64,000 bases of DNA, from the NCBI RefSeq assembly GCF_039645975.1, contig NZ_CP147918.1:2046001-2110000 (forward strand). Reading direction: 5' to 3'. Position numbers and translations under genes: made by a program. The notes below the pieces were generated by a model. It had not been told where the DNA came from. It saw only the letters and a program-made list of their open reading frames with translations, and made no database searches. Position 1 is the stretch's first letter. Every line of letters begins with the position of its first letter. Shown here piece after piece: positions 1 to 64,000 of the stretch. Origin of the DNA: Sulfurimonas sp. HSL-1716 (GTDB lineage: Bacteria; Campylobacterota; Campylobacteria; Campylobacterales; Sulfurimonadaceae).

Positions 1-293
1 ACGTCTGCATTTAAGAATTGCTCTAAAACATCTTTTTTCTTTTTAAGTATCTCATCTTTCGGTATTGCGGTAACATCGCAAATGACATCAAGCTCATCTC
101 TGTTTTGAAGTTCTTTAAGCGTAAGAACAATGCGTTCTTGCATCTCCGAAGCAGCTTTATTCGTAAAGGTGAGTGCCAGCACTTTTGAAGGCGATGCTCC
201 CATAAAAAGAAGACTCAGATATCTCACGACCAGATTGAAAGTCTTTCCGCTTCCCGCACTCGCCTCGTAGGCCAATTTATTTTTAAACATCAT
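1..293 (-). CDS. addA: AddA-like UvrD/RecB-family helicase-nuclease, 5' part only
   Basis: This is the N-terminal part of a RecB/AddA-type helicase; the gene runs off the window edge. The visible protein opens with a Walker A motif (ASAGSGKT, about residues 10-17) and then the conserved superfamily-1 helicase motif TFTNKAASEM. Such subunits unwind double-strand DNA ends for RecA-dependent repair, together with an AddB partner. Two consecutive ATG codons are possible (293 or 290). The first gives a 4-bp ATGA overlap with the stop of the upstream addB gene, which implies translational coupling. The nuclease domain expected at the C-terminus lies outside the window and cannot be judged. Confidence 0.9.
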   Translation of the reverse strand, partial: MMFKNKLAYEASAGSGKTFNLVVRYLSLLFMGASPSKVLALTFTNKAASEMQERIVLTLKELQNRDELDVICDVTAIPKDEILKKKKDVLEQFLNAD

Positions 294-2638
294 CCACGTC
301 CACACAGATATACAAATTCACAATACTGACATTTGCTTTCATCTTCGGTTTTGTCAAAACTAAAACTTTTTTGTTCAAGCATCTCTTTTAGATGTCTTTG
401 TAAAAGCTCCAGTTTCTCTTCAAGGAGTGTTTCGTCCACGATCTTTCCACTGTTTAAATCATAATATCCGCAAGCGTCTACCTTTTTGATCGTCGAGGCC
501 AGAAGATAGTAAAACTCTAGTTGAAAATCCGTAGCTTTTTGAAGTGTTCTTGTTGTATAGGAAGGATACTTTCCGCTTTTATAGTCAAGTACGAAAAGTT
601 TTTCCTCTTTTATATCGATCCTGTCTATCTGACCTGTAAGTTCCATACCGGCAAACTTGCATGTAAGCGATTTTTCACAATCATAGACCGCATACCCCTG
701 CTCAAATCTTTGCATCTCGTTTTCTACGAAAGAATTCAATTTCTTGTTCCAGAGTTTTAATTGGTAGTGCTCCAGAGAACTGCTTCCGCTGATACGTTCG
801 AGTTCTTTATATATCGCACTTTGCAGCTCCCTTTTGTCCGTGTAAACGGATCTTTTCAAATAAACGTTTCTGAGGGCTTCATGCAGATCCTGTCCTATTT
901 TGTTTTCTGTCGGAAAATCCTGCGGAAACTCATGTTTTTCAAGCTGCATGATATATCTATTGTAATACCTTCTTCTACACTCCAAAAACGTTTTCAGCGA
1001 TGTCGCAGAAAGTCTTATTTTTGAAAAATCATATTCACCTGTTATCTCTTCATCCGATTCTTTTTTCTCTTGCGGCACGTTTTTATGCAGTATGGCTGCA
1101 AATGCCGCTTCGTTCTCTATCTCTTTTGTTTCTATACCGAGCTGCGTTAAGAATCTTGAGGGCATCGAAGATGTCGAAGCGACGTAAGAGATGCTTACAT
1201 ATTGTGCTCTGTCGATAAGCAGCGCGTAGTAATGTTTTTGCAGGTTTTCCCTGTCGTTTTGCGTCGGCAAATTTGCAAGAGCTCTGATATCCGAGTTTAA
1301 GAACAGATCCTTTTCACTTCTTTTAGGAACATCAGAGTCGTTAAAATCGACCATAATGACACCTTTGTAGCGAACATATCTGCTCTCAAGCACGCCCATC
1401 ACGGTTATCTTTCCTCCTCGAACGTCATCCACGCTTCTTTGGGCAAGTCTTTGCATGAAAAGATGAAGAGTCGACCTAAGATTAAACTCTTCATACAGAT
1501 ATTTTAATCGTACAAAACCGTACAGCTCCTCTTCGATCACCTTTTTATGCGAACTTATCCGTAAAGAGTCTGTATATCTTTCTATCAGCTCTTTAAAATC
1601 CACTTTTTTCATATCGGCGTAATAGATCGGAGACAGGAGCTCGTAAAATGACGATCCGTATCTTTGCACTCTTGCACCGTTTTGTACAGTGGGATTTTCT
1701 ATATATTCGCATACAGCATTTAGATGCATATAGGCTTCGGTTCGTTTGAAATCCTCTCCCATAGCAAAGTTAAAGTTCGTTTGATCGTCATACAGTCTTA
1801 AAATGGATGCAAACGACTCATTGGGAAGTATGACCACGATATCTTCGGGCTTTAAGCCTTTTTGGATATATTCATAAACCTTCTGCTTTACAAAAGCGGC
1901 CTGCAACAGACGCTCACTAAAACCGCTGCATTCGATATCGGTATTTTTAAATATTTTTTGCGCATCTAAAATCTTTTTACCGTTAAAATCCAAAAGATAG
2001 GTATACCCGCCTTCTAAGGAAAATCCGAGAGATTTGAATCTCTCTCTTATCTTTTGGTTAAAAGCAGTCGTGGCTATCTCTACTTTTAAATCCGCGACCT
2101 CACTGCACTTTTGCAAGATTTCGATCTCAAATGCCGTCAAATACCCTTCAACGACAACTCTTATCTCACCTAATGTTTTTACGTACTCCGCATTAAATTT
2201 ATACGATTTAGGTAAAAAGATCGGGTCAAATATCTTTTTTTCGCGGCAGATCACCTCATATTTTTTATAGAGAATTTTGAGTATTGCTATATGCTCTTCA
2301 TAATCTCCGTACGTATCTGCAAGCTCAAGATCGTCAAGCTCTACTTTTTCTCCGCCGAGCTCTGTAAAAAGGGAAAATATATAACTGCTGTTCTGGGTGA
2401 AGGTAAAAAAATTTCTTTCTATATGAAGGGATTCGAACTCTTTAAAATCCGATGCTTCCAAAAGCAGAAGAAGACGCGTGTCACTGTCTATTTTTGTAAA
2501 ACCCTCTACGATGCAGGCTCTCTCGATAAATTCGGAGACGGTTATGTAGTTTTGTAAAAAAAGGGTTGATTTTTTCAGTGAAAGCAACTCGTGCCTGATC
2601 GCACGAGTCGTAGGAAAGATAAGAGTTTCTGCTTGCAT
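290..2638 (-). CDS. addB: AddB-like PD-(D/E)XK nuclease subunit of the recombination helicase-nuclease
   Basis: This 782-residue protein has an AddB/RexB-like C-terminal nuclease. The sequence shows a PD-(D/E)XK site (GQID with Asp672, then DYK at 685-687). Four cysteines, Cys554 and a C-terminal cluster at 770, 773 and 779, match the iron-sulfur staple of AddB nucleases. The N-terminal half resembles a degenerate helicase fold and lacks a Walker A motif. It is the first gene of an addB-addA pair overlapping by 4 bp and lies 4 bp downstream of the FixH-like gene, so it may be read through from the cbb3 operon. In Campylobacterota AddAB takes the place of RecBCD in double-strand break processing. 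The family call is strong; enzymatic activity is inferred. Confidence 0.88.
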   Translation of the reverse strand: MQAETLIFPTTRAIRHELLSLKKSTLFLQNYITVSEFIERACIVEGFTKIDSDTRLLLLLEASDFKEFESLHIERNFFTFTQNSSYIFSLFTELGGEKVELDDLELADTYGDYEEHIAILKILYKKYEVICREKKIFDPIFLPKSYKFNAEYVKTLGEIRVVVEGYLTAFEIEILQKCSEVADLKVEIATTAFNQKIRERFKSLGFSLEGGYTYLLDFNGKKILDAQKIFKNTDIECSGFSERLLQAAFVKQKVYEYIQKGLKPEDIVVILPNESFASILRLYDDQTNFNFAMGEDFKRTEAYMHLNAVCEYIENPTVQNGARVQRYGSSFYELLSPIYYADMKKVDFKELIERYTDSLRISSHKKVIEEELYGFVRLKYLYEEFNLRSTLHLFMQRLAQRSVDDVRGGKITVMGVLESRYVRYKGVIMVDFNDSDVPKRSEKDLFLNSDIRALANLPTQNDRENLQKHYYALLIDRAQYVSISYVASTSSMPSRFLTQLGIETKEIENEAAFAAILHKNVPQEKKESDEEITGEYDFSKIRLSATSLKTFLECRRRYYNRYIMQLEKHEFPQDFPTENKIGQDLHEALRNVYLKRSVYTDKRELQSAIYKELERISGSSSLEHYQLKLWNKKLNSFVENEMQRFEQGYAVYDCEKSLTCKFAGMELTGQIDRIDIKEEKLFVLDYKSGKYPSYTTRTLQKATDFQLEFYYLLASTIKKVDACGYYDLNSGKIVDETLLEEKLELLQRHLKEMLEQKSFSFDKTEDESKCQYCEFVYLCGRG

Positions 2639-2642
2639 ACCT

Positions 2643-3149
2643 TTAGTATTCTGTCGGCTTTGCGTCAGTTCTAGTATCTGTTTTTAAATTAAAAAAACGT
2701 TTATTATCACCTACTTCGATCTGAGCCATGATATTCCATCTGCCGATTCCGGGAAGTTTTGTTTCAAAACTGTATGTTCCGTCACTGACTTTAGGATCGT
2801 TCAATGTCATATCAAATTGATGCGTCTGAGGTCTGGTAATAATAACTTTAACTTTCGCATTATCAACATTTTTTCCCTCTTTTGTCGTGATCTTATAGAT
2901 GATCTGTGAATTGTTCGGGTCCAGGCGTTTACCGAGATATTGGATGTTATACTTTTTATTAAACGCTATTGTCGCATTTATTATTTTATTTGCATTCGCA
3001 TCCGCATCCTGATAATAGGTCATGTAGATATCGCTCTCTTCGACAGGAGCCTTAGAGGTTTCGACTATCGTCCATGCACCCAGTCCGACAACACCGAGTA
3101 TTGACAAACCTATGGCAATCGGCCAAATCATACCGCTGTTTTTTTTCAT
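2643..3149 (-). CDS. ccoH: FixH/CcoH-like cbb3 oxidase assembly protein
   Basis: This 168-residue protein has one N-terminal membrane helix (about residues 8-28) and a C-terminal beta-rich domain outside the cytoplasm. The stretch after the helix (ESDIYMTYYQDAD) and the later IGRWNI segment are typical of the FixH family, whose members help mature or stabilise cbb3 cytochrome oxidase. Its place as the last cco-linked gene supports this. It overlaps the upstream TPM-like gene by 4 bp. No cofactor ligands are visible. A generic membrane-anchored beta-sandwich protein is the alternative. Confidence 0.7.
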   Translation of the reverse strand: MKKNSGMIWPIAIGLSILGVVGLGAWTIVETSKAPVEESDIYMTYYQDADANANKIINATIAFNKKYNIQYLGKRLDPNNSQIIYKITTKEGKNVDNAKVKVIITRPQTHQFDMTLNDPKVSDGTYSFETKLPGIGRWNIMAQIEVGDNKRFFNLKTDTRTDAKPTEY

Positions 3150-3844
3150 TTTTTATTCTTCTTCATGTAGAATTTTTTTCTCAAGTATAAATAAAGTCCA
3201 TATATTACAAATAAGTAAAATACAACTTTGACCGCTTCGATCGTATAACGGTTGGAGTTGCCCACCGCACTGTCCAACTTAACGTTTTTAGACAGTGCGA
3301 CCTGCTCTGCTATATCTGCATAACCGTTAAACAACGCTGCGCTGTATTTGTTGACTATCTCTGCCCCTTTTGCTTTCTCTGCAAGGATAGGGATGATAGT
3401 ACCGCCGTAATTGGTTACATTCTCTTTAAAATCATCAAAACTATTGCTGAAGAAAACAGCCATAAAGAACGCCTGCAACCCGGTCGCTGTAGGCGACAAC
3501 ACCTGTCTTCTGTCAAAATATTTGTATAAAGATTTCGGACGAGCCAGTATATCGACTTTTTTATTTACCTCTGAAAAAGTCAATAATATAGTCGGTTCGC
3601 TAAAGTTTTTTATCAAATTTTTTTCATAATCGACAATGGTCTGATTGGCATCTAGCTGTTTTAAGACGACAAGACGCAGGGCAATACCCGTTTTGTCATG
3701 CAGCTCTTCGCCCATAACTTCGACGTCATGCGTCAACTTCGGATTGAAGATCACTTCATCTTTATATAAATACTCTGCATATAGGGGATTGATGGAATAA
3801 AAGAAGAGAATGAGGGCAAAAAGCCCTCTTTTAAACTTATTCAA
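3146..3844 (-). CDS. TPM-domain-like membrane protein in the cco operon
   Basis: This 232-residue protein has a signal peptide (about residues 1-23, ending in LYA), a periplasmic alpha/beta region, and a C-terminal membrane helix (about 203-222) followed by a lysine-rich cytoplasmic tail. The pattern of an N-terminal segment on how a substrate is handled (GIALRLVVLK) followed by ILLTFS and a strand KVDILARP resembles TPM (TLP18.3/Psb32/MOLO-1) domains, which are implicated in assembly or quality control of membrane complexes. The identification is by pattern only. Its position between the cbb3 subunit genes and the FixH-like gene suggests a role in oxidase maturation, but this is inference. 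Confidence 0.6.
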   Translation of the reverse strand: MNKFKRGLFALILFFYSINPLYAEYLYKDEVIFNPKLTHDVEVMGEELHDKTGIALRLVVLKQLDANQTIVDYEKNLIKNFSEPTILLTFSEVNKKVDILARPKSLYKYFDRRQVLSPTATGLQAFFMAVFFSNSFDDFKENVTNYGGTIIPILAEKAKGAEIVNKYSAALFNGYADIAEQVALSKNVKLDSAVGNSNRYTIEAVKVVFYLFVIYGLYLYLRKKFYMKKNKK

Positions 3845-3850
3845 GTTTTC

Positions 3851-3940
3851 TTAACCTATAAATAGGTGATTAGGAGTAAGAACCGACCACAGAGTGATTA
3901 CTGCCAATACGGCTAAACCGATTGTTATAATTTTATCCAT
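3851..3940 (-). CDS. 29-residue single-helix membrane peptide in the cbb3 operon
   Basis: This short ORF, starting at ATG 3940 and ending at TAA 3851, lies in the 107-bp space between the DUF4006 gene and the TPM-like gene. It has a good ribosome binding site (AAGGAG, 8 bp before the start). The peptide begins MDKIITIGLAVLAVITLW and ends in a short polar tail, so it is one membrane helix with little else. Very small single-helix subunits exist in cbb3 oxidases (CcoM of Pseudomonas stutzeri is the known case), so a stabilising subunit is a plausible role. No homology is claimed; the coding call rests on the ribosome site, operon position and hydrophobic content. Confidence 0.65.
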   Translation of the reverse strand: MDKIITIGLAVLAVITLWSVLTPNHLFIG

Positions 3941-3951
3941 AATTTGACTCC

Positions 3952-4170
3952 TTAGTTTACAAGGACACGGTGAGTGCCGCTTGTAGTATCTATCATTTTG
4001 ATGGATTTTTCATCAGTGATTTTATAGAATTTCTGCTGGTTGGCGTTTTGAACACCTAATCCCCACACAGTCAATCCTGCTAGGATAGATAGTAATAAGA
4101 CAGTAGCTATTAACATACCCGTAATCCCGTCAAGTGAAAATATACCGGAACCTTTGAAATTATTTTCCAT
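3952..4170 (-). CDS. DUF4006 family small membrane protein
   Basis: This 72-residue protein sits directly downstream of ccoP, 2 bp after its stop. It has one membrane helix (about residues 14-38) after the polar start FKGSGIFSLDGITGM and a soluble tail. The size, the sequence and the position after ccoP match the DUF4006 family that accompanies cbb3 oxidase in Campylobacterota. The function is unknown; co-transcription with ccoNOQP suggests an accessory role in the oxidase. Confidence 0.72.
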   Translation of the reverse strand: MENNFKGSGIFSLDGITGMLIATVLLLSILAGLTVWGLGVQNANQQKFYKITDEKSIKMIDTTSGTHRVLVN

Positions 4171-4172
4171 TA

Positions 4173-5132
4173 CTATTCTCCTTTACTTATGTCTGTGATA
4201 TAAGTTGATACGGCTTTAATCTGAGTATCGTTTAGATTAGTAAATGCCGGCATAGTACCTATAGCACCTTTTTTGCCGTGTGATAATATATCTGCAACGA
4301 AAGCCGGAGTAAACGCAGCTATGTTCGGAGCAACAAAATCCATACCTTTACCATCAGGACCGTGACAAGATGAACAAGTAGCTGCAAAGATATCGGCACC
4401 GTCACCTTTCATACCGTTAGAAACATATTTTGCAACTTTTTCTATCTCAGCATCAGTGATTAGAGCATTCGTACTTGAATTGAACAATCCGTTGCGATCA
4501 GGCATCATACTCGTAGTTTTGACCAGCTTGCCGTTCGTCATCTCTTGATGTACGGCTAAATGGTTGTTTGATCCGTGGTTTATCACGTACGCTACGGTTT
4601 TTGCTTCTAAACGCTTGTTAAGGTTAGCAGCTTTACCGTCCATACCGTCAGCAGCAAGACCGTGACAAGGCGCACAATCGACTAAGAATACCGACTCACC
4701 CATGTTGTGTAGCTCTTCTTGGCTAAGGTTTGCATATTTCTTTTCGAACTTAGCGTTCGCTGCAGCCGAATCTTCATTATACTCGCCGATTTGAGAATAT
4801 GCGTTTACCGGATACCCGGCTACAAAATACCATCCTGCCCAAATAATCATTCCAAAAAATATAATCGCCCATCCCATTGGAAGTGGATTTTTATATTCAC
4901 CTATATCGTCCCATTTTTCATCTGCAAGTTCACCGCCAGCTGTGTCTGACTGCATTTGGCGAACATATTTAGTAACAACAAAAACCGATACGATTACTAG
5001 CGCGATTGCACCGAGTATAGCCAGCATGTTGACAATGTCACCATTTAAGCCGCCCTTGATATCCATCGCAACATATGTAAAACCTAGCATCGCAGCAACA
5101 AATACCACAGCTGCCAAATAAAGCTTATTCAT
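4173..5132 (-). CDS. ccoP: cbb3 cytochrome c oxidase diheme subunit III
   Basis: CcoP carries electrons from soluble cytochrome c or the bc1 complex to CcoO and CcoN. The 319-residue protein has two N-terminal membrane helices (about residues 4-24 and 35-55), a third at about 86-107, and two periplasmic c-type heme sites, CAPCH at 153-157 and CSSCH at 253-257. Candidate distal methionine ligands lie at about 209-210 (SMMPDRNG) and in TMPAF near 294. It is the fourth gene of ccoNOQP. The length is slightly above that of proteobacterial CcoP because of the additional N-terminal helix. Confidence 0.95.
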   Translation of the reverse strand: MNKLYLAAVVFVAAMLGFTYVAMDIKGGLNGDIVNMLAILGAIALVIVSVFVVTKYVRQMQSDTAGGELADEKWDDIGEYKNPLPMGWAIIFFGMIIWAGWYFVAGYPVNAYSQIGEYNEDSAAANAKFEKKYANLSQEELHNMGESVFLVDCAPCHGLAADGMDGKAANLNKRLEAKTVAYVINHGSNNHLAVHQEMTNGKLVKTTSMMPDRNGLFNSSTNALITDAEIEKVAKYVSNGMKGDGADIFAATCSSCHGPDGKGMDFVAPNIAAFTPAFVADILSHGKKGAIGTMPAFTNLNDTQIKAVSTYITDISKGE

Positions 5133-5141
5133 ATATGCCTC

Positions 5142-5351
5142 CTACTTATTTTTTTCATCTTTAGAGATCTTTTCAACCGGAGCATCATCGATCTCGTCGT
5201 TTAAAGCGATATTTCCATACTTCTCATAATCTTTTACACCTTTTTTCTCGCTGCTGTATAGATGATAAATATAACTGTAAAGAATTACAACCATAAATAC
5301 AACGAGTCCAAAATAGGCGTATCCTTGAAGTTGAACTATATCCACTTTCAC
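5142..5351 (-). CDS. ccoQ: cbb3 oxidase small subunit IV
   Basis: This 69-residue protein has a single membrane helix (about residues 11-30) followed by a charged, acidic and lysine-rich tail (SSEKKGVKDYEKYG onward). The size, topology and position between ccoO and ccoP identify it as the CcoQ/FixQ subunit, which stabilises the CcoP-core interaction. It begins 2 bp after the ccoO stop. The sequence of this subunit is poorly conserved, so position is the main evidence. Confidence 0.85.
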   Translation of the reverse strand: MKVDIVQLQGYAYFGLVVFMVVILYSYIYHLYSSEKKGVKDYEKYGNIALNDEIDDAPVEKISKDEKNK

Positions 5352-5353
5352 CC

Positions 5354-6046
5354 CTATTTTAAACTGTTCAAATATGCGATCAAAGCTACGATTTCAGGAA
5401 TTTTTCCTGCCGCAACCATATCTTGTACATTTTTATCTTTCATATCAGCAGTAATCACTTTTGCTTCAGCCAAAGCCATTGCGTGAGCGTCTGCTACTGA
5501 TTTTGCCATTGGAACCGTAACTGTACTGCCGTCTTTCATAGGTACAGGTTTGTTGTATGGCACATTGAAAAATTCTGCATTTGTCAATTGATCCGCATAT
5601 GCAGTGTCGATATCAGCTAAGTTTGTAAACATCCAGGTATATGCCGGCATTACAGAACCAGGGACAACGCCCGCCGGGTCTTTCATGTGATTTTCATGCC
5701 AATCGGTAGTACGATAGTTACCGACACGGTGAAGATCCGGACCTGTACGTTTTGAACCCCAAAGGAATGGACGATCATAAGCATACTCTCCGCTTAAAGA
5801 GTAGTGACCGTAACGATCAGTCTCAGCTTTAAATGGACGAATAAGTTGTGAATGACAAGCATTACAGCTATTTTTGATATAAACTTCGCGGCCTGCCATC
5901 TGCAATATAGTATATGGCTTAGTACCGACTACCGGCTGAGCGGCTTGTGCAAAGTTCGGTAGTATCTCTACTAAACCTGCAAACGCAATAACGACAAAAA
6001 CTCCTACCGCAAAAAAGAACGGATGTTTTTCTAACCAATGAAACAT
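5354..6046 (-). CDS. ccoO: cbb3 cytochrome c oxidase monoheme subunit II
   Basis: CcoO is the membrane-anchored monoheme c subunit that passes electrons to the catalytic subunit. The chosen start, ATG 6046, follows an AGGGGG ribosome site and gives the typical start MFHWLEKHPF. The open frame continues upstream into the end of ccoN but has no ribosome site there. The 230-residue product has one membrane helix (about residues 10-30) and one heme site CNACH at 61-65, followed by QLIRPF and the conserved block SKRTGPDLHRVG. It starts 19 bp downstream of ccoN. Confidence 0.95.
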   Translation of the reverse strand: MFHWLEKHPFFFAVGVFVVIAFAGLVEILPNFAQAAQPVVGTKPYTILQMAGREVYIKNSCNACHSQLIRPFKAETDRYGHYSLSGEYAYDRPFLWGSKRTGPDLHRVGNYRTTDWHENHMKDPAGVVPGSVMPAYTWMFTNLADIDTAYADQLTNAEFFNVPYNKPVPMKDGSTVTVPMAKSVADAHAMALAEAKVITADMKDKNVQDMVAAGKIPEIVALIAYLNSLK

Positions 6047-6065
6047 ATTATTTTCCCCCTTCTTT

Positions 6066-7565
6066 CTACGCTGCCATAGGAGAAGCGTTTTGTAACTCGC
6101 TCTCTTCAACACGACGACCGGCTGTCATAGTTTTATAGATATTGTATGCGAACATGAAGAAACCTACCAGATACAATAAACCACCTACAGCACGAATTGT
6201 CCAATAAGGATGTAGCGCTGAAACCGTATCGATGAACGAGTAAGCCAAGTTACCGTACTCATCGTGGGCACGCCACATCATACCTTGTGTGATACCGGCA
6301 ATCCACATAGAAGTGAAATATAAAACAACACCTAAAGTTTGAATCCAGAATTGAGTTCCCATTAACGATTTTGAATATAGTTCGCGTTTGAATACGCGTG
6401 GAGCCATATGGAAAAGCGCCGCCATAATCATAAATCCGACCCAGCCAAGTGTACCGTCATGAACGTGACCGATGATCCAGTCAGTAAAGTGAGCGATAGC
6501 ATTTACAGATTTTATAGCTTGAATCGGTCCCTCTAATGTAGAGAACATATAGAAAGTCGAAGCCAAAATCATAAACTTGATCAATGGAGATGTCGCGACT
6601 TGCTGCCACTCACCCTTCATTGTAAGAAGCATATTGATAGCACTACCCCAAGACGGAAGAATTAAAACTACAGAGAAGATAGAACCCATAGTTTGCATCC
6701 AGTCAGGAACTGTAGAGAAAAGAAGGTGGTGTCCGCCTGCCCATAGATAAACGAACATCAATCCCCAGAAAGAAAGTAAAGACAGTTTATATGAATAAAC
6801 AGCTTGACCTGATTCTTTTGGCAGGAAGTAATAGATCATTGCAACGATAGGAACGGTAAAGCCGAATGCAACCGCATTGTGTCCGTACCACCATTCGACA
6901 AGAGCATCGTTCGTACCTGAATACATAGAGATCGAATGGTACCAAGCACCTATACCGGTCTCACCTGCAGGTGAAGTCGCAAGTATGGTCGGGATCTCCA
7001 TATTGTTGAATAGATAAAGCATTGCTATACCCAAGAAAGTAGCAATATAATACCAAATCGAAATATAAAGCGATCTTTCACGGCGGATACCGATAAGACC
7101 GAATAAACCTAACCCCCAAATAACCCAGACCAAAACGACACCGATGTCGATAGGCCATTCAAACTCTGCGTACTCTTTTGATGTTGTAACACCCGCAAAA
7201 AGAGAAACGACAACAGATACAACGACTAGTAAATATAACCAGAAATGTAATTTACCAAGGAACATTAATACCTTGGATTCTGCCATCGAGACTTTTAATA
7301 CACGTTGACCAACATAGTACCAAGTAGCCCAAATACCACTTAACGTAAAACCAAAAATAACTGCATCAGTGTGCAGTGGACGTAAACGACTAAAGTTCGT
7401 AAATTCGTTAAGACCTAACCCGCCTAGCATAGTATTAGCACTAGGAAAAGCCAGCTCTACAGCCAAAATTACACCGATAAGCATACCTACAATCCCTAAC
7501 AGAATTGTTGTAAGCATGAACATCTTAGCAACTGTATAGTCATACTCTAATGGACGATTTTCCAT
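6066..7565 (-). CDS. ccoN: cbb3 cytochrome c oxidase catalytic subunit I
   Basis: CcoN reduces oxygen at its heme b3-CuB centre and pumps protons; it is the high-affinity terminal oxidase of microaerobes. The 499-residue protein has about 12 membrane helices. Diagnostic histidine motifs are visible: RPLHTD for low-spin heme b, WWYGHNAVAFGFT with the CuB histidine, GGHHLLFSTVPDW with two more copper ligands, and GHVHDGTLGW with heme ligands. It is the first gene of ccoNOQP and has an AGGAGG ribosome site. A strong inverted repeat lies 32 bp upstream of the start (listed separately). Confidence 0.97.
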   Translation of the reverse strand: MENRPLEYDYTVAKMFMLTTILLGIVGMLIGVILAVELAFPSANTMLGGLGLNEFTNFSRLRPLHTDAVIFGFTLSGIWATWYYVGQRVLKVSMAESKVLMFLGKLHFWLYLLVVVSVVVSLFAGVTTSKEYAEFEWPIDIGVVLVWVIWGLGLFGLIGIRRERSLYISIWYYIATFLGIAMLYLFNNMEIPTILATSPAGETGIGAWYHSISMYSGTNDALVEWWYGHNAVAFGFTVPIVAMIYYFLPKESGQAVYSYKLSLLSFWGLMFVYLWAGGHHLLFSTVPDWMQTMGSIFSVVLILPSWGSAINMLLTMKGEWQQVATSPLIKFMILASTFYMFSTLEGPIQAIKSVNAIAHFTDWIIGHVHDGTLGWVGFMIMAALFHMAPRVFKRELYSKSLMGTQFWIQTLGVVLYFTSMWIAGITQGMMWRAHDEYGNLAYSFIDTVSALHPYWTIRAVGGLLYLVGFFMFAYNIYKTMTAGRRVEESELQNASPMAA

Positions 7566-7596
7566 ATATAGCCTCCTTCAAGATTCAAAGCGTAAC

Positions 7597-7618
7597 AGTC
7601 TATACACAAGTATAGACT
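7597..7618 (-). promoter_or_regulatory. Perfect inverted repeat in the ccoN leader
   Basis: Arms of 8 bp (AGTCTATA and TATAGACT) flank a 6-bp centre, 32 bp upstream of the ccoN start codon. It could bind a dimeric regulator near the transcription start, or fold as a 5' leader hairpin. It does not match the FNR/CRP consensus (TTGAT-N4-ATCAA) and no regulator can be named. The perfect symmetry is seen directly; the role is inference. Confidence 0.55.
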
Positions 7619-7630
7619 ATAAACAGCATC

Positions 7631-7636
7631 ATAATA
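7631..7636 (-). promoter_or_regulatory. ccoN: Candidate -10 box of the cco operon
   Basis: On the minus strand the sequence reads TGC-TATTAT, an extended -10 element, about 65 bp upstream of the ccoN start. No clear -35 box is present, as is common in Campylobacterota. Transcription would start near 7624, just before the inverted repeat at 7597-7618, which would place that repeat in the initial transcribed region. Confidence 0.4.
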
Positions 7637-7745
7637 GCAGAAGAAATATAAAAATTTAATTATTTAGTTGCAATACGTTAGTAAAAATTAATTTTAAGGA
7701 AAAATTAATATGATTGTAGAATTTCGTAACACTATAACAAAAATG

Positions 7746-8540
7746 TTATTTTTTTGAGCCGCATTTCCCCATGCCGCATTTGCCCGGAGCACACTTCATA
7801 GCGGGACCGAATTTCATCTGCGCGGACTCGATCTTTTCCGCCTCTTTGTTCGTGTTGTACCAATAGTCAAATTGAAGATATGCTTTATAAATGGTCCATA
7901 TTCCGAAAATAATAACCGTCAATGCAGCGAACTGGATCATGAACGAGCGAAATTTCTGACCTGAGAACAAACTGATCACAAAAGCAAAAGTGAACAGGGT
8001 CGGGATCGTGAATATACCAAAGACGAACATGACCAAAGCGCCGTAAAATGCCGAAGAAGTGGTTGTTGCGGTTACAAGCATGGTATAGACCAGCCCGCAT
8101 GGAAAAAGTCCGTTGAGCATCCCCAAGACGAAAAAACTGCTTTTGTTCCCGGAGTTCATCTGATAAGTGAATATCCTTTTAAACCAGCTGTAATTGCCGA
8201 TCGGGATTTCGATGGAGTTCAAAAATCTCAATTTCCCCGCAAAAGAGAGTCCCATGACCACCATCAGTATACCTGCGACGGTAAACATAATGGATCTGGC
8301 AAGCGGATTTATCTCCCATAAAGAACCGAAATATCCAAAAAACGCACCTAAAATAGTATATGTGAACACACGCCCGAGATTGTAGGAGAGATGATACAGC
8401 GATTGAGTCACTTTGGAGGCGGTAGGTTTTACTTTCGCCATGGTGTATGTCATGATAAATCCGCCGCACATACCGACACAATGTCCTATAGAGGCGAGAA
8501 ATGCGAAGCTTATGATAGCCGTTAGTTCAATACTGTTCAT
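7746..8540 (-). CDS. UreH/TauE-SafE-like membrane protein with metal-binding tail
   Basis: This 264-residue protein has about six membrane helices. Its start carries the motif GHCVGMCGG (about residues 20-28), typical of the UreH-like / sulfite exporter TauE-SafE families (DsbD-like transmembrane region). A second FPCGL motif lies near residue 147. The C-terminus is rich in Cys and Met (MKCAPGKCGMGKCG), a likely copper- or other metal-binding tail. In Campylobacterota and other bacteria such genes sit near cbb3 oxidase genes and are thought to take part in metal delivery or redox maturation. Here it lies just upstream of ccoN on the same strand, which fits copper supply to CcoN. The transported substrate is unproven. 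Confidence 0.75.
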   Translation of the reverse strand: MNSIELTAIISFAFLASIGHCVGMCGGFIMTYTMAKVKPTASKVTQSLYHLSYNLGRVFTYTILGAFFGYFGSLWEINPLARSIMFTVAGILMVVMGLSFAGKLRFLNSIEIPIGNYSWFKRIFTYQMNSGNKSSFFVLGMLNGLFPCGLVYTMLVTATTTSSAFYGALVMFVFGIFTIPTLFTFAFVISLFSGQKFRSFMIQFAALTVIIFGIWTIYKAYLQFDYWYNTNKEAEKIESAQMKFGPAMKCAPGKCGMGKCGSKK

Positions 8541-8575
8541 TGGTAATTATTTCTTTTTTTTATAATTTTAACGTT

Positions 8576-8589
8576 AAAGTGTTAACTTT
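8576..8589. promoter_or_regulatory. TTAAC-rich inverted repeat upstream of the UreH-like gene
   Basis: The arms AAAGT and ACTTT flank GTTA, inside a run of TTAAC-type motifs (about 8569-8597), 36 bp before the start at 8540. It may be a regulator site for the metal-related membrane protein gene. The low base complexity means chance symmetry cannot be excluded. Confidence 0.25.
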
Positions 8590-8622
8590 ATGTTAAGTAA
8601 TATCTCAAAAGAGTGATAACTC

Positions 8623-9759
8623 CTATCTTTGAGATTTCATAAGTGAAAGAAATTCACCGAATATATATCTGCTCTCTTTTGGCCCGGGACTTGATTCGGG
8701 ATGGTGCTGTACCGAAAATATCGGTCCGTCTTTATACAGAAGCCCTTCGATAGTATCGTCAAAAAGGTTCATATGAGTAACTTCGGCCACTTCGACAATG
8801 GTTTCTGGAACATTATAGTTATGGTTTTGTGCGGTTATCTCCACCACGCCCGTTTTTACATTTTTTACGGGGTGATTGCCTCCGTGGTGTCCGAACTTTA
8901 ACTTGAAAGTATCATACCCGTGGGAGATGGAAAGAAGCTGATGCCCCAGACAGATCCCAAACATCGGAACCTTTGCTTCGATCAGTTTTTTTATCTGCTC
9001 ATGCTCTTTTTTCAATACAAGCGGATCGCCGGGACCGTTTGACAAGAACACGCCGTCGATCTCTTTGCTGTTGTATCTTGAGATAAGCTCGTCGCCGCTA
9101 AAAGTGTTAGGAACGACTTCCACCTGCATTCCCGCCTGCGTAAGCTCGTTTAATATATTTCTTTTCACGCCGAAATCTATAGCGACTATTTTAGCCTCGG
9201 GTTTTGGCGCGTCATTGTATTTGAAGTTAAAAGCGTCATATGTTCCGTTTTTATGAACATAGCTCTCTTTTGTACTGACTTTTTCTATATAGTTCACATC
9301 CTCTATACGCGGAGAGCTCTCCAATATCTTTTTAAGTTCCTCTTTACTGTTCACTTCGGTCGAAGCGACCATCATCATCGAGCCCTCTTTTCTGATCATC
9401 TTCGTAAGATATCTGGTGTCGATGTCGCAGATCCCCATGACATTGTGTTTTTTAAGAAAATCCGAAAGCGAGCCCTCTGCTCTAAAGTTGGAGTAGCGCT
9501 CTTGATATTGACGAACTATCATCCCTTTTGCGTGTGCTGCTTTGCTCTCCATATCTTCATCGTTCACACCGACGTTGCCTATCTCCGTCATAGTAAAAGT
9601 AACAAACTGACCTGCGTAAGAGGGATCAGACATGATCTCCTGATATCCGCTCATCGACGTATTGAAAACTATTTCACCGACGTTTGTTGTACTCGCACCA
9701 AAACTGTTTGCTTCTAAAAAAGTTCCATTTTCAAGGTATAACCAAACTTTTTGCATCAT
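8623..9759 (-). CDS. carA: Carbamoyl-phosphate synthase small (glutaminase) subunit
   Basis: CarA hydrolyses glutamine and feeds ammonia to CarB for carbamoyl phosphate, used in pyrimidine and arginine synthesis. The 378-residue protein has the CarA-specific N-terminal domain (YLENGTFLEANSFGA onward, with FNTSMSGYQEIMSDPSYAGQ conserved). The class I amidotransferase domain has FGICLGHQLL with the nucleophile cysteine, and HHPESSPGP with the catalytic His-Glu pair. Its start overlaps the stop of the DUF507 gene by 4 bp. carB is not in the window. Confidence 0.97.
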   Translation of the reverse strand: MMQKVWLYLENGTFLEANSFGASTTNVGEIVFNTSMSGYQEIMSDPSYAGQFVTFTMTEIGNVGVNDEDMESKAAHAKGMIVRQYQERYSNFRAEGSLSDFLKKHNVMGICDIDTRYLTKMIRKEGSMMMVASTEVNSKEELKKILESSPRIEDVNYIEKVSTKESYVHKNGTYDAFNFKYNDAPKPEAKIVAIDFGVKRNILNELTQAGMQVEVVPNTFSGDELISRYNSKEIDGVFLSNGPGDPLVLKKEHEQIKKLIEAKVPMFGICLGHQLLSISHGYDTFKLKFGHHGGNHPVKNVKTGVVEITAQNHNYNVPETIVEVAEVTHMNLFDDTIEGLLYKDGPIFSVQHHPESSPGPKESRYIFGEFLSLMKSQR

Positions 9760-10307
9760 GCCATTCCTCTTCTTTGCAGCTCTTCATGGAAAAGTTTTTC
9801 ATAAAGTATCTCATAGTCGTCCGTACCGGGGATAATATTGCGCTTATATGAACTTATCTTGTCTCTTACAGCATTTTCAATCTCGTCGTTATCTGCGATA
9901 AACGAAGTTATGGAGTTGTAGATAATATTTTTAATACGGTTCTCCGTTACATCGAAATGTATCAGATCCTCTTCATAAAGTTCATCCAATATTTTGTGTG
10001 AAAGGTCGGAGTAACGCTCCTCATAATTCAAAATGACCCCGTATTCAGGTGCTAATTTTTTCTTAATCATAAAGAACAGCTGACGTTCGTCCGCCAGATA
10101 AAACTCTATCTGGTCCTCATTGTCATCGACGATCTCGTGGACTTTTTCTTCTAAAGCCATCTCTTGTTTTATATTTTCCAATAAAACTTTTTCCGCTTCA
10201 TGCGCTACTGCTTCTAAACCCTTAGTCATTGTAACGACACCACTTTTATTTAAATCTATCGCTATTTTACTTGATATATGCGGTACAGTTTTGAGTGAAA
10301 CTTTCAT
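9756..10307 (-). CDS. DUF507 family protein
   Basis: This 183-residue soluble protein has no signal peptide and many charged residues. The internal repeat-like pattern (DERQLFFMIKKKLAPEYG, later YEEDLIHFDVTENRIKNIIYNSI) fits the DUF507 family, which in Campylobacterota is typically next to carA. Here it overlaps carA by 4 bp, so the two are translated together. No catalytic motif is visible and the function is unknown. Confidence 0.72.
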   Translation of the reverse strand: MKVSLKTVPHISSKIAIDLNKSGVVTMTKGLEAVAHEAEKVLLENIKQEMALEEKVHEIVDDNEDQIEFYLADERQLFFMIKKKLAPEYGVILNYEERYSDLSHKILDELYEEDLIHFDVTENRIKNIIYNSITSFIADNDEIENAVRDKISSYKRNIIPGTDDYEILYEKLFHEELQRRGMA

Positions 10308-10435
10308 ACTAAGCCCTATTTAAAATTTTATTATTTTACAATAAAAAAGGTAAAGAAATAATTAGTTGTCCGGCTTTTTATTTTAACCGTCTTCATTACC
10401 TTTTTTTAGTGCTGGTTTAAACTCTTTTTTCTCCT

Positions 10436-10957
10436 CTATTGAGCTTCCGTTTTTGTGAGCATAATCGTGAGTTTCGATGCTTTTTGCGGATCCATTTTTG
10501 TCAATATTTTTCCGACTATCGCCGGTTTGAGCGATGCCAAAATCTTAACAGCGATATTCTCGTCCATATCGGCAAGAACCCCCGCTGCTGCCGCCGGCTT
10601 CATCTTTGAATATGTCTGGGAGATCTTATCCATTTTTGTATTTTTTATCGTCTCTAAAACCTTCTTGTTCTCTTCAAGCATCGCTTTTATGGAAGCCTCT
10701 TTTTTATTGACGTCGTCATATTTTTCATCTATTTTTGCTTCTCTTACATTAAGATCGTTCTCTTTTTTCTTTAAAAGCTCTTCTGTCGCCACTTTTAATG
10801 CGTCAAGAGCCTGTTTTTGCTCGTCTATGCGTTCAAGTTCCACTAAAAGTTCGTTCTTTCTGTCTTCAAAGACTTTCGTACATTCAAAAAGCTTGTCATT
10901 TTTTTCTATTGCAAAAAGGTTTATCGTTATCAGTAAAACCAAAAACAGGTATCTCAT
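10436..10957 (-). CDS. MotE-like periplasmic flagellar protein
   Basis: This 173-residue protein starts with a signal peptide (residues 1-16, ending LFA), then a long coiled coil (about 25-105), and a C-terminal MgtE-N-like helical domain (KMKPAAAAGVLADMDENIA onward). This architecture matches MotE-type proteins, periplasmic chaperones that help the stator protein MotB. It overlaps the upstream fliJ gene by 4 bp, the usual neighbour of this family. The call rests on domain layout and gene pairing. Confidence 0.75.
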   Translation of the reverse strand: MRYLFLVLLITINLFAIEKNDKLFECTKVFEDRKNELLVELERIDEQKQALDALKVATEELLKKKENDLNVREAKIDEKYDDVNKKEASIKAMLEENKKVLETIKNTKMDKISQTYSKMKPAAAAGVLADMDENIAVKILASLKPAIVGKILTKMDPQKASKLTIMLTKTEAQ

Positions 10958-11376
10958 ATATTTCCTTTTCCGTTATGTGTCATTATCGCGATCTCATCCA
11001 GATCTTTTGATTCTTTGATGCTTCTCTGCTTTAGAGCTTTTTTAACCTCTTCGAGATTCAGATATTTGAATTTTTCATATTCTACGTTTGAACTCTTCAG
11101 CTTGGAAATTGCCGCATCGACCTGTTTAGAAGCAAATAATACCCAGTCTTTTTTATCGTTTACGATCAGTCTCTGGGAGTTGATATAGGCTTTGGCGGAC
11201 AACATATCCTGTATCTTGCCGCTTTTTGGAAGTTGGAGGCTTTGAAGAGTGCCGTATGCTTCTGCAAGTGAAGATTCTGCACTTTTTAAGTTTGCATTTG
11301 CCTGTTGCAATTCACGTTCACATCTGTCCAGATCATTCTTTTTGATTTTAAGAAGTGGCGTGTAACGCGTTTTCAT
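10954..11376 (-). CDS. fliJ: Flagellar export chaperone FliJ
   Basis: This 140-residue protein is almost entirely coiled coil, with the typical start KTRYTPLLKIKKNDLDRCER. FliJ links the FliI ATPase to the FlhA export gate and escorts chaperones. The identification rests on size, coiled-coil content, the start sequence and coupling to a MotE-like gene. FliJ sequences diverge strongly, so the match is by pattern. Confidence 0.72.
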   Translation of the reverse strand: MKTRYTPLLKIKKNDLDRCERELQQANANLKSAESSLAEAYGTLQSLQLPKSGKIQDMLSAKAYINSQRLIVNDKKDWVLFASKQVDAAISKLKSSNVEYEKFKYLNLEEVKKALKQRSIKESKDLDEIAIMTHNGKGNI

Positions 11377-11437
11377 AATCGTTCCTATGTGAACCGGTTT
11401 ATGAAACTGGACATCTCATAAGCCGGTTAGATCTTTT

Positions 11438-13539
<2,102 letters not shown>

Positions 13540-13586
13540 CTATACTCCGATCATCATAAATTTCGCGTAAAGCGTTTGCTCAAAAA

Positions 13587-14693
13587 TCATAACTGAAAAA
13601 ACACCTCATTGAATATACGGTTAGCGGTTCCGTCATATTTTCTTCTCCCAAGCTTGTCAAGAGCAAGTTCGACACTGTTTACGACCCAAGCCGCTTCATA
13701 AGCGGAGATAAGCCCCATCTGATTGATCCTGAAGATCTTGCCTTTTAGATGATCTTGACCGCCGGCTACGTTAATGCCGAACTCTTTTTTCAATATATTT
13801 CTTATTTCGTTTGCATTTTCGTCATCTATGGTCGTCATAGATTTTGCCGGAATTTTAGGATACACATGCAGACCCAAAGCTTCAAGCGCTTTTATGTTCG
13901 CATCTGCACGGCGGGCCGTATCGGCATAGAGTTTTTCCAAACCGCCCTCGTCTTTGATCCTTTGCAAAACAGATTCAAGACCGATGATCAAAGTTGTCGC
14001 AGCCGTCCACGCGGTCGTATTTTTGTTCTGGTTTTTGATCTCTGTCGCCAGATTGAAGTAGTACCCTTTTCCGCTTCCGATCTTCTCTAAAGCAAGTTTG
14101 CTAAGCCCCAAGATAGCAAGACCAGGAGGAAGCATCAACGCTTTTTGGCTGCCTGCTAAAAGACAGTCTATATTTGTCACATCGATCTTTTCCACGCCTA
14201 CGGCAGTAATACCGTCGGCGATGATGATGATATCTTTGTTTATCGCTTTAACGGCTGCTGCGATCTCTTCGACACTGTGTCGAAGTCCGCCTGCCGATTC
14301 GCTCACCTGCATAGCGATCGCGTCAATATCCGGATTTGCTTTGATCGCCGCCGTTACCTCTTCAACAGAGGCCGGCGTGTCCCATTCATGCTTGATACTG
14401 ACGTTCTTTAATCCATGAGCGACCGCGATCTTTCCGAAGCGCTCGCCGAACTTCCCTGAATCGATATTTAGTAAAGTGTTTTTACAGAGATTCGTGACCG
14501 CGGCTTCCATAGCCCCAGTCCCGCTTGATGAAAGCATCACTACCTCATCCATTGCAAAAAGTTCAAATAAAAGTCCGCGGGTTCTCTCAAAAATCGCTTC
14601 AAATTCCGGTGTTCTGTGATGCAGCGTTTCATCGCTCATTGCATTTCTAACACTTTGGGGAACAGGAGTAGGTCCTGGCGTAAAAAGTAACAT
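13587..14693 (-). CDS. PLP-dependent alanine/serine-glyoxylate aminotransferase family protein
   Basis: This 368-residue fold-type I aminotransferase starts with LLFTPGPTPVPQSVR, typical of the alanine-glyoxylate / serine-pyruvate group. SSSGTGAMEAAV binds the PLP phosphate, DGITAVG holds the aspartate that contacts the pyridine nitrogen, and GSQKALMLPPG carries the Schiff-base lysine. In autotrophic Campylobacterota such enzymes may serve serine or glycine metabolism; the exact amino donor cannot be read from sequence. A structured intergenic element lies just upstream (14750-14794). Confidence 0.85.
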   Translation of the reverse strand: MLLFTPGPTPVPQSVRNAMSDETLHHRTPEFEAIFERTRGLLFELFAMDEVVMLSSSGTGAMEAAVTNLCKNTLLNIDSGKFGERFGKIAVAHGLKNVSIKHEWDTPASVEEVTAAIKANPDIDAIAMQVSESAGGLRHSVEEIAAAVKAINKDIIIIADGITAVGVEKIDVTNIDCLLAGSQKALMLPPGLAILGLSKLALEKIGSGKGYYFNLATEIKNQNKNTTAWTAATTLIIGLESVLQRIKDEGGLEKLYADTARRADANIKALEALGLHVYPKIPAKSMTTIDDENANEIRNILKKEFGINVAGGQDHLKGKIFRINQMGLISAYEAAWVVNSVELALDKLGRRKYDGTANRIFNEVFFQL

Positions 14694-14749
14694 TATCGTT
14701 GTCCTATATATATCAAATAATGAAATTCTGCCCTTTGGGGCTAGCTTTG

Positions 14750-14794
14750 CGGCACAGCGCCTAGCGCAGGTACTCGGGCTTTGCCCGTGTGCCG
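14750..14794. repeat. Compact three-way-junction palindrome between luxS and the aminotransferase gene
   Basis: An outer stem CGGCACA/TGTGCCG (14750-14756 with 14788-14794) encloses two hairpins: GCGC-CTA-GCGC (14757-14767) and CGGGC-TTT-GCCCG (14775-14787), joined by a 7-nt linker. All pairs are perfect. A smaller CCC-TTT-GGG hairpin lies at about 14731-14739. The stretch is GC-rich against AT-rich flanks. It could be a REP-like mobile palindrome, a structured leader of the aminotransferase mRNA, or a processing site. No second copy was noticed in this window. Confidence 0.6.
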
Positions 14795-14915
14795 TAATCT
14801 ATAATAAAAAACTGCGTATTATAACCAAAGAAGTATAAATCTTAAATTTAATCGTCTGCATGCAGGATTATTTTTAATGAAGAGTATCCTGTATGCAAAA
14901 AAAGCGGATATATTT

Positions 14916-15431
14916 TTATTTTGCTACTTTGACAAGAGATTCGTCCAAAGCAAGCTCTTCATTGTTCATGATGCCGATACCGCGCTCAAGAACCTGTTTG
15001 GATACCGCGTGCGCCTCTTCTAAAGAGTGCATTTTGTATGTTCCGCACTGATAGACGTTGAGCTCGGGTATCTCCTCTTGGTTTTTCACGTTTAAAATAT
15101 CTTTCATGCTTTTTTCCCACGCCGATGCGACACTCTTTTCATCAGGAGTTCCAAAAAGGCTCATGTAAAAGCCCGTCCTGCATCCCATCGGAGAGATATC
15201 GATGATCTCCACGTCGTCGCTGTTGAGATGATCTCTCATAAAACCCGCAAAAAGATGCTCCAGCGTGTGAATACCCCGCGGAGGGATGTTGTCTTCGGCA
15301 TTTGGACGAGTAAAACGCAGATCAAATACCGTCACGTCGTCGCCGCACTTGCTTTTCATAGATTTTGCAAAACGCACGGCAGGGGCTGTCATTTTCGTAT
15401 GATCGACTTTAAAACTGTCTAATAATGGCAT
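14916..15431 (-). CDS. luxS: S-ribosylhomocysteine lyase (autoinducer-2 synthase)
   Basis: LuxS cleaves S-ribosylhomocysteine to homocysteine and the AI-2 precursor DPD in the activated methyl cycle. The 171-residue protein has the metal ligands His55 and His59 in HTLEH, with Glu58 catalytic, Cys84 in MGCRTGFY, and Cys129 in YQCG. The length is usual. It stands alone, divergent from uppP. Confidence 0.97.
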
Positions 15432-15530
15432 AGTATAGTTCCTCGCAAATATTTTTAAAATAATAACAAACCAATACTTAATAACTTTGGTGGTAGAATT
15501 TTACTTCTTAAAAACAAAGGCAGATATCAA

Positions 15531-16301
15531 ATGACAATTTTTGATTCCATCATATTAGGCATAGTCGAAGGATTTACAGAGTTCTTGCCGATCTCATCGA
15601 CAGGGCATCTCATCGTTGTCAGCGATCTTTTGGGTATAGATCAGACAAGCGTCACCAAGGCATACGAGGTCATTATTCAATTTGCCGCCATCTTGGCGGT
15701 CGTGTTTAACTATAAGGACAAGTTTTCACCGAAACATCTCTCTTTATGGATAAAACTTTTTGTCGCTTTTTTGCCTATCGGCATCGTCGGGTTTATCTTC
15801 GCACATCAAATAAAAGAGCTATTCAGCCTTCATATAGTCGCCGTCATGTTCATCATCGGCGGAGTCGTTTTTTTGATAGTCGAGAAATTTTTTATCAAAG
15901 ATGAGAGCAGGTTGATTCAAAATGTCGAAGATGTTACTATGAAACAATCACTGTTCATCGGAATAGCTCAGATATTTGCACTCATTCCCGGGACAAGCCG
16001 TGCGGGTTCTACCATCATCGGTGCGCTTCTTGTAGGTCTTGGCAGAAAGGCGAGTGCGGAATTCAGTTTTTTGCTCGCCCTTCCCGTTATGAGCGCCGTG
16101 AGTGCCTATGACCTGCTAAAGCACTACAAAGAGTTCAGCGATGCAAACCTGATAGTCCTGCTTGTCGGTTTCATCGTTGCGTTCATAACCGCTTATCTGA
16201 CCGTCAAACTGTTCTTAAAATTTTTAGACAACTTTACGTTTGTCTCTTTTGGCATCTATCGCATCATCTTCGGTATCACATTGCTAACATTTTTTAACTG
16301 A
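15531..16301 (+). CDS. uppP: Undecaprenyl-diphosphatase
   Basis: UppP (BacA) dephosphorylates undecaprenyl diphosphate so that the lipid carrier can be reused in wall synthesis. The 256-residue integral membrane protein has the two family signatures, [15 protein letters not shown] near residues 13-27 and [10 protein letters not shown] near 150-160 with the catalytic Ser and Arg. The length is slightly short for the family (about 265-280). A TAGAAT-type -10 box may lie at 15494-15499. Confidence 0.96.
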
Positions 16302-16370
16302 TGGAACATTTTTTGCTATTTCTCCTGCATAACTGTTTTGGGATGATCCCTGCAGTTTGAAGGAGATGCC

Positions 16371-16463
16371 ATGCAAACTTGTATAGATTTAAGTTGTAAA
16401 TTTACAACTTTTATGCAACGTCTTGAAATGTCTTTATATCGCTTAAGCCAAAGGGTTTTATGA
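16371..16463 (+). CDS. Candidate 30-residue small protein
   Basis: This short ORF lies between uppP and rdgB. It has an excellent ribosome site (AAGGAGATGCC directly before ATG 16371) and ends at TGA 16461-16463. The peptide begins MQTCIDLSCKFTT and has two cysteines five residues apart and a basic C-terminal half. It contains a 20-bp perfect palindrome in its codons 7-13 (listed separately). The function is unknown. The coding call rests on the ribosome site only, and it could instead be a leader or a chance ORF. Confidence 0.4.
   Translation: MQTCIDLSCKFTTFMQRLEMSLYRLSQRVL
16391..16410. promoter_or_regulatory. 20-bp perfect palindrome
   Basis: The sequence AAGTTGTAAATTTACAACTT is a perfect palindrome without a spacer. 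It lies within the 30-residue candidate ORF and downstream of uppP. Perfect palindromes of this length usually bind dimeric regulators (MarR- or TetR-like sites look similar). In RNA there would be no loop, so a DNA operator is likelier than a hairpin. No regulator gene is adjacent. Confidence 0.5.
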
Positions 16464-16483
16464 CAACCGATTAAGCAAGGATG

Positions 16484-17086
16484 CTAAATGGTATGCTTTG
16501 AAATAGACTTCAAAACGGATTTTGTATGTTTCAAAGCTTGCGATCTGTGCGAAAGACCTTTTTTCGTCTCCTCATCCAGCTCTCCGAGCGTCTTATCGTA
16601 ACCTTCTGGAATAAAGATAGGATCATATCCGAATCCGTTCTCGCCTCTTGGCGTCGTCACCACATCTCCGTACATCCAGCCGTGAACACTAAATTCCGCT
16701 TCTTTTGTTACGATCGCGATCGCCGCTGTGTAGTGAGCCTTGGAACTTTTCAACCCTTTTTCTTTTAACGCATCAACAAGCTTGTAAAGATTGTCTTTAT
16801 CAGTCGCGTCCGCACCCGCATATCTGGCACTGTATATTCCGGGTTCGCCGCCGAGTGCATCTACGCTGATCCCGCTGTCATCGGCTATGACCACGACATC
16901 CTTGTCCGGCATGGCTTCAAAAACCGCCCTTGCCTTTATGAGAGCGTTTTCTTTAAATGTCGAACCGTTCTCTTCTATCTCAAAGGGTTCGATAATATCA
17001 CTGTAAGCAACAACATCCATATCTTCATAGATATGTTTTATCTCCCTTACTTTTCCCTTGTTCGATGTCGCAAGTACAAGTTTCAT
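16484..17086 (-). CDS. rdgB: Non-canonical purine NTP pyrophosphatase (RdgB/HAM1)
   Basis: This enzyme hydrolyses dITP, ITP and XTP to the monophosphates, keeping deaminated purines out of nucleic acids. The 200-residue protein has the family's N-terminal LATSNKGKVREI, the catalytic ADDSGISVDALGGEPG block near residues 67-82 followed by SARYAG, the central FGYDPIF motif, and the C-terminal LSHRSQAL. The length is typical. It is convergent with uppP and divergent from the MFS gene. Confidence 0.95.
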   Translation of the reverse strand: MKLVLATSNKGKVREIKHIYEDMDVVAYSDIIEPFEIEENGSTFKENALIKARAVFEAMPDKDVVVIADDSGISVDALGGEPGIYSARYAGADATDKDNLYKLVDALKEKGLKSSKAHYTAAIAIVTKEAEFSVHGWMYGDVVTTPRGENGFGYDPIFIPEGYDKTLGELDEETKKGLSHRSQALKHTKSVLKSISKHTI

Positions 17087-17206
17087 TATCTTCCTTATTT
17101 TTATCTTTAATGTTTTAAACTTTCAGATCATTTACATTTCATAAACTATTTATGGATTATAATTTGAAAGTTCTTAATAGTTTATATATTTATATAAAGG
17201 TTTTTA

Positions 17207-18526
17207 ATGCTCAAAAAAGTACTTCCGTTATCCGGAATATTATCACTTCGCTTTTTAGGTCTCTTTATCGTTCTCCCCGTTCTTTCCGCTTATGCTTTGC
17301 ACCTTAAAGGAGCGACTCCGATGCTTGTGGGTATCATCGTCGGCGGCTATGCCCTTACTCAGGCAGTGTTTCAGCTTCCTTTTGGACTCATGAGCGATAA
17401 AATAGGCAGAAAACCTACGCTTCTTATCGGTCTGCTTATCTTTTTTGCCGGCTCGGTCATCTCCGCAATGAGTACGGACATCTATATGCTTATGCTCGGA
17501 CGCTTTTTACAGGGTGCGGGGGCCATAGGTTCTGTGATCGTCGCCATGATAAGCGATCTTGTCGAAGAGGAGATCCGCGGTAAAGCGATGGCGATGATGG
17601 GCGGTTCGATCGCTCTTAGTTTTGCAGCCGCCATGGTCATAGGTCCGGTTGTGGGAGGACATTTCGGCGTGAGCACGCTCTTTTGGATTGCGGCGGTTTT
17701 AGCGCTTTTAGCAATGCTTATGCTCTTTACGAAAGTTCCCAATCCTCCGAAGATCAAACATATTTACCATAACACTTCCAAGACATCCGACATCCTAAAG
17801 GATCAAAATCTTTTAAGTATGCTCGTTATCGACGGGATGCAAAAAGGATTGATGACGATGGCGTTTGTTATCATCCCTATCATTCTGACCAGTCCCGCTT
17901 TTGGATGGGCGAAAGCCGATCTTTACAAAGCGTATGTTCCGGCCATGATCATGGGGCTTATCGCAATGGGACCTGCCGCGATATTGGGTGAAAAGTATAA
18001 TAAACCAAAGCAGGTTTTCCTTCTCTCCATAATTCTTTTTATTGCCGCATTTTTGCTTATGGGACTCACAAATAGCAGTACTATGTTCGTCGTAGGCGTT
18101 GTGAGCTTCTTTTTAGCGTTTAATATGATGGAGCCGCTGGTACAGTCTATGATCTCCAAATTCGCAAAAGTTCACCAAAAAGGTGCCGCACTGGGCATCG
18201 CAAACACGGTCGCTTATTTTATGACATTTATCGGCGGTACGGCAGCGGGTATCCTACTGGATTATTCCGATCGTGAAGTTTTGGGTATCGGTACGGCAGC
18301 AGTCGCTCTTCTTTGGCTGTTATGGACAACGTTCAAACTTCAAAACCCTATACTGCATTCGCATCTGTATCTTCCGCAAAGCCATGTGGATATGGATAAA
18401 CTAAACGGCTTGGAGCATGAGCATATTGCAGAATGGTATATCAACGAAAGTGAAAAGCTCGTTGTCGTAAAATATGTAAGTGAACATCTTTCAGAAGAAG
18501 CGCTTAAAGCGAAGATCGTTAAGTAG
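17207..18526 (+). CDS. YajR-like major facilitator superfamily transporter
   Basis: This 439-residue MFS protein has 12 predicted membrane helices. Motif A is visible after helix 2 (GLMSDKIGRKPT). The start (SGILSLRFLGLFIVLPVL) and a soluble C-terminal domain of about 60 residues (after LWTTFKLQNP) resemble the YajR group, which has a C-terminal ferredoxin-fold domain. YajR transporters are drug-proton antiporter homologues of unknown substrate. The gene appears to be a single transcription unit with a good start after a long AT-rich leader. Confidence 0.85.
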   Translation: MLKKVLPLSGILSLRFLGLFIVLPVLSAYALHLKGATPMLVGIIVGGYALTQAVFQLPFGLMSDKIGRKPTLLIGLLIFFAGSVISAMSTDIYMLMLGRFLQGAGAIGSVIVAMISDLVEEEIRGKAMAMMGGSIALSFAAAMVIGPVVGGHFGVSTLFWIAAVLALLAMLMLFTKVPNPPKIKHIYHNTSKTSDILKDQNLLSMLVIDGMQKGLMTMAFVIIPIILTSPAFGWAKADLYKAYVPAMIMGLIAMGPAAILGEKYNKPKQVFLLSIILFIAAFLLMGLTNSSTMFVVGVVSFFLAFNMMEPLVQSMISKFAKVHQKGAALGIANTVAYFMTFIGGTAAGILLDYSDREVLGIGTAAVALLWLLWTTFKLQNPILHSHLYLPQSHVDMDKLNGLEHEHIAEWYINESEKLVVVKYVSEHLSEEALKAKIVK

Positions 18527-18565
18527 AATTTTTTTCACTTTACAAATTTTAAAGAAATCTCTCAT

Positions 18566-18587
18566 ACTTTTTTCTCCGCAAAAAAGT
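18566..18587. repeat. Hairpin at the edge of the accessory cassette
   Basis: The arms ACTTTTTT and AAAAAAGT (8 bp each) flank CTCCGC. It lies between the convergent ends of the MFS gene and the macrodomain gene. With its A/T arms it could terminate transcription in either direction. Together with the hairpin at 18612-18625 it looks like an intergenic repeat of REP type. Confidence 0.4.
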
Positions 18588-18611
18588 AGTAAAAAGCTCT
18601 TAATTTATTCT

Positions 18612-18625
18612 CAAGCTGAAGCTTG
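18612..18625. repeat. CAAGCT-GA-AGCTTG hairpin, REP-like
   Basis: Two 6-bp arms separated by two bases, followed by GGGAAATGAG. Short AAGCT-type palindromes of this kind are frequent as dispersed intergenic repeats in several bacteria. Copy number in this genome cannot be seen; no second copy was noticed in the window. Confidence 0.35.
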
Positions 18626-18645
18626 GGAAATGAGTTAAATAGGTA

Positions 18646-19209
18646 TTAACTACTAAATTCTTTTTTCAAATTTTTATAAAAAAATTTAAGAAAATCTTTT
18701 TTATCGTGAATATATATTATCAGAGTTAAATTGAGATCACTATTTTGAAACATATTTTTTATCATAAAAAATATTTTCTCTTTTTTTAAACCGCCTGTTC
18801 CTGTCCCCAATAAAGGAATGGTTAGTGTTGGATTAGTCAATTTTTCACTTATAACTTTTTTTTCAATTAATGATAATATTGTTTTCAAACTTCTTTTAAT
18901 TTGTGAATATGTCGGAAAAGGTACTTTTGTGTCATCTGTATAATTCATGACGGCTACATGTAAGGCATATTTAAAATTTTTCGCTGATCCCGCATTCGAG
19001 ATAATGACATCACCTTGTTCAATCGTCCCAAAGATATCAATATATTTTTGTTTTATTTCATAAAGATATTGTTGGTAAAAACTACCGCCGCATTTTTCTC
19101 TGAATGATTTTGAAACTCCGCTTCCTAATATCAACTCAGTATTTGAAGCATTGACAATAAAAGTCGATTTTTCATTGATTAAATTACCATATTTTATTTT
19201 TAATTTAAT
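18646..19209 (-). CDS. Macrodomain protein with a non-standard start
   Basis: This is a predicted ADP-ribose-binding macrodomain. Seen motifs, in order, are the NAS-N motif (FIVNASNTEL), LGSGVSKSFREKCGG, GDVIISNAGS, HVAVMNY and PLLGTGTGG. The only usual start codon is TTG 19134, which would give 162 residues and remove the first strand and the NASN motif that binds adenosine. The frame stays open to ATT 19209 (187 residues), placed as TAATT on the stop of the upstream gene, exactly where TAATG would be expected. Either ATT is the start, or the ATG has been lost by mutation, or translation begins at TTG on a truncated fold. It is the third gene of an AT-rich cassette. Substrate (protein, nucleotide or DNA-linked ADP-ribose) is unknown. 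Confidence 0.7.
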   Translation of the reverse strand: MKLKIKYGNLINEKSTFIVNASNTELILGSGVSKSFREKCGGSFYQQYLYEIKQKYIDIFGTIEQGDVIISNAGSAKNFKYALHVAVMNYTDDTKVPFPTYSQIKRSLKTILSLIEKKVISEKLTNPTLTIPLLGTGTGGLKKEKIFFMIKNMFQNSDLNLTLIIYIHDKKDFLKFFYKNLKKEFSS

Positions 19210-19727
19210 TATATTTTCCCATTATATTTTTTATCAAAACAATATAATTGTTCATCAATTTCATTTAGTTCAATACCCAAATCTGCAGATATCTTTTGAA
19301 GTTTTTTTGTATACTCAACATACTTATCAATTGAATATTGACTATAGGTTATTTTTTTACCATAAATTGCTCTATATGCTCTAATATCGATTATAGGAAA
19401 TATATCAGGTCTTAAAAACTTTAATATTGCACTAGCCATTGGAAAACCAACACCCTTAGATGAAGTCAATAGTTGTATTGTTCCAAGTACAATCTGTGCA
19501 TCGATAGTAATATCCTTATGGACAGCTATTCGTTTTAAATTTTGTAATGTTTCTTCACTTATCTCTAATACTCTATCTAATTTCCATAAAGCGATCCTTC
19601 TTATATCATCAATAGATATACTCTTATTCTTTTTCATATGATTTTTTAAAAAATCTGTTTCAATTTTATTATAAGTAAATTCATGTGATAAAACATCTGT
19701 CTTTTCATCAAATACTTTATATTTCAT
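19209..19727 (-). CDS. HhH-GPD (DNA glycosylase-like) protein of the AT-rich cassette
   Basis: This 172-residue protein carries a helix-hairpin-helix pattern GVGFPMASAIL (about residues 92-102) and, about 15 residues on, IIDIRAYRAIYG. The aspartate aligns in spacing with the catalytic Asp of HhH-GPD base-excision glycosylases (the VDTHV position). The C-terminal LYCFDKKYN is conserved in related unclassified proteins as I recall them. No iron-sulfur cysteines are present. It starts one base after the stop of the upstream membrane protein gene (TGAaATG), so coupling is likely. A DNA repair or defence enzyme is inferred; a non-catalytic DNA-binding role is possible. Confidence 0.6.
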   Translation of the reverse strand: MKYKVFDEKTDVLSHEFTYNKIETDFLKNHMKKNKSISIDDIRRIALWKLDRVLEISEETLQNLKRIAVHKDITIDAQIVLGTIQLLTSSKGVGFPMASAILKFLRPDIFPIIDIRAYRAIYGKKITYSQYSIDKYVEYTKKLQKISADLGIELNEIDEQLYCFDKKYNGKI

Positions 19728-19728
19728 T

Positions 19729-19968
19729 TCAATCTATCTCATCATATTTATAATCGTCAACTTTTTTTTCTAAATCTGCAATTTCATTTTCCAATTCATC
19801 TATTCGTGTTTCTAATCTTTTTACATAATCAATATGAGCCGAATTTGCTGGCATAGCAAAATCAAGTGCAATTGAGCTCAATCCTATAAGCATAGCGATT
19901 GTCCAAGAAACATCAATTAATGTAAAAAATTTTAGTAATACGATCACAGTAAAAATAATTATGCCCAT
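19729..19968 (-). CDS. Small membrane protein with C-terminal coiled coil
   Basis: This 79-residue protein has two short membrane segments (about residues 2-14 and 20-36, with IDVSW between them) and a charged coiled-coil tail (RLETRIDELENEIADLEKK). The ribosome site AAAGGA precedes ATG 19968. It is the first gene of the three-gene AT-rich cassette with the HhH-GPD-like and macrodomain genes. No family is recognised. A membrane anchor or sensor for the two following proteins is possible but speculative. Confidence 0.6.
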   Translation of the reverse strand: MGIIIFTVIVLLKFFTLIDVSWTIAMLIGLSSIALDFAMPANSAHIDYVKRLETRIDELENEIADLEKKVDDYKYDEID

Positions 19969-20051
19969 AAAAATCCTTTAATTTTTCTAAAATGAAGTCA
20001 GAAAAAAAGCTTACACATAAGGTGAACTTTTTAAGAGAGACAGACAGAACT

Positions 20052-21263
20052 TTACAGTCTGTCTAAAAGTATTACATGGACGAGCATTCCCTCTTCCAGA
20101 TCACCGTCCTCTTCGCCTGTTATCATAAGCGCTGAGTTGCATAGCAGGTTTGTAAGTATCGCCGACGTTCCCGATTTTTTATCTTTAAAATCGACCATGT
20201 AAGCTCCGTCTTCGATAGTCAGGTTGCAAGCCGTGAACTCCGTTTTTTTCGATTTTTTATAAAACGGCTCTTTTAATTTTGCTTCCACAACCGGCAGTTC
20301 GGGTTCCATCCCTAAAAAACGGTATATCAAAGGAACTGCATAGAGTAAAGCGGTAACTGTGGATGAATAGGCAAAACCGGGCAGCGCGGCTATGAACTTG
20401 TTGTCGCGCTGTGCGAGCAAGATATGCTGACCCGGTTTGATGTTTACCCCTTTGTAAACGACTTCGGCACCAAGGCGCGGAACAATGTCTTTTACAAAAT
20501 CGTAATCACCCACACTCACACCGCCTGTGGATATAACGATATCCGCGCAGCCAAGCGCATTCTCAAAACTCTCCATAATGGAAGCTTTGTCATCTTTTAC
20601 CACGCCGAGCTGGATAACTTCGGCACCTGCAAGCTTTGCCATCGCTTCGATGGTATAGTTGTTTGAGCTTCTGATCTGCGTGGATGTCGCGGCATCTTCG
20701 CCCAGGTCAAGAATTTCGCTTCCGGTCGATATAACAGCCACACGCGGTTTTAAGGCAACTTTCACCGTGACTTTGTTCAACCCCGCCATAACGCCGATCT
20801 CTGTAAAAGAGATCTTTGTGCCCTTTTTGATGAGAATATCGCCGGCATGATAACTCTCGCCTACGGGGCGGACGCTTGATCCGATCTGCACATACTCGTC
20901 TATGACGATCTCATCGCCTTCGACCGTAACGTTTTCGATCTGAATGAGAGTATCTGCACCTTCGGGTATCTTCGAGCCCGTAAAGGTTTTTATGCAGTGT
21001 CCGCTCGTGATCACTCTTCTCTCTTCGCTTCCGGCAGGATTATCGCCTAAGATCTTAATACGCCCCAGCTCCTGATCCTGCCCTATTATCGCATACCCAT
21101 CCATCGATGCCGTAGGAAACTCCGGAGAGGCGCTTCGTGCTACGATATCTTCCGCTAAAATACGCCCGAGCGCATCGCTGAGAAAAAGATTCTCAAAACG
21201 CAAAGCGCCTACATCTAAAAGATGCAGCATGTTTTGGGATGCTTCGTATGAAATAAAGCTCAT
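20052..21263 (-). CDS. moeA: Molybdopterin molybdenumtransferase MoeA
   Basis: MoeA inserts molybdate (or tungstate) into adenylylated molybdopterin, the last step of the basic cofactor. The 403-residue protein shows SMDGYAI near residues 53-59, KIPEGADTLIQIENV, the central IISTGGVSVGDYDFVKD-type block (about 165-185 of the MoCF domain: VISTGSEI and STGGVSVGDYD), and ALPGFAYSS. It ends the moaD-moaE-moeA operon, overlapping moaE by 4 bp. Confidence 0.95.
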   Translation of the reverse strand: MSFISYEASQNMLHLLDVGALRFENLFLSDALGRILAEDIVARSASPEFPTASMDGYAIIGQDQELGRIKILGDNPAGSEERRVITSGHCIKTFTGSKIPEGADTLIQIENVTVEGDEIVIDEYVQIGSSVRPVGESYHAGDILIKKGTKISFTEIGVMAGLNKVTVKVALKPRVAVISTGSEILDLGEDAATSTQIRSSNNYTIEAMAKLAGAEVIQLGVVKDDKASIMESFENALGCADIVISTGGVSVGDYDFVKDIVPRLGAEVVYKGVNIKPGQHILLAQRDNKFIAALPGFAYSSTVTALLYAVPLIYRFLGMEPELPVVEAKLKEPFYKKSKKTEFTACNLTIEDGAYMVDFKDKKSGTSAILTNLLCNSALMITGEEDGDLEEGMLVHVILLDRL

Positions 21264-21712
21264 TTTTCCGCTCCCAGAAGCCCGCTGCCTTTAATACGCG
21301 TCGATCTGTCTTTTGCATAGATCCTCTCGCCTGCTATGATATCGTATTTCCATATAGGCGCACTCGCTTTAAAATCTTCCACGAACTCCACTATAAGCTC
21401 TAGTGCGACACGTCTTTTTGGAGAGAAGACTGCTGCGATGTATGAGGACGTATGAACGGGAACGTCGCCTATGGAGTGAGCCATCACGACTTTTGCACCT
21501 CTTTGTTTTGCTTTTTGTTCCCATGCTTTAAACCAGTTCTCAAGAATAGGTTCATAGATATCAAAGCTCAACGCTTCGATAGAGTCTTCGGCTCTTACCG
21601 TTCCTATAAAAGGGATATACGCGCCGTAGTTGCTAAGCGCCTCGCTCTCATACCATCTTTTTAAGATCTCAGGGACATCCAACGGACCGCTGTAGAGTTC
21701 TAACATGCTCAT
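21260..21712 (-). CDS. moaE: Molybdopterin synthase catalytic subunit MoaE
   Basis: MoaE, with thiocarboxylated MoaD, adds two sulfurs to cyclic pyranopterin monophosphate. The start at 21712 (MSMLELYSG) gives 150 residues and a 4-bp ATGA overlap with moaD; an ATG three codons upstream lies inside moaD and is less likely. Family features seen are YIPFIGTVRAED near the start, HSIGDVPVHTSSYIAAV, and WKYDIIAGERIY with the catalytic lysine region. Confidence 0.93.
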   Translation of the reverse strand: MSMLELYSGPLDVPEILKRWYESEALSNYGAYIPFIGTVRAEDSIEALSFDIYEPILENWFKAWEQKAKQRGAKVVMAHSIGDVPVHTSSYIAAVFSPKRRVALELIVEFVEDFKASAPIWKYDIIAGERIYAKDRSTRIKGSGLLGAEK

Positions 21713-21930
21713 CCGCCGCAAACCGGAGGCAAAAGTGAAATTTTATCTCCGTCGTTAAGTTTTATATCAAGAGATGAAACAAGCGTATCGTTCAGGGCGA
21801 CGGCGCTTGTCTGCAACCACTCTTTCAATTCGTCGTCCTGGTTTAAAATATCGGCGACCTCTCTTAAGGTAAGCGCTTCCAGATCAAGAGGCTCTTTTTG
21901 TATGGGACCTAAAAATTCGATATGTACCAT
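21709..21930 (-). CDS. moaD: Molybdopterin synthase sulfur carrier subunit MoaD
   Basis: This 73-residue ubiquitin-fold protein ends in CGG, the diglycine tail that is adenylylated and converted to the thiocarboxylate. LLPPVCGG is typical of MoaD. It is the first gene of the moaD-moaE-moeA operon and overlaps moaE by 4 bp. Confidence 0.93.
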   Translation of the reverse strand: MVHIEFLGPIQKEPLDLEALTLREVADILNQDDELKEWLQTSAVALNDTLVSSLDIKLNDGDKISLLPPVCGG

Positions 21931-21978
21931 ATCTCTTCCTTTGCATTTTGTTAAAGCGATTATATCAAAAAATGTAGC

Positions 21979-21984
21979 TATAAT
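21979..21984 (+). promoter_or_regulatory. mqnA: -10 box upstream of mqnA
   Basis: A consensus TATAAT lies about 36 bp upstream of the mqnA start in the divergent moaD-mqnA gap. No clear -35 box is seen. Confidence 0.45.
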
Positions 21985-22019
21985 TCGCTTACATAAATAA
22001 ACATCGGGAAATTCTTAGC

Positions 22020-22661
22020 TTGGTTTTTGGAAAAATAGAATATCTTAATCTTTTACCTTTTCACGTATTTATAAAGCGCTTCAACAGGTCCAGCAGAGAA
22101 AACATGACAATGGAATACAAAAAAAACGTTCCTGCAAAAATAAACGTGCTTTTTGAACGAAGAAGAGTAGACGCCGCATTTATATCCAGCATAAAAGCAA
22201 AAAAATACAAATATGCAAAACTCGGCATCATCGCCAAAAAAGAGGTGCTGAGCGTACTTGTGATCCCTCAAGACGAATATAAGAAAGATACGGCATCGGC
22301 AACCTCAAATCTTCTGGCAAATATCCTGGGTATCAAAGGAGAGGTTCTTATCGGAGACAGAGCGTTAGAATATTATCTCAGCGGAGGACCTCATATAGAT
22401 CTGGCAAAAACATGGAATGATAAACATCATCTTCCGTTCGTTTTTGCGCTCCTGTCATACCGCAATCACGGCAGCAGGATAAAAAAAATAGAAAAACACT
22501 TCTCAAAAGCAAAAGTAAGAATTCCGGGATATATACTGCAAAAGGCCTCAAAAAAAACCGGCATCTCCCAAAAAGATATCTTAAGTTATCTCAAAAAGAT
22601 ATCTTATAACCTCGATAAAAAAGCCTCTCTCGGACTAAAAAAATTCTATACACTGTCATAA
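22020..22661 (+). CDS. mqnA: Chorismate dehydratase MqnA (futalosine pathway)
   Basis: MqnA converts chorismate to 3-enolpyruvylbenzoate, the first step of the futalosine route to menaquinone. The 213-residue protein starts with FGKIEYLNLLPFHVF, typical of MqnA, and later shows VLIGDRALEYY and DLAKTWNDKHHLPFVFAL. It is shorter than usual MqnA (about 230-280) but keeps these blocks. The start is TTG. MqnD lies at 27.8 kb. Confidence 0.88.
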   Translation: MVFGKIEYLNLLPFHVFIKRFNRSSRENMTMEYKKNVPAKINVLFERRRVDAAFISSIKAKKYKYAKLGIIAKKEVLSVLVIPQDEYKKDTASATSNLLANILGIKGEVLIGDRALEYYLSGGPHIDLAKTWNDKHHLPFVFALLSYRNHGSRIKKIEKHFSKAKVRIPGYILQKASKKTGISQKDILSYLKKISYNLDKKASLGLKKFYTLS

Positions 22662-22990
22662 TCGTAAATTTCAATACACCGTTTCTATTAGTTTCATAAT
22701 CTATGATAAATAGCTCTGTTTTATTTTTTATTTTTCTTCTTCTATATATTAGAGAGCAAAAAAAGCTACTAAACTATCCGCATTTTCCGGTATAAATTTT
22801 TTTTTAATTTTCATGAAGATTCTGTGAACGACGCACAGTGTTTCTTTTTGTAAACATTTAACAATATCATGCAGTTTTATGTCACTTATCGTAACTTTTT
22901 TCTGCTTCTTGACCTTATGTATTTATATTTATCAAATTTCTAACTGTGTAATAGATAAAATAACTCTACTTTATAATACAGGAAAAACAA
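22662..22990. other. Intergenic region between mqnA and the malic enzyme gene, no gene seen
   Basis: This 329-bp stretch is AT-rich and has no ORF with a ribosome site. A TTGACC (22909-22914) could act as a -35 box and TATAAT-like sequence is present near 22971, but that lies too close to the malic enzyme start (22991) to be its -10. No hairpin terminator is convincing after mqnA. Confidence 0.5.
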
Positions 22991-24274
22991 ATGGCTTCTT
23001 TCGAACAAGAATCTCTAAACTACCATAAAGCTCGTAACGAGTTTGAAGGTAACGGAAAAATCGGTACACTAATCACAAAGCCTTGCGATACGGTAGCTGA
23101 GCTTGCAATGGCATACAGCCCGGGTGTCGCTTACCCTTGTCTTGAAATAGAAAAAGACATCAGTACTGCGTATGATTATACTAACAAAGGTAATCTGGTT
23201 GCAGTTATTTCAGACGGTACTGCCGTTCTTGGTCTTGGCGATATCGGCCATTTATCGGGAAAACCGGTTATGGAAGGTAAATGTGTTCTTTTTAAAGCAT
23301 TTGCTCACGTTGATGCAGTCGATATCGAGATTAACACAAAAGATACAGAAGAGATCATCAAGACAGTAGCTGCTATCGCCGATACTTTCGGCGGGATCAA
23401 TCTTGAAGACATCGCTGCACCAAAATGCTTTGAGATCGAAGAAAGACTTAAAGAGATCTGTAACGTACCTGTTTTCCATGACGATCAGCATGGAACGGCA
23501 GTTATCACTACAGCGGGACTTATTAACGTTCTTGAGATGAGCGGTAAAAAAGCCGAAGAGCTGAAAGTCGTTGTTATCGGTGCGGGAGAAAGCGGTATCG
23601 CTTGTGCGAATATGTATAAAGCGCTTGGTGTTAAAAACATCACTATGCTTGACTCCAAAGGCGTTATCCACACAGGAAGAACTGACCTTAACAAACAAAA
23701 AGCGGCTTATGCGATCGATACAGAAGACCGTACGCCTGCTGATGCGGCAAGAAATGCCGATATGATTCTGGGTCTTTCCGGTCCGGAACAGATCACACAG
23801 GATATGGTTCGTTCTATGGCTGACAATCCGATTATTTTCGCTTGTGCAAACCCGATCCCGGAGATCATGCCTGATCTTGCAAAAGAGGTAAGAGACGACC
23901 TTATCATGGGAACTGGAAGAAGCGATTTTGCAAATCAAGTGAACAATGTTCTTGGTTTCCCTTTTATATTCCGCGGAGCGCTTGACGTAAGAGCGACTAA
24001 GATCACCGAAAATATGAAAATGGCAGCATCTAAAGCACTTGCAGAACTTGCAAAAGAAGATGTTCCTGACTATGTTAAAAAAGCACACAAAAGAGATGAT
24101 ATGAGTTTCGGCCCTGATTATATCATTCCGTCTCCATTTGATAAAAGACTTCTTGTGTTCGTCTCATCAGCGGTAGCACAGGCTGCAGTCGATGACGGTG
24201 TTGCAGGAGTGACAGATTTTAATGTCGAAGATTATAAGGCACACCTGCAAAGAATGGCAGATAACGCTAAATAG
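22991..24274 (+). CDS. maeB: Malic enzyme
   Basis: This enzyme oxidatively decarboxylates malate to pyruvate with NAD(P). The 427-residue protein contains [12 protein letters not shown], the catalytic [18 protein letters not shown] block, DDQHGTAVI, and the Rossmann motif [16 protein letters not shown]. It is the short bacterial form, without the phosphotransacetylase domain fused in E. coli MaeB. The symbol is used in the broad family sense; NAD versus NADP preference is not determined. Confidence 0.92.
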
Positions 24275-24284
24275 TACTCTATGT

Positions 24285-24307
24285 CTTAAGAGCATAAAGC
24301 TCTTGAG
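24285..24307. terminator. Bidirectional hairpin terminator
   Basis: Arms CTTAAGAGC and GCTCTTGAG (one U-G pair) flank ATAAA between the convergent ends of the malic enzyme and AMIN-domain genes. No long T-run follows on either strand, so efficiency is uncertain. Confidence 0.5.
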
Positions 24308-24314
24308 GCGAATC

Positions 24315-24956
24315 CTACTTTAAAAAAAGCAAATAACCTTTTTTCTCTCGTTTTAGAGTATATTCATACTGTCCGTCAAGCTCTATAACCACTCTGTAAT
24401 AGCCGTCATGATTACCGATCTTGATCGTTTTATACACAGAATTTTTTACATTTTCCTGATATGATCTAAAGTCACAAACTCTTTTAAAATCGATAACTAT
24501 CCTATAGGGATCAATAAGCATAAAATTACGTATTTTTTTGTCTTTTGTGATTATCTTTAATCTTTTGTTCTTTACTGAAAAAGAGATAAACTTATAATCC
24601 GCGACTTTTTCATACTTTTCCTCTTTTTTCATAGGAATATTTTCTTGGACTGCCGTATCGTTCGTGTATGACTGTGAGATAAAAATCGGAAGATGCCAGT
24701 CAATAGAATTATCTAAAGATATCGATTTTTTTTCGATGGAACCGTCAAGATTAACATACTCTACAGAAACTTCTCTTATCACTCTGGCGCTTGAAGGCAG
24801 AGTCAGAGTCGCTCTTTTGAGCGGTTCATATTTTTGCACTTTGTTTGTCGATATGGAAAGGTCTTGAGAGTCTTTTGAAGGAAAAAACGGGTTTTCTCTG
24901 GCATTTAGGGATACGATAAACATTATGAATAAAATAATACTTTTAAACACTGCCAC
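24315..24956 (-). CDS. AMIN-domain periplasmic protein
   Basis: This 213-residue protein has an N-terminal signal peptide (about residues 1-19, ending LNA) and a C-terminal AMIN-type domain (RIVIDFKRVCDF followed by IKIGNHDGYYRVVIELDG, about residues 145-205). AMIN domains bind peptidoglycan and target amidases or secretion machinery. There is no amidase domain here. It lies immediately downstream of the FtsB-like gene, which supports a role in the cell envelope or division. Confidence 0.78.
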   Translation of the reverse strand: MAVFKSIILFIMFIVSLNARENPFFPSKDSQDLSISTNKVQKYEPLKRATLTLPSSARVIREVSVEYVNLDGSIEKKSISLDNSIDWHLPIFISQSYTNDTAVQENIPMKKEEKYEKVADYKFISFSVKNKRLKIITKDKKIRNFMLIDPYRIVIDFKRVCDFRSYQENVKNSVYKTIKIGNHDGYYRVVIELDGQYEYTLKREKKGYLLFLK

Positions 24957-24989
24957 CCTTTTTTTTATTATGAAAGTTATTATAGCAAA

Positions 24990-25268
24990 TTATTGTGCGG
25001 TAATCTCTTTTAATTCAAAATACTCTCTTTGCTTCTGTGCATTTTCTTTTTTTAGCGTATGTATCTCATCTTTGAGATAGTCATGATAATCATCGAGTTT
25101 CATCAAAACCTGTAAAGAGTTTGTGCCGTACAAAAGACTGCCTATATAAACTCCCGAAAAAAGGACGATAAAAAGTGCAGCCAGAAATTTACCTACGGAG
25201 AGACCAAGATATTTCTCGGTAATCGATTGTGAACTATCTATTTCATCATACATTTCATCATGATTCAT
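24990..25268 (-). CDS. FtsB/DivIC-like septum protein
   Basis: This 92-residue protein has a short cytoplasmic start, one membrane helix (about residues 28-48) and a periplasmic coiled coil (about 53-90). Its layout and its place after recA-eno match the septum-formation-initiator (FtsB/DivIC) homologue found at this locus in Campylobacterota. The sequence is too divergent for certainty. Confidence 0.62.
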   Translation of the reverse strand: MNHDEMYDEIDSSQSITEKYLGLSVGKFLAALFIVLFSGVYIGSLLYGTNSLQVLMKLDDYHDYLKDEIHTLKKENAQKQREYFELKEITAQ

Positions 25269-25316
25269 AGTCTCGCCTTCATAAAAATAATCGACAGGAA
25301 AGAACTTCCCGTCAAA

Positions 25317-26585
25317 TCAATTAAAAAGCAGTGAACCTAGATATTCACCGTATACAATCTCGTTTTCTATCTCTAGCAGACGATTGTATTTTGCCGTTCT
25401 CTCGCCGCGGGCAGTCGAACCTGTTTTGATCTCGCCGCAGTTAAGTGCGACCGCAAAATCGGCGATAAACGCATCTTCGCTCTCTCCGGAACGGTGAGAC
25501 ATAACGCATTTATAACCGTTTCTTTGTGCCAAACGAACCGTCAGCATGGTTTCGCTTACCGAACCGATCTGATTTGGTTTGATAAGAATAGCGTTTGCTA
25601 TCTCTTTTTGTATACCTTCGTTTAATATAGCCGCATTGGTAACAAAAAGATCGTCACCGACTAACTGAACCTTTTCTCCAAGCTTTTCAGTCAGTACTTT
25701 CCATCCTGCCCAATCGTCTTCGCTTAAGCCGTCTTCGATGGAAACGATAGGATATTTTGCACACAAATCTTCATAATAAGCTACAAGCTCTTCTGAGGTC
25801 ACGGTTCTGTTTTCAGACTCCAAGCGGTACCCGCCTTCCGTTACCAGTTCGGATGCAGCGACATCCAGCGCGATCGCGATATCTTTACCGGCTTCATACC
25901 CCGCCTTTTTGATCGCTTCCATTATGACCTGTATAGGCTCTTCGTTCGAACTGAGATCAGGAGCAAAACCGCCTTCGTCGCCGAGTGCCGTATTGTGATT
26001 TTTTGATTTTAAAATAGATTTTAGGTTGTGGTACACCTCAGCCGAAGCTTTCAGTGCATCCGCAAAGTCTTCAAAGCCGATCGGCATGATCATATATTCT
26101 TGAAAATCGACAGAGTTGTCTGCATGGCTTCCGCCGTTAATGATGTTTAACATCGGCGTAGGCATAACCATGGCATTTGCACCGCCAAGATAACGATAAA
26201 GAGGCATCTTCAGACTTTTTGCCGCTGCGCGTGCAACCGCCATAGAGACTCCAAGAACTGCATTCGCTCCTAAATGCCCGTAGTTATCCGTACCGTCAAG
26301 CTCTTTCATGATCGCATCGACCATCGCCTGATTGAACGGACTCATACCTATTAAAGCGTCGGCGATATGGGTATTTACATTTTCGACGGCTTTTAAAACA
26401 CCTTTTCCCATATAACGTTCATCGCCGTCACGAAGTTCCAATGCTTCTCTCTTACCCGTGCTTGCTCCCGAAGGAACTATAGCGCTAGTAGTCGTGCCGT
26501 CACTTAACTCTACAGTGGCTTTTACAGTCGGATTTCCGCGTGAATCCATAACCTCTATGGCACTAACATTATCTATAAAAATCAT
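25317..26585 (-). CDS. eno: Enolase
   Basis: Enolase interconverts 2-phosphoglycerate and phosphoenolpyruvate. The 422-residue protein has the N-terminal DSRGNPTV, the [15 protein letters not shown] loop, the metal ligands in DVAASE, SIEDGL and GDDLFVTN, and the catalytic-lysine block [13 protein letters not shown] followed by SHRSGESED. Its start overlaps the end of recA by 4 bp, the order usual in Campylobacterota. Confidence 0.98.
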
Positions 26586-27625
26586 ATATCTAAATCTCCT
26601 TCATCTATGTCTGATACATCCATGGTCATAAGAGAGCTCATACCCATGGCATTTTTTATTTTATCTTCTATTTCACGAGCCAGTTCCGGCTCGTCTTTAA
26701 ATTTTTGTTTCACATTTTCACGGCCCTGTCCGAGTTTTACATCCTCATACGAGAACCAGGCTCCGCTTTTATCGATAATGTCTAATTTAACACCGTAATC
26801 GACCAGTTCACCCTCTTTTGAGATCCCCTCTCCGAACATAATATCAAATTCTGCCTGACGGAACGGCGGTGCGACTTTGTTTTTTATAACTTTTGCTTTC
26901 ACACGGTTACCGATCTGGCTTTCACCCTGTTTAAGCGAGGCAATACGTCTGACGTCGATACGCACCGATGCATAGAACTTGAGCGCGTTTCCGCCCGTGG
27001 TAGTTTCCGGCGAACCGTATCCCATCATACCGATCTTCATACGAATCTGGTTGATAAATATGACCGTACAGTTCATCTTATGAAGCACACCCGTAAGTTT
27101 ACGGAGCGCTTTTGACATCAGACGCGCCTGAACACCGACGTTTTGATCGGACATCTCGCCTTCGATTTCAGACTTAGGAGTAAGTGCTGCGACCGAATCG
27201 ATGACGATAAGATCGACCGCTCCGCTGCGCGCAACCGTTTCGACGATATCAAGAGCCTGTTCGCCGTAATCGGGCTGTGATACAAGCAGATTATCGATAT
27301 CCACACCAAGATTTTTTGCGTAAACCACATCAAGGGCATGTTCAGCGTCGATGAACGCACACACGCCGCCGCCTTTTTGACACTCTGCCGTTATCTGAAG
27401 CGCCAATGTCGTCTTACCGGAACTCTCCGGTCCGTAAACCTCGATTATACGGCCTTGCGGAACTCCGCCTATACCAAGAGCAAGATCAAGCCCCAAAGAA
27501 CCGGTGCTGATAGCTTTTATCGGCTCGATCTCTTTGTCGCCGAGTCTCATCAGCGTACCTTTTCCAAAGGTCTTATCTATCTGTTTTAATGCTAAGTCTA
27601 ATGATTTTTGTTTGTTTGCATCCAT
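26582..27625 (-). CDS. recA: Recombinase RecA
   Basis: RecA forms the strand-exchange filament used in recombinational repair, here expected to be loaded by AddAB. The 347-residue protein has Walker [10 protein letters not shown] (65-73), [10 protein letters not shown] (Walker B), the L1 loop region LRKLTG and L2 region around [11 protein letters not shown]. The acidic C-terminus ([11 protein letters not shown]) is typical. eno follows with a 4-bp overlap. Confidence 0.98.
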
Positions 27626-27673
27626 TCTTTGCTCACTTTAATGGGACGTGCCCGAAAATTTATTAGACTAATC

Positions 27674-27706
27674 ATATTTCAATATGAAATATATTTTTAA
27701 AAATAT
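27674..27706. promoter_or_regulatory. Paired AT-rich palindromes in the recA-mqnD divergent promoter region
   Basis: Two palindromes touch each other: ATATTTCA-ATA-TGAAATAT (27674-27692) and ATATTTTTAAAAATAT (27691-27706). They lie about 50-80 bp upstream of recA and about 100-130 bp upstream of mqnD. They could be operators for either gene. AT-richness raises the chance of accidental symmetry. Confidence 0.35.
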
Positions 27707-27804
27707 TGCATTATGTCATATTTTATCTTATATGTATGCATTACCTATAAAATAATGTGTAATTTTAGCGTTATTTGGTTAAAATTAAATTTATTTATAA
27801 CGTA

Positions 27805-28680
27805 ATGGATTTAACTTTGAAAAAAATGCTAATCGCTCACTCCCCCGATGCGGACGATATCTTTATGTACTATGCGATAAAGTTTGGCTGGGTCGGTATG
27901 AAAGATGTCAGCTTTGATAACATCGCTCTCGATATAGAAACACTCAATGAAGCCACTTTAAAAGGCAAATACGACATAGCGGCCATCAGTTTCGCGCTCT
28001 ATCCGCATGTAAGAGAGGAGTATGCGCCGCTTCGTACCGCCGTCAGTTTCGGCGAAGGATACGGCCCTAAACTCATCAAGCCCAAAGGTGCGAAACTCAA
28101 AAAAAACTTCAAGGTTGCATTAAGCGGAAAGTATACGACGAACGCTATGCTTTTTCGCATAGCTTATCCCCATGCACGCATTACCTATATGAACTTTTTG
28201 GATATCGAAGAAGCCGTAAAGAGCGGCAAAGTGGATGCGGGAGTACTCATACATGAAAGCATCCTCACCTATGCGGATGAACTTGAAGTTGAACGCGAAA
28301 TATGGGATGTCTGGCAAGAACTCAGTGGCGGAGGTCTGCCGCTTCCGCTTGGCGGAATGGCGATCCGTCGTTCTTTACCGCTCAATAAAGCGATAGAGTA
28401 CGAGAAAACATTGACAAAAGCGGTCGATGTTGCAAGAGGACATAAAGACAGGCTCTCGAAGATGCTGATCGAACGCGATCTGGTGCGTGTCGATGCTCCT
28501 ACACTCGATAAGTACCTTGAACTCTATGCCAACGATGATTCTATCAGTCTGAGCGAATTGCAATATAAAGCGATCGACAAACTCTATGAACTTGGCTTTC
28601 GGCACGGTTTTTATGATACACTTGTGAAAATAGAGGATTACCTGATCCCTACACAATATGAAAGTTTGAGAAACTCTTAA
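27805..28680 (+). CDS. mqnD: 1,4-dihydroxy-6-naphthoate synthase MqnD (futalosine pathway)
   Basis: MqnD cleaves cyclic de-hypoxanthine futalosine to 1,4-dihydroxy-6-naphthoate, late in futalosine menaquinone synthesis. The protein shows IAHSPDADDIFMYYAI near its start and the later block ELSGGGLPLPLGGMAIRR, both typical of MqnD. The start is uncertain: ATG 27805 gives 291 residues; TTG 27817 (four codons later) would match the usual KKMLIAHSPDADD start, and the open frame extends back to TTG 27775. fliQ follows with TAATG overlap. Confidence 0.92.
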   Translation: MDLTLKKMLIAHSPDADDIFMYYAIKFGWVGMKDVSFDNIALDIETLNEATLKGKYDIAAISFALYPHVREEYAPLRTAVSFGEGYGPKLIKPKGAKLKKNFKVALSGKYTTNAMLFRIAYPHARITYMNFLDIEEAVKSGKVDAGVLIHESILTYADELEVEREIWDVWQELSGGGLPLPLGGMAIRRSLPLNKAIEYEKTLTKAVDVARGHKDRLSKMLIERDLVRVDAPTLDKYLELYANDDSISLSELQYKAIDKLYELGFRHGFYDTLVKIEDYLIPTQYESLRNS

Positions 28681-28946
28681 TGGATTCACAACTCATCGCT
28701 CTTGGAGTCCAGACATTCAAGATCGCTTTATTGCTTTCTTTGCCTGGGCTTTTGGTAGGAATGCTTATCGGTCTTGGAGTCAGTATATTTCAAGCCACGA
28801 CACAGATCAACGAGATGACGCTTAGCTTTATTCCCAAGATCATCGGCGTTGTCGTCATAATCATTCTTACTATGCCTTGGATGATGAATGAGATAAGCGA
28901 CTTTGCTACAAGTATCATAAATATGATACCTACTTTCGTTCAATAG
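28680..28946 (+). CDS. fliQ: Flagellar export apparatus protein FliQ
   Basis: FliQ is a two-helix component of the flagellar type III export gate. The 88-residue protein has two long membrane helices (about residues 15-40 and 50-75) with the conserved LLVGMLIGLGVSIFQATTQI segment and TLSFIPKI. It is coupled to mqnD (1-bp TAATG overlap) and directly abuts murB. Confidence 0.93.
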   Translation: MDSQLIALGVQTFKIALLLSLPGLLVGMLIGLGVSIFQATTQINEMTLSFIPKIIGVVVIIILTMPWMMNEISDFATSIINMIPTFVQ

Positions 28947-29735
28947 ATGATGATAAAAAAGATAAACTTCAAACAGTTCAGCTCCATAAAGATCGGGCAG
29001 GAACTCGATGTCGTGATGATAGAAGATTTCAACTATCCACAGGGGCATTATCTGCTGGGGGCTTCGAATAATGTGCTTATCGGCACCAACCCGCCTCCGC
29101 TTATGATGCTCAGCAAAAAATACGACTATATAAAAATAGAGAATGGTTCTTTAGTGATAGGCGCGGCGACGCCTAGCGGGAAAATAGTCTCTTTTTGTAA
29201 AAAGCATAATATTGCCGACTTTGAATTTGTCTCCCGCCTTCCCGGAACATTGGGCGGAATGCTTAAAATGAACGCGGGGCTCAAAGAGTTTGAGATCTTT
29301 AACAATTTGGATTCCATCATCACAAAAGAGGGCGAAATAAAAAAAAGCGAAATAGACCACGGGTACAGATATACCGACATAAAAGATGTCGTCTTCGAAG
29401 CGAAGTTTCAACTGAACAAAGGTTTCGACGAAGAAAAAATAAAACTTTTTACGGATATGCGCTCGAACCAGCCCAAAGAATCTAGCGCGGGAAGCTGTTT
29501 TAAAAATCCAAAAGGAGATTATGCCGGACGTCTGATAGAAGCTGTCGGTCTCAAAGGCAAACGCTTCGGAGATATGGAGTTCAGCTCTGTTCATGCAAAC
29601 TTTTTGGTAAACCACGGCGAGGGCAGATTTGAAGATGCCATAGAGCTGATACGCCTTGTCGAGGAAAAGGTAAAAGACACCTTTAGCATAGAGCTTCAGC
29701 GCGAGATAATTATCGTTGACAAAAACTATTTGTAA
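28947..29735 (+). CDS. murB: UDP-N-acetylenolpyruvoylglucosamine reductase
   Basis: MurB reduces the enolpyruvyl group to make UDP-MurNAc, using NADPH and FAD. The 262-residue protein has the FAD-domain block GAATPSGKIV, the SRLPGTLGGMLKMNAG segment, SSAGSCFKNPKGDYAGRLIEAVGLKG with the catalytic serine, and a C-terminal SIELQREIIIV. It begins at the base after the fliQ stop, a second ATG one codon later being possible. Its end is 3 bp from the end of the convergent deacetylase gene. Confidence 0.9.
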   Translation: MMIKKINFKQFSSIKIGQELDVVMIEDFNYPQGHYLLGASNNVLIGTNPPPLMMLSKKYDYIKIENGSLVIGAATPSGKIVSFCKKHNIADFEFVSRLPGTLGGMLKMNAGLKEFEIFNNLDSIITKEGEIKKSEIDHGYRYTDIKDVVFEAKFQLNKGFDEEKIKLFTDMRSNQPKESSAGSCFKNPKGDYAGRLIEAVGLKGKRFGDMEFSSVHANFLVNHGEGRFEDAIELIRLVEEKVKDTFSIELQREIIIVDKNYL

Positions 29736-29738
29736 ATA

Positions 29739-30404
29739 TCAAAGTACCTCATCAAGCCTGACAAAACGGTATCCTCGCCTCTTTAGGTCCCCGACTATTA
29801 CGGGAAGCGTTTTTGGCGTGGTATATCCGCGTCCGTTTATGTGAAAGATCAATATGGAGCCGGGTTTTGCAGCCGTTGTGACCCATTTTATGATACGCTC
29901 GGCAGGTATGTTCTTGTCCGGATCCCCGCTGGAAAAACTCCAATGCACAATCTTATATCCTAAGCTTTCAACCGTATCAAGTGTCTTTTTATCGTAATTG
30001 CCTGCAGGAAACCGAAAGTATTTTGTTTTTCTACCGCTTGCTTTTTTTATGATATTCTGCGTTGACATTATCTCTTCTACCACCTTCTCTTTTGAAAGCG
30101 ATTCCATATGGGCATAGTGATGGTAGGAATGGTTTTCTATCTCTATAAAAGGATAGCGGGATACTTCTGCCAGCTCTTTGGGGTTTCTAAGCGCGAACTT
30201 TGCACTCACGAAAAAGGTGGCAGGAATCTTGTTTGCGAGCAGATATTCTAAAATCACGGGATCGAAATATGAGGGTGTTCTTGTCTCACAGGCATCAAAG
30301 GTCAACGCCACCTCTTTTTTTCCATGCGGATCAAAAGAGGTTATAACATCGGCGTAAACCGTGCCAAGCCATAAAAATACGATAAAGAATAAAACTCTCG
30401 GCAT
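29739..30404 (-). CDS. Polysaccharide deacetylase family protein (NodB homology)
   Basis: This 221-residue protein has a signal peptide (about residues 1-18, ending VYA), so it works in the periplasm or is exported. The NodB fold is shown by VALTFDACE, ATFFVSAKF, the metal motif HSYHH (H-[ST]-x-x-H) near residue 92, YFRFPAG, and the C-terminal ILIFHINGRG. The usual TFDDG is TFDAC here: the first Asp (catalytic base) is kept and the second (metal ligand) is Ala, a variant seen in some subfamilies. The substrate is unknown; peptidoglycan or an extracellular polysaccharide is likely. Confidence 0.8.
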   Translation of the reverse strand: MPRVLFFIVFLWLGTVYADVITSFDPHGKKEVALTFDACETRTPSYFDPVILEYLLANKIPATFFVSAKFALRNPKELAEVSRYPFIEIENHSYHHYAHMESLSKEKVVEEIMSTQNIIKKASGRKTKYFRFPAGNYDKKTLDTVESLGYKIVHWSFSSGDPDKNIPAERIIKWVTTAAKPGSILIFHINGRGYTTPKTLPVIVGDLKRRGYRFVRLDEVL

Positions 30405-30448
30405 TGTCCGCTCCCGTTTCTCTGCTCTTTATATCTTCTGTTTAACGG

Positions 30449-31195
30449 TTAGAATCTTAGCATCAGACCTGTATAAAACCCTGAAAAGGTTATATCTGTT
30501 TTGACATCGGCAGAGCTATAGTCAATCTTGATGTTCTCTTGTCTGTACCCTACTTCGATCGCAGGCTGTACGACAGGCATAAAATCAAAAGTATAATCAA
30601 TCTTCGCTCTTACATCGGAAAACTTTGAGCTTCCGTAAGAAACATATTTTACATCGCCTTCTACTGCGATATTTGTTGAAGGTATCTCCACTCTCGCCCT
30701 TAAATACGCCATAGGGATCACTACGGATGCTTTATTTTCATAAGTCCCGATCGCTGCTTGAGTCGCACTGTACTTCGCATCTATCACTTTGGCATCCAGA
30801 CCAAGGTCCAGTGTTATCCACGCTGTATTGTCTAAAATATTGTAATAAGGGATTATGTCGTACTGGGTTACATCGAGCTTACTTGTCCCGCCGGTAAAAG
30901 TATAGCTGCCCCAGGTTCCCGTCGGTGTTCCTTTTGCTTCTAACGTGGAGTATTCCAGACGAAGATTGGGAAGTACCGGAATGGGATGTTTTATGAACAA
31001 CCATACATATGCCGATGTTTTTTGATCTTTTTTCAGCGTATCGCTACCGCCGACTCCCGAAGAGGGATTGTACGAGGCATCTCCTCTAGGGGTTTGCATC
31101 CAGGCACCTACACCCATCTCGACTCTTGTTATATCTGCATATGAAGCAGACGCGAGAGCTGCACCGACTGCCAACATGGATATCATTTTTTTCAT
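30449..31195 (-). CDS. Outer-membrane beta-barrel protein (TIGR04219-like)
   Basis: This 248-residue protein has a signal peptide (about residues 1-20, ending SYA) and alternating hydrophobic strands ending in FYTGLMLRF, with a C-terminal aromatic residue typical of outer-membrane barrels. The start (ADITRVEMGVGAWMQTPRGD) resembles the TIGR04219 outer-membrane beta-barrel family. The role is unknown. A strong terminator of the upstream tpx gene lies between the two. Confidence 0.65.
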   Translation of the reverse strand: MKKMISMLAVGAALASASYADITRVEMGVGAWMQTPRGDASYNPSSGVGGSDTLKKDQKTSAYVWLFIKHPIPVLPNLRLEYSTLEAKGTPTGTWGSYTFTGGTSKLDVTQYDIIPYYNILDNTAWITLDLGLDAKVIDAKYSATQAAIGTYENKASVVIPMAYLRARVEIPSTNIAVEGDVKYVSYGSSKFSDVRAKIDYTFDFMPVVQPAIEVGYRQENIKIDYSSADVKTDITFSGFYTGLMLRF

Positions 31196-31248
31196 AATAA
31201 AGCCTTATATTGAAATTTATACAAAGTAAGTGTATCGAAGTAAATCTT

Positions 31249-31276
31249 AAAAAACTCAGAGCAAGATGCTCTGAGC
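31249..31276 (-). terminator. tpx: Rho-independent terminator of tpx
   Basis: On the minus strand CTCAGAGCA-TCT-TGCTCTGAG forms a perfect 9-bp stem with a 3-nt loop, followed by six T residues. It lies about 43 bp downstream of the tpx stop codon and separates tpx from the outer-membrane protein gene. Confidence 0.9.
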
Positions 31277-31318
31277 AATAGGGGAATTTTTTTCAGAAGA
31301 AGAAATTTGGATTGTTAA

Positions 31319-31822
31319 TTATTTAACTGCTGCAAGAGCTGCATCGTAATTCGGCTCTTCAGTGATCTCAGGAACGATCTCTTTATAAGTAACGATACCG
31401 TTAGCATCGACAGCAAAAATAGCACGACAAGTAACACCGGCCAAAGCACCGTCAGCAATAAGTACGCCGTAAGCGTTAGCAAAGTCTTTGTTTCTAAAAT
31501 CTGAAGCCACTGTCAGATTAGAGATACCTTCAGTCGAACAAAAACGTCCGGCAGCAAACGGCAGGTCCATAGATACGATAGTTACATCAACATCAGTTAG
31601 CTCAGCGGCTTTTGCGTTGAACTGACGAGTCTCAGTAGCACATACAGGAGTATCTAAAGAGGGTACGACAACGATAAGTTGTTTTTTACCTTGAGCACCG
31701 CCTACTACTTTATCGGCCAGACCATCTGAGTTAGTCACTGTGACTTGAGGTGCTTTATCACCTACTTTTACTTCATTGCCTGCTAAATTAACCGTATTAC
31801 CTTTTAACATTGTAGTTGCCAT
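31319..31822 (-). CDS. tpx: Thiol peroxidase Tpx
   Basis: Tpx is an atypical 2-Cys peroxiredoxin that reduces peroxides with thioredoxin. The 167-residue protein has the peroxidatic Cys61 in SLDTPVCATETRQF and the resolving Cys95 in GRFCSTEG, both at the expected positions. The start has a strong AAGGAG site. It is a single-gene unit with its own terminator. Confidence 0.96.
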   Translation of the reverse strand: MATTMLKGNTVNLAGNEVKVGDKAPQVTVTNSDGLADKVVGGAQGKKQLIVVVPSLDTPVCATETRQFNAKAAELTDVDVTIVSMDLPFAAGRFCSTEGISNLTVASDFRNKDFANAYGVLIADGALAGVTCRAIFAVDANGIVTYKEIVPEITEEPNYDAALAAVK

Positions 31823-32039
31823 ATCGACTCCTTATATTTACATATTTTACACTTTAAAGAAACAAGTTCCCTCAGTTAAGTTAACACTAAATTTGCTTAA
31901 ACACCATTGACTATCTTTGTCGATAGAGATTTCACACTTTTTTAAAAAGCTCTATCAAATGGCAACAGAAGTTTACTTAAATCGGATAATTTTTGTCTTA
32001 ATTAACCAATATCACTTTTGCCCTAAGCTTTTATTAAGA

Positions 32040-33017
32040 TTATAACTCGCTTCTTGAACTCACCTTTAGTTCATTTTGGAGAGTAAACATTCCCCTTTCG
32101 TACATCTCCACCGCCACTCTGCCTATCATAGCCGCATTATCCGAACAATATTTCAACTCCGAAAGCAAAAGTGCCGCACCGTACGGAGCTATCAACTTTT
32201 CTATCTGCCCGCGGAGATACATATTCGCACTTGCACCTCCAACTATAGCAAATTTTTTTGGAGGATTCGCTTTAAAATATTTTTTTAGTTTTTGAGTAAG
32301 ATGGGCGACGGCTATGTGTTCAAACGAAGCCGCGATATCTTTATAATCCTCTTTCGTTCCCTCTAAGACCGCAAGTCTTACGGCATTTTTCAACCCAGAA
32401 TAGCTAAAAGCGATCTTTGGAGACTGATGAAGGGGGATCGTAAAATCATATCTTTTTCTATCTCCGCCTTTTGCAAGATTTTCTATTTCCGGCCCTCCGG
32501 GATAACCCAGATCCATCATCTTTGCGACCTTATCAAAGCTCTCGCCGAAACTGTCGTCCATCGTAGATGCCACAACTTTCATATCGTCAAAGCTCTTTGC
32601 TTCGATGACCTGCGTATGTCCGCCGGACACAAGTAGTACCGTCAAAGGCAACTCCGTCTCTTTCTCTATAAAAAGAGAGTATATATGCCCTTTGAGATGG
32701 TTAACCGAGATGATAGGAATACCCAAAGCGATACTTACGGCCTTTGCCATCGTCACGCCCTCGATGAGAGTGACGGCGAGTCCGGGCGTTGTCGTGACGG
32801 CGACGGCTTTTAATTCGCTGAAGTACGGCTTGCACAGCTCAAGGATACGCGGAAGCGCTTCGGCGTGAAGACGCGAAGCGAGTTCCGGTACGACACCTCC
32901 GTAGACCGAATGTTCCAGCTCTTGAGATATCTTCTTATGAAACACAAGCCTACGTGTGGCTATCTCGGTGATCGCTACGGCGCTGTCGTCACATGAGCTT
33001 TCTATGCTTAATATCAA
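32040..33017 (-). CDS. tsaD: tRNA N6-threonylcarbamoyladenosine transferase TsaD
   Basis: TsaD transfers the threonylcarbamoyl group to A37 of ANN-reading tRNAs. The 325-residue protein has the start [11 protein letters not shown], the NHLKGH metal-binding histidines, [10 protein letters not shown], and [10 protein letters not shown]. It overlaps the upstream adenine methylase gene by 4 bp. Confidence 0.96.
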
Positions 33018-34024
33018 AATCCGTCCTTTTGCAAAATATGAAGATACTCGAAAGTAGAACCGGTTCTATGGTTTCTTTTTTCCGTTTTATCGGCTTTAAA
33101 TCTTTTATACTCGGTTGTCGCCAAGTCGTATTTTCCATACTTTGACATTATCTCTTTCACGTCCTTTTCGCTCATAAGTCCTTCATTGTTATAACTCAAA
33201 AAGATATATTTGAACTTTGCATACTTTATAAGCTCTTCAAAAGTATTATGAACATATTTTTTTTTACAGTATCGGCTCTTTTTGTACTCTCTAAGACCGC
33301 TTTTACCGCGCGGTTCGAATTCGTCGTAAAGAGCAATGGTGTTGAGCAGATGGTAGTTTGCACCGTACTCTCTATGGTTATAGGGCGGGTCCAGATACAA
33401 GATATCACCCTCTATCTTTCTTATCAGTTCGTTTGCATCTTCATTATAAACTCTATGCCCCGAACCGGCCGTTTCAAAATGCGCAGATTCAAGTATCATC
33501 TCTTTTTGAGCCGTCTTTTTAAGGTGCTTAAGATACGCTCCATACATTGAAGCCGTATTGGCGACCTTATCCGCACTCTCCAAAAGCGATGCCAGCAGGA
33601 AATAGAACATGTTTTCATCTATAGTTTTATTTTCATACCACTCTTTTATCTGCAAGCGCACGGTATCTATCTTCTTGCCGTTCTTATCGCTGAAGTACTG
33701 TCTTTTTCCGCTTCCGCCCAGACAGTAGTTTTGATATATGAATCCGTCGTTTCTAAGATTCAAAGCGTTAAGTTCATCAATGTATCTCTGCTTTTCATCC
33801 ATGTCCGAAGAGTTCTCTATATAGTTTTTATTTAAAACAAAGCTGTAGTTTTCAAGATCGTTGCTGATTACTTTTTTTACATCTCTCTTAAAACTTCTGC
33901 CGACTATACCCGTACCGGCAAAGATATCACAGAATATTTTCTCGATAAGCTCCCCCTCCACAACTTTTGAGATCTCCTCTTTTAAAAAAACGGACAATCT
34001 TGATTTGGAGCCTATATAGTTCAT
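33014..34024 (-). CDS. Orphan D12-class DNA adenine N6-methyltransferase
   Basis: This 336-residue protein has the D12/Dam-type start NYIGSKSRL, the SAM-binding FAGTG (35-39), and the catalytic DPPY (212-215) followed by [10 protein letters not shown]. The order of motifs (FxGxG first, DPPY later) is that of alpha-class adenine methylases. No restriction endonuclease is nearby, so it looks like an orphan enzyme or the remnant of a restriction-modification pair. The 4-bp overlap with the essential gene tsaD suggests a stably kept gene. The recognition sequence is unknown. Confidence 0.85.
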
Positions 34025-34081
34025 ATGACATCTCTTTTTAAAACAATTTTCCAGATCGTTTCATCACAATCATACAGGTCG

Positions 34082-34621
34082 TCAAACTTCATCTGCGCCT
34101 TTCACCAGTTCGACTATCTCCCTCCACTCTCCATAGCCGCTGCTTGCGTTGATATGTCCGGCATTTTTCAAGGTCATGTGCGTAGCGTTTAAACTTTTTG
34201 CCAGAAGTCCGGCTTCCTCTTCATCTATATACGGATCGTCTGTCGATGTAATCAGAACAACGCTTTTTGCATAAAGTTCCTTTGGGATTCCGACAGGAAA
34301 AAAACTGCTCAACTCTTCAAGTTCGCAGGTAAGACTCGGCGGCGCGACCAGAAAAAGGTTTTTTATTTTTTGCATCTCAGCCTCATGGCACAGATGAAAC
34401 CAAAGCGTGTTTGCCAAAGAGTGGCATATTACCGTATCGGGCTTGAAGTCTTGAAGTATCTCTTTAACCTGCTGCATCCAAACATCTTTTTTCGGCGCAT
34501 CCTTATCTTTTAAAAGAGGGAAACAGACCGTTCCGTAATCTTTTGCAAGCTCACCCGCAAGGTAGCTCTGCCAATGCGGAAAATCGCTTCCGCCCCAGCC
34601 GTGAAGTATCAATGCTTTCAT
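34082..34621 (-). CDS. RBBP9/YdeN-family alpha/beta hydrolase
   Basis: This 179-residue protein starts with ALILHGWGGSDFPHWQSYL, typical of the RBBP9/YdeN serine hydrolases. The nucleophile is in the CHSLANT segment, the acid is probably in STDDPYIDEEEAG, and the catalytic His in NAGHINASSGYGEW. It is coupled to the upstream kinase gene by a 4-bp overlap. The substrate is unknown. Confidence 0.85.
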   Translation of the reverse strand: MKALILHGWGGSDFPHWQSYLAGELAKDYGTVCFPLLKDKDAPKKDVWMQQVKEILQDFKPDTVICHSLANTLWFHLCHEAEMQKIKNLFLVAPPSLTCELEELSSFFPVGIPKELYAKSVVLITSTDDPYIDEEEAGLLAKSLNATHMTLKNAGHINASSGYGEWREIVELVKGADEV

Positions 34622-35631
34622 GAAGCCGTCCCTTTTATACAGTGATCCGAATAGGGTATGAAAATATAAAAATGCGTACCCTCGGCATCGGATGATTTTA
34701 AGATTATATCGCCTTCAAAAACTTTTTGCACAATCTCTTTTGACATGAACAAACCGATACCCGTACCTTTCTTTTTATGTTTTGTCGTAAAATAGGGATC
34801 GAATATCTTATGCTGGATACTCTCTTCGATACCTCCGCCGTTGTCTATGCACTCGATGATGATCCCTTCATCTTGACTTGAAAAACGCAACTCTATCTTC
34901 TTGCCCTCTTTTTTTAAAAGCTCTAAAGCATTTCTTGAGTTGTTTAAAAGATTTAAAATAACCTGCGTAACGGATGAGACCATCATGGCATGTCTGCTTT
35001 GCTCATCGATCTTTATCTCCAAAGATATCTTTTTGTTGTCGATATGTGAACAGATTATACTCTTGATCTCTTTTATCAGCTCTTCAAGCTCTCTAAGCTC
35101 CAAAGAAACTTTCTTATCAAAGAACGACATAAAGTCATCTACCGTAGATGCCAGATAATCTACGTTATCTTCCATGATGGTGAAGTATTTGTCCATCTCC
35201 TCTTTTTTCCCGCTTGACGTTCTTGCCGCAACGACTGCCAGCGATATCGTATTCAAAGGCTGTTTCCACTGATGAGAGATATTTGCCATCATCTCTCCCA
35301 TTAACGCAAAACGTGCCTGTTCAAAGAGCATGATATCTTTTTTCTTATTTTTGTTTATCTCTTCTTGAAGATGCTCTTTAACGAACTTCAGGTTCTTTAC
35401 CAGTTTCAAAATAAAATATGTCATAAAGGGTGTTATAAGAAGCGGCAGAATAATCGACAAAGAAAAGTAAACGTAGTTATATTCACATTTGAACAACAAT
35501 ACAAAGATATAGACCAGCGGAACGGAAAGGAACGTGGAGACGAATGTAGAGATCAAAATGACTACAAACCTATTACACGACGACAATTTATCGATAAGAT
35601 AGTCGAAAAAATCTCTTTTGCTCTTTGGCAT
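34618..35631 (-). CDS. Orphan membrane sensor histidine kinase
   Basis: This 337-residue protein has two N-terminal membrane helices (about residues 21-48 and 53-78) with almost no periplasmic loop, a short coiled coil, and a HisKA-type dimerisation helix with the phospho-acceptor His120 in ANISHQWKQPLN. The ATPase domain follows with NLLNNSRNAL (N box), DNGGGI (G1) and KGTGIGLFM (G2). No response regulator gene is adjacent and no sensory domain is recognised. It sits between dxr and the hydrolase gene. Confidence 0.88.
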   Translation of the reverse strand: MPKSKRDFFDYLIDKLSSCNRFVVILISTFVSTFLSVPLVYIFVLLFKCEYNYVYFSLSIILPLLITPFMTYFILKLVKNLKFVKEHLQEEINKNKKKDIMLFEQARFALMGEMMANISHQWKQPLNTISLAVVAARTSSGKKEEMDKYFTIMEDNVDYLASTVDDFMSFFDKKVSLELRELEELIKEIKSIICSHIDNKKISLEIKIDEQSRHAMMVSSVTQVILNLLNNSRNALELLKKEGKKIELRFSSQDEGIIIECIDNGGGIEESIQHKIFDPYFTTKHKKKGTGIGLFMSKEIVQKVFEGDIILKSSDAEGTHFYIFIPYSDHCIKGTAS

Positions 35632-35632
35632 G

Positions 35633-36697
35633 TCAGACCTTACAAAATCTTCTGACTTCTTTATTTAGCATAAAGACATCATCGACGCTTTTTGGCTCAT
35701 CCAAAAAGTGCTCATACGCTTTTAAAATATGCTTTGAAATATCCATAAAGCCTATCTCGCCTGCTATGAACCTTGCGATCGCAGCTTCGTTTGCCGCATT
35801 TATGACGACCCCCCGTTTAGGATTGGCTAAAAGTTCCTCTTTGATCTGCCAGATCGGATAACGCGCTTTATCTATGGCTCTAAACTCCAAAGAACCGGCT
35901 TTTACCAGGTCGACGGGTTCTAGTATCTGCGCATCGACCTTGTTCATGATCGCATAAGAGATGGGAAGCTGCATGGAAGCATTGGCTATATGTGCCGTCG
36001 TAGAGCCGTCTTTAAAGTTCACAAGCGCATGAATAAGCGATTTTGTTTCGATGATGGCATCGTATTTTCCTTCGCCGAAAAGCCATCTGGCCTCTAAAAG
36101 CTCGAACATCTTGTTAACCATCGTAGCAGAGTCGATGGTTATCTTCTGACCCATCGACCAGTTCGGATGTTTTTGGGTATCTTCGAGCGTCGCATTGGGC
36201 AGATCCCTGAGGTCCCAGTCACGAAACGCTCCACCGCTTGCGGTGATGGTCATGCTTGAAACCGCTCTGTTTTGCAGCAGATACCAGAGTCCGAAATGCT
36301 CGCTGTCGATGGGCTGTATCTTGGAAGTATCTATAAAAGCTCCCGCGGCGACCAGACTCTCTTTGTTTGCCAAAGCCACGCGTTTGCCTGTTTCTATCGC
36401 TTTAAGCGTAGGACGAAGTCCTAAAAACCCGACAAACGCGTTTACCATCAGTTCGCTTTTTGAACTCTCGATGGCTTCGAGTATCGCTTCTTCGCCAAAA
36501 CGTACGTCATGATGCTTTACGCGAGCCGCATCATCCTTATCGGCGATAACGACTATTCTTGGGTTATGCACCCTTATCTGTTCGTTTAAAAGAGCGATAT
36601 TTTTTCCTGCCGCCAGAATATCTACGTTAAGATTAAAACGCTCCGCAATAGCGAGCGTATTGACTCCTATGGAGCCGGTTGATCCGAGAATTATCAA
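35633..36697 (-). CDS. dxr: 1-deoxy-D-xylulose 5-phosphate reductoisomerase
   Basis: Dxr (IspC) makes 2-C-methyl-D-erythritol 4-phosphate, the committed step of the MEP isoprenoid route. The 354-residue protein has ILGSTGSIGVNTL at the start (NADPH binding), LANKESLVAAG, SEHFGLWYLL, and SGGAFRD with metal and substrate residues. It is somewhat short for the family (about 380-400). cdsA lies 3 bp upstream. Confidence 0.94.
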   Translation of the reverse strand: MIILGSTGSIGVNTLAIAERFNLNVDILAAGKNIALLNEQIRVHNPRIVVIADKDDAARVKHHDVRFGEEAILEAIESSKSELMVNAFVGFLGLRPTLKAIETGKRVALANKESLVAAGAFIDTSKIQPIDSEHFGLWYLLQNRAVSSMTITASGGAFRDWDLRDLPNATLEDTQKHPNWSMGQKITIDSATMVNKMFELLEARWLFGEGKYDAIIETKSLIHALVNFKDGSTTAHIANASMQLPISYAIMNKVDAQILEPVDLVKAGSLEFRAIDKARYPIWQIKEELLANPKRGVVINAANEAAIARFIAGEIGFMDISKHILKAYEHFLDEPKSVDDVFMLNKEVRRFCKV

Positions 36698-36700
36698 TTT

Positions 36701-37465
36701 TTATACCAGACCGCGAAGAAGAACAAGCATGACGATGGCGCCGAAAAGATAGCCGTCTATTCTATCCAGTACTCCGCCGTGACCAGGCAATATGGTCCCG
36801 CTGTCTTTGACTCCTGCCTGACGTTTTAGATAACTCTCAAAAAGATCGCCGAAAATAGACGACAGCGATACTAAAAACGAGATGATGATCGCTTTTTGCA
36901 TATCCACGAACGTTATACCGATAAAAAAGCTGAGCACGGTCGCCACTACCAATCCGCCGACAACGCCTTCCATCGTTTTATTGGGGCTCGTTACGCAAAA
37001 CGGCGTTTTGCCTATACTTTTTCCGACATAGTACGCCCCTACGTCCGTTCCCGCTACCGCAACGATCAGCCATAAAAGCGATACCATGCCGTACTCTTGA
37101 TAAAGCGTCCAGAAGAAAAGCATCCCTGCAGTCGGATATAAAAACGGCAGAAAGTTTTTCCATGGAATATTTTGAGTGTATGCGACGGCTCCGAAGAATA
37201 TAACACCGGCTATGACGAAAAGATCGTCTCCATAAGGATAAAAAAGTGCTACAAGCCATAAAAGCGCACCGTAAAAAAAGAGTGAATTGTTGTTTATTCC
37301 AAAAAGTTCGTTCGCCTCTTTGAAAGCAAGCAGGTATACCACTCCCAAAACAAGCCAAGTAAGTAAAAAACTGTCTATAAACCCTATCACTAAAACTGCG
37401 GCCAAAAGTCCAAGTCCGGTCACGACCCTCTCTTTATTAGAACCTACTTTATCCATTATCTGCAT
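36701..37465 (-). CDS. cdsA: Phosphatidate cytidylyltransferase
   Basis: CdsA makes CDP-diacylglycerol from phosphatidate and CTP, the branch point of phospholipid synthesis. The 254-residue membrane protein has about seven helices and the C-terminal signature around SSIFGDLFESYLKRQAGVKD followed by LPGHGGVLDRIDG. It is followed by dxr, the usual gene pair. Confidence 0.94.
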   Translation of the reverse strand: MQIMDKVGSNKERVVTGLGLLAAVLVIGFIDSFLLTWLVLGVVYLLAFKEANELFGINNNSLFFYGALLWLVALFYPYGDDLFVIAGVIFFGAVAYTQNIPWKNFLPFLYPTAGMLFFWTLYQEYGMVSLLWLIVAVAGTDVGAYYVGKSIGKTPFCVTSPNKTMEGVVGGLVVATVLSFFIGITFVDMQKAIIISFLVSLSSIFGDLFESYLKRQAGVKDSGTILPGHGGVLDRIDGYLFGAIVMLVLLRGLV

Positions 37466-37505
37466 GAAAAATCCATTTCAAAATTTGATAACTAATTATA
37501 TCCAA

Positions 37506-37817
37506 TCAGACTTTAATATCTAAATGATGTATCTCCCCGTCATCATTTTCTTCCTTTTTTTTATCAAGGTTCTCTTTTTTTGGAGAGCGTTTTTGTTCTT
37601 CATCATGTTCTTGTCTTTGATGCTCGCGGTCTTCATCGACCTTATGGTTCTCTTCTGCCGGGCGGACCTCTTTGACCTCTTTTTCTTCTTGAGTGACAGC
37701 AACGCCCGCTGTAAAATTTTGCATATCGATACGGTTGTTTCTTGCCGTATGTTCACTCGACACGCTTGCTGTCTGCTGATTTACATAGATAGCATTTCCG
37801 ACCGGACCTATTGCCAT
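37506..37817 (-). CDS. Small charged hypothetical protein with conserved start
   Basis: This 103-residue protein starts with AIGPVGNAIYVNQQTASV, a hydrophobic/polar stretch, then becomes almost entirely charged (Glu, Lys, Arg, Asp) from about residue 43. There is no signal peptide. The low-complexity tail suggests a flexible linker or nucleic-acid or metal interaction. I recall similar MAIGPVGN-type starts near cdsA-dxr in related genomes but cannot check this. The function is unknown. Its codon start and the ribosome site AGGAGG (position about 37827) support it as real. Confidence 0.55.
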   Translation of the reverse strand: MAIGPVGNAIYVNQQTASVSSEHTARNNRIDMQNFTAGVAVTQEEKEVKEVRPAEENHKVDEDREHQRQEHDEEQKRSPKKENLDKKKEENDDGEIHHLDIKV

Positions 37818-37826
37818 AGCACCCTC

Positions 37827-39161
37827 CTAAAGAGTGTTATCAACCTCTATTGTGTTGTATTTATAGTAAAGCACATTTGCGCCATCTTGAATCTTTACCT
37901 CTCGTCTTTGGGTATAATCGACCAAATAGCGCCCTTTTTCAAATAATGAAAAATCTACGCAGAGTCTGGCGGCTTCATAGATTATATGCTGCGGCAGCGA
38001 TTGTTTATCGGTGACTATGATGACATGAGCCGAAGGTCTGTCTTTGAGGTGCAGCCAAGTGTCTTTTGCTTTTGCTTTTTGCAAAAGTTCGATGTTTCCT
38101 TTCTCGCTTTTTCCCAGCATCACTTTATAACCGTCTATAAAAAACTGTTCGATCGATTCGTTTTGTTTCGTTCTTTTTTCCTGTTTTTTTGCGGGGAACA
38201 GAAGTTCGATCCTGGAAATATCACGGGCATTTTTTACCGTTTGTATAAAATGTTTCAAAAACTCCATTTTTTCCTCTAACGAAGCGCGCTCGATATGAAG
38301 ATTTCTGGCTTTTTGCTTGGCTTTTTTCGAAAGTCTGAAAAAATGTTTCGCTATATCCGAGGGAACTGCAAATAAAGTATCCAGACCTATCTGTACATCG
38401 CTTCCGTCATAATCTTTTACGTATAAAAGCTTTTGATAGGGTTTGATCAGATGCAGATTAGAGAGAATAAGATTTCCGAAATGCTCATTTTCTCGTACTT
38501 CGCGCTCCAATACGGACTCGTCTTCGAGTTCGTCGTAGAACTTTTCAAGACGCGAAAGTTTTTTCTGTAAAAATGAAAGTTTCTGTTTTTTCAGCGATTC
38601 AAGCCTTTTTTCGCTTCTTTCGCTATATACATCATACAAAAACTTTTCGATATCTTCTATCGGATATTCTCTGGCGGCAAACGGAGCTGCGGGAGGGGGC
38701 AGCAGTTTTTGTCCGACTTTTACCTCGCGAAATGAGGAGAAAAGGTCTATATGGCGCAAAGCTTCAAGAACCCTCTCCTCTTCGTCTAAAATGATGACGT
38801 TCGTGTATTTTCCCGTAAATTCGAACTGAAGGTATGTCTTTATCTCTTTGTATGCACCTTTTTGAACCGTTGCAAAGCGCAGTATCTTATCGCCTTTGAC
38901 AAGAGCAACGTCTTCGATCTCACAGCGGTTGAAGCGTTTTGCAAGAACGACGTCAAAAGGCGCGTTGTAGACTTTTGAACGGGTGTAGCTCTCACACTTG
39001 AAAACGGCGGAATTCGAACGCTGCATATCGAAATAGACTTCGTCGTCTCGGTCGAACACCACTTTAATGATGGTATCGGACACTCTGTATATGGCACCTA
39101 TCTTCTCGAATTTTTTAAAATATACGATAAGCTGCTTTAAATGGGAAAGTTTCATAAGCAT
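37827..39161 (-). CDS. NFACT family (RqcH-like) protein
   Basis: This 444-residue protein has an NFACT-N-like domain (about residues 1-170), a long coiled coil (about 190-310) and the C-terminal NFACT-R region (IDGYKVMLGKSEKGNIELLQ and DTWLHLKDRPSAHVII). NFACT proteins of the RqcH type bind stalled 50S subunits and add alanine tails to nascent chains. This one is short for a full RqcH (about 550-570 residues), so the HhH region may be reduced. The start at ATG 39161 is chosen; ATG two codons on is also possible. Confidence 0.8.
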   Translation of the reverse strand: MLMKLSHLKQLIVYFKKFEKIGAIYRVSDTIIKVVFDRDDEVYFDMQRSNSAVFKCESYTRSKVYNAPFDVVLAKRFNRCEIEDVALVKGDKILRFATVQKGAYKEIKTYLQFEFTGKYTNVIILDEEERVLEALRHIDLFSSFREVKVGQKLLPPPAAPFAAREYPIEDIEKFLYDVYSERSEKRLESLKKQKLSFLQKKLSRLEKFYDELEDESVLEREVRENEHFGNLILSNLHLIKPYQKLLYVKDYDGSDVQIGLDTLFAVPSDIAKHFFRLSKKAKQKARNLHIERASLEEKMEFLKHFIQTVKNARDISRIELLFPAKKQEKRTKQNESIEQFFIDGYKVMLGKSEKGNIELLQKAKAKDTWLHLKDRPSAHVIIVTDKQSLPQHIIYEAARLCVDFSLFEKGRYLVDYTQRREVKIQDGANVLYYKYNTIEVDNTL

Positions 39162-39222
39162 ATTTTAGCCACTTTTATGTACAATTTCGAAAAATCAATA
39201 CTTGAAAAATCAAAAGAGAGTC

Positions 39223-39543
39223 ATGAAGCTGCCAAAAGGTTTCGGTAAAAACTATTTTACCCTGCGCGCCATCACTGCAACTGTCAACCAAATAACACTC
39301 AATGCCCAATGCTCGCGCGTGCAGACTTTTCATATGAACAGCTTTTACGGGGAGGAACTTGAAGCTATAGAGGAAGAGGAGGAACTCTCCTGTACATTAG
39401 CAATACCAGAGCTCTCTTTAAAGCCCTGCCATTGTAACTGTTTTTATAAAAAACGCACCAAAAAAGCCATAAAACTCCATCCAAAACAAAAATCAAAGCC
39501 GCAGATCTTTGTCACGCTAAATACTTCCATCTCACCGCCTTAA
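39223..39543 (+). CDS. Small cysteine-containing hypothetical protein upstream of the TonB receptor
   Basis: This 106-residue ORF starts at ATG 39223 after a weak AGAGAG ribosome site, 47 bp before the TonB receptor start. It has a basic start, a run of acidic residues (EAIEEEEEL), a CHCNC motif near residue 70, and a lysine-rich C-terminus. No family is recognised. It may belong to the cobalamin transport operon, or be a chance frame. Confidence 0.35.
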   Translation: MKLPKGFGKNYFTLRAITATVNQITLNAQCSRVQTFHMNSFYGEELEAIEEEEELSCTLAIPELSLKPCHCNCFYKKRTKKAIKLHPKQKSKPQIFVTLNTSISPP

Positions 39544-39590
39544 GTGTTTTTCTTTACACATAACAAAAAAATAAACATTCAAGGAAAAAA

Positions 39591-41510
39591 ATGAAAAACA
39601 GTATCAAAACATCACTGGTCCTGGCATCACTCATCGGTTCGCTTTACGCACAAGACACGGTGACGCTCGAACCGCTGAGGATCGACTCGACCGCCATAAA
39701 AACCGATGAGCTCAGATCGACCGATGCCGTAGAGGTCTATACTGCCGAAGACATACAAAAGGCCCATGTACAAAACGTTTATGAGTTCTTAAACCAGCAG
39801 ACTTCCATAGTTACAATGCCCTCTTACGGAAACCCGTTCTCCCAGCTCATCGATCTTCACGGATACGGCACGAGTAACGGAAACCAAAACGTCGTCGTCA
39901 CGGTAAACGGCAGAAGACTTAACAGCATCGACAGTCTTGCACAGCTTCTCGCGTCTATCTCCCCCTCTTCGATCGCACGCATAGAGATCATCAAATCAAG
40001 CGGGATCGTCGTCGGAGGAGACGGAGCCAATGCAGGCGTCATCAACATAACGACAAAACAGAACAATGATAAAGAGGTTGCATTTTACGGCGGGACATAC
40101 GGCACAGCCGACGGTTCATTCTACTTCGGCCACAGCGATGACAGATTTTCTGTATCGGCAAGCGGCGAAACGCAAAAATCAGACGGTACGAGATATATAG
40201 ACTCTAGCGGAAACAAAGACAAGAACAAGTTCTCTACGGGCACTTTCAACCTTTCATACGCTTTGACGCAAAAGCTTGAACTGCGTCTGGGAGCAAGTTT
40301 TGCAAGGACCGACGTCATCTACGCAAGCTACCTTACAAAAAATGCTTACAACTCCGACCCTACGCAAAAAAGCGCCTCTTTTTATCCCTCGACCCATCAG
40401 CTTTTTGATACGGATACTCTAAGCGCGGGAGCGGACTACTATATCGACGATGCATTTGCTTTACACATCGATGCGTCGCATGAAAAGAAAAAATCTGATT
40501 ATGTGACATATGCCTCTGTTTCCTATTATGATTCCGATTCTGTAAAGACCTCTTTGGACTATATCACGAAAAAAGTCAGTCTGAGCATCGGTTATGACGG
40601 ATTTTTCGGAGACAGAAAAAGTTCAAGCGACAAAACCGGAAAAAACAACAATGCGGGATTTGTAATGAGCGAGTTTTATCTGGGAAAAGCCACTTTTAAA
40701 GCCGGATACCGCTTAGAAGACGTAGCATACACCTACAAGAGCACCTCTTCAGATCTCAACAAGCATGTACTTCTGCACGGAGGAGAACTCGGATATAACT
40801 ATGCCTTGGATAAAAAAAGCTCTGTATTTGCGAACTATTCACACTCCTATCAGGCACCCGATATCGACAAGTTCTTCGATTACGGAGGGACATTCAACAG
40901 TTTTATCTCTCCAATGGAAGCCAATAACTTCACTTTTGGTTATAACAATATCACAAACACCAACAAGTTTAAAATCTCTTTTTATTATATCGATCTGAAA
41001 AATGAGATCTACTACCATAAAACAGGAGCCTTTACGGGAGAGAACACGAATATAGACAAGTCGCATAAATATGGAGCGGATCTGTACGACAAACTTGTCA
41101 TAAACAAACACTTCAACGTTGCGCTGAACTACAACTATGTTCAAGCACTCATCGACGACGAAAAGATGGGAAGCGACGACTATACGAACAAAAAACTTCC
41201 CGGCGTTAGCGATCACAGTCTTAAAGCGACGCTTTGCTATCTGCCAAACAGAAACACCACGCTTGCTCTGACCCAGATCTATCGGTCAGAAGCTTACGCA
41301 GCAAACGACTTCAACAACGATTTCAGTCAAAAACAGGATGCCTACATGAACACCGACCTCTCTGTGACCTATGCAAAGAAAACTTGGGAAGTTTTTGCTA
41401 AAATAAACAATCTGTTCAACCAAAAGAACGGCCTGTGGGTGCAAGACGACGCTATCTATCCCGTAAATTTCACCACCACCGCGACTGCCGGATTGAAACT
41501 AAGATTCTAA
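39591..41510 (+). CDS. TonB-dependent outer-membrane receptor, probably for cobalamin
   Basis: This 639-residue protein has a signal peptide (about residues 1-20, ending LYA), a plug domain (VEVYTAEDIQKAHVQNVYEF and IARIEIIKSSGIVVGGDGAN, about 40-150) and a 22-strand barrel ending in TTATAGLKLRF. It is followed within 10 bp by the BtuF-like gene, then the BtuD- and BtuC-like genes, so a BtuB-type B12 receptor is most likely. An iron-siderophore receptor is the alternative. No cobalamin riboswitch is recognisable upstream. Confidence 0.85.
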   Translation: MKNSIKTSLVLASLIGSLYAQDTVTLEPLRIDSTAIKTDELRSTDAVEVYTAEDIQKAHVQNVYEFLNQQTSIVTMPSYGNPFSQLIDLHGYGTSNGNQNVVVTVNGRRLNSIDSLAQLLASISPSSIARIEIIKSSGIVVGGDGANAGVINITTKQNNDKEVAFYGGTYGTADGSFYFGHSDDRFSVSASGETQKSDGTRYIDSSGNKDKNKFSTGTFNLSYALTQKLELRLGASFARTDVIYASYLTKNAYNSDPTQKSASFYPSTHQLFDTDTLSAGADYYIDDAFALHIDASHEKKKSDYVTYASVSYYDSDSVKTSLDYITKKVSLSIGYDGFFGDRKSSSDKTGKNNNAGFVMSEFYLGKATFKAGYRLEDVAYTYKSTSSDLNKHVLLHGGELGYNYALDKKSSVFANYSHSYQAPDIDKFFDYGGTFNSFISPMEANNFTFGYNNITNTNKFKISFYYIDLKNEIYYHKTGAFTGENTNIDKSHKYGADLYDKLVINKHFNVALNYNYVQALIDDEKMGSDDYTNKKLPGVSDHSLKATLCYLPNRNTTLALTQIYRSEAYAANDFNNDFSQKQDAYMNTDLSVTYAKKTWEVFAKINNLFNQKNGLWVQDDAIYPVNFTTTATAGLKLRF

Positions 41511-41519
41511 GGAAAAGAT

Positions 41520-42338
41520 TTGAGCATAAGAACGATCTTTGGCATTTTATTTTTTATGCTCACCCTTTGGGGTGATGAGAGAATAATCTCTTTGAGCCCT
41601 TCCATCACGGAGATTGTTTACGGGCTTGGCGGCGGTAAAGAGATGGTCGCGACAAGCGAGTACTCGCTTTACCCCAAAGAAGCGAGAGAACTTCCCGTCA
41701 TAGGAGGCTATGGTAATCCGAATCTTGAGAAGATCGTCTCCGCCCGGCCCACTTTGGTGATCGGTCAGGATTTTAACTCTGCCGTCTTGCAAAAACTGCA
41801 AAAATTCGGCATAAAAACCCTGATGCTGCGACTTCAGACCATAGATGAGATAAAAAGCTCCATTTCAAAAGTGGCACAAACCATCTCAAAACAAAAAAAT
41901 GCCGCCAAACTCATAAAAGAGATCAACGATGCGTTAAAAGATGCCAAGAAAGCTAAAAAACCGCACTCCGTGATGATAGTTTACGGTCTCAAAGAGGATC
42001 TGCGAGGCGGCATCTATATAGCGGGGCACGATATTTTTTTCGAAGATATCATCAAAGCATGCGGAAATACAAACGCCTACACATCGAAGCTCCTCAGCCA
42101 GCCCGTGCTCAGCTATGAAAACGTCATAGCCCTCGATCCGCAGCAGATCATTATCCTGCACTCAAAAGCAACGGAGCCAAACGTCGATGTAAAACGTGCT
42201 CTTCATAACTGGTACACACTTCCTACCGAAGCTTCCAAAAACAAAAAAATATCGATAGTTGATGAAAACTATCTCCATATCCCCTCTCAAAGAGTCTCTC
42301 TTACGATAAAAAGACTTTGCAGGGAGATGAATGATTGA
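41520..42338 (+). CDS. btuF: BtuF-like periplasmic substrate-binding protein
   Basis: This 272-residue cluster A binding protein has a signal peptide (about residues 1-17) and the typical segments RIISLSPSITEIVYGLGGG, LPVIGGYGNPNLEKI and the metal-chelate binding fold. It delivers B12 or a siderophore to the inner-membrane ABC transporter. The neighbouring B12 genes favour cobalamin. It overlaps the ATPase gene by 8 bp. Confidence 0.82.
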   Translation: MSIRTIFGILFFMLTLWGDERIISLSPSITEIVYGLGGGKEMVATSEYSLYPKEARELPVIGGYGNPNLEKIVSARPTLVIGQDFNSAVLQKLQKFGIKTLMLRLQTIDEIKSSISKVAQTISKQKNAAKLIKEINDALKDAKKAKKPHSVMIVYGLKEDLRGGIYIAGHDIFFEDIIKACGNTNAYTSKLLSQPVLSYENVIALDPQQIIILHSKATEPNVDVKRALHNWYTLPTEASKNKKISIVDENYLHIPSQRVSLTIKRLCREMND

Positions 42339-43056
42339 GATAAAGCAGCTTACATGCAGATACTCCGAAGAGGTGATCTTGCAGGAAGTAAACCTTGATA
42401 TCGGCGCTCATCTCAGCATACTCGGTCCAAACGGTTCGGGCAAAAGCACTCTGGCAAAAGCACTCTGCGGCCTTATCGCGTATGAAGGGCAGATCAGGCT
42501 AAAAGGTATAGAGATCAAAGAGCTGTCATTTGAAGAGAGGGCAAAAACTATCGCCTATATACCCGCAAAACTGGATATCTACGATCACTACGTGAACGTA
42601 TTTGAGTTCGTACTTCTGGGGCGCTTTAGCTACAAAAAAAGTTTTTTTGATTATACCCGAAGCGATAAAAAGATCGCCGAAAAAAACATGAGGCTCATGG
42701 GCATAGAACATCTAAAAGATCACCGTGTGAGCTCTTTGAGCTCAGGGGAGACTGCACTTGTCCTTATGGCACAGGCGCTCACGCAGGAGAGTGAGATCAT
42801 TATATTCGACGAACCCAGCGCGAACCTCGACCCGCATAACGCAAAAGTGATCGCAAACCGCATCAAGGAGCTCAAAAGATCTCATCAGATCATCTTGATC
42901 ACCCACGACCTGCATCTCGCTTCATACATAGACAACCCCGTACTTTTCATCAAAGATAAAAACGCCCTCTACTTTGAAAAAGATTTTTTCCAGACCGAAA
43001 ATCTTAAAAGACTTTACGGTGTGGATTTTCATGCATTGGCGGTCAAATATGAATAA
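42331..43056 (+). CDS. btuD: BtuD-like ABC transporter ATPase
   Basis: This 241-residue ATPase has Walker A GPNGSGKST (about residues 33-41), a Q-loop region, the signature LSSGETALV and Walker B IIIFDEPSAN followed by the switch ITHD. It partners the permease at 44540. The two are separated by the minus-strand cytochrome-porin gene, an unusual arrangement for an ABC operon. Confidence 0.85.
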   Translation: MIEIKQLTCRYSEEVILQEVNLDIGAHLSILGPNGSGKSTLAKALCGLIAYEGQIRLKGIEIKELSFEERAKTIAYIPAKLDIYDHYVNVFEFVLLGRFSYKKSFFDYTRSDKKIAEKNMRLMGIEHLKDHRVSSLSSGETALVLMAQALTQESEIIIFDEPSANLDPHNAKVIANRIKELKRSHQIILITHDLHLASYIDNPVLFIKDKNALYFEKDFFQTENLKRLYGVDFHALAVKYE

Positions 43057-43064
43057 CAGGATCT

Positions 43065-44393
43065 CTAGAACATAAACCATCCGATAAGATAAAGGGTGTC
43101 GTTATCCGAGGCATTACGTCCCGCGCCGTCATAATTTTTCCTTGCACCGTCAAACTTATCGTACATAGTGTATTGCAAAGAGAACTTAATTTTATTGATT
43201 GGCAGATAATCTGCTTCGATTATTTCGTAACTGCTGTCCGGCGACCCTGTACCCGTGCCGTATTTCGTGGCATCTACATTTCCCGATGTCGTGACATATC
43301 CCAGCGAAGCACCGTACTTGTGATCATAACGGTAACTTGCCCTTACCTTGGTCGTAGTAAGCGAGTCTGAACCGTTATCGGCTCCTCCTGTCGCATAACT
43401 TGCATCAAGATTAGCGCCCTCCCATATCCTGGTGGCGGTCGCGGTGACATTATGTTTGTCATAATCAAACTGATACTCCGCATCTACAGCCCAGTCGCGA
43501 TACGTATCGAGTTTATCCGTACCGTCCTGTCTTATTCTTGTCGTCATCGCATAACTTCCTACCATAAGATAGTGATCGCCGAAATCATGCTGCAATGCGA
43601 TGCGTCCGTAAGGTGCGTCTCCGTACACTACAGGATCGGATCCTCCGTTATTCCAGCCAAACACTCCCTGTATCCCTCCTTTTGGTATCGTCTGGTATAT
43701 GCCCAGCTCCGCATAAAGCGTGTCATCCCACATCACATAAGCACTTGCGCCCGCAGCTACTTGTCCGAGCCCGCCGTCTATAAGCGTAGCTGCAGAAGGT
43801 GCCGGTGCCACAGAAGAGGATGCATACGGAAATCCCCATGCCGAAGTAGAGTTCCATAGATCCTGCACACTCGGATTATTGTTGACGCTTATCCCGTATA
43901 TAAGCTCCTTGTCATGTAACATGACAGAATCGGCATAACGGATATCGGCGTTATCCATGGCCGTATACGGCGATACGGCTTTATCCTGCGGGAGAAGCGT
44001 CCCGTCATAGGTTACTTGAATGAACGCACCAACCTTTTTGTAGATCTTTCCGCCGTAAAAGAGACTGATCTGCGGGATCACAAGCTCGCCGTTTCTGTTT
44101 TGTCCGTTACCGTTTACGACCGATCCGTTACTGCTATCAGACACGTTCGTAACTTCCGCCATTATCATCGCAGCCAGAGGAAGAGGCATTTTCGTCGTTC
44201 CGCCCTCCATCGTATAACCGCGAAGTTTGAAATCCCGTCCCACTTTAGTCAGTTCCGGGAACACCGTATGACAAGCCGTACAGTCAAGTCCCGTCTGACG
44301 TGCAAAACTCGGAACTGCATACGCATTATCGACGCCTACGACCGCAAGCAACATCGCCACTATTGCAGCGTTACACACAGATATCCGTTTCAT
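43065..44393 (-). CDS. Cyc2-like outer-membrane fused monoheme cytochrome-porin
   Basis: This protein has a signal peptide (ending AYA, residue 26), then VPSFARQTGLDCTACHTVFPEL with one heme c site (Cys38, Cys41, His42), and a beta-barrel of about 400 residues ending in GWFMF. This architecture is that of Cyc2-type fused cytochrome-porins, some of which oxidise Fe(II) at the cell surface; other members of the family have unknown roles. The start ATG 44393 is chosen because it follows AAGGAG; an ATG 7 codons upstream is less likely. The length is 442 residues. The gene sits on the minus strand between BtuD- and BtuC-like genes. Function in iron, sulfur or other extracellular electron transfer is inference. 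Confidence 0.72.
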   Translation of the reverse strand: MKRISVCNAAIVAMLLAVVGVDNAYAVPSFARQTGLDCTACHTVFPELTKVGRDFKLRGYTMEGGTTKMPLPLAAMIMAEVTNVSDSSNGSVVNGNGQNRNGELVIPQISLFYGGKIYKKVGAFIQVTYDGTLLPQDKAVSPYTAMDNADIRYADSVMLHDKELIYGISVNNNPSVQDLWNSTSAWGFPYASSSVAPAPSAATLIDGGLGQVAAGASAYVMWDDTLYAELGIYQTIPKGGIQGVFGWNNGGSDPVVYGDAPYGRIALQHDFGDHYLMVGSYAMTTRIRQDGTDKLDTYRDWAVDAEYQFDYDKHNVTATATRIWEGANLDASYATGGADNGSDSLTTTKVRASYRYDHKYGASLGYVTTSGNVDATKYGTGTGSPDSSYEIIEADYLPINKIKFSLQYTMYDKFDGARKNYDGAGRNASDNDTLYLIGWFMF

Positions 44394-44539
44394 GATCGAC
44401 TCCTTTGTTCGCATAATAAATTTTACTTATACTATTATGTCTAAATTGAAGTATACTCCTAAAATATTAAAAATTTATTATCAAACTATTTTTGGTAGAA
44501 TAAGCAATCGCTTTTATGAAATGATATTATAGGTAAAAT

Positions 44540-45505
44540 ATGGGTAGACGGCTTCTATGGTTATTGCTATTTTCGGTTCTCGTTTTATCGCCGTTTTTCG
44601 GCAGCGCGCCCATACACGTAAACGAACTGTTCAACTACGATACGCTCAGCTTTAAAATATTTTTTGAACTCAGACTTCCCCGCGAATTTTTCGCGTTCTT
44701 TGCCGGTGTCATCCTCTCTCTCAGCGGGCTTTTATTTCAAACGCTTTTTCGTAATCCGCTTATGACGCCTTACACTCTTGGCATATCCAGCGGGGCCGTT
44801 CTCGGTGCGGGTATCGCTATCAAACTCGGCATAGCCGCCGTCGCTTTTGGCATGGCTGCACTTAGTTTGTTCGGATTTTTGGGTGCGATGTCAACCGTGC
44901 TTCTGCTTCTTTGGCTCTCAAGATATATAAAGAGTTCACAGAATCAGTCCATCCTGCTTTTGGGAATCGCACTTTCTCTGTTTTTCACTTCGGCGCTTAT
45001 GGTGATATTCTATCTTGGAAACTCCATACAAAACGATATGCTCATCCGCTTTACCATGGGATCGCTTTCCAACATAGGCTGGCAGAACCCTTTTATCTTG
45101 GGCATCATCGCCGCCGTACTGACTATCTTTGTCTATCTGTACAGATTTGAGCTTCAGCTTCTGAGCCTCTCGGATGAAGACGCGAAACTAAAAGGGATAG
45201 ATACCAAAAAAGTGACCCTTATTCTTCTTGTTCTTTCGTCGTTTGCTATCGGCGTACTGGTGAGCATAAGCGGTCCTATCGGGTTCGTAGGACTCGTCGT
45301 ACCGCATACCGTGGCAAAACTCTACCCTTCGACGGTAAATAGACGCATCTTAAAAACAGCTCTTTTCGGCGGATTCTTTCTGGTGCTGTGCGATACGCTC
45401 GCAAGAGTGATAAATACCCAGAGCGAACTTCCCATAGGCGTAGTCACCGCTTTTATAGGCGCTCCTTTTTTCATCTACCTCATCATATCAAGGAACACAA
45501 AATGA
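44540..45505 (+). CDS. btuC: BtuC/FecD-family ABC permease
   Basis: This 321-residue permease has about ten helices and the family segments LRLPREFFAFFAG, GLLFQTLFRNPLMTPYTLGIS and SGPIGFVGLVVPH. It belongs to the iron-siderophore/B12 FecCD family. The nearby receptor, binding protein and ATPase supply the rest of the transporter. Its stop overlaps the start of the cysteine-rich gene by 4 bp. Confidence 0.87.
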   Translation: MGRRLLWLLLFSVLVLSPFFGSAPIHVNELFNYDTLSFKIFFELRLPREFFAFFAGVILSLSGLLFQTLFRNPLMTPYTLGISSGAVLGAGIAIKLGIAAVAFGMAALSLFGFLGAMSTVLLLLWLSRYIKSSQNQSILLLGIALSLFFTSALMVIFYLGNSIQNDMLIRFTMGSLSNIGWQNPFILGIIAAVLTIFVYLYRFELQLLSLSDEDAKLKGIDTKKVTLILLVLSSFAIGVLVSISGPIGFVGLVVPHTVAKLYPSTVNRRILKTALFGGFFLVLCDTLARVINTQSELPIGVVTAFIGAPFFIYLIISRNTK

Positions 45506-45930
45506 GCTACTCCCAGTGGTACGAACAGCATGCGATAAAGCATAAGAAGATCATCGATAAACTGACAGAAAAAGGGTACACAAAGGAGCAAATCATCGAA
45601 TACTTCGTCTATGAGAACATGGCAGAAAACGAAGAGGAGTTCTGTCCTTTGTACAAAAAGGGCGAAAAATGTCACGATACGCCCTATTTGAACTGCTATT
45701 TTTGCGCCTGTCCATATTTTCGTTTCAAAGATGAGGGGATCAAAAAAGTGGGAGACAAAACAAAATACAGTTTTTGCTCCGTCGCTTCAAAGAACGGAGG
45801 AGAGGGAATCTACGGGGATGCCATCCATCAGGACTGCTCGAAATGCCTTGTGCCTCATTCTAAAAAATTCGTTACCAAAAACTTTAATCCGAACTGGAAA
45901 GAAGCTATGAGGCTATGTATGATAGATTGA
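45502..45930 (+). CDS. Cysteine-rich small domain protein linked to cobalamin genes
   Basis: This 142-residue protein contains many cysteines ([36 protein letters not shown]), matching the cysteine-rich small domain family that is found near cobamide genes in many bacteria. It is translated together with the btuC-like gene (4-bp overlap). The cysteines could bind iron-sulfur, zinc or cobalt. The N-terminal helix-rich part (about 1-45) is not recognised. It overlaps the convergent chemoreceptor gene by 18 bp. Confidence 0.75.
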
Positions 45931-47523
45931 TATCTGCGTACTTAGATGTTTTGCCGTATTTGAAAGATGCTCCGCTTTTAAGTGGATATCTTCGACACTT
46001 TTCGCATTAGAGGCAGAGAGGGAATTTATATGCTCCATCTTAGAGATGATGTTCTCGATGGAAAGAACGTTCTTGTTCGAATCGACCGCCAGTTTCTCTA
46101 TATCCACGACGGTATCTGAGAGGATGCCTACCGCCATCTCCGTATTGTTATCCAGCTCAGACGAAGACTCCACAAGTGCATCTATGCGGTTTTTGTTGTC
46201 ATTCATCTGCTCCGTGATCTCGTTGATGGACTGTACGATGACGTTTACCGTAGCGTTGGTTTCTACAAGGCTTTTCTGCGTGCGTTCTGCAAGCTTGCGC
46301 ACTTCATCGGCAACGACGGCGAACCCGCGTCCATGCTCTCCCGCACGCGCTGCTTCGATGGCCGCGTTGAGCGCAAGCAGGTTCGTTTGATCCGCGATGT
46401 CGGAGATGACGTTTAGCACCTCTTTAACCTGAGACGCTTCTTCTGAAAGTGCATTGAGCTTTTCGTTTATCTGGACTTCTATCTCTACCGTCAGCGACAG
46501 CTGCGCATTGGTGTCTCTGAGTGATTTTTGCGCTTCTTGCAAAGCGCTTCTGGCACTTATAGATCTTTCGCGGACCACCTGCGCTTCTTGAGCTGAGCGT
46601 TGAATGATCTCTTTTGTCGAGTTCGATTCACTGGTCGTCTGGTATACGATCTGCGACTCCTCTTTTACGGATTTTCCTATCTGAGAGGTTGTAGAAGAGA
46701 GTTCCGAGGCGACCGAAAGATTTTGGCCTGAAGCCGATCTTATCTCGTCAAAAGAGTTGCGCAGCATCGATACGAGGGTGTTTATTTTATGCCCCATATC
46801 CGAGAGCTCGTCTTTGCCGGAGATGCTTATATCGCGGCTGAAATCATGATTGTTTGCGACCACTTCGACCACGTCGCCGAAATTTTTGATAGAGGTCAGG
46901 ATAGATCTTAAGAGTATGACGCCTACGATCATACCGACGAAAATATTGAACAATCCTATCGACATCGAAAATATCTTTGTAAAGTTCACCTTTTGCATAG
47001 TCAGCTTGGAGTTGCTTATCGCTTCGTTTACCTGCAGATCTTTAAGCTTGTTCACATCCCGGATCAGTTCCACGGATTGCTTGTCAAATACTTCCAGACT
47101 CCAGGCGGCGTCTTCTGCACTAATACCGTAGTTATCTATCATGTCCTTACCGCTTTGAAGAAAGATATCCATATTTTTTTGTATCGGTTTTACTATCTGG
47201 AGCCCTTTTTTATTGCCCACTTTTTTAAACATCGTCTCAAATCTGTTTATATCTTTCATAAACGCGCCGTATGCACTTTCGGCTTCTTTTATAAGCCCGG
47301 GGTTCTTTGTCAGACAGGCTTTAATGATGTATTGCTGAAACTGTGACGTCTGATAGATAGCATCAGAGGCGTACAGGGCATAAGGAACGGATTCCTCTGC
47401 AGTCAGTTCGCTCAGTTTGTACACTTTTATGTTGTTCGAATACACGACAAAAATATTTACGGATATCCCGAAAAAGATAATACCCAGTCCTACCCTTATC
47501 TTCTGTTTTATAGTCATTTTCAC
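45913..47523 (-). CDS. Methyl-accepting chemotaxis protein
   Basis: This 536-residue chemoreceptor has an N-terminal membrane helix (about residues 10-30), a periplasmic four-helix-bundle sensor (about 30-185), a second helix (about 190-212), a HAMP region, and the signalling domain with the hairpin-tip sequence [23 protein letters not shown]. It is a close paralogue of the receptor at 52859-54463, and part of the signalling domain is identical in DNA (see findings). The ligand is unknown; it lies between B12 genes. Confidence 0.93.
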
Positions 47524-47646
47524 TATACCTTGGTTAAAATTTAAGATACATCGGTCTCATTCGTTTGGGATTCTACAAATATTTGGTTACCGATAAATTA
47601 CATCGATTTTTTAAGACAGATAGAGAAAATCACAGCATAAAAAGTA

Positions 47647-47652
47647 TATAAT
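47647..47652 (+). promoter_or_regulatory. cobQ: -10 box upstream of cobQ
   Basis: A consensus TATAAT lies 35 bp upstream of the cobQ start in the divergent chemoreceptor-cobQ gap. The ribosome site AGGCAGGGG follows. No clear -35 is seen. Confidence 0.45.
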
Positions 47653-47687
47653 CTATATATATATCAATATAAAAAAGGCAGGGGTTA

Positions 47688-49076
47688 ATGAACTCTCTTA
47701 GCGTTTTCGGTACAAGCAGCGATGCGGGAAAATCCACTATCTCGTTCGCACTGACCTATCTTCTGCACAAACGCGGTGTGAAAGTCTCTCCGTTCAAAGC
47801 GCAAAATGTTTCGAACAACTCCCGTGTCTGTGACGACGGAGGAGAGATAGCCGTATCTCAGTATTTTGCGGCCGAAGCGATAGGAATCGCAACATCGCAC
47901 TTTATGAACCCCATTCTTTTAAAATCAGGCTCAAAAAACAGCGCGCATCTCATCATCAACGGAAAAGCAGTATCGGATATCGGCGTACGTGAATACTACA
48001 AAGATATCCACTCGCTAAAACCGTACGCGAAAAAAGCGTTTAAAAAACTCCGCAAAGAGTATGAGTGCATCGTCGCCGAAGGCGCCGGCAGCCCCGTCGA
48101 GCTGAATCTGATGGATAAAGATCTCTCAAACATCTTCATCGCAAAAGAGTTTGACACAAAAATTATCCTTGTCGCCGATATAGAAAGAGGCGGCGTCTTT
48201 GCTTCCATCGTCGGTGTTTATTCGCTTTTGCCAAAATTTCTCAGAGAAAACATCCTCGGCGTCATCATAAATAAATTTCGCGGCGACATTACACTTTTTG
48301 ACGACGGCATCCATATCTTAGAGGAGCGTTTTGGCATAAAGGTCTTGGGGGTGATCCCATACAAACCGTTCAATCTCGGTTTTGAAGACAGCCAGTCTAT
48401 ACTCGGCTACGACCAAAACACCTCTAAAGCCATTATAAAAGCCGGCGTTATAAAGCTTCCTCATATAAGCAATTTCACCGATTTCGAACCGCTTGTAGCA
48501 GATGAACAGATAGAGCTTTCTTTTATCTCGACTCCCGCTTCGGCAAACAGCTATGACATGATAATAGTGCCGGGGAGCAAAAGAGTGGTCGAAGATCTGC
48601 AATGGCTTGAAGAAAAAGGTTTTTTCGAGATATTGAGATCAAAGAAAACGACTATCGTCGCCATATGCGGCGGTTATGAGATGATGTTTGAACGCATCCT
48701 CGATCCCAATGCGGTCGAATCGGAAATACTCGAGACAAAAGGCTTGGGCAGATTCAAGGGCGATGTGGTCTTTAAAGAGAAAAAGATCGTCAAAAAAGAG
48801 CTTTACAATATTTTTGACTGTGAAATCGAAGGGTATGAGATCCGTAACGCGACCGCCAAAAAACTCTTTCAAAAACAGAAAAACCTCTACGGAACATTTG
48901 TTCACGGACTATTTGACAGCGATGCTTTGAGAGAAAAACTGTTTACACAGATAAACAAGAACTATAAGGGCTATAATTTCAAAGAGTATAAAAGATCCGC
49001 TATCGAGTCGTTTGCCGGGCATATAGAAGAACATACGGATATCGACTACATCTACAGGATGCTGAACAAGCCTTAA
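47688..49076 (+). CDS. cobQ: Cobyric acid synthase CobQ/CbiP
   Basis: CobQ amidates four side chains of adenosylcobyrinic acid a,c-diamide using glutamine and ATP. The 462-residue protein has the N-terminal P-loop-like FGTSSDAGKST with the AQNVSNNS block, a DUF-like central part with ADIERGGVFASIVG, and the C-terminal amidotransferase with the cysteine in AICGGYEMM and the His in GTFVHGLFD. This shows that the organism can process cobamide precursors, not only import B12. Confidence 0.93.
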   Translation: MNSLSVFGTSSDAGKSTISFALTYLLHKRGVKVSPFKAQNVSNNSRVCDDGGEIAVSQYFAAEAIGIATSHFMNPILLKSGSKNSAHLIINGKAVSDIGVREYYKDIHSLKPYAKKAFKKLRKEYECIVAEGAGSPVELNLMDKDLSNIFIAKEFDTKIILVADIERGGVFASIVGVYSLLPKFLRENILGVIINKFRGDITLFDDGIHILEERFGIKVLGVIPYKPFNLGFEDSQSILGYDQNTSKAIIKAGVIKLPHISNFTDFEPLVADEQIELSFISTPASANSYDMIIVPGSKRVVEDLQWLEEKGFFEILRSKKTTIVAICGGYEMMFERILDPNAVESEILETKGLGRFKGDVVFKEKKIVKKELYNIFDCEIEGYEIRNATAKKLFQKQKNLYGTFVHGLFDSDALREKLFTQINKNYKGYNFKEYKRSAIESFAGHIEEHTDIDYIYRMLNKP

Positions 49077-50515
49077 AACTTTTTCCAGAAAAAGTTGCTA
49101 AAGACTATGAACACCGTATAACACTCAAGCCTTCCGATTATCATGGAAAAGGAGAGAACGATCTTGTCATACCAGCTGAAAAATGCGTAATTGCCGCTGG
49201 GACCCGTAAGCCCAAATGCCGGCCCGATATTTCCGACCATCGAAATAGCCGTCGACAACGAAGTCATCTCGTCATATCCTCTTGCATACAGATAACCCAT
49301 GGTGATAAATATCGTTATAAAAAACAGGGACAAGAATCCGAAAATAGAACGTATGGTAGAGCTCTTGATCTCTTTATCGTCTATGAAAATCGAAGATATC
49401 GTATTTGGGTTCAGCGTTTTTTTGATCTCAAAAACTATATTTTTTAAAAACAGGACATGTCTTATCGTTTTCACCCCGCCCGCCGTCGAGCCCGTGTTTC
49501 CGCCCAAGAGCATCGCAAAGAAAATGAGCATTATGGAGATATTGCCCCATTTTTCATAATCCTGCGTAGCGAATCCCGTCGATGTTGCCACGGATACTAC
49601 GGAAAAAGAGGAGTGCAAAAGCGACGTATAAAAATCGATATGCCCGCTCACCGCATGCACTATTGCCAAAAGTATCGACAAGAACAAAACAACAAGCCCG
49701 AACCATTTGGCTTCGGCGTTCAAGTACGCATGCTTGTCACCCTGCAGAAAACGGATATGAGACAAAAAGTTTATACTCGAGATGAACATGAAAAACGTCG
49801 TAACCCAGATGATGGCGTCGCTTTTAAAGAATCCTATGGAATCGTTCTTTGTAGAAAATCCGCCCGTGGAGATGGTCGCAAACGCATGATTTATGGCATC
49901 AAACCAGTTCATGCCAAAGATCATCAAAAGTACAAAATCCGCAAACGTTATCAGAAAATATACTTCCCAGAGCTTTATGGCGGTGTCTTTGATCTTCGGT
50001 GATATCTTGTCTAAAGAGATACCCGTCGACTCGGCTTTAAAAAGCGTAAGCGAACCGTTGGGATTTAAAAGCGGCAACAGTCCCACCCCCAGTACGATAA
50101 TACCCATACCGCCTATCCAGTGAGTCAGACTTCTGTGAAAAAGTATACTGTGGGGCAGTATCTCCACATTTTGAAATACGGTCGCTCCCGTGGTCGTAAA
50201 ACCGCTGATCGATTCAAAAAAAGCACCTGCAAACCCGATGTCGGTATATATCAGATAGGGCATTGCACCGGCGACGCCTATGAGCAGCCAGACTATATTG
50301 ACGGAGATGATGCTCTCTTTTATACTGAGTTTTATGTCATGATCTTTAAGATAAAGGAACATCCCCACGTTTATCGCCAGGAATAAAAGAATGATCAGCA
50401 GATATTTCTTTACGTCCTCGCCGTAAAAAAATCCTACGATCGGAGGAATTAGCAACGTGATAAATACGACTATCCCGACTATCGAAACGAACTTGAGTAT
50501 ATTTTTTTTATTCAC
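49073..50515 (-). CDS. trkH: Potassium uptake protein TrkH
   Basis: TrkH forms the membrane pore of the Trk K+ uptake system. The 480-residue protein has the four selectivity-filter repeats, visible as SGFTTTGATV, ATISTGGFSTKN, VATSTGFATQD and MVGNIGPAFG, and the loop GGNTGSTAGGVK. It overlaps the upstream trkA by 8 bp, and its end overlaps the convergent cobQ by 4 bp. Confidence 0.95.
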   Translation of the reverse strand: MNKKNILKFVSIVGIVVFITLLIPPIVGFFYGEDVKKYLLIILLFLAINVGMFLYLKDHDIKLSIKESIISVNIVWLLIGVAGAMPYLIYTDIGFAGAFFESISGFTTTGATVFQNVEILPHSILFHRSLTHWIGGMGIIVLGVGLLPLLNPNGSLTLFKAESTGISLDKISPKIKDTAIKLWEVYFLITFADFVLLMIFGMNWFDAINHAFATISTGGFSTKNDSIGFFKSDAIIWVTTFFMFISSINFLSHIRFLQGDKHAYLNAEAKWFGLVVLFLSILLAIVHAVSGHIDFYTSLLHSSFSVVSVATSTGFATQDYEKWGNISIMLIFFAMLLGGNTGSTAGGVKTIRHVLFLKNIVFEIKKTLNPNTISSIFIDDKEIKSSTIRSIFGFLSLFFITIFITMGYLYARGYDEMTSLSTAISMVGNIGPAFGLTGPSGNYAFFSWYDKIVLSFSMIIGRLECYTVFIVFSNFFWKKF

Positions 50516-51854
50516 TGTCGTTTTGCTTTAACCATGCTGTTATGAGTTTGGAATCTTTTTTCCGCATAAAGGCGATGATAATATCATCTTCTTGCAGTTT
50601 GCCTATATTTTGGTATAAAATAAACTTTTCATCCCTTAAAATATAAAAACTTCCTTTTTTGTTCAGTTTATCGTTTATGAACGGTTTTGTACCTATAAGC
50701 TTTGAATTCGGAAGTATCTTTCTCAGACAAGCGGTTCCTGCACCGTTACAATACGCTTTTTGTGAAACAAGCTTTGTCGAATTGATATGTTCGAGTATCG
50801 TAAAGTAAGCGTTCATCTTCTCACCGCGGATAACTTCGATACCCAGCTTTCTCATCAAGGTCGCATACTGGTTGTTGTTATATATTCCGATGACCTTTTT
50901 GATCTCTTTTTGCTTGGCTTCTATACACTTTATGATATTGAACTCGTCATCGTTCGTCGAAGCTATGAAAACGTCGATCTCTCCCGTGAAGTTATCCAAA
51001 ACGGCGTCCAGATTGTTGTAATTGCTTTTTATGACCTCTATGCTGTTTTTCAATATCGTGTTTGCATTTTGACAGTTTTCCAATGATTTATCGACAAGTT
51101 TTACGTTGAGACCTTTTTTGGCAAGAACTTTGGATATCTCTATGCCCAGTTGGTTGGCCCCGTAAATAATACAGTTTTTCAAAGACTGTTTCTCCACCTT
51201 GTTACAGACCTTCTCCCTGATAGAATCCACTACCTCGGAAAAAACGAAAAAGTATATAAGGTCGTTTGGTTTGAGAATTTCCGTTTCATCGGGAACGAAA
51301 AAATTTCCTGCCCGCTCTATTCCTGCGACGACGATCTTATTGTTGTATTTATGGATAAAATCAAAAATAGAGATATTTCCGAATCCTTCATAGGCTTTGA
51401 TGGAAAGCAGCAGCGCTTCGGTCTGTTCAAAAGTCTTTATGTTGCTTATATGCGGAAAGTTGACCAGCAGTTTGAAGTTGTGCGCCACATCGATGGCGGG
51501 AGTTATCATGGTGGATATGCTAAGTTTTCTTTTGATGTTGTCGTTTATAAAGAAGTTGTTTCTTAATCTGACTATCTTCTCTTTTACATCGACGATGTTA
51601 TCGATTATCAAAGAGGAAAGAAGATTCACTTCGTCCGAATTCGTAACAGCCACGAAAAGATCCACGTCTTTTTGGATGCTTTTATAAAGGTTCGGATCTT
51701 CGACATCGCCGTAAATGGTCAAAACATCCAGACTGTCTTCCAGATTTTTGATCGTCCCTTCATTACTGTCGATTAAAGTGACTTCGTTGTCTTCCATCAA
51801 CTCTTTTGCTAAAAAGAACCCGACTTTTCCAGCACCTGCTATAACTATATTCAA
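50508..51854 (-). CDS. trkA: Trk potassium channel regulatory protein TrkA
   Basis: TrkA is the cytoplasmic gating ring of the Trk system. The 448-residue protein has two RCK-N Rossmann domains, with IVIAGAGKVGFFLA at the start and CIIYGANQLGIEI near residue 228, each followed by an RCK-C domain. It is the usual double-RCK form. It directly precedes trkH. Confidence 0.94.
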   Translation of the reverse strand: MNIVIAGAGKVGFFLAKELMEDNEVTLIDSNEGTIKNLEDSLDVLTIYGDVEDPNLYKSIQKDVDLFVAVTNSDEVNLLSSLIIDNIVDVKEKIVRLRNNFFINDNIKRKLSISTMITPAIDVAHNFKLLVNFPHISNIKTFEQTEALLLSIKAYEGFGNISIFDFIHKYNNKIVVAGIERAGNFFVPDETEILKPNDLIYFFVFSEVVDSIREKVCNKVEKQSLKNCIIYGANQLGIEISKVLAKKGLNVKLVDKSLENCQNANTILKNSIEVIKSNYNNLDAVLDNFTGEIDVFIASTNDDEFNIIKCIEAKQKEIKKVIGIYNNNQYATLMRKLGIEVIRGEKMNAYFTILEHINSTKLVSQKAYCNGAGTACLRKILPNSKLIGTKPFINDKLNKKGSFYILRDEKFILYQNIGKLQEDDIIIAFMRKKDSKLITAWLKQNDSE

Positions 51855-51968
51855 CTTTTACTTCTTGTTTTTACAATCATTTATAAACACCTATTAACAC
51901 CTATCGTGCGACATCTTAGACCGTTTAAATATCTGCGTATTATTGTATCGAAAAACTCGCAAATGTAG

Positions 51969-52844
51969 TTATAAAAAATTTTGAAATCTATTTTTATAAC
52001 TGCACTTTACACAAAGTTCTTCGACGGCTTTCATCTGTGCAAAACCTTTGATCATAGTTTGTGCGCGGTTTGCTTTTAATATCTCTTTTAGGGGTATTTC
52101 TCCGATATTTCCGAGATTTATGACACCTTCACCGTCTAAACAGCAAGGGACGACCGTTCCGTCTGCCAAGATTCCTATATGCGACTTAAGCCCATAACAT
52201 GAACCATGGCTTTGATGCGAAGAGGTAAGCGAAGGCCATTCAAAATAATTGTCGAATCTTAGAACTATTTTCGAGTCTATACGGATCGATCTTATCTTTT
52301 CTTCATATATCTTGGTTTCGTCAACTTCTATATCGAAGTGCTGCCGTAGATAGTCAAAAATCTTTTTGTTAAACGAAAGTTCGGAAAAGTGCTCGTCCAG
52401 ATTCCAAATTCTCAAATTGATAAAAGGTTTGGGATGATTTTTTAACTTCTCCTTGCAGATTTTCATTACACTCTGCATATACTCTTCAAATCCCATGTTC
52501 AGAGAGTTTTTGTTATAGCTGTTAAGAGAGATGTTTATCTGTCTGACTGCAGGATGAAAAAGTGTGGAAAAGGGAGTTTTTTTTAAATAGTACCCGCTTG
52601 TTGTAAGCTCCACTTCAAAGCCTTGAAGATATGCTGACTCAAGATATAAAGCAAGATTTGAAAGGGTAAGAGGATCACCCAAGATATGAAAAGCCAGTGT
52701 TCTTGTATACGGTTTCAACTCGGTAAGCACTTTTTCAAAAAAGGCGATGCTCATGGTTTTTGGAGGCTGTTTTTTAGGGGTACAGAAACTGCAGGAGAGG
52801 CCGCAGATGTTTGTGACCTCGATATGTACCCGGTGAAAATACAT
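51969..52844 (-). CDS. Radical SAM protein with SPASM-like C-terminus
   Basis: This 291-residue protein has a radical SAM CxxxCxxC motif (Cys14, Cys18, Cys21 in TNICGLSCSFC) and a C-terminal cysteine cluster (SCYGLK, VPCCLDGEG, LCVKCSY) typical of SPASM/twitch auxiliary clusters. The substrate is unknown. It lies 14 bp downstream of the second chemoreceptor gene. Peptide or cofactor modification is possible; there is no precursor peptide visible beside it. Confidence 0.85.
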   Translation of the reverse strand: MYFHRVHIEVTNICGLSCSFCTPKKQPPKTMSIAFFEKVLTELKPYTRTLAFHILGDPLTLSNLALYLESAYLQGFEVELTTSGYYLKKTPFSTLFHPAVRQINISLNSYNKNSLNMGFEEYMQSVMKICKEKLKNHPKPFINLRIWNLDEHFSELSFNKKIFDYLRQHFDIEVDETKIYEEKIRSIRIDSKIVLRFDNYFEWPSLTSSHQSHGSCYGLKSHIGILADGTVVPCCLDGEGVINLGNIGEIPLKEILKANRAQTMIKGFAQMKAVEELCVKCSYKNRFQNFL

Positions 52845-52858
52845 TTTTATTATCGCAC

Positions 52859-54463
52859 TTACGTACGATAAATGGATATCTGACTGCTTAGATGTTCAGT
52901 CATCTTATGCAGGTGTTCGGCGGCCGAAGCGATCTCTTCGACGCTTCTTGCATTAGACGACGATAGCTGGCGTATATTTTCGATTCTGCTTATAATATTT
53001 TCGATAGTCGAGGCATTTTTTTGAGAATCGGATGCCAGTTTTTCAATGTCATGAACGGTATCTGAAAGTGTATGAACTGCCACTTCGGTGTTGTGGTCAA
53101 GATCAGAAGATGAATGTGCCAGATCCTCCATGCGGCTTGTATTACCGTTCATCTGCTCCGTGATCTCGGTAATGGATTGGACGATGACGTTTACCGTAGC
53201 GTTGGTTTCTACAAGGCTTTTCTGCGTGCGTTCTGCAAGCTTGCGCACTTCATCGGCAACGACGGCGAACCCGCGTCCATGCTCTCCCGCACGCGCTGCT
53301 TCGATAGCCGCATTAAGCGCAAGCAGGTTCGTTTGATCCGCGATGTCGGAGATGACGTTTAGCACCTCTTTGACCTGTGCTGCTTCGGTTGAAAGCGTAT
53401 TTAACTTATGATTTATCTCACCCTCAATCTCTACTGTAAGCAGAAGCTGTTTGTTCGTATCTCTAAGCGCTTCTTGTGCCTCTTTAAGCGTATTGCGCGC
53501 GCTTATGGCTTTCTCACGCACCGCCTGCGCTTCATGAGAAGATGTGATGATTGCCTCTTTGGTCAAATTGGACTCTGCAGTGGTTTCATTAACGACTTTT
53601 GCTTCCTCTTCGGCCGCTTGTCCGATCACCAAAGTGGTAGAGGAGAGTTCCGCGGCAACCGAAAGATTTTCACTTGAAGCAGATTTGATCTCTTGAAAAG
53701 ATTTAGACAGATTTTGAACAAGATGGTTGATCTTGTCTCCCATTTCCGAAAGCTCGTCGTTGCCTGAAAGTTTTATAGCACGACTGAAATCATGATTATC
53801 GGCGATAGTGTCTATCACTTCTCCGAAATTTTTGATAGAGCTCACGATATTTTTCATCAAGACATACCCTACCGCAAGACCGATAGCGATATTGATAAAC
53901 CCAATGATTAGAGAAAAGACTTTTGTAAAATTCGCTTTATGCATGGTCGATTCGGAATTGTCAAGAGCCTCTTTTGTCTGAGAATCTCTGATCTTGTCTA
54001 TTCCCGCCATCATAAGCTCGCTGCTCTTGTCAAAATTTTCCATCTCTTTGTCGCCGGCTTCTTTACTGATGGCATACTGTTTTACCATATCTTTCCCGGC
54101 TGCCATAAGATTGTCCATATCTTTTTTGGTCGATTTTATGTTTTGTATCAGCTGTTTGTTGTGCTCGTTTTCATACATCTTTAAAAACTGATCCATATCT
54201 TTCATGAACTCATTATAAGCATTCTCTGCTTCTTTAATCGATTCTGGATCCTGAGTCAAGGAAGCATCTGTCAAAAACTGCTGAACCTGCGATGTTTGAT
54301 ATTTGGCGTCACTTGCCCGCAACGCGAAAGGAACTGACTCGTTTGCGGTTGTTTTACTTAAATTATATACGTCATCGACGTTTGAATACACAACAACTAT
54401 GTTTGCCAAAATGCCGACAACGATAATCCCGATGCCATATGCTAATTTTTGTTTGATTGTCAT
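52859..54463 (-). CDS. Methyl-accepting chemotaxis protein, paralogue of the 45.9 kb gene
   Basis: This 534-residue chemoreceptor has the same layout as the receptor at 45913-47523: membrane helix, four-helix-bundle sensor (about residues 30-185), second helix, HAMP and signalling domain. The two are alike along their length, more so in the signalling domain, where 125 bp are identical at DNA level. The ligand-binding parts differ more, so they likely sense different or related signals. Confidence 0.93.
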
Positions 54464-54732
54464 ATTCTCACCCTTTAAAACCTGCTGTTTTTAGCGTTAT
54501 TGAAGATAATGCAATATCTTGCAAAATTTCGGGACATTTTATCAATATAAGAACAATATATCGTCAATGTCTTAATGATTTTGATTATTACTTAATATAA
54601 CATAATATCTTAAAATTTCTAAATTTAACGTTATAAAACAAAAGAAATGTTTTTATCTCTGTTTCCTGCTCTCAATCTACGCGCCTCACACAAATCGGAG
54701 ATTTTTTGATAAAATCTCGCAAAAGGAAAAAA

Positions 54733-55785
54733 ATGATAAAAAATATTTTTGATGACTCTTTATCATCTCTGCCAAAAGGCAATGCAGATTTTTTACTGGC
54801 GGCAAGTGTTACTCGTACTTGTGAGCTGGAGGGTATCACACAAGCGGGTATTCCGGGAAAGATCCCTCTCACGCCTGCTCTTGACGCCGAATTTATTGTT
54901 AATCAGAAAGTTTTTTCTCTCGGCGAGCTTGCCGAAACGCCCACAGGCGTTCCCACACCCGCTCTTATGACCCGTGCCGTACACAATCTGAGATCTTTTA
55001 CAAGCATAGAGATCTTAGATCTCGGACTTGATACCAAACCGCAAAACTGCCGTATCCATGATTTTGAAATATCTCCTTCAAAAGCCATTAACAAAGGTGC
55101 GGACATAAATGCACAGGAGCTTTTTTACAAAGGGATGAAGTTCGGACGCGAGTATGAACTAAAAGGAAACTACCTCATCCTCGGCGAGAGCACGCCAAGC
55201 GGTACGACCACGGCAGCCGCAACTGCTCTTGCTCTTGGGTATGAACTTGAGGAGTGTTTCTCTTCAAGCTTTTTAAATGTACCAAACAAGATCAGAAAAA
55301 AGACCCTCGATGAAGCGCTTTCACTCGTAAATGAGAAGATGAGCAGTTTTGAAAAGCTCGGTACCGCGAGCGACAATATGCTCATCTTCTGCGCAGGTTT
55401 TCTGCTTGAAGCGACAAAAAGATTTCATGTCGTGCTCGCGGGCGGAACACAGATGGCGGCATGTCTGCTCGTAGCCGATAAGCTCAGAGAAGACGTGCTT
55501 ATGCGCCTGAACTCCGACAACCTGACTCTTGCCACTACCGCATGGGTGGCAAAAGACAAAAATTCCGACATCAAAAAGATACTCTCGCAGCTGAGCTACA
55601 CTCCAAATGCTCTGTATGCGGAGTTTTCCTTCGCATCCGCAGAGATACCGATACTGAAAAAATACGACGAAGGCGAAGCAAAAGAGGGAGTGGGAGCGGG
55701 AGCCGCGCTTGCCTACGGATTTTCAAACGCGCTTACGAACGAACAGATAGTCAAAGAGATAGAGGCGATAATGTATGGCATGTAG
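54733..55785 (+). CDS. cobT: CobT-family nicotinate-nucleotide phosphoribosyltransferase
   Basis: CobT activates the lower ligand base of cobamides with nicotinate mononucleotide to give the alpha-ribotide. The start ATG 54733 follows AAAAGGAAAAA and gives 350 residues; the open frame upstream to TTG 54706 has no ribosome site. The sequence shows GIPGKIPLTPALDAEFI, ETPTGVPTPALMTRAVH and LGESTPSGTTTAAATALALG, typical of the NaMN-dependent CobT group that is distinct from E. coli CobT. It starts the cobT-cobU-cobS-cobC operon. Confidence 0.85.
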   Translation: MIKNIFDDSLSSLPKGNADFLLAASVTRTCELEGITQAGIPGKIPLTPALDAEFIVNQKVFSLGELAETPTGVPTPALMTRAVHNLRSFTSIEILDLGLDTKPQNCRIHDFEISPSKAINKGADINAQELFYKGMKFGREYELKGNYLILGESTPSGTTTAAATALALGYELEECFSSSFLNVPNKIRKKTLDEALSLVNEKMSSFEKLGTASDNMLIFCAGFLLEATKRFHVVLAGGTQMAACLLVADKLREDVLMRLNSDNLTLATTAWVAKDKNSDIKKILSQLSYTPNALYAEFSFASAEIPILKKYDEGEAKEGVGAGAALAYGFSNALTNEQIVKEIEAIMYGM

Positions 55786-56275
55786 AGCTCTTTTCATCGG
55801 CGGTATCAAAAGCGGAAAAAGCAAGAATGCCGAAAACTATGTACTCAAAAAATCCAAACACATCCCCATCTATCTGGCTACGACAGAGTTCGTAGACGAC
55901 GAGATGCAGACCCGCATAGAAGCGCACAAGCTGCAGAGAAACGAACGCTTTTTGACCGTGGAAGAGCCTTTAAACCTGCCGTCGGTTTTACATGACTTCA
56001 AAGGGATCGTGCTCATAGAATGCGTGAGCATGTGGATAAACAATCTCCTCTACCACGGCTTTACCGAAGACGACATGATAAAACAGATAGACATACTAAG
56101 CAAACTCGACGCGCAGATAGTCTTTGTGCAAAACGACGTGGGCTGCAGCGTCGTCGGCGCAGACAGACTCACACGCGATTTCGTGGATATCAACGGACGA
56201 GTATCGCAATATCTCGCCGCCGCGTGCAAAGAGGTCTACAACAACATCGCGGGCATAGCGGTAAAGATAAAATGA
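55775..56275 (+). CDS. cobU: Adenosylcobinamide kinase/guanylyltransferase CobU
   Basis: CobU phosphorylates adenosylcobinamide and adds GMP. The 166-residue protein has the P-loop GGIKSGKS (about residues 9-16, usually GGxRSGKS), ATTEFVDDEM with the conserved RIxxH region (RIEAHKLQR), and LIECVSMWINN. It overlaps the upstream cobT by 11 bp and cobS by 4 bp. Confidence 0.92.
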   Translation: MACRALFIGGIKSGKSKNAENYVLKKSKHIPIYLATTEFVDDEMQTRIEAHKLQRNERFLTVEEPLNLPSVLHDFKGIVLIECVSMWINNLLYHGFTEDDMIKQIDILSKLDAQIVFVQNDVGCSVVGADRLTRDFVDINGRVSQYLAAACKEVYNNIAGIAVKIK

Positions 56276-57003
56276 CAAAAGCGCTAAAAGGGTTTCTCCT
56301 CGCATTTAACATGATGACCGTCATCCCCTTTTTCAAAGTCCACGACTTTTTCAAAGGGATAAACGGCTATGCGGCGATGTCCTACCCGCTTGTCGGGTTT
56401 ATCATCGGGCTCATCCTGTGGGGAGCTTCGGCGCTTTTAGCACCCTACGTCCCGCCGTTTCATCTTGGCATCATCGTCTTTGCTCTTTGGGTGGGCATCA
56501 CCGGGGCTTTGCACATGGACGGCTTCAGCGACACGATAGACGGACTTTTTGTGAGTAAAGAGAGAGCCGTGGAGGTGATGAAAGACCCGCATGTCGGCGG
56601 GATGGGCATGACCTTCAGTGTCGTGTTTCTACTTTTAAAAGCTTCATCCGTCGCGTCGTTTGGAGCCTATTATCTGCTTCCGTTTGTACTGATGTATGCA
56701 AGGTTCAACGCTTCTCTTGCCATCTACTTTTTCCCCTACATCACAAAAAACGGAATGAGCGCGCTCGCAAAAGAGGAGTTCACGCGTCCGCAGCTGCTTT
56801 TTGCATTTTTATACGTAGCAGCGCTCGGTTTTTCTTTTCATTTTTTCTTTGCGCCCTTTCTTTTGGCAGGTCTGTTTCTGCTTTTAACGGCAAGGTTTTT
56901 CATAGGACGTCTGGGCGGGTTCAGCGGAGATATTTACGGCTTTACCATCGAGGTGACCGAACTGCTGCTGCTTAACCTCATCATCATAGAACATATAAGA
57001 TGA
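56272..57003 (+). CDS. cobS: Adenosylcobinamide-GDP ribazoletransferase CobS
   Basis: CobS joins adenosylcobinamide-GDP and alpha-ribazole to form cobalamin (cobamide) in the membrane. The 243-residue protein starts at ATG 56272 (ATGA overlap with cobU), contains about seven helices, and has GALHMDGFSDTIDGLF with the conserved aspartates and ERAVEVMKDPHVGGMGM. It is coupled to cobC by a 4-bp overlap. Confidence 0.93.
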   Translation: MTKALKGFLLAFNMMTVIPFFKVHDFFKGINGYAAMSYPLVGFIIGLILWGASALLAPYVPPFHLGIIVFALWVGITGALHMDGFSDTIDGLFVSKERAVEVMKDPHVGGMGMTFSVVFLLLKASSVASFGAYYLLPFVLMYARFNASLAIYFFPYITKNGMSALAKEEFTRPQLLFAFLYVAALGFSFHFFFAPFLLAGLFLLLTARFFIGRLGGFSGDIYGFTIEVTELLLLNLIIIEHIR

Positions 57004-57575
57004 TGATAACCCTTATCCGCCATGCTGACGTACAAGACCTCTACAAGATGCGCTACAACGGGCATATCGACATCTCCCTCTCGTCCGAAGGGGAAAAACA
57101 GGCGCAAAAACTGGCGGAACATTTTAAAGATGCAAAGTTCGACGGAGTGTTCTGCTCCGACCTCAAACGCGCACGCCAGACGCTCGCGCCGTTTGCCTTG
57201 CAGGTCGAGCCGGTCTTTACCGAAGATTTGAGAGAAAAATCATGGGGAAGGCACGAGGGAATGAGCTTCGATGAGATCATACAAAGCGAAGAGTTCGCCT
57301 ACGAAGATTTTATGCAGTGGGTAAACGCGCTTGACGGAGAAGACTATGAAGCCTACATCCGAAGAGTAAAAGAGTTTTTTTTAGACTACCTGCCCTCACT
57401 GAAGAAAAAAAACATCCTGGCCGTAACTCATGCGGGAGTCATCAGGGTGCTCATCTCCATTATCGACAAAATAGGGCTCGAAGAGGCGTTTTGCATCAGG
57501 TTTGACTACTCCTCATACATAATTTTAGACATAAATACGATGAAATTTAGCAAGATAGAAAATTTTTCGCTATAA
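57000..57575 (+). CDS. cobC: Alpha-ribazole phosphatase-like histidine phosphatase CobC
   Basis: This 191-residue histidine phosphatase has the RHG-type motif as LIRHADV near the start (His in LIRHA), GHIDISLSSEGEKQA, and the second histidine in VTHAGVIR. Its place as the last gene of the cobTUSC operon supports alpha-ribazole phosphate or cobalamin phosphate dephosphorylation. A tRNA-Ser gene follows; its -10 box overlaps the cobC stop codon. Confidence 0.82.
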   Translation: MMITLIRHADVQDLYKMRYNGHIDISLSSEGEKQAQKLAEHFKDAKFDGVFCSDLKRARQTLAPFALQVEPVFTEDLREKSWGRHEGMSFDEIIQSEEFAYEDFMQWVNALDGEDYEAYIRRVKEFFLDYLPSLKKKNILAVTHAGVIRVLISIIDKIGLEEAFCIRFDYSSYIILDINTMKFSKIENFSL

Positions 57576-57576
57576 T
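57571..57576 (+). promoter_or_regulatory. -10 box of tRNA-Ser, overlapping the cobC stop
   Basis: A TATAAT box ends 16 bp before the tRNA 5' end and contains the cobC stop codon TAA (57573-57575). This lets the tRNA be transcribed independently of the cob operon. Confidence 0.5.
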
Positions 57577-57592
57577 CACACTCTTCAAACGC

Positions 57593-57681
57593 GGACAGTT
57601 GGGAGAGCTGGTTTAATCCAGTCGCCTGGAACGCGGCCGTAGGGCAACCTACCGAGGGTTCGAATCCCTCACTGTCCACCA
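57593..57681 (+). tRNA. tRNA-Ser (anticodon GGA)
   Basis: This 89-nt gene folds as a class II tRNA. The acceptor stem is GGACAGT with ACTGTCC, the T arm is GAGGG-TTCGAAT-CCCTC, the anticodon loop is CTGGAAC with anticodon GGA on a stem GTCGC/GCGGC, and the long variable arm pairs TAGG with CCTA. CCA is encoded. The discriminator base before CCA is A, where many tRNA-Ser have G. It reads UCC and UCU codons. Confidence 0.93.
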
Positions 57682-57729
57682 GACTCTTTTACTACTTTCA
57701 GAAAAAATTTTACTTACATGTAATAATGA

Positions 57730-57735
57730 TATAAT
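57730..57735 (+). promoter_or_regulatory. -10 box before the short membrane ORF
   Basis: A TATAAT box lies 27 bp upstream of the start codon at 57762, followed by the ribosome site AAGGA (57752-57756). This suggests the short ORF is transcribed or once was. No good -35 is visible. Confidence 0.4.
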
Positions 57736-57761
57736 TTCTACATTTAATAATAAGGAATACA

Positions 57762-57983
57762 ATGGCGTTAGATGAATTAACTGACTCGTTAAAAGCTAAA
57801 TTATACGATTTTAAATATACTCCTTTTCTTAGTTCTTTTCTCATTTCATGGCTTGTTTTTAACCATAAATATCTGCTAATATATTTTTCTAATATCGAAA
57901 ATATTTTTAATAAAAATGCTAATTCTATATATGTTATCAACTCGAAATTTATTCCAAGTATTCTAGAAACATATGAAAAGTGA
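57762..57983 (+). pseudogene. Short membrane ORF, probably a truncated gene
   Basis: This 73-residue frame has a promoter-like -10 and ribosome site and starts MALDELTDSLKAKLYDF, followed by a membrane segment (about residues 22-41). The start resembles N-termini of longer, uncharacterised membrane proteins of about 200 residues that I recall, of which only the first part would remain. The frame ends in TGA without further domains. It lies in an AT-rich stretch right after tRNA-Ser, which supports a remnant of a mobile insertion. It could alternatively be an intact small protein. Confidence 0.45.
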
Positions 57984-58044
57984 AAACTATACCGAAGCAA
58001 ACAAACCTCCACTTTTTCTCAATATATGTTAAACAGGTGTTTTG

Positions 58045-58050
58045 TATAAT
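58045..58050 (+). promoter_or_regulatory. nhaA: -10 box upstream of nhaA
   Basis: A consensus TATAAT preceded by TTTG lies 37 bp before the nhaA start. The ribosome site GAAGGA follows at about 58075-58080. Confidence 0.45.
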
Positions 58051-58087
58051 CAAGCAGCACGCTCTACTCTATCAAGAAGGATGAACA

Positions 58088-59416
58088 ATGAAATTATACG
58101 CCCCTTGGGAAAGAGCTTTTAATAAAATCGCCACACCGTTTGAACATTTTATACATGCACAGACGACTACCGGTATGATCTTGATATTTATGACCGTACT
58201 GGCTTTGATACTTGCCAACACTCCTCTTACGGAAGCATATGCTCACTTTTTTCACACGAAAGTGGATTTAAATGTCGGTTCTTGGCAGTTCTCCCACACT
58301 ATTCACCACTGGATAAACGACGGGCTTATGGCCATATTTTTCTTTATTATCGGGCTTGAGATAAAAAGAGAGATCCTAGCCGGCGAGCTTTCGAATATCA
58401 AAGTCGCTATTTTGCCTATTTTAGCAGCCATTGGCGGCATGTTTTTTCCCGCACTCATTTACTCTTCCATCAACGCGAGCACTCCGGGAGCTTCAGGATG
58501 GGGAGTGCCGATGGCAACGGATATCGCCTTTGCTATCAGTGCTTTAGTACTGCTTGGAAAAAGGATACCTACCGCACTAGTGACATTTTTGGTCGCGCTT
58601 GCCATCGTCGACGATCTCGGTGCCGTTTTGGTCATTGCGATATTTTATACCCAGCAGATAGTTTTTCTTCCGCTCGTTTTAGCCGGAGCGGCCTTTTTGA
58701 TCATGGTTGCATTCAACCGTTTTGGAATACATATGATCCTGCCCTATTTCATTGTTGGTCTGCTGATGTGGTTTTTTATGTTAGAATCAGGAGTACATGC
58801 GACGATAGCGGGGGTAATAGCCGCCATGGCAATACCCTCAAAACCAAAACAGACTCCTTCGGACTTTACAGAACACACAAGAGAGTTGTTGAATCAATAT
58901 GATAAATATCCCGTAAGTACAGACCACGCTATGCACGAAAAACAAAAAGCCATTTTGATAAATATACAAGACAGAATAGACGCTGTCGGAACGCCTGCAG
59001 CAAGGTTGGAACGCGGCTTGCACCTTCCCGTGGCTCTCATCATCATCCCTCTTTTTGCACTTGCAAACGCAGGTATTACCCTAGACTTTTCCGCTATCGG
59101 CACTACTATTATGAAACCCGTGTCCCTTGGCGTTGTATTCGGTCTTATTTTAGGAAAGGCGATAGGAATATTTGGTGTTTCCTGGCTAGCGATCAAATTA
59201 AGAATAGCAAAACTTCCACAGGGAAGTACTATGAATCAGATCTTCGGTGTGGCCTTTCTGGGAGGTATCGGTTTTACTATGTCTATTTTCGTAGCGGATT
59301 TGGCATTTCCAGGAAATAGTGAGCTTGTATTTCAGGCAAAAGTCGGGATTTTGTCGGCTTCTTTGTTTGCGGGAATTTTTGGCTATCTATGGTTAAGATT
59401 TGTATCGAAAAACTGA
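58088..59416 (+). CDS. nhaA: Na+/H+ antiporter NhaA
   Basis: NhaA exchanges sodium for protons and keeps pH and Na+ balance. The 442-residue protein has about 12 helices, GLEIKREILAGEL, WGVPMATDIAFA and the conserved transport aspartates in VDDLGAV. A longer soluble loop (about 255-305, SKPKQTPSDFTEHTRELL onward) lies between helices, as in many Campylobacterota NhaA. The gene has its own -10 box. Confidence 0.96.
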   Translation: MKLYAPWERAFNKIATPFEHFIHAQTTTGMILIFMTVLALILANTPLTEAYAHFFHTKVDLNVGSWQFSHTIHHWINDGLMAIFFFIIGLEIKREILAGELSNIKVAILPILAAIGGMFFPALIYSSINASTPGASGWGVPMATDIAFAISALVLLGKRIPTALVTFLVALAIVDDLGAVLVIAIFYTQQIVFLPLVLAGAAFLIMVAFNRFGIHMILPYFIVGLLMWFFMLESGVHATIAGVIAAMAIPSKPKQTPSDFTEHTRELLNQYDKYPVSTDHAMHEKQKAILINIQDRIDAVGTPAARLERGLHLPVALIIIPLFALANAGITLDFSAIGTTIMKPVSLGVVFGLILGKAIGIFGVSWLAIKLRIAKLPQGSTMNQIFGVAFLGGIGFTMSIFVADLAFPGNSELVFQAKVGILSASLFAGIFGYLWLRFVSKN

Positions 59417-59471
59417 TTGAATTGTAACTGTAACTCTGTATAATTGTAAAAAAAGAATCAAAGGTTGTCTT

Positions 59472-60680
59472 TTGAGTACAAAAGTAGTGGTCATCGGCGG
59501 AGGTTACGGCGGATTGCGCGCCATCGAATTTTTGGCAAAACACAAAGATCTCGACATAACGCTCATCGACAAAAATCCCTACCATTACCTCCAGACAGAG
59601 GCATACGGCTACATCGCGGGACGTTTTGATATCCATGACATCGCCATAGATCTTGACAAATGGTGCCGCGGGTTTAAAAAAAGAGTCGACTTCCTCTATG
59701 AAAAAGCGACTGCCGTCGACTATGAAAAACAAACCGTTACGACGGAAAAAAAAGAGATCTCATACGACTACCTCATCATCGCCACGGGAGCGCAGACCAA
59801 CTTTTTCTCTTTTATAGAAGGGCTTAGAGAGAACAGCTACGGCGTCAAAAAACTCATGCGCGCCTACAACTTCAGAAAAGAGTTTGAAAACCTCATCTAC
59901 AAAAAACTGGAAAACGAAGAGATAAGCGGCACCGACGAGATCAACCTCGCCATAGGCGGAGCGGGTCTGAGCGGCGTGGAAGTAGCTGCGGAGATGGCGC
60001 ATGTCATCGAGATATACAGCAAGACCCTGGGCGAACGCGCAAAAAAGATAAAGATATACCTCATAGACGCAAGCGACACTATTTTGCCGGGAATGAGCCG
60101 TTTCATTATAGAAAAAACCCATAAAAGACTACAAAACGTCGGTGTAAACATTCTTACGGGTGCATTCATTGAAAAGCTGGATAAAACAACCATCTACTTT
60201 AAAAACGGCGATACCCTTAACTACCATTTTATGGTCTTTACAGGCGGTATCAAAGCTTCTACGCTCAATGAAAACACTCAAGGCGAAAAGAACAGGATCG
60301 AGCAGTTCATTCCAAACAAAGAACTCAACATCAACGGCACAAAAAACGTCTTTGCCATAGGAGACTGCGTGGAGCTTAAAGATATCCATGGAAAGATCCT
60401 CCCGCCGACTGCTCAAACAGCGGAAAAAAGTGCAGAATACGTAGCAAACGTCATCATCGACAGAATCACGGGCAGAACCTCCAAACCTTTTGATGCCGAT
60501 GTGAGCGGAATGTTCGTGGCTCTTGGAGGCAAATACGCAGTAGGAGAGATGTTCGGATTTTTAAAGGTAAAAGGCTACACGGCATACCTGCTCAAAAAAG
60601 CGATCACCTATGCCTACTTTTTAGGACTTCACTTTCGCATCAATGCAGGGTATAAAAACAGGATAAAAGGCGGATCTTGA
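59472..60680 (+). CDS. Type II NADH:quinone oxidoreductase
   Basis: This 402-residue flavoprotein has the FAD-binding GGGYGGLRAIEF near the start, the second nucleotide-binding GGAGLSGVEVAAEMAH (about 160-175) and AIGDCVEL near the C-terminus. It matches non-proton-pumping NDH-2 or related NAD(P)H/sulfide quinone reductases of the same superfamily. The absence of extra redox cysteines typical of sulfide:quinone reductase favours NDH-2. The start is TTG. It is coupled to the YjbQ gene. Confidence 0.8.
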   Translation: MSTKVVVIGGGYGGLRAIEFLAKHKDLDITLIDKNPYHYLQTEAYGYIAGRFDIHDIAIDLDKWCRGFKKRVDFLYEKATAVDYEKQTVTTEKKEISYDYLIIATGAQTNFFSFIEGLRENSYGVKKLMRAYNFRKEFENLIYKKLENEEISGTDEINLAIGGAGLSGVEVAAEMAHVIEIYSKTLGERAKKIKIYLIDASDTILPGMSRFIIEKTHKRLQNVGVNILTGAFIEKLDKTTIYFKNGDTLNYHFMVFTGGIKASTLNENTQGEKNRIEQFIPNKELNINGTKNVFAIGDCVELKDIHGKILPPTAQTAEKSAEYVANVIIDRITGRTSKPFDADVSGMFVALGGKYAVGEMFGFLKVKGYTAYLLKKAITYAYFLGLHFRINAGYKNRIKGGS

Positions 60681-61096
60681 TGCGCTTCATTCAAATTGAG
60701 ATAAAACTGCGCCCCCGTCCAAGAGGCTTTCACATCATCACCGACGAGATACTCCAAGCCATAGACCTCACAGAGATAAAGGTCGGGATGCTCAACATCT
60801 TTTTAAAACACACGAGTGCGAGTCTAAGTATCAACGAAAACTGCGAGCGGGAAGTGAGAAGCGATATGGAAAACCTTTTTAGCGATCTTTGCGATGAGAA
60901 GCCCTACTTCAAGCACACCTACGAGGGAGAAGACGACATGCCTGCTCATGCAAAGTCCTCGCTTCTCGGTGTATCTCTCAATATTCCCATAACAGAGGGC
61001 AGACTTAATCTCGGCACATGGCAAGGAATCTACTTGGGCGAACACAGAGAAAATGCTGGTAGCAGATCGATAGTCCTCACCGCAAGCGGGATATAA
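60680..61096 (+). CDS. YjbQ/UPF0047 family protein
   Basis: This 138-residue protein has the UPF0047 pattern HTSASLSINENCEREVRSDM with conserved His, then DDMPAHAKSSLLGVSLNIPI and LGTWQGIYLGEHR. The family shows weak thiamine phosphate synthase-like activity, and its biological role is unsettled. The start ATG 60680 overlaps the stop of the NDH-2 gene (TGATG); a TTG one codon upstream is possible. Confidence 0.88.
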   Translation: MRFIQIEIKLRPRPRGFHIITDEILQAIDLTEIKVGMLNIFLKHTSASLSINENCEREVRSDMENLFSDLCDEKPYFKHTYEGEDDMPAHAKSSLLGVSLNIPITEGRLNLGTWQGIYLGEHRENAGSRSIVLTASGI

Positions 61097-61150
61097 AAGT
61101 TTCTCTTTTACGACATCACGCTATTTTTCGTTTCTCTTGACCTTTGTATA

Positions 61151-61179
61151 TTGACAACCGTATATTTACAAGTTAAAAT
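61151..61179 (+). promoter_or_regulatory. Consensus sigma-70 promoter of the ankyrin lipoprotein gene
   Basis: A perfect -35 TTGACA (61151-61156), a 17-bp spacer and -10 TAAAAT (61174-61179) precede the start at 61207. Transcription would begin near 61186 and leave a short leader with the GGGG ribosome site. This is the clearest sigma-70 promoter in the window; most other genes lack a -35 box. Confidence 0.75.
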
Positions 61180-61206
61180 CTTACTCTCATTAAAAAGGGG
61201 TATTTT

Positions 61207-62940
61207 ATGCGTATTGTAAACTATTTTTTATCATTGTCTTTTTTCTCTTTGGTGCTTGCGGGATGCGCTACGAACGCTCCTCTTGCAAACGACACCGGCA
61301 AACGAAGAACGATGCAGACAGAACAAACATCGCGAACGGCGCAGATAGCGCAGGTGACGGACGAGTACACAAAATACAAACCGTTTTATGATGCCATACA
61401 GCAAAACTCACTTGAACAGTTCAAAGCCGCTTTTGCCGCCGATCCCATAGATGTGAAGACAAAGGTACACCCAAGAGGCGACCTTCTTTACATAGCGCTA
61501 AGAGGCACAGGCAAACAGCCAGACAAAGTACGACGCAATGCGATCATAAAGTATCTTGTCGAAGAGAAAAAAGCCGATGTCAACGCCAAAGAGACCTACG
61601 GCTTTACACCTTTGCATGCGGCAAGCGACTTTGAGACCGCCAAATATCTGGTAGAGCACGGCGCCGATGTCAACGCCAAAACAGATGCCGGTCTGACTCC
61701 TCTGCAGTCTTCGTTATGGGCAAATGATCTCGATCTTACGACATATCTCCTTAACAAAGGCGTAGATATCGATGCACAAGACGTTAACGGAGTCGATGCT
61801 TTGTATTCTGCATCTTATTACGGGAACGTCCCTCTTATGAAACTGCTCGTAGAACACGGTGCCAAGATAGAGAGCTCGACCAAAGAGAGCTGGACGCCCC
61901 TGCTTGTCAGTGCGTACAACGGCCAGCTTGACGCGGTGAAGTTTTTAATAGAAAAAGGCGCAAACATTGAAGCCAGAAACTCCGTAGGATGGACGCCGTT
62001 GCTGCTTGCATCGGCGCAGGGAAAAACGGAAGTAGCCCGCTATCTTCTGCAAAAGGGAGCTAAGCTGGACGCCAAAACATTCGACGGACAGATGCCGCTG
62101 TACGTAGCTGCAAGATACGGGCATCTTGACCTTGTAAAACTCTTTTTGGATGAAGGTGCGGACATCGACAGCTTGAACTATAACGGAATGACGCCGCTGC
62201 ATGTAGCGGCGATGATGGGCCAGACCGACGTGCTGAAGTATCTGCTTGAAAACGGAGCGAATCCCGATGCAAAAGATTTCCAAACAAAAACACCTATGGC
62301 ATACGCCATACAAAACAAACACTCAAATCTCATCTCCTACATCCAAAATGCCAAGTACAACTATGCTTCGACAAAAGAGATAGCGAAGAAAAAAAGATTT
62401 AAAAAACTTGAAGAAAAACTAAGAAAAAACGTCAATGAATATATTGCAAAAAATGATCTGCAGGGACTCAAAACATACACTGACAGACATCCAAACGCGG
62501 TCAACTTCATCCCTGACGACACGTTGAGACTCGCTCTTACAGGACCAAAAGGGATGAAGGTCGGAGATATCCGCAAACTGATCCAAAGCGGAAAAAACGA
62601 GAAACTTGTCATCTCTTTGATAAACAGGACAAAAACACCCTACAAAGAGTTCACTCTCAAAGAGATAGACATCCTCTCAAAAATGGGGATAAGCGACAAC
62701 ATCATCTCGGCGATGATAGATATAACGACAAAACTGCAAAACGACGCCGATATGAAAGAGGAACAGAGAAAGTTTTTACAGGCGCAAAAAGATATAGCCA
62801 AACAAAAATCCGAGACAAAAGTAATCTACCAAAACGCTCCTGTCCAAAAGGTCGGGACAAGAGAAGACCCTATGATGGAACAGCTGCAGCATGAGGTCAT
62901 AAAGCAGGGAGTCAATAAACTTCTTGATCGTCTTTTTTAA
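61207..62940 (+). CDS. Ankyrin-repeat lipoprotein
   Basis: This 577-residue protein has a lipoprotein signal peptide with lipobox LAGC (Cys at residue 20), so it is exported and membrane-anchored. About eight ankyrin repeats follow (about residues 115-400), with repeated cores such as GFTPLHAAS, GWTPLLLASAQG and GMTPLHVAAMMG. After them come a charged helical region with coiled-coil character and a basic C-terminus (about 400-577). Ankyrin lipoproteins probably bind proteins in the periplasm or at the surface. No family function is recognised. Confidence 0.85.
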   Translation: MRIVNYFLSLSFFSLVLAGCATNAPLANDTGKRRTMQTEQTSRTAQIAQVTDEYTKYKPFYDAIQQNSLEQFKAAFAADPIDVKTKVHPRGDLLYIALRGTGKQPDKVRRNAIIKYLVEEKKADVNAKETYGFTPLHAASDFETAKYLVEHGADVNAKTDAGLTPLQSSLWANDLDLTTYLLNKGVDIDAQDVNGVDALYSASYYGNVPLMKLLVEHGAKIESSTKESWTPLLVSAYNGQLDAVKFLIEKGANIEARNSVGWTPLLLASAQGKTEVARYLLQKGAKLDAKTFDGQMPLYVAARYGHLDLVKLFLDEGADIDSLNYNGMTPLHVAAMMGQTDVLKYLLENGANPDAKDFQTKTPMAYAIQNKHSNLISYIQNAKYNYASTKEIAKKKRFKKLEEKLRKNVNEYIAKNDLQGLKTYTDRHPNAVNFIPDDTLRLALTGPKGMKVGDIRKLIQSGKNEKLVISLINRTKTPYKEFTLKEIDILSKMGISDNIISAMIDITTKLQNDADMKEEQRKFLQAQKDIAKQKSETKVIYQNAPVQKVGTREDPMMEQLQHEVIKQGVNKLLDRLF

Positions 62941-62949
62941 ACCACATCC

Positions 62950-62980
62950 CGCTCACGCTCTTTTCGCAAGAGCGTGAGCG
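62950..62980. terminator. Strong bidirectional hairpin
   Basis: A perfect 13-bp stem (CGCTCACGCTCTT with AAGAGCGTGAGCG) with loop TTCGC lies 9 bp after the ankyrin gene stop and 15 bp before the end of the convergent gene. No T-run follows, but the stem is very stable, so a shared terminator or mRNA-end protector is likely. Confidence 0.6.
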
Positions 62981-62995
62981 ATCGCGCCGCCATAC

Positions 62996-63337
62996 TCAGC
63001 TCATCGTCTGATATTCGTGTTCGAGAACGGCCCTATACTCTTCATAGATGCTTTGTGAAGATCTGTTTTTATACATCTTCAAAATCTCTCTGGCAAAATC
63101 AAGCGGATAGTCTACGATCTGACCGACATCACGTTTGAACACCTCTTCAAGAACTGCATACATCTTTTCGTAGATCTCGGGGTTGTCGATTTTGAGCCTT
63201 TCAAGGTTCTCTTGAATTTTGATGAGCGAATCATCGTTGAATTCACCGCGCTCATGAATGGTCTTTCGTATCTCTACATACTCTCTCAAGTCTTTACGGT
63301 TGCGAATATAATCTGTAAACATCTCTATAAGTATCAT
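62996..63337 (-). CDS. Helical hypothetical protein
   Basis: This 113-residue protein is soluble, rich in charged residues and mainly helical (for example LREYVEIRKTIHERGEF and VLEEVFKRDVGQIVDYPLDF). No signal peptide, metal site or known motif is visible. It stands alone between the strong hairpin and the esterase gene on the same strand. Confidence 0.55.
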   Translation of the reverse strand: MILIEMFTDYIRNRKDLREYVEIRKTIHERGEFNDDSLIKIQENLERLKIDNPEIYEKMYAVLEEVFKRDVGQIVDYPLDFAREILKMYKNRSSQSIYEEYRAVLEHEYQTMS

Positions 63338-63422
63338 GAAACACCTCTTTATTCAATTTACTATACAGCCATTGTAACACTCTAACGATGCAATAGTGTA
63401 GCATTGAATAAGATTTTTTGTC

Positions 63423-63989
63423 TCAATCTATCAGTTTATTCTCTTTTAAAACCTCGATAAAAGCATCGGCCATCATCGCATAGCCTTTTTCGTTTGGATG
63501 TACATAATCGCTTTTGAACTCTCTGTGCAGTTCGATGCGGGTCAGTATCTTGTCTTCATAGATCACTCCCGTCTCTTTTGCGACCTCTTTATACAGAGGA
63601 AGGGTTCTAAATCCCAGCATATGAAAATCGGGAACACCTACCAGCATCACGACGGCACCGCTTTGTTTTATGAGTTTAATCATCTGTAAAAGATTGCTTT
63701 TGAGCTCTGCCAAAGAGCGTTTGCGCAGGATATCGTTGCCACCGTGGCAGAGAATGACAAGGTCGGGTTTTTTCTTTAAGAGCCCTTTTAGGCGCATAAG
63801 GCCCTCTCGGGACTCTTCACCTGGAATGCCCGCATTTATGACATGCAGTCCCGTCTTTTTTTCAAGCACGGCAGGATAGCTGAAGTCGATAGGAGCGCCA
63901 AAACCGTATGTAAGGCTATCGCCAAAAGCGAGCACGACGGCATTGTTCTTTAACGGAGGATAGGTCAAATGGTTTCTACTCTCCTTCAT
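63423..63989 (-). CDS. GDSL/SGNH-family esterase (TesA-like)
   Basis: This 188-residue protein has the GDSL motif (FGDSLTYGFG, Ser at residue 25), the glycine block INAGIPGEESREG, GGNDILR with the oxyanion Asn, and the C-terminal catalytic pair in SDYVHPNEKGY. It matches arylesterase/lysophospholipase TesA-type enzymes. No signal peptide is apparent, unlike periplasmic TesA, so it is probably cytoplasmic. It reaches to 11 bp from the window end. Confidence 0.88.
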   Translation of the reverse strand: MKESRNHLTYPPLKNNAVVLAFGDSLTYGFGAPIDFSYPAVLEKKTGLHVINAGIPGEESREGLMRLKGLLKKKPDLVILCHGGNDILRKRSLAELKSNLLQMIKLIKQSGAVVMLVGVPDFHMLGFRTLPLYKEVAKETGVIYEDKILTRIELHREFKSDYVHPNEKGYAMMADAFIEVLKENKLID

Positions 63990-64000
63990 ATATATCGAGA

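Follow-up and report, generated by a model that had tools for sequence, protein, structure and literature searches.

The window analysed here is a 64,000-nucleotide stretch of DNA from Sulfurimonas sp. HSL-1716. Three ORFs on its minus strand (18646-19968) are flanked by moeA and an MFS gene. The first encodes a 79-aa small protein (19729-19968), assigned from hydropathy and heptads. The second encodes a 172-aa HhH-GPD (Ogg2-like) protein (19209-19727), assigned from a profile, an AlphaFold model and an alignment, and the third a 187-aa macrodomain protein (PF01661; 18646-19209), assigned from Pfam and a homologue alignment. The first two ORFs are separated by a 1-bp gap, and the last two overlap by 1 bp. 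Repeat comparison also identified a 39-nt piece (18563-18601, minus strand) that remains from the 3' end of a ~190-bp dispersed repeat. Within this remnant lies a 22-nt motif of palindrome type, ACTTTTTTGCGGAGAAAAAAGT (18566-18587). The 79-, 172- and 187-aa genes have GC contents of 0.287, 0.252 and 0.259 and GC3 values of 0.175, 0.139 and 0.197, compared with 0.477/0.507 for moeA and 0.456/0.486 for the MFS gene. When moaE is included, the neighbouring genes span 46-48% GC and 48-51% GC3 versus 25-29% and 14-20% for the trio. In a scan of the 64 kb, all 500-bp segments with a GC content of 27% or less started at 18401-19601. A further very AT-rich frame (24% GC, 100 aa) is found at 57710-58012 on the minus strand.

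The adjacency of moeA and the MFS gene is kept in six of seven same-genus genomes; no moeA match was found in the seventh (G004). The gap between the two genes is 9 bp in G001, 48 bp in G002, 49 bp in G007 and 102 bp in G005, while it is ~500 bp in G006, where it holds a 132-aa membrane protein, and ~1.2 kb in G003, where it holds an unrelated 269-aa gene. None of the window's three genes is present at this site in the six genomes. Since the gap is nearly empty in four of the six, the block in the window is an insertion, which by this comparison reaches from the moeA stop to the MFS stop (18527-20051). Thus, the block is horizontally acquired cargo in a variable site. The preliminary description had called the trio tightly coupled, more AT-rich than its flanks and outside any core pathway; all three points hold, and the trio is not a conserved core locus of the genus.

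The 79-aa protein has a hydrophobic N-terminal stretch (about residues 1-40) followed by a C-terminal heptad coiled coil, in agreement with its first description as a membrane coiled-coil protein. A Shine-Dalgarno-like stretch, AAAGGA, precedes its ATG. It matched no family above cut-off in Pfam or NCBIfam and nothing in PADLOC, and no relatives were found in 99 other genomes. At a Photobacterium locus (L007), a membrane gene (5497-5991; hydrophobic at about residues 24-50) is directly upstream of a homologue of the 172-aa gene. We rejected it as a counterpart and left it out of the evidence because it is not visibly homologous to the 79-aa gene and only this one other locus has such a gene.

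The 172-aa protein passed no Pfam, NCBIfam or PADLOC cut-off. Several members of its family gave weak matches to PF19827 (DUF6308) and PF21790 (OGG-like) over the HhH/Asp core, with scores far under gathering (13.8 vs 27.3 and 14.3 vs 27). Its AlphaFold model is all-helical (pLDDT 81, pTM 0.79). In comparisons of the model by Foldseek and VIA-align, the top matches were Ogg2, OGG1 and MutY, with a best Z of 8.9 over 137 residues; Ogg2 structures scored 8.9, 8.2 and 7.4, followed by OGG1, MagIII, AGOG and MutY. The Foldseek E-values were weak (best 0.12), but the ten best rows all belong to the HhH-GPD superfamily and are 8-oxoG, MutY, 3-methyladenine or endonuclease III enzymes. Among PDB sequences, a profile built from seven rows matched MjOgg2 best (E 0.024), with GIGFPMAS over GIGYKEAS and IID over IID. 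The distance from the Lys/Pro position to the Asp is 18 residues in both the 172-aa family and MjOgg2. In the 172-aa protein the HhH reads GVGFPMAS, the position of the Schiff-base Lys is occupied by Pro96 (a nearly invariant Pro in the family), the catalytic-type Asp114 aligns with the Asp of the MjOgg2 IID, and the C-terminus is conserved (DEQLYCFD..NGKI). Ten homologues, among them the distant ones from plasmids and viruses, all keep W48, R52, D114 and R116. The structure prediction and the Foldseek matches thus place the protein in the HhH-GPD fold, and they bear out the early observation of an HhH with an Asp spaced as in HhH-GPD glycosylases.

The likeness to Ogg2, the archaeal/bacterial 8-oxoguanine DNA glycosylase/AP lyase (PDB 3knt, 3fhf, 3n0u, 3fhg), covers the fold of the whole domain and the spacing of the Asp. 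However, Ogg2 has a catalytic Lys where the 172-aa protein has Pro, the 172-aa protein is ~30 residues shorter with 16-19% identity, and its family is mobile whereas Ogg2 is core. Since the Schiff-base Lys is replaced, the 172-aa protein is not a bifunctional Ogg2. HhH-GPD members without this Lys, such as AlkA and MutY, work as monofunctional glycosylases, and the 172-aa protein is probably a DNA glycosylase of the monofunctional type. As the Lys position is Pro and proven glycosylases are matched only marginally in sequence (E 0.0016-0.024), the protein could possibly be a DNA-binding or inactive HhH-GPD relative.

The HhH gene was not found in 99 relatives or in a further 396 genomes sampled from the phylum, and no homologue was found in E. 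coli genomes. Six relatives with 46-63% identity come from Sulfurovum, Rhodocyclaceae, a gammaproteobacterium, Oxalobacteraceae, a Helarchaeote and Photobacterium. More distant relatives are on a Methylobacter plasmid, on a Halomicrococcus plasmid and in the Haloarcula viruses HHPV3/4. Viral contigs were scanned three times, with HhH profiles or protein sequences as queries (A1, A2 and the L008 protein), and gave no match. The family is apparently without an earlier description. In Haloarcula pleomorphic virus 3 (L010:270-713), an HhH-GPD-like frame stays open on the upstream side of the start annotated for putative protein 17; since the homology covers this upstream part, the annotated start may be too late.

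Three of the six close relatives (L002, L003 and L005) are at integron-cassette positions, with an IntI remnant and/or attC-like sites, the latter read by eye from motif and hairpin and missed by a strict motif scan. The L002 homologue adjoins a 204-aa IntI-like remnant (PF13495, E 1.4e-30), is directly downstream of a ~190-bp element that shares 79-80% identity with three elements in the integron array of the same-genus genome G007, and has an attC-like hairpin after its stop codon. In L003, CTAACG...CGTTAG with nested L-box pairing comes right after the stop of the homologue. In L005, CCTAACAA attC-like sites are found 3' of the homologue and 3' of an upstream gene, and the genome carries a full IntI. 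By these sequence features, the family appears to be mobile and of cassette type in these relatives. An integron origin was not adopted for the window copy itself, as no attC-like match was found at its flanks; the sole PF13495 match in the window genome is a 278-aa XerC/H-like recombinase.

Integron integrase genes adjacent to ileS were observed in three genomes of the genus. The gene is intact in G007 (L114, C67:30000-49000) and G003 (L115, C4) and broken in G002 (L116, C121), and none was found in the window genome. The intact G007 IntI bears the IntI-specific insert and has a cassette array, in which the three ~190-bp elements are near-identical and a ParE-type pair is among the cassettes.

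Some of the relatives have defence-type surroundings, consistent with the setting suggested in the preliminary description. The L007 homologue adjoins ParE-Phd, the L005 homologue is ~1.5 kb from a ParE pair, and Hachiman HamA is near the homologue on the Methylobacter plasmid (L008). No recognised defence gene adjoins the homologues in L003, L004 and L006.

The 187-aa protein is a true macrodomain, as its motifs had first suggested: its PF01661 match scores 47.7 bits against a gathering cut-off of 22, and it contains FIVNASN, GDVIISN and GTGTGG. The first ATG/GTG/TTG in its frame occurs only at 19134, and a start there would remove the NASN motif. The ATT at 19209-19207 is in the same position as the ATG of the closest homologues (MIIKIKYGN in L026 and MKFRVKQGD in L027, compared with (I)KLKIKYGN in the window), and a stop a few codons upstream closes the frame. 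Therefore, the ATT, which overlaps the HhH stop codon by 1 bp, is the probable start as judged from the alignment; ATT is a rare but known start codon. A -1 frameshift fusing the two proteins was rejected, since by eye the four-codon segment around the overlap holds no slippery heptamer and the ATT fits the homologues better. The absence of an ATG/GTG/TTG start that retains NASN, the orphan arrangement and the reduction of the flanking repeat to a 39-nt remnant would fit a decaying insertion in which very little macrodomain protein is produced and the block is being lost. However, the three frames are open over their full length and the family-invariant HhH residues are retained, and the use of ATT as a start is known, so that decay appears improbable.

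Macrodomain homologues were found in 14 of the 99 relatives, the closest being 57% (G060) and 51% (G006) identical. On a Sulfurospirillum plasmid, the N-terminal half matches at 63%, the gene is truncated and a transposase is beside it. None of the inspected loci has an HhH homologue nearby, and viral contigs scanned with the macrodomain protein gave no match. By sequence, the closest solved structure is TTHA0132 (2dx6; E 3.7e-8). The position of Lys80 (TaqDarG numbering), the catalytic residue of DarG (PMC5179494), is Met in the HVAVMNY of the 187-aa protein, while a true DarG in a genome of the same order (G062), where a complete DarT-DarG pair is found at L034:5358-7048, reads FPTKRHW in this region. 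The loop GSGVSK is also without the Asp of the MacroD-type GGGGVD loop, an Asp that is missing from some MacroD-type hydrolases (PMC7050489). ALC1-like macrodomains such as SCO6735 can act without the catalytic Lys (PMC9411070), and the 187-aa protein may therefore still be a hydrolase.

In G006, the macrodomain forms a fusion with a LigT/2H phosphoesterase domain (L027:5490-6521). The two macrodomains are 50% identical, but the 187-aa protein has no 2H domain. The macro-2H pairing is known from ADPr-1''-phosphate processing (PMC9503650). A KptA-2H-macro RNA-repair pathway, hinted at by this fusion, was rejected because KptA was not found in eight macro-bearing genomes; the window genome also lacks KptA. 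G006 likewise has no KptA, and its fusion protein may be an enzyme that processes ADP-ribose phosphate.

At nine other HhH loci (six close, three distant), no macrodomain gene is beside the HhH gene, and in three of the six close HhH genomes and on both plasmids a close macrodomain was found nowhere. Since the HhH-macro pairing was seen at no other locus and the 99 genomes hold no relative of the coiled-coil gene, the trio is, within these searches, not a conserved three-gene system. The preliminary description had proposed a membrane-tethered DNA-modification or defence module. Defence-type cargo with an HhH-GPD protein stands as the best reading, but the three-gene unit has to be given up, as its genes were never neighbours elsewhere as far as we searched.

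The best reading, which we hold tentatively, is that the block is acquired defence-type cargo with a base-excision-like enzyme at its centre. The HhH of the 172-aa protein would grip DNA, a modified base would be flipped out, and Asp114 would activate a water, leaving an abasic site. The target would most likely be foreign (phage) DNA with an unusual base, as for the unrelated Brig glycosylases. The macrodomain protein, translationally coupled to the HhH gene, might bind or hydrolyse an ADP-ribose derivative; its cooperation with the glycosylase-like protein is rather unlikely. The 79-aa protein might be a partner or a possible anchor of the other products, and membrane tethering is more doubtful still. 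We favour phage defence as a plausible role of the 172-aa protein because of the integron, toxin-antitoxin and Hachiman contexts of its relatives and because integron cassettes include tested antiphage genes (PMC12409362, citing Darracq, Kieffer and Getz 2025).

Antiphage glycosylases are known, and brig1 adjoins an ADP-ribosyl glycohydrolase gene (PMC11078745), which need not encode a macrodomain. The logic that may be shared with Brig1 and Brig3 is the excision of modified phage bases (PMC11078745, PMC13160076). However, there is no sequence relation between the Brig proteins and the 172-aa protein to be seen, and Brig3, which has a solved structure among the antiphage Brig glycosylases, has a curved mixed beta sheet as its core, AAG-like with weak UDG similarity (PMC13160076), whereas the 172-aa model is all-helical and does not fit an AAG/UDG-like fold. 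A broader proposal, that the Lys-less HhH-GPD family in integron cassettes, haloarchaeal viruses and plasmids consists of single-gene antiphage base-excision effectors, to which the macrodomain here would add an ADP-ribose-linked layer, is somewhat unlikely as a whole. If true, base excision as an immune mechanism would extend to a second fold, beyond the AAG-like one of Brig3. As a single gene, the 172-aa gene is simple to test.

A less probable account than defence is ordinary repair cargo. Here the HhH protein would be an acquired housekeeping-type base-excision enzyme acting on oxidised or alkylated bases, and the macrodomain would be a hydrolase of ADP-ribose derivatives with no relation to it, the two sharing an operon only through landing in a permissive site. 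The best fold matches are indeed 8-oxoguanine glycosylases, the Campylobacterota macrodomain relatives are independent single genes, and the G006 fusion shows the pairing known from ADPr-1''-phosphate clean-up. However, the very patchy, cross-domain distribution of the HhH family and the contexts of its relatives are unlike those of a repair enzyme, and the missing KptA speaks against the clean-up pathway. Very unlikely is a DarTG-like or other toxin-antitoxin pair in which the HhH protein would be a DNA-acting toxin and the macrodomain its antitoxin, an analogy drawn at first sight: the tight coupling with the macrodomain downstream, a weak DarG profile match (3e-10, PADLOC) and the toxin-antitoxin pairs near some HhH homologues fit it, but the 187-aa protein lacks both the catalytic Lys80 and the C-terminal domain of DarG (PMC5179494), no DarT gene adjoins it, the genes on its two sides encoding an HhH-GPD protein and an MFS protein, and HhH homologues occur without an adjacent macrodomain, which is thus not needed as antitoxin. 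The DarTG reading in particular was rejected for the missing Lys80 and DarT.

The ~190-bp repeat of which the window holds a remnant has six full copies in the window genome and many in the genus. All six copies are within 600 bp of an ORF with less than 33% GC, while for gaps in the window the figure is 2 of 42 (Fisher p 2e-6); without a borderline ORF of 32%, five of the six are (p 7e-5). These p-values are descriptive, since the GC criterion was chosen after several copies had been seen. The cargo at the repeats includes AbiH, a PemK/MazE pair with PIN, HEPN-type genes, an AbiL/RloB-type pair, an Mrr-helicase protein and a NACHT protein, and sister genomes differ in the cargo that they carry at the same site. 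The repeat was rejected as an attC, being dissimilar to the integron elements of G007 and L002 and having no Rfam match. It has hairpins and often inverted partial copies alongside. Besides 18563-18601 of the window, repeat loci are L059:3783-3972, L057:4011-4212, L058:3789-3996, L088-L090 and L092-L098. The repeat marks places between housekeeping genes at which genomes of the genus swap AT-rich defence or toxin-antitoxin cargo, and it can serve as a search handle for defence genes there. At L094, a 263-aa HNH-like gene lies between two inverted repeat copies.
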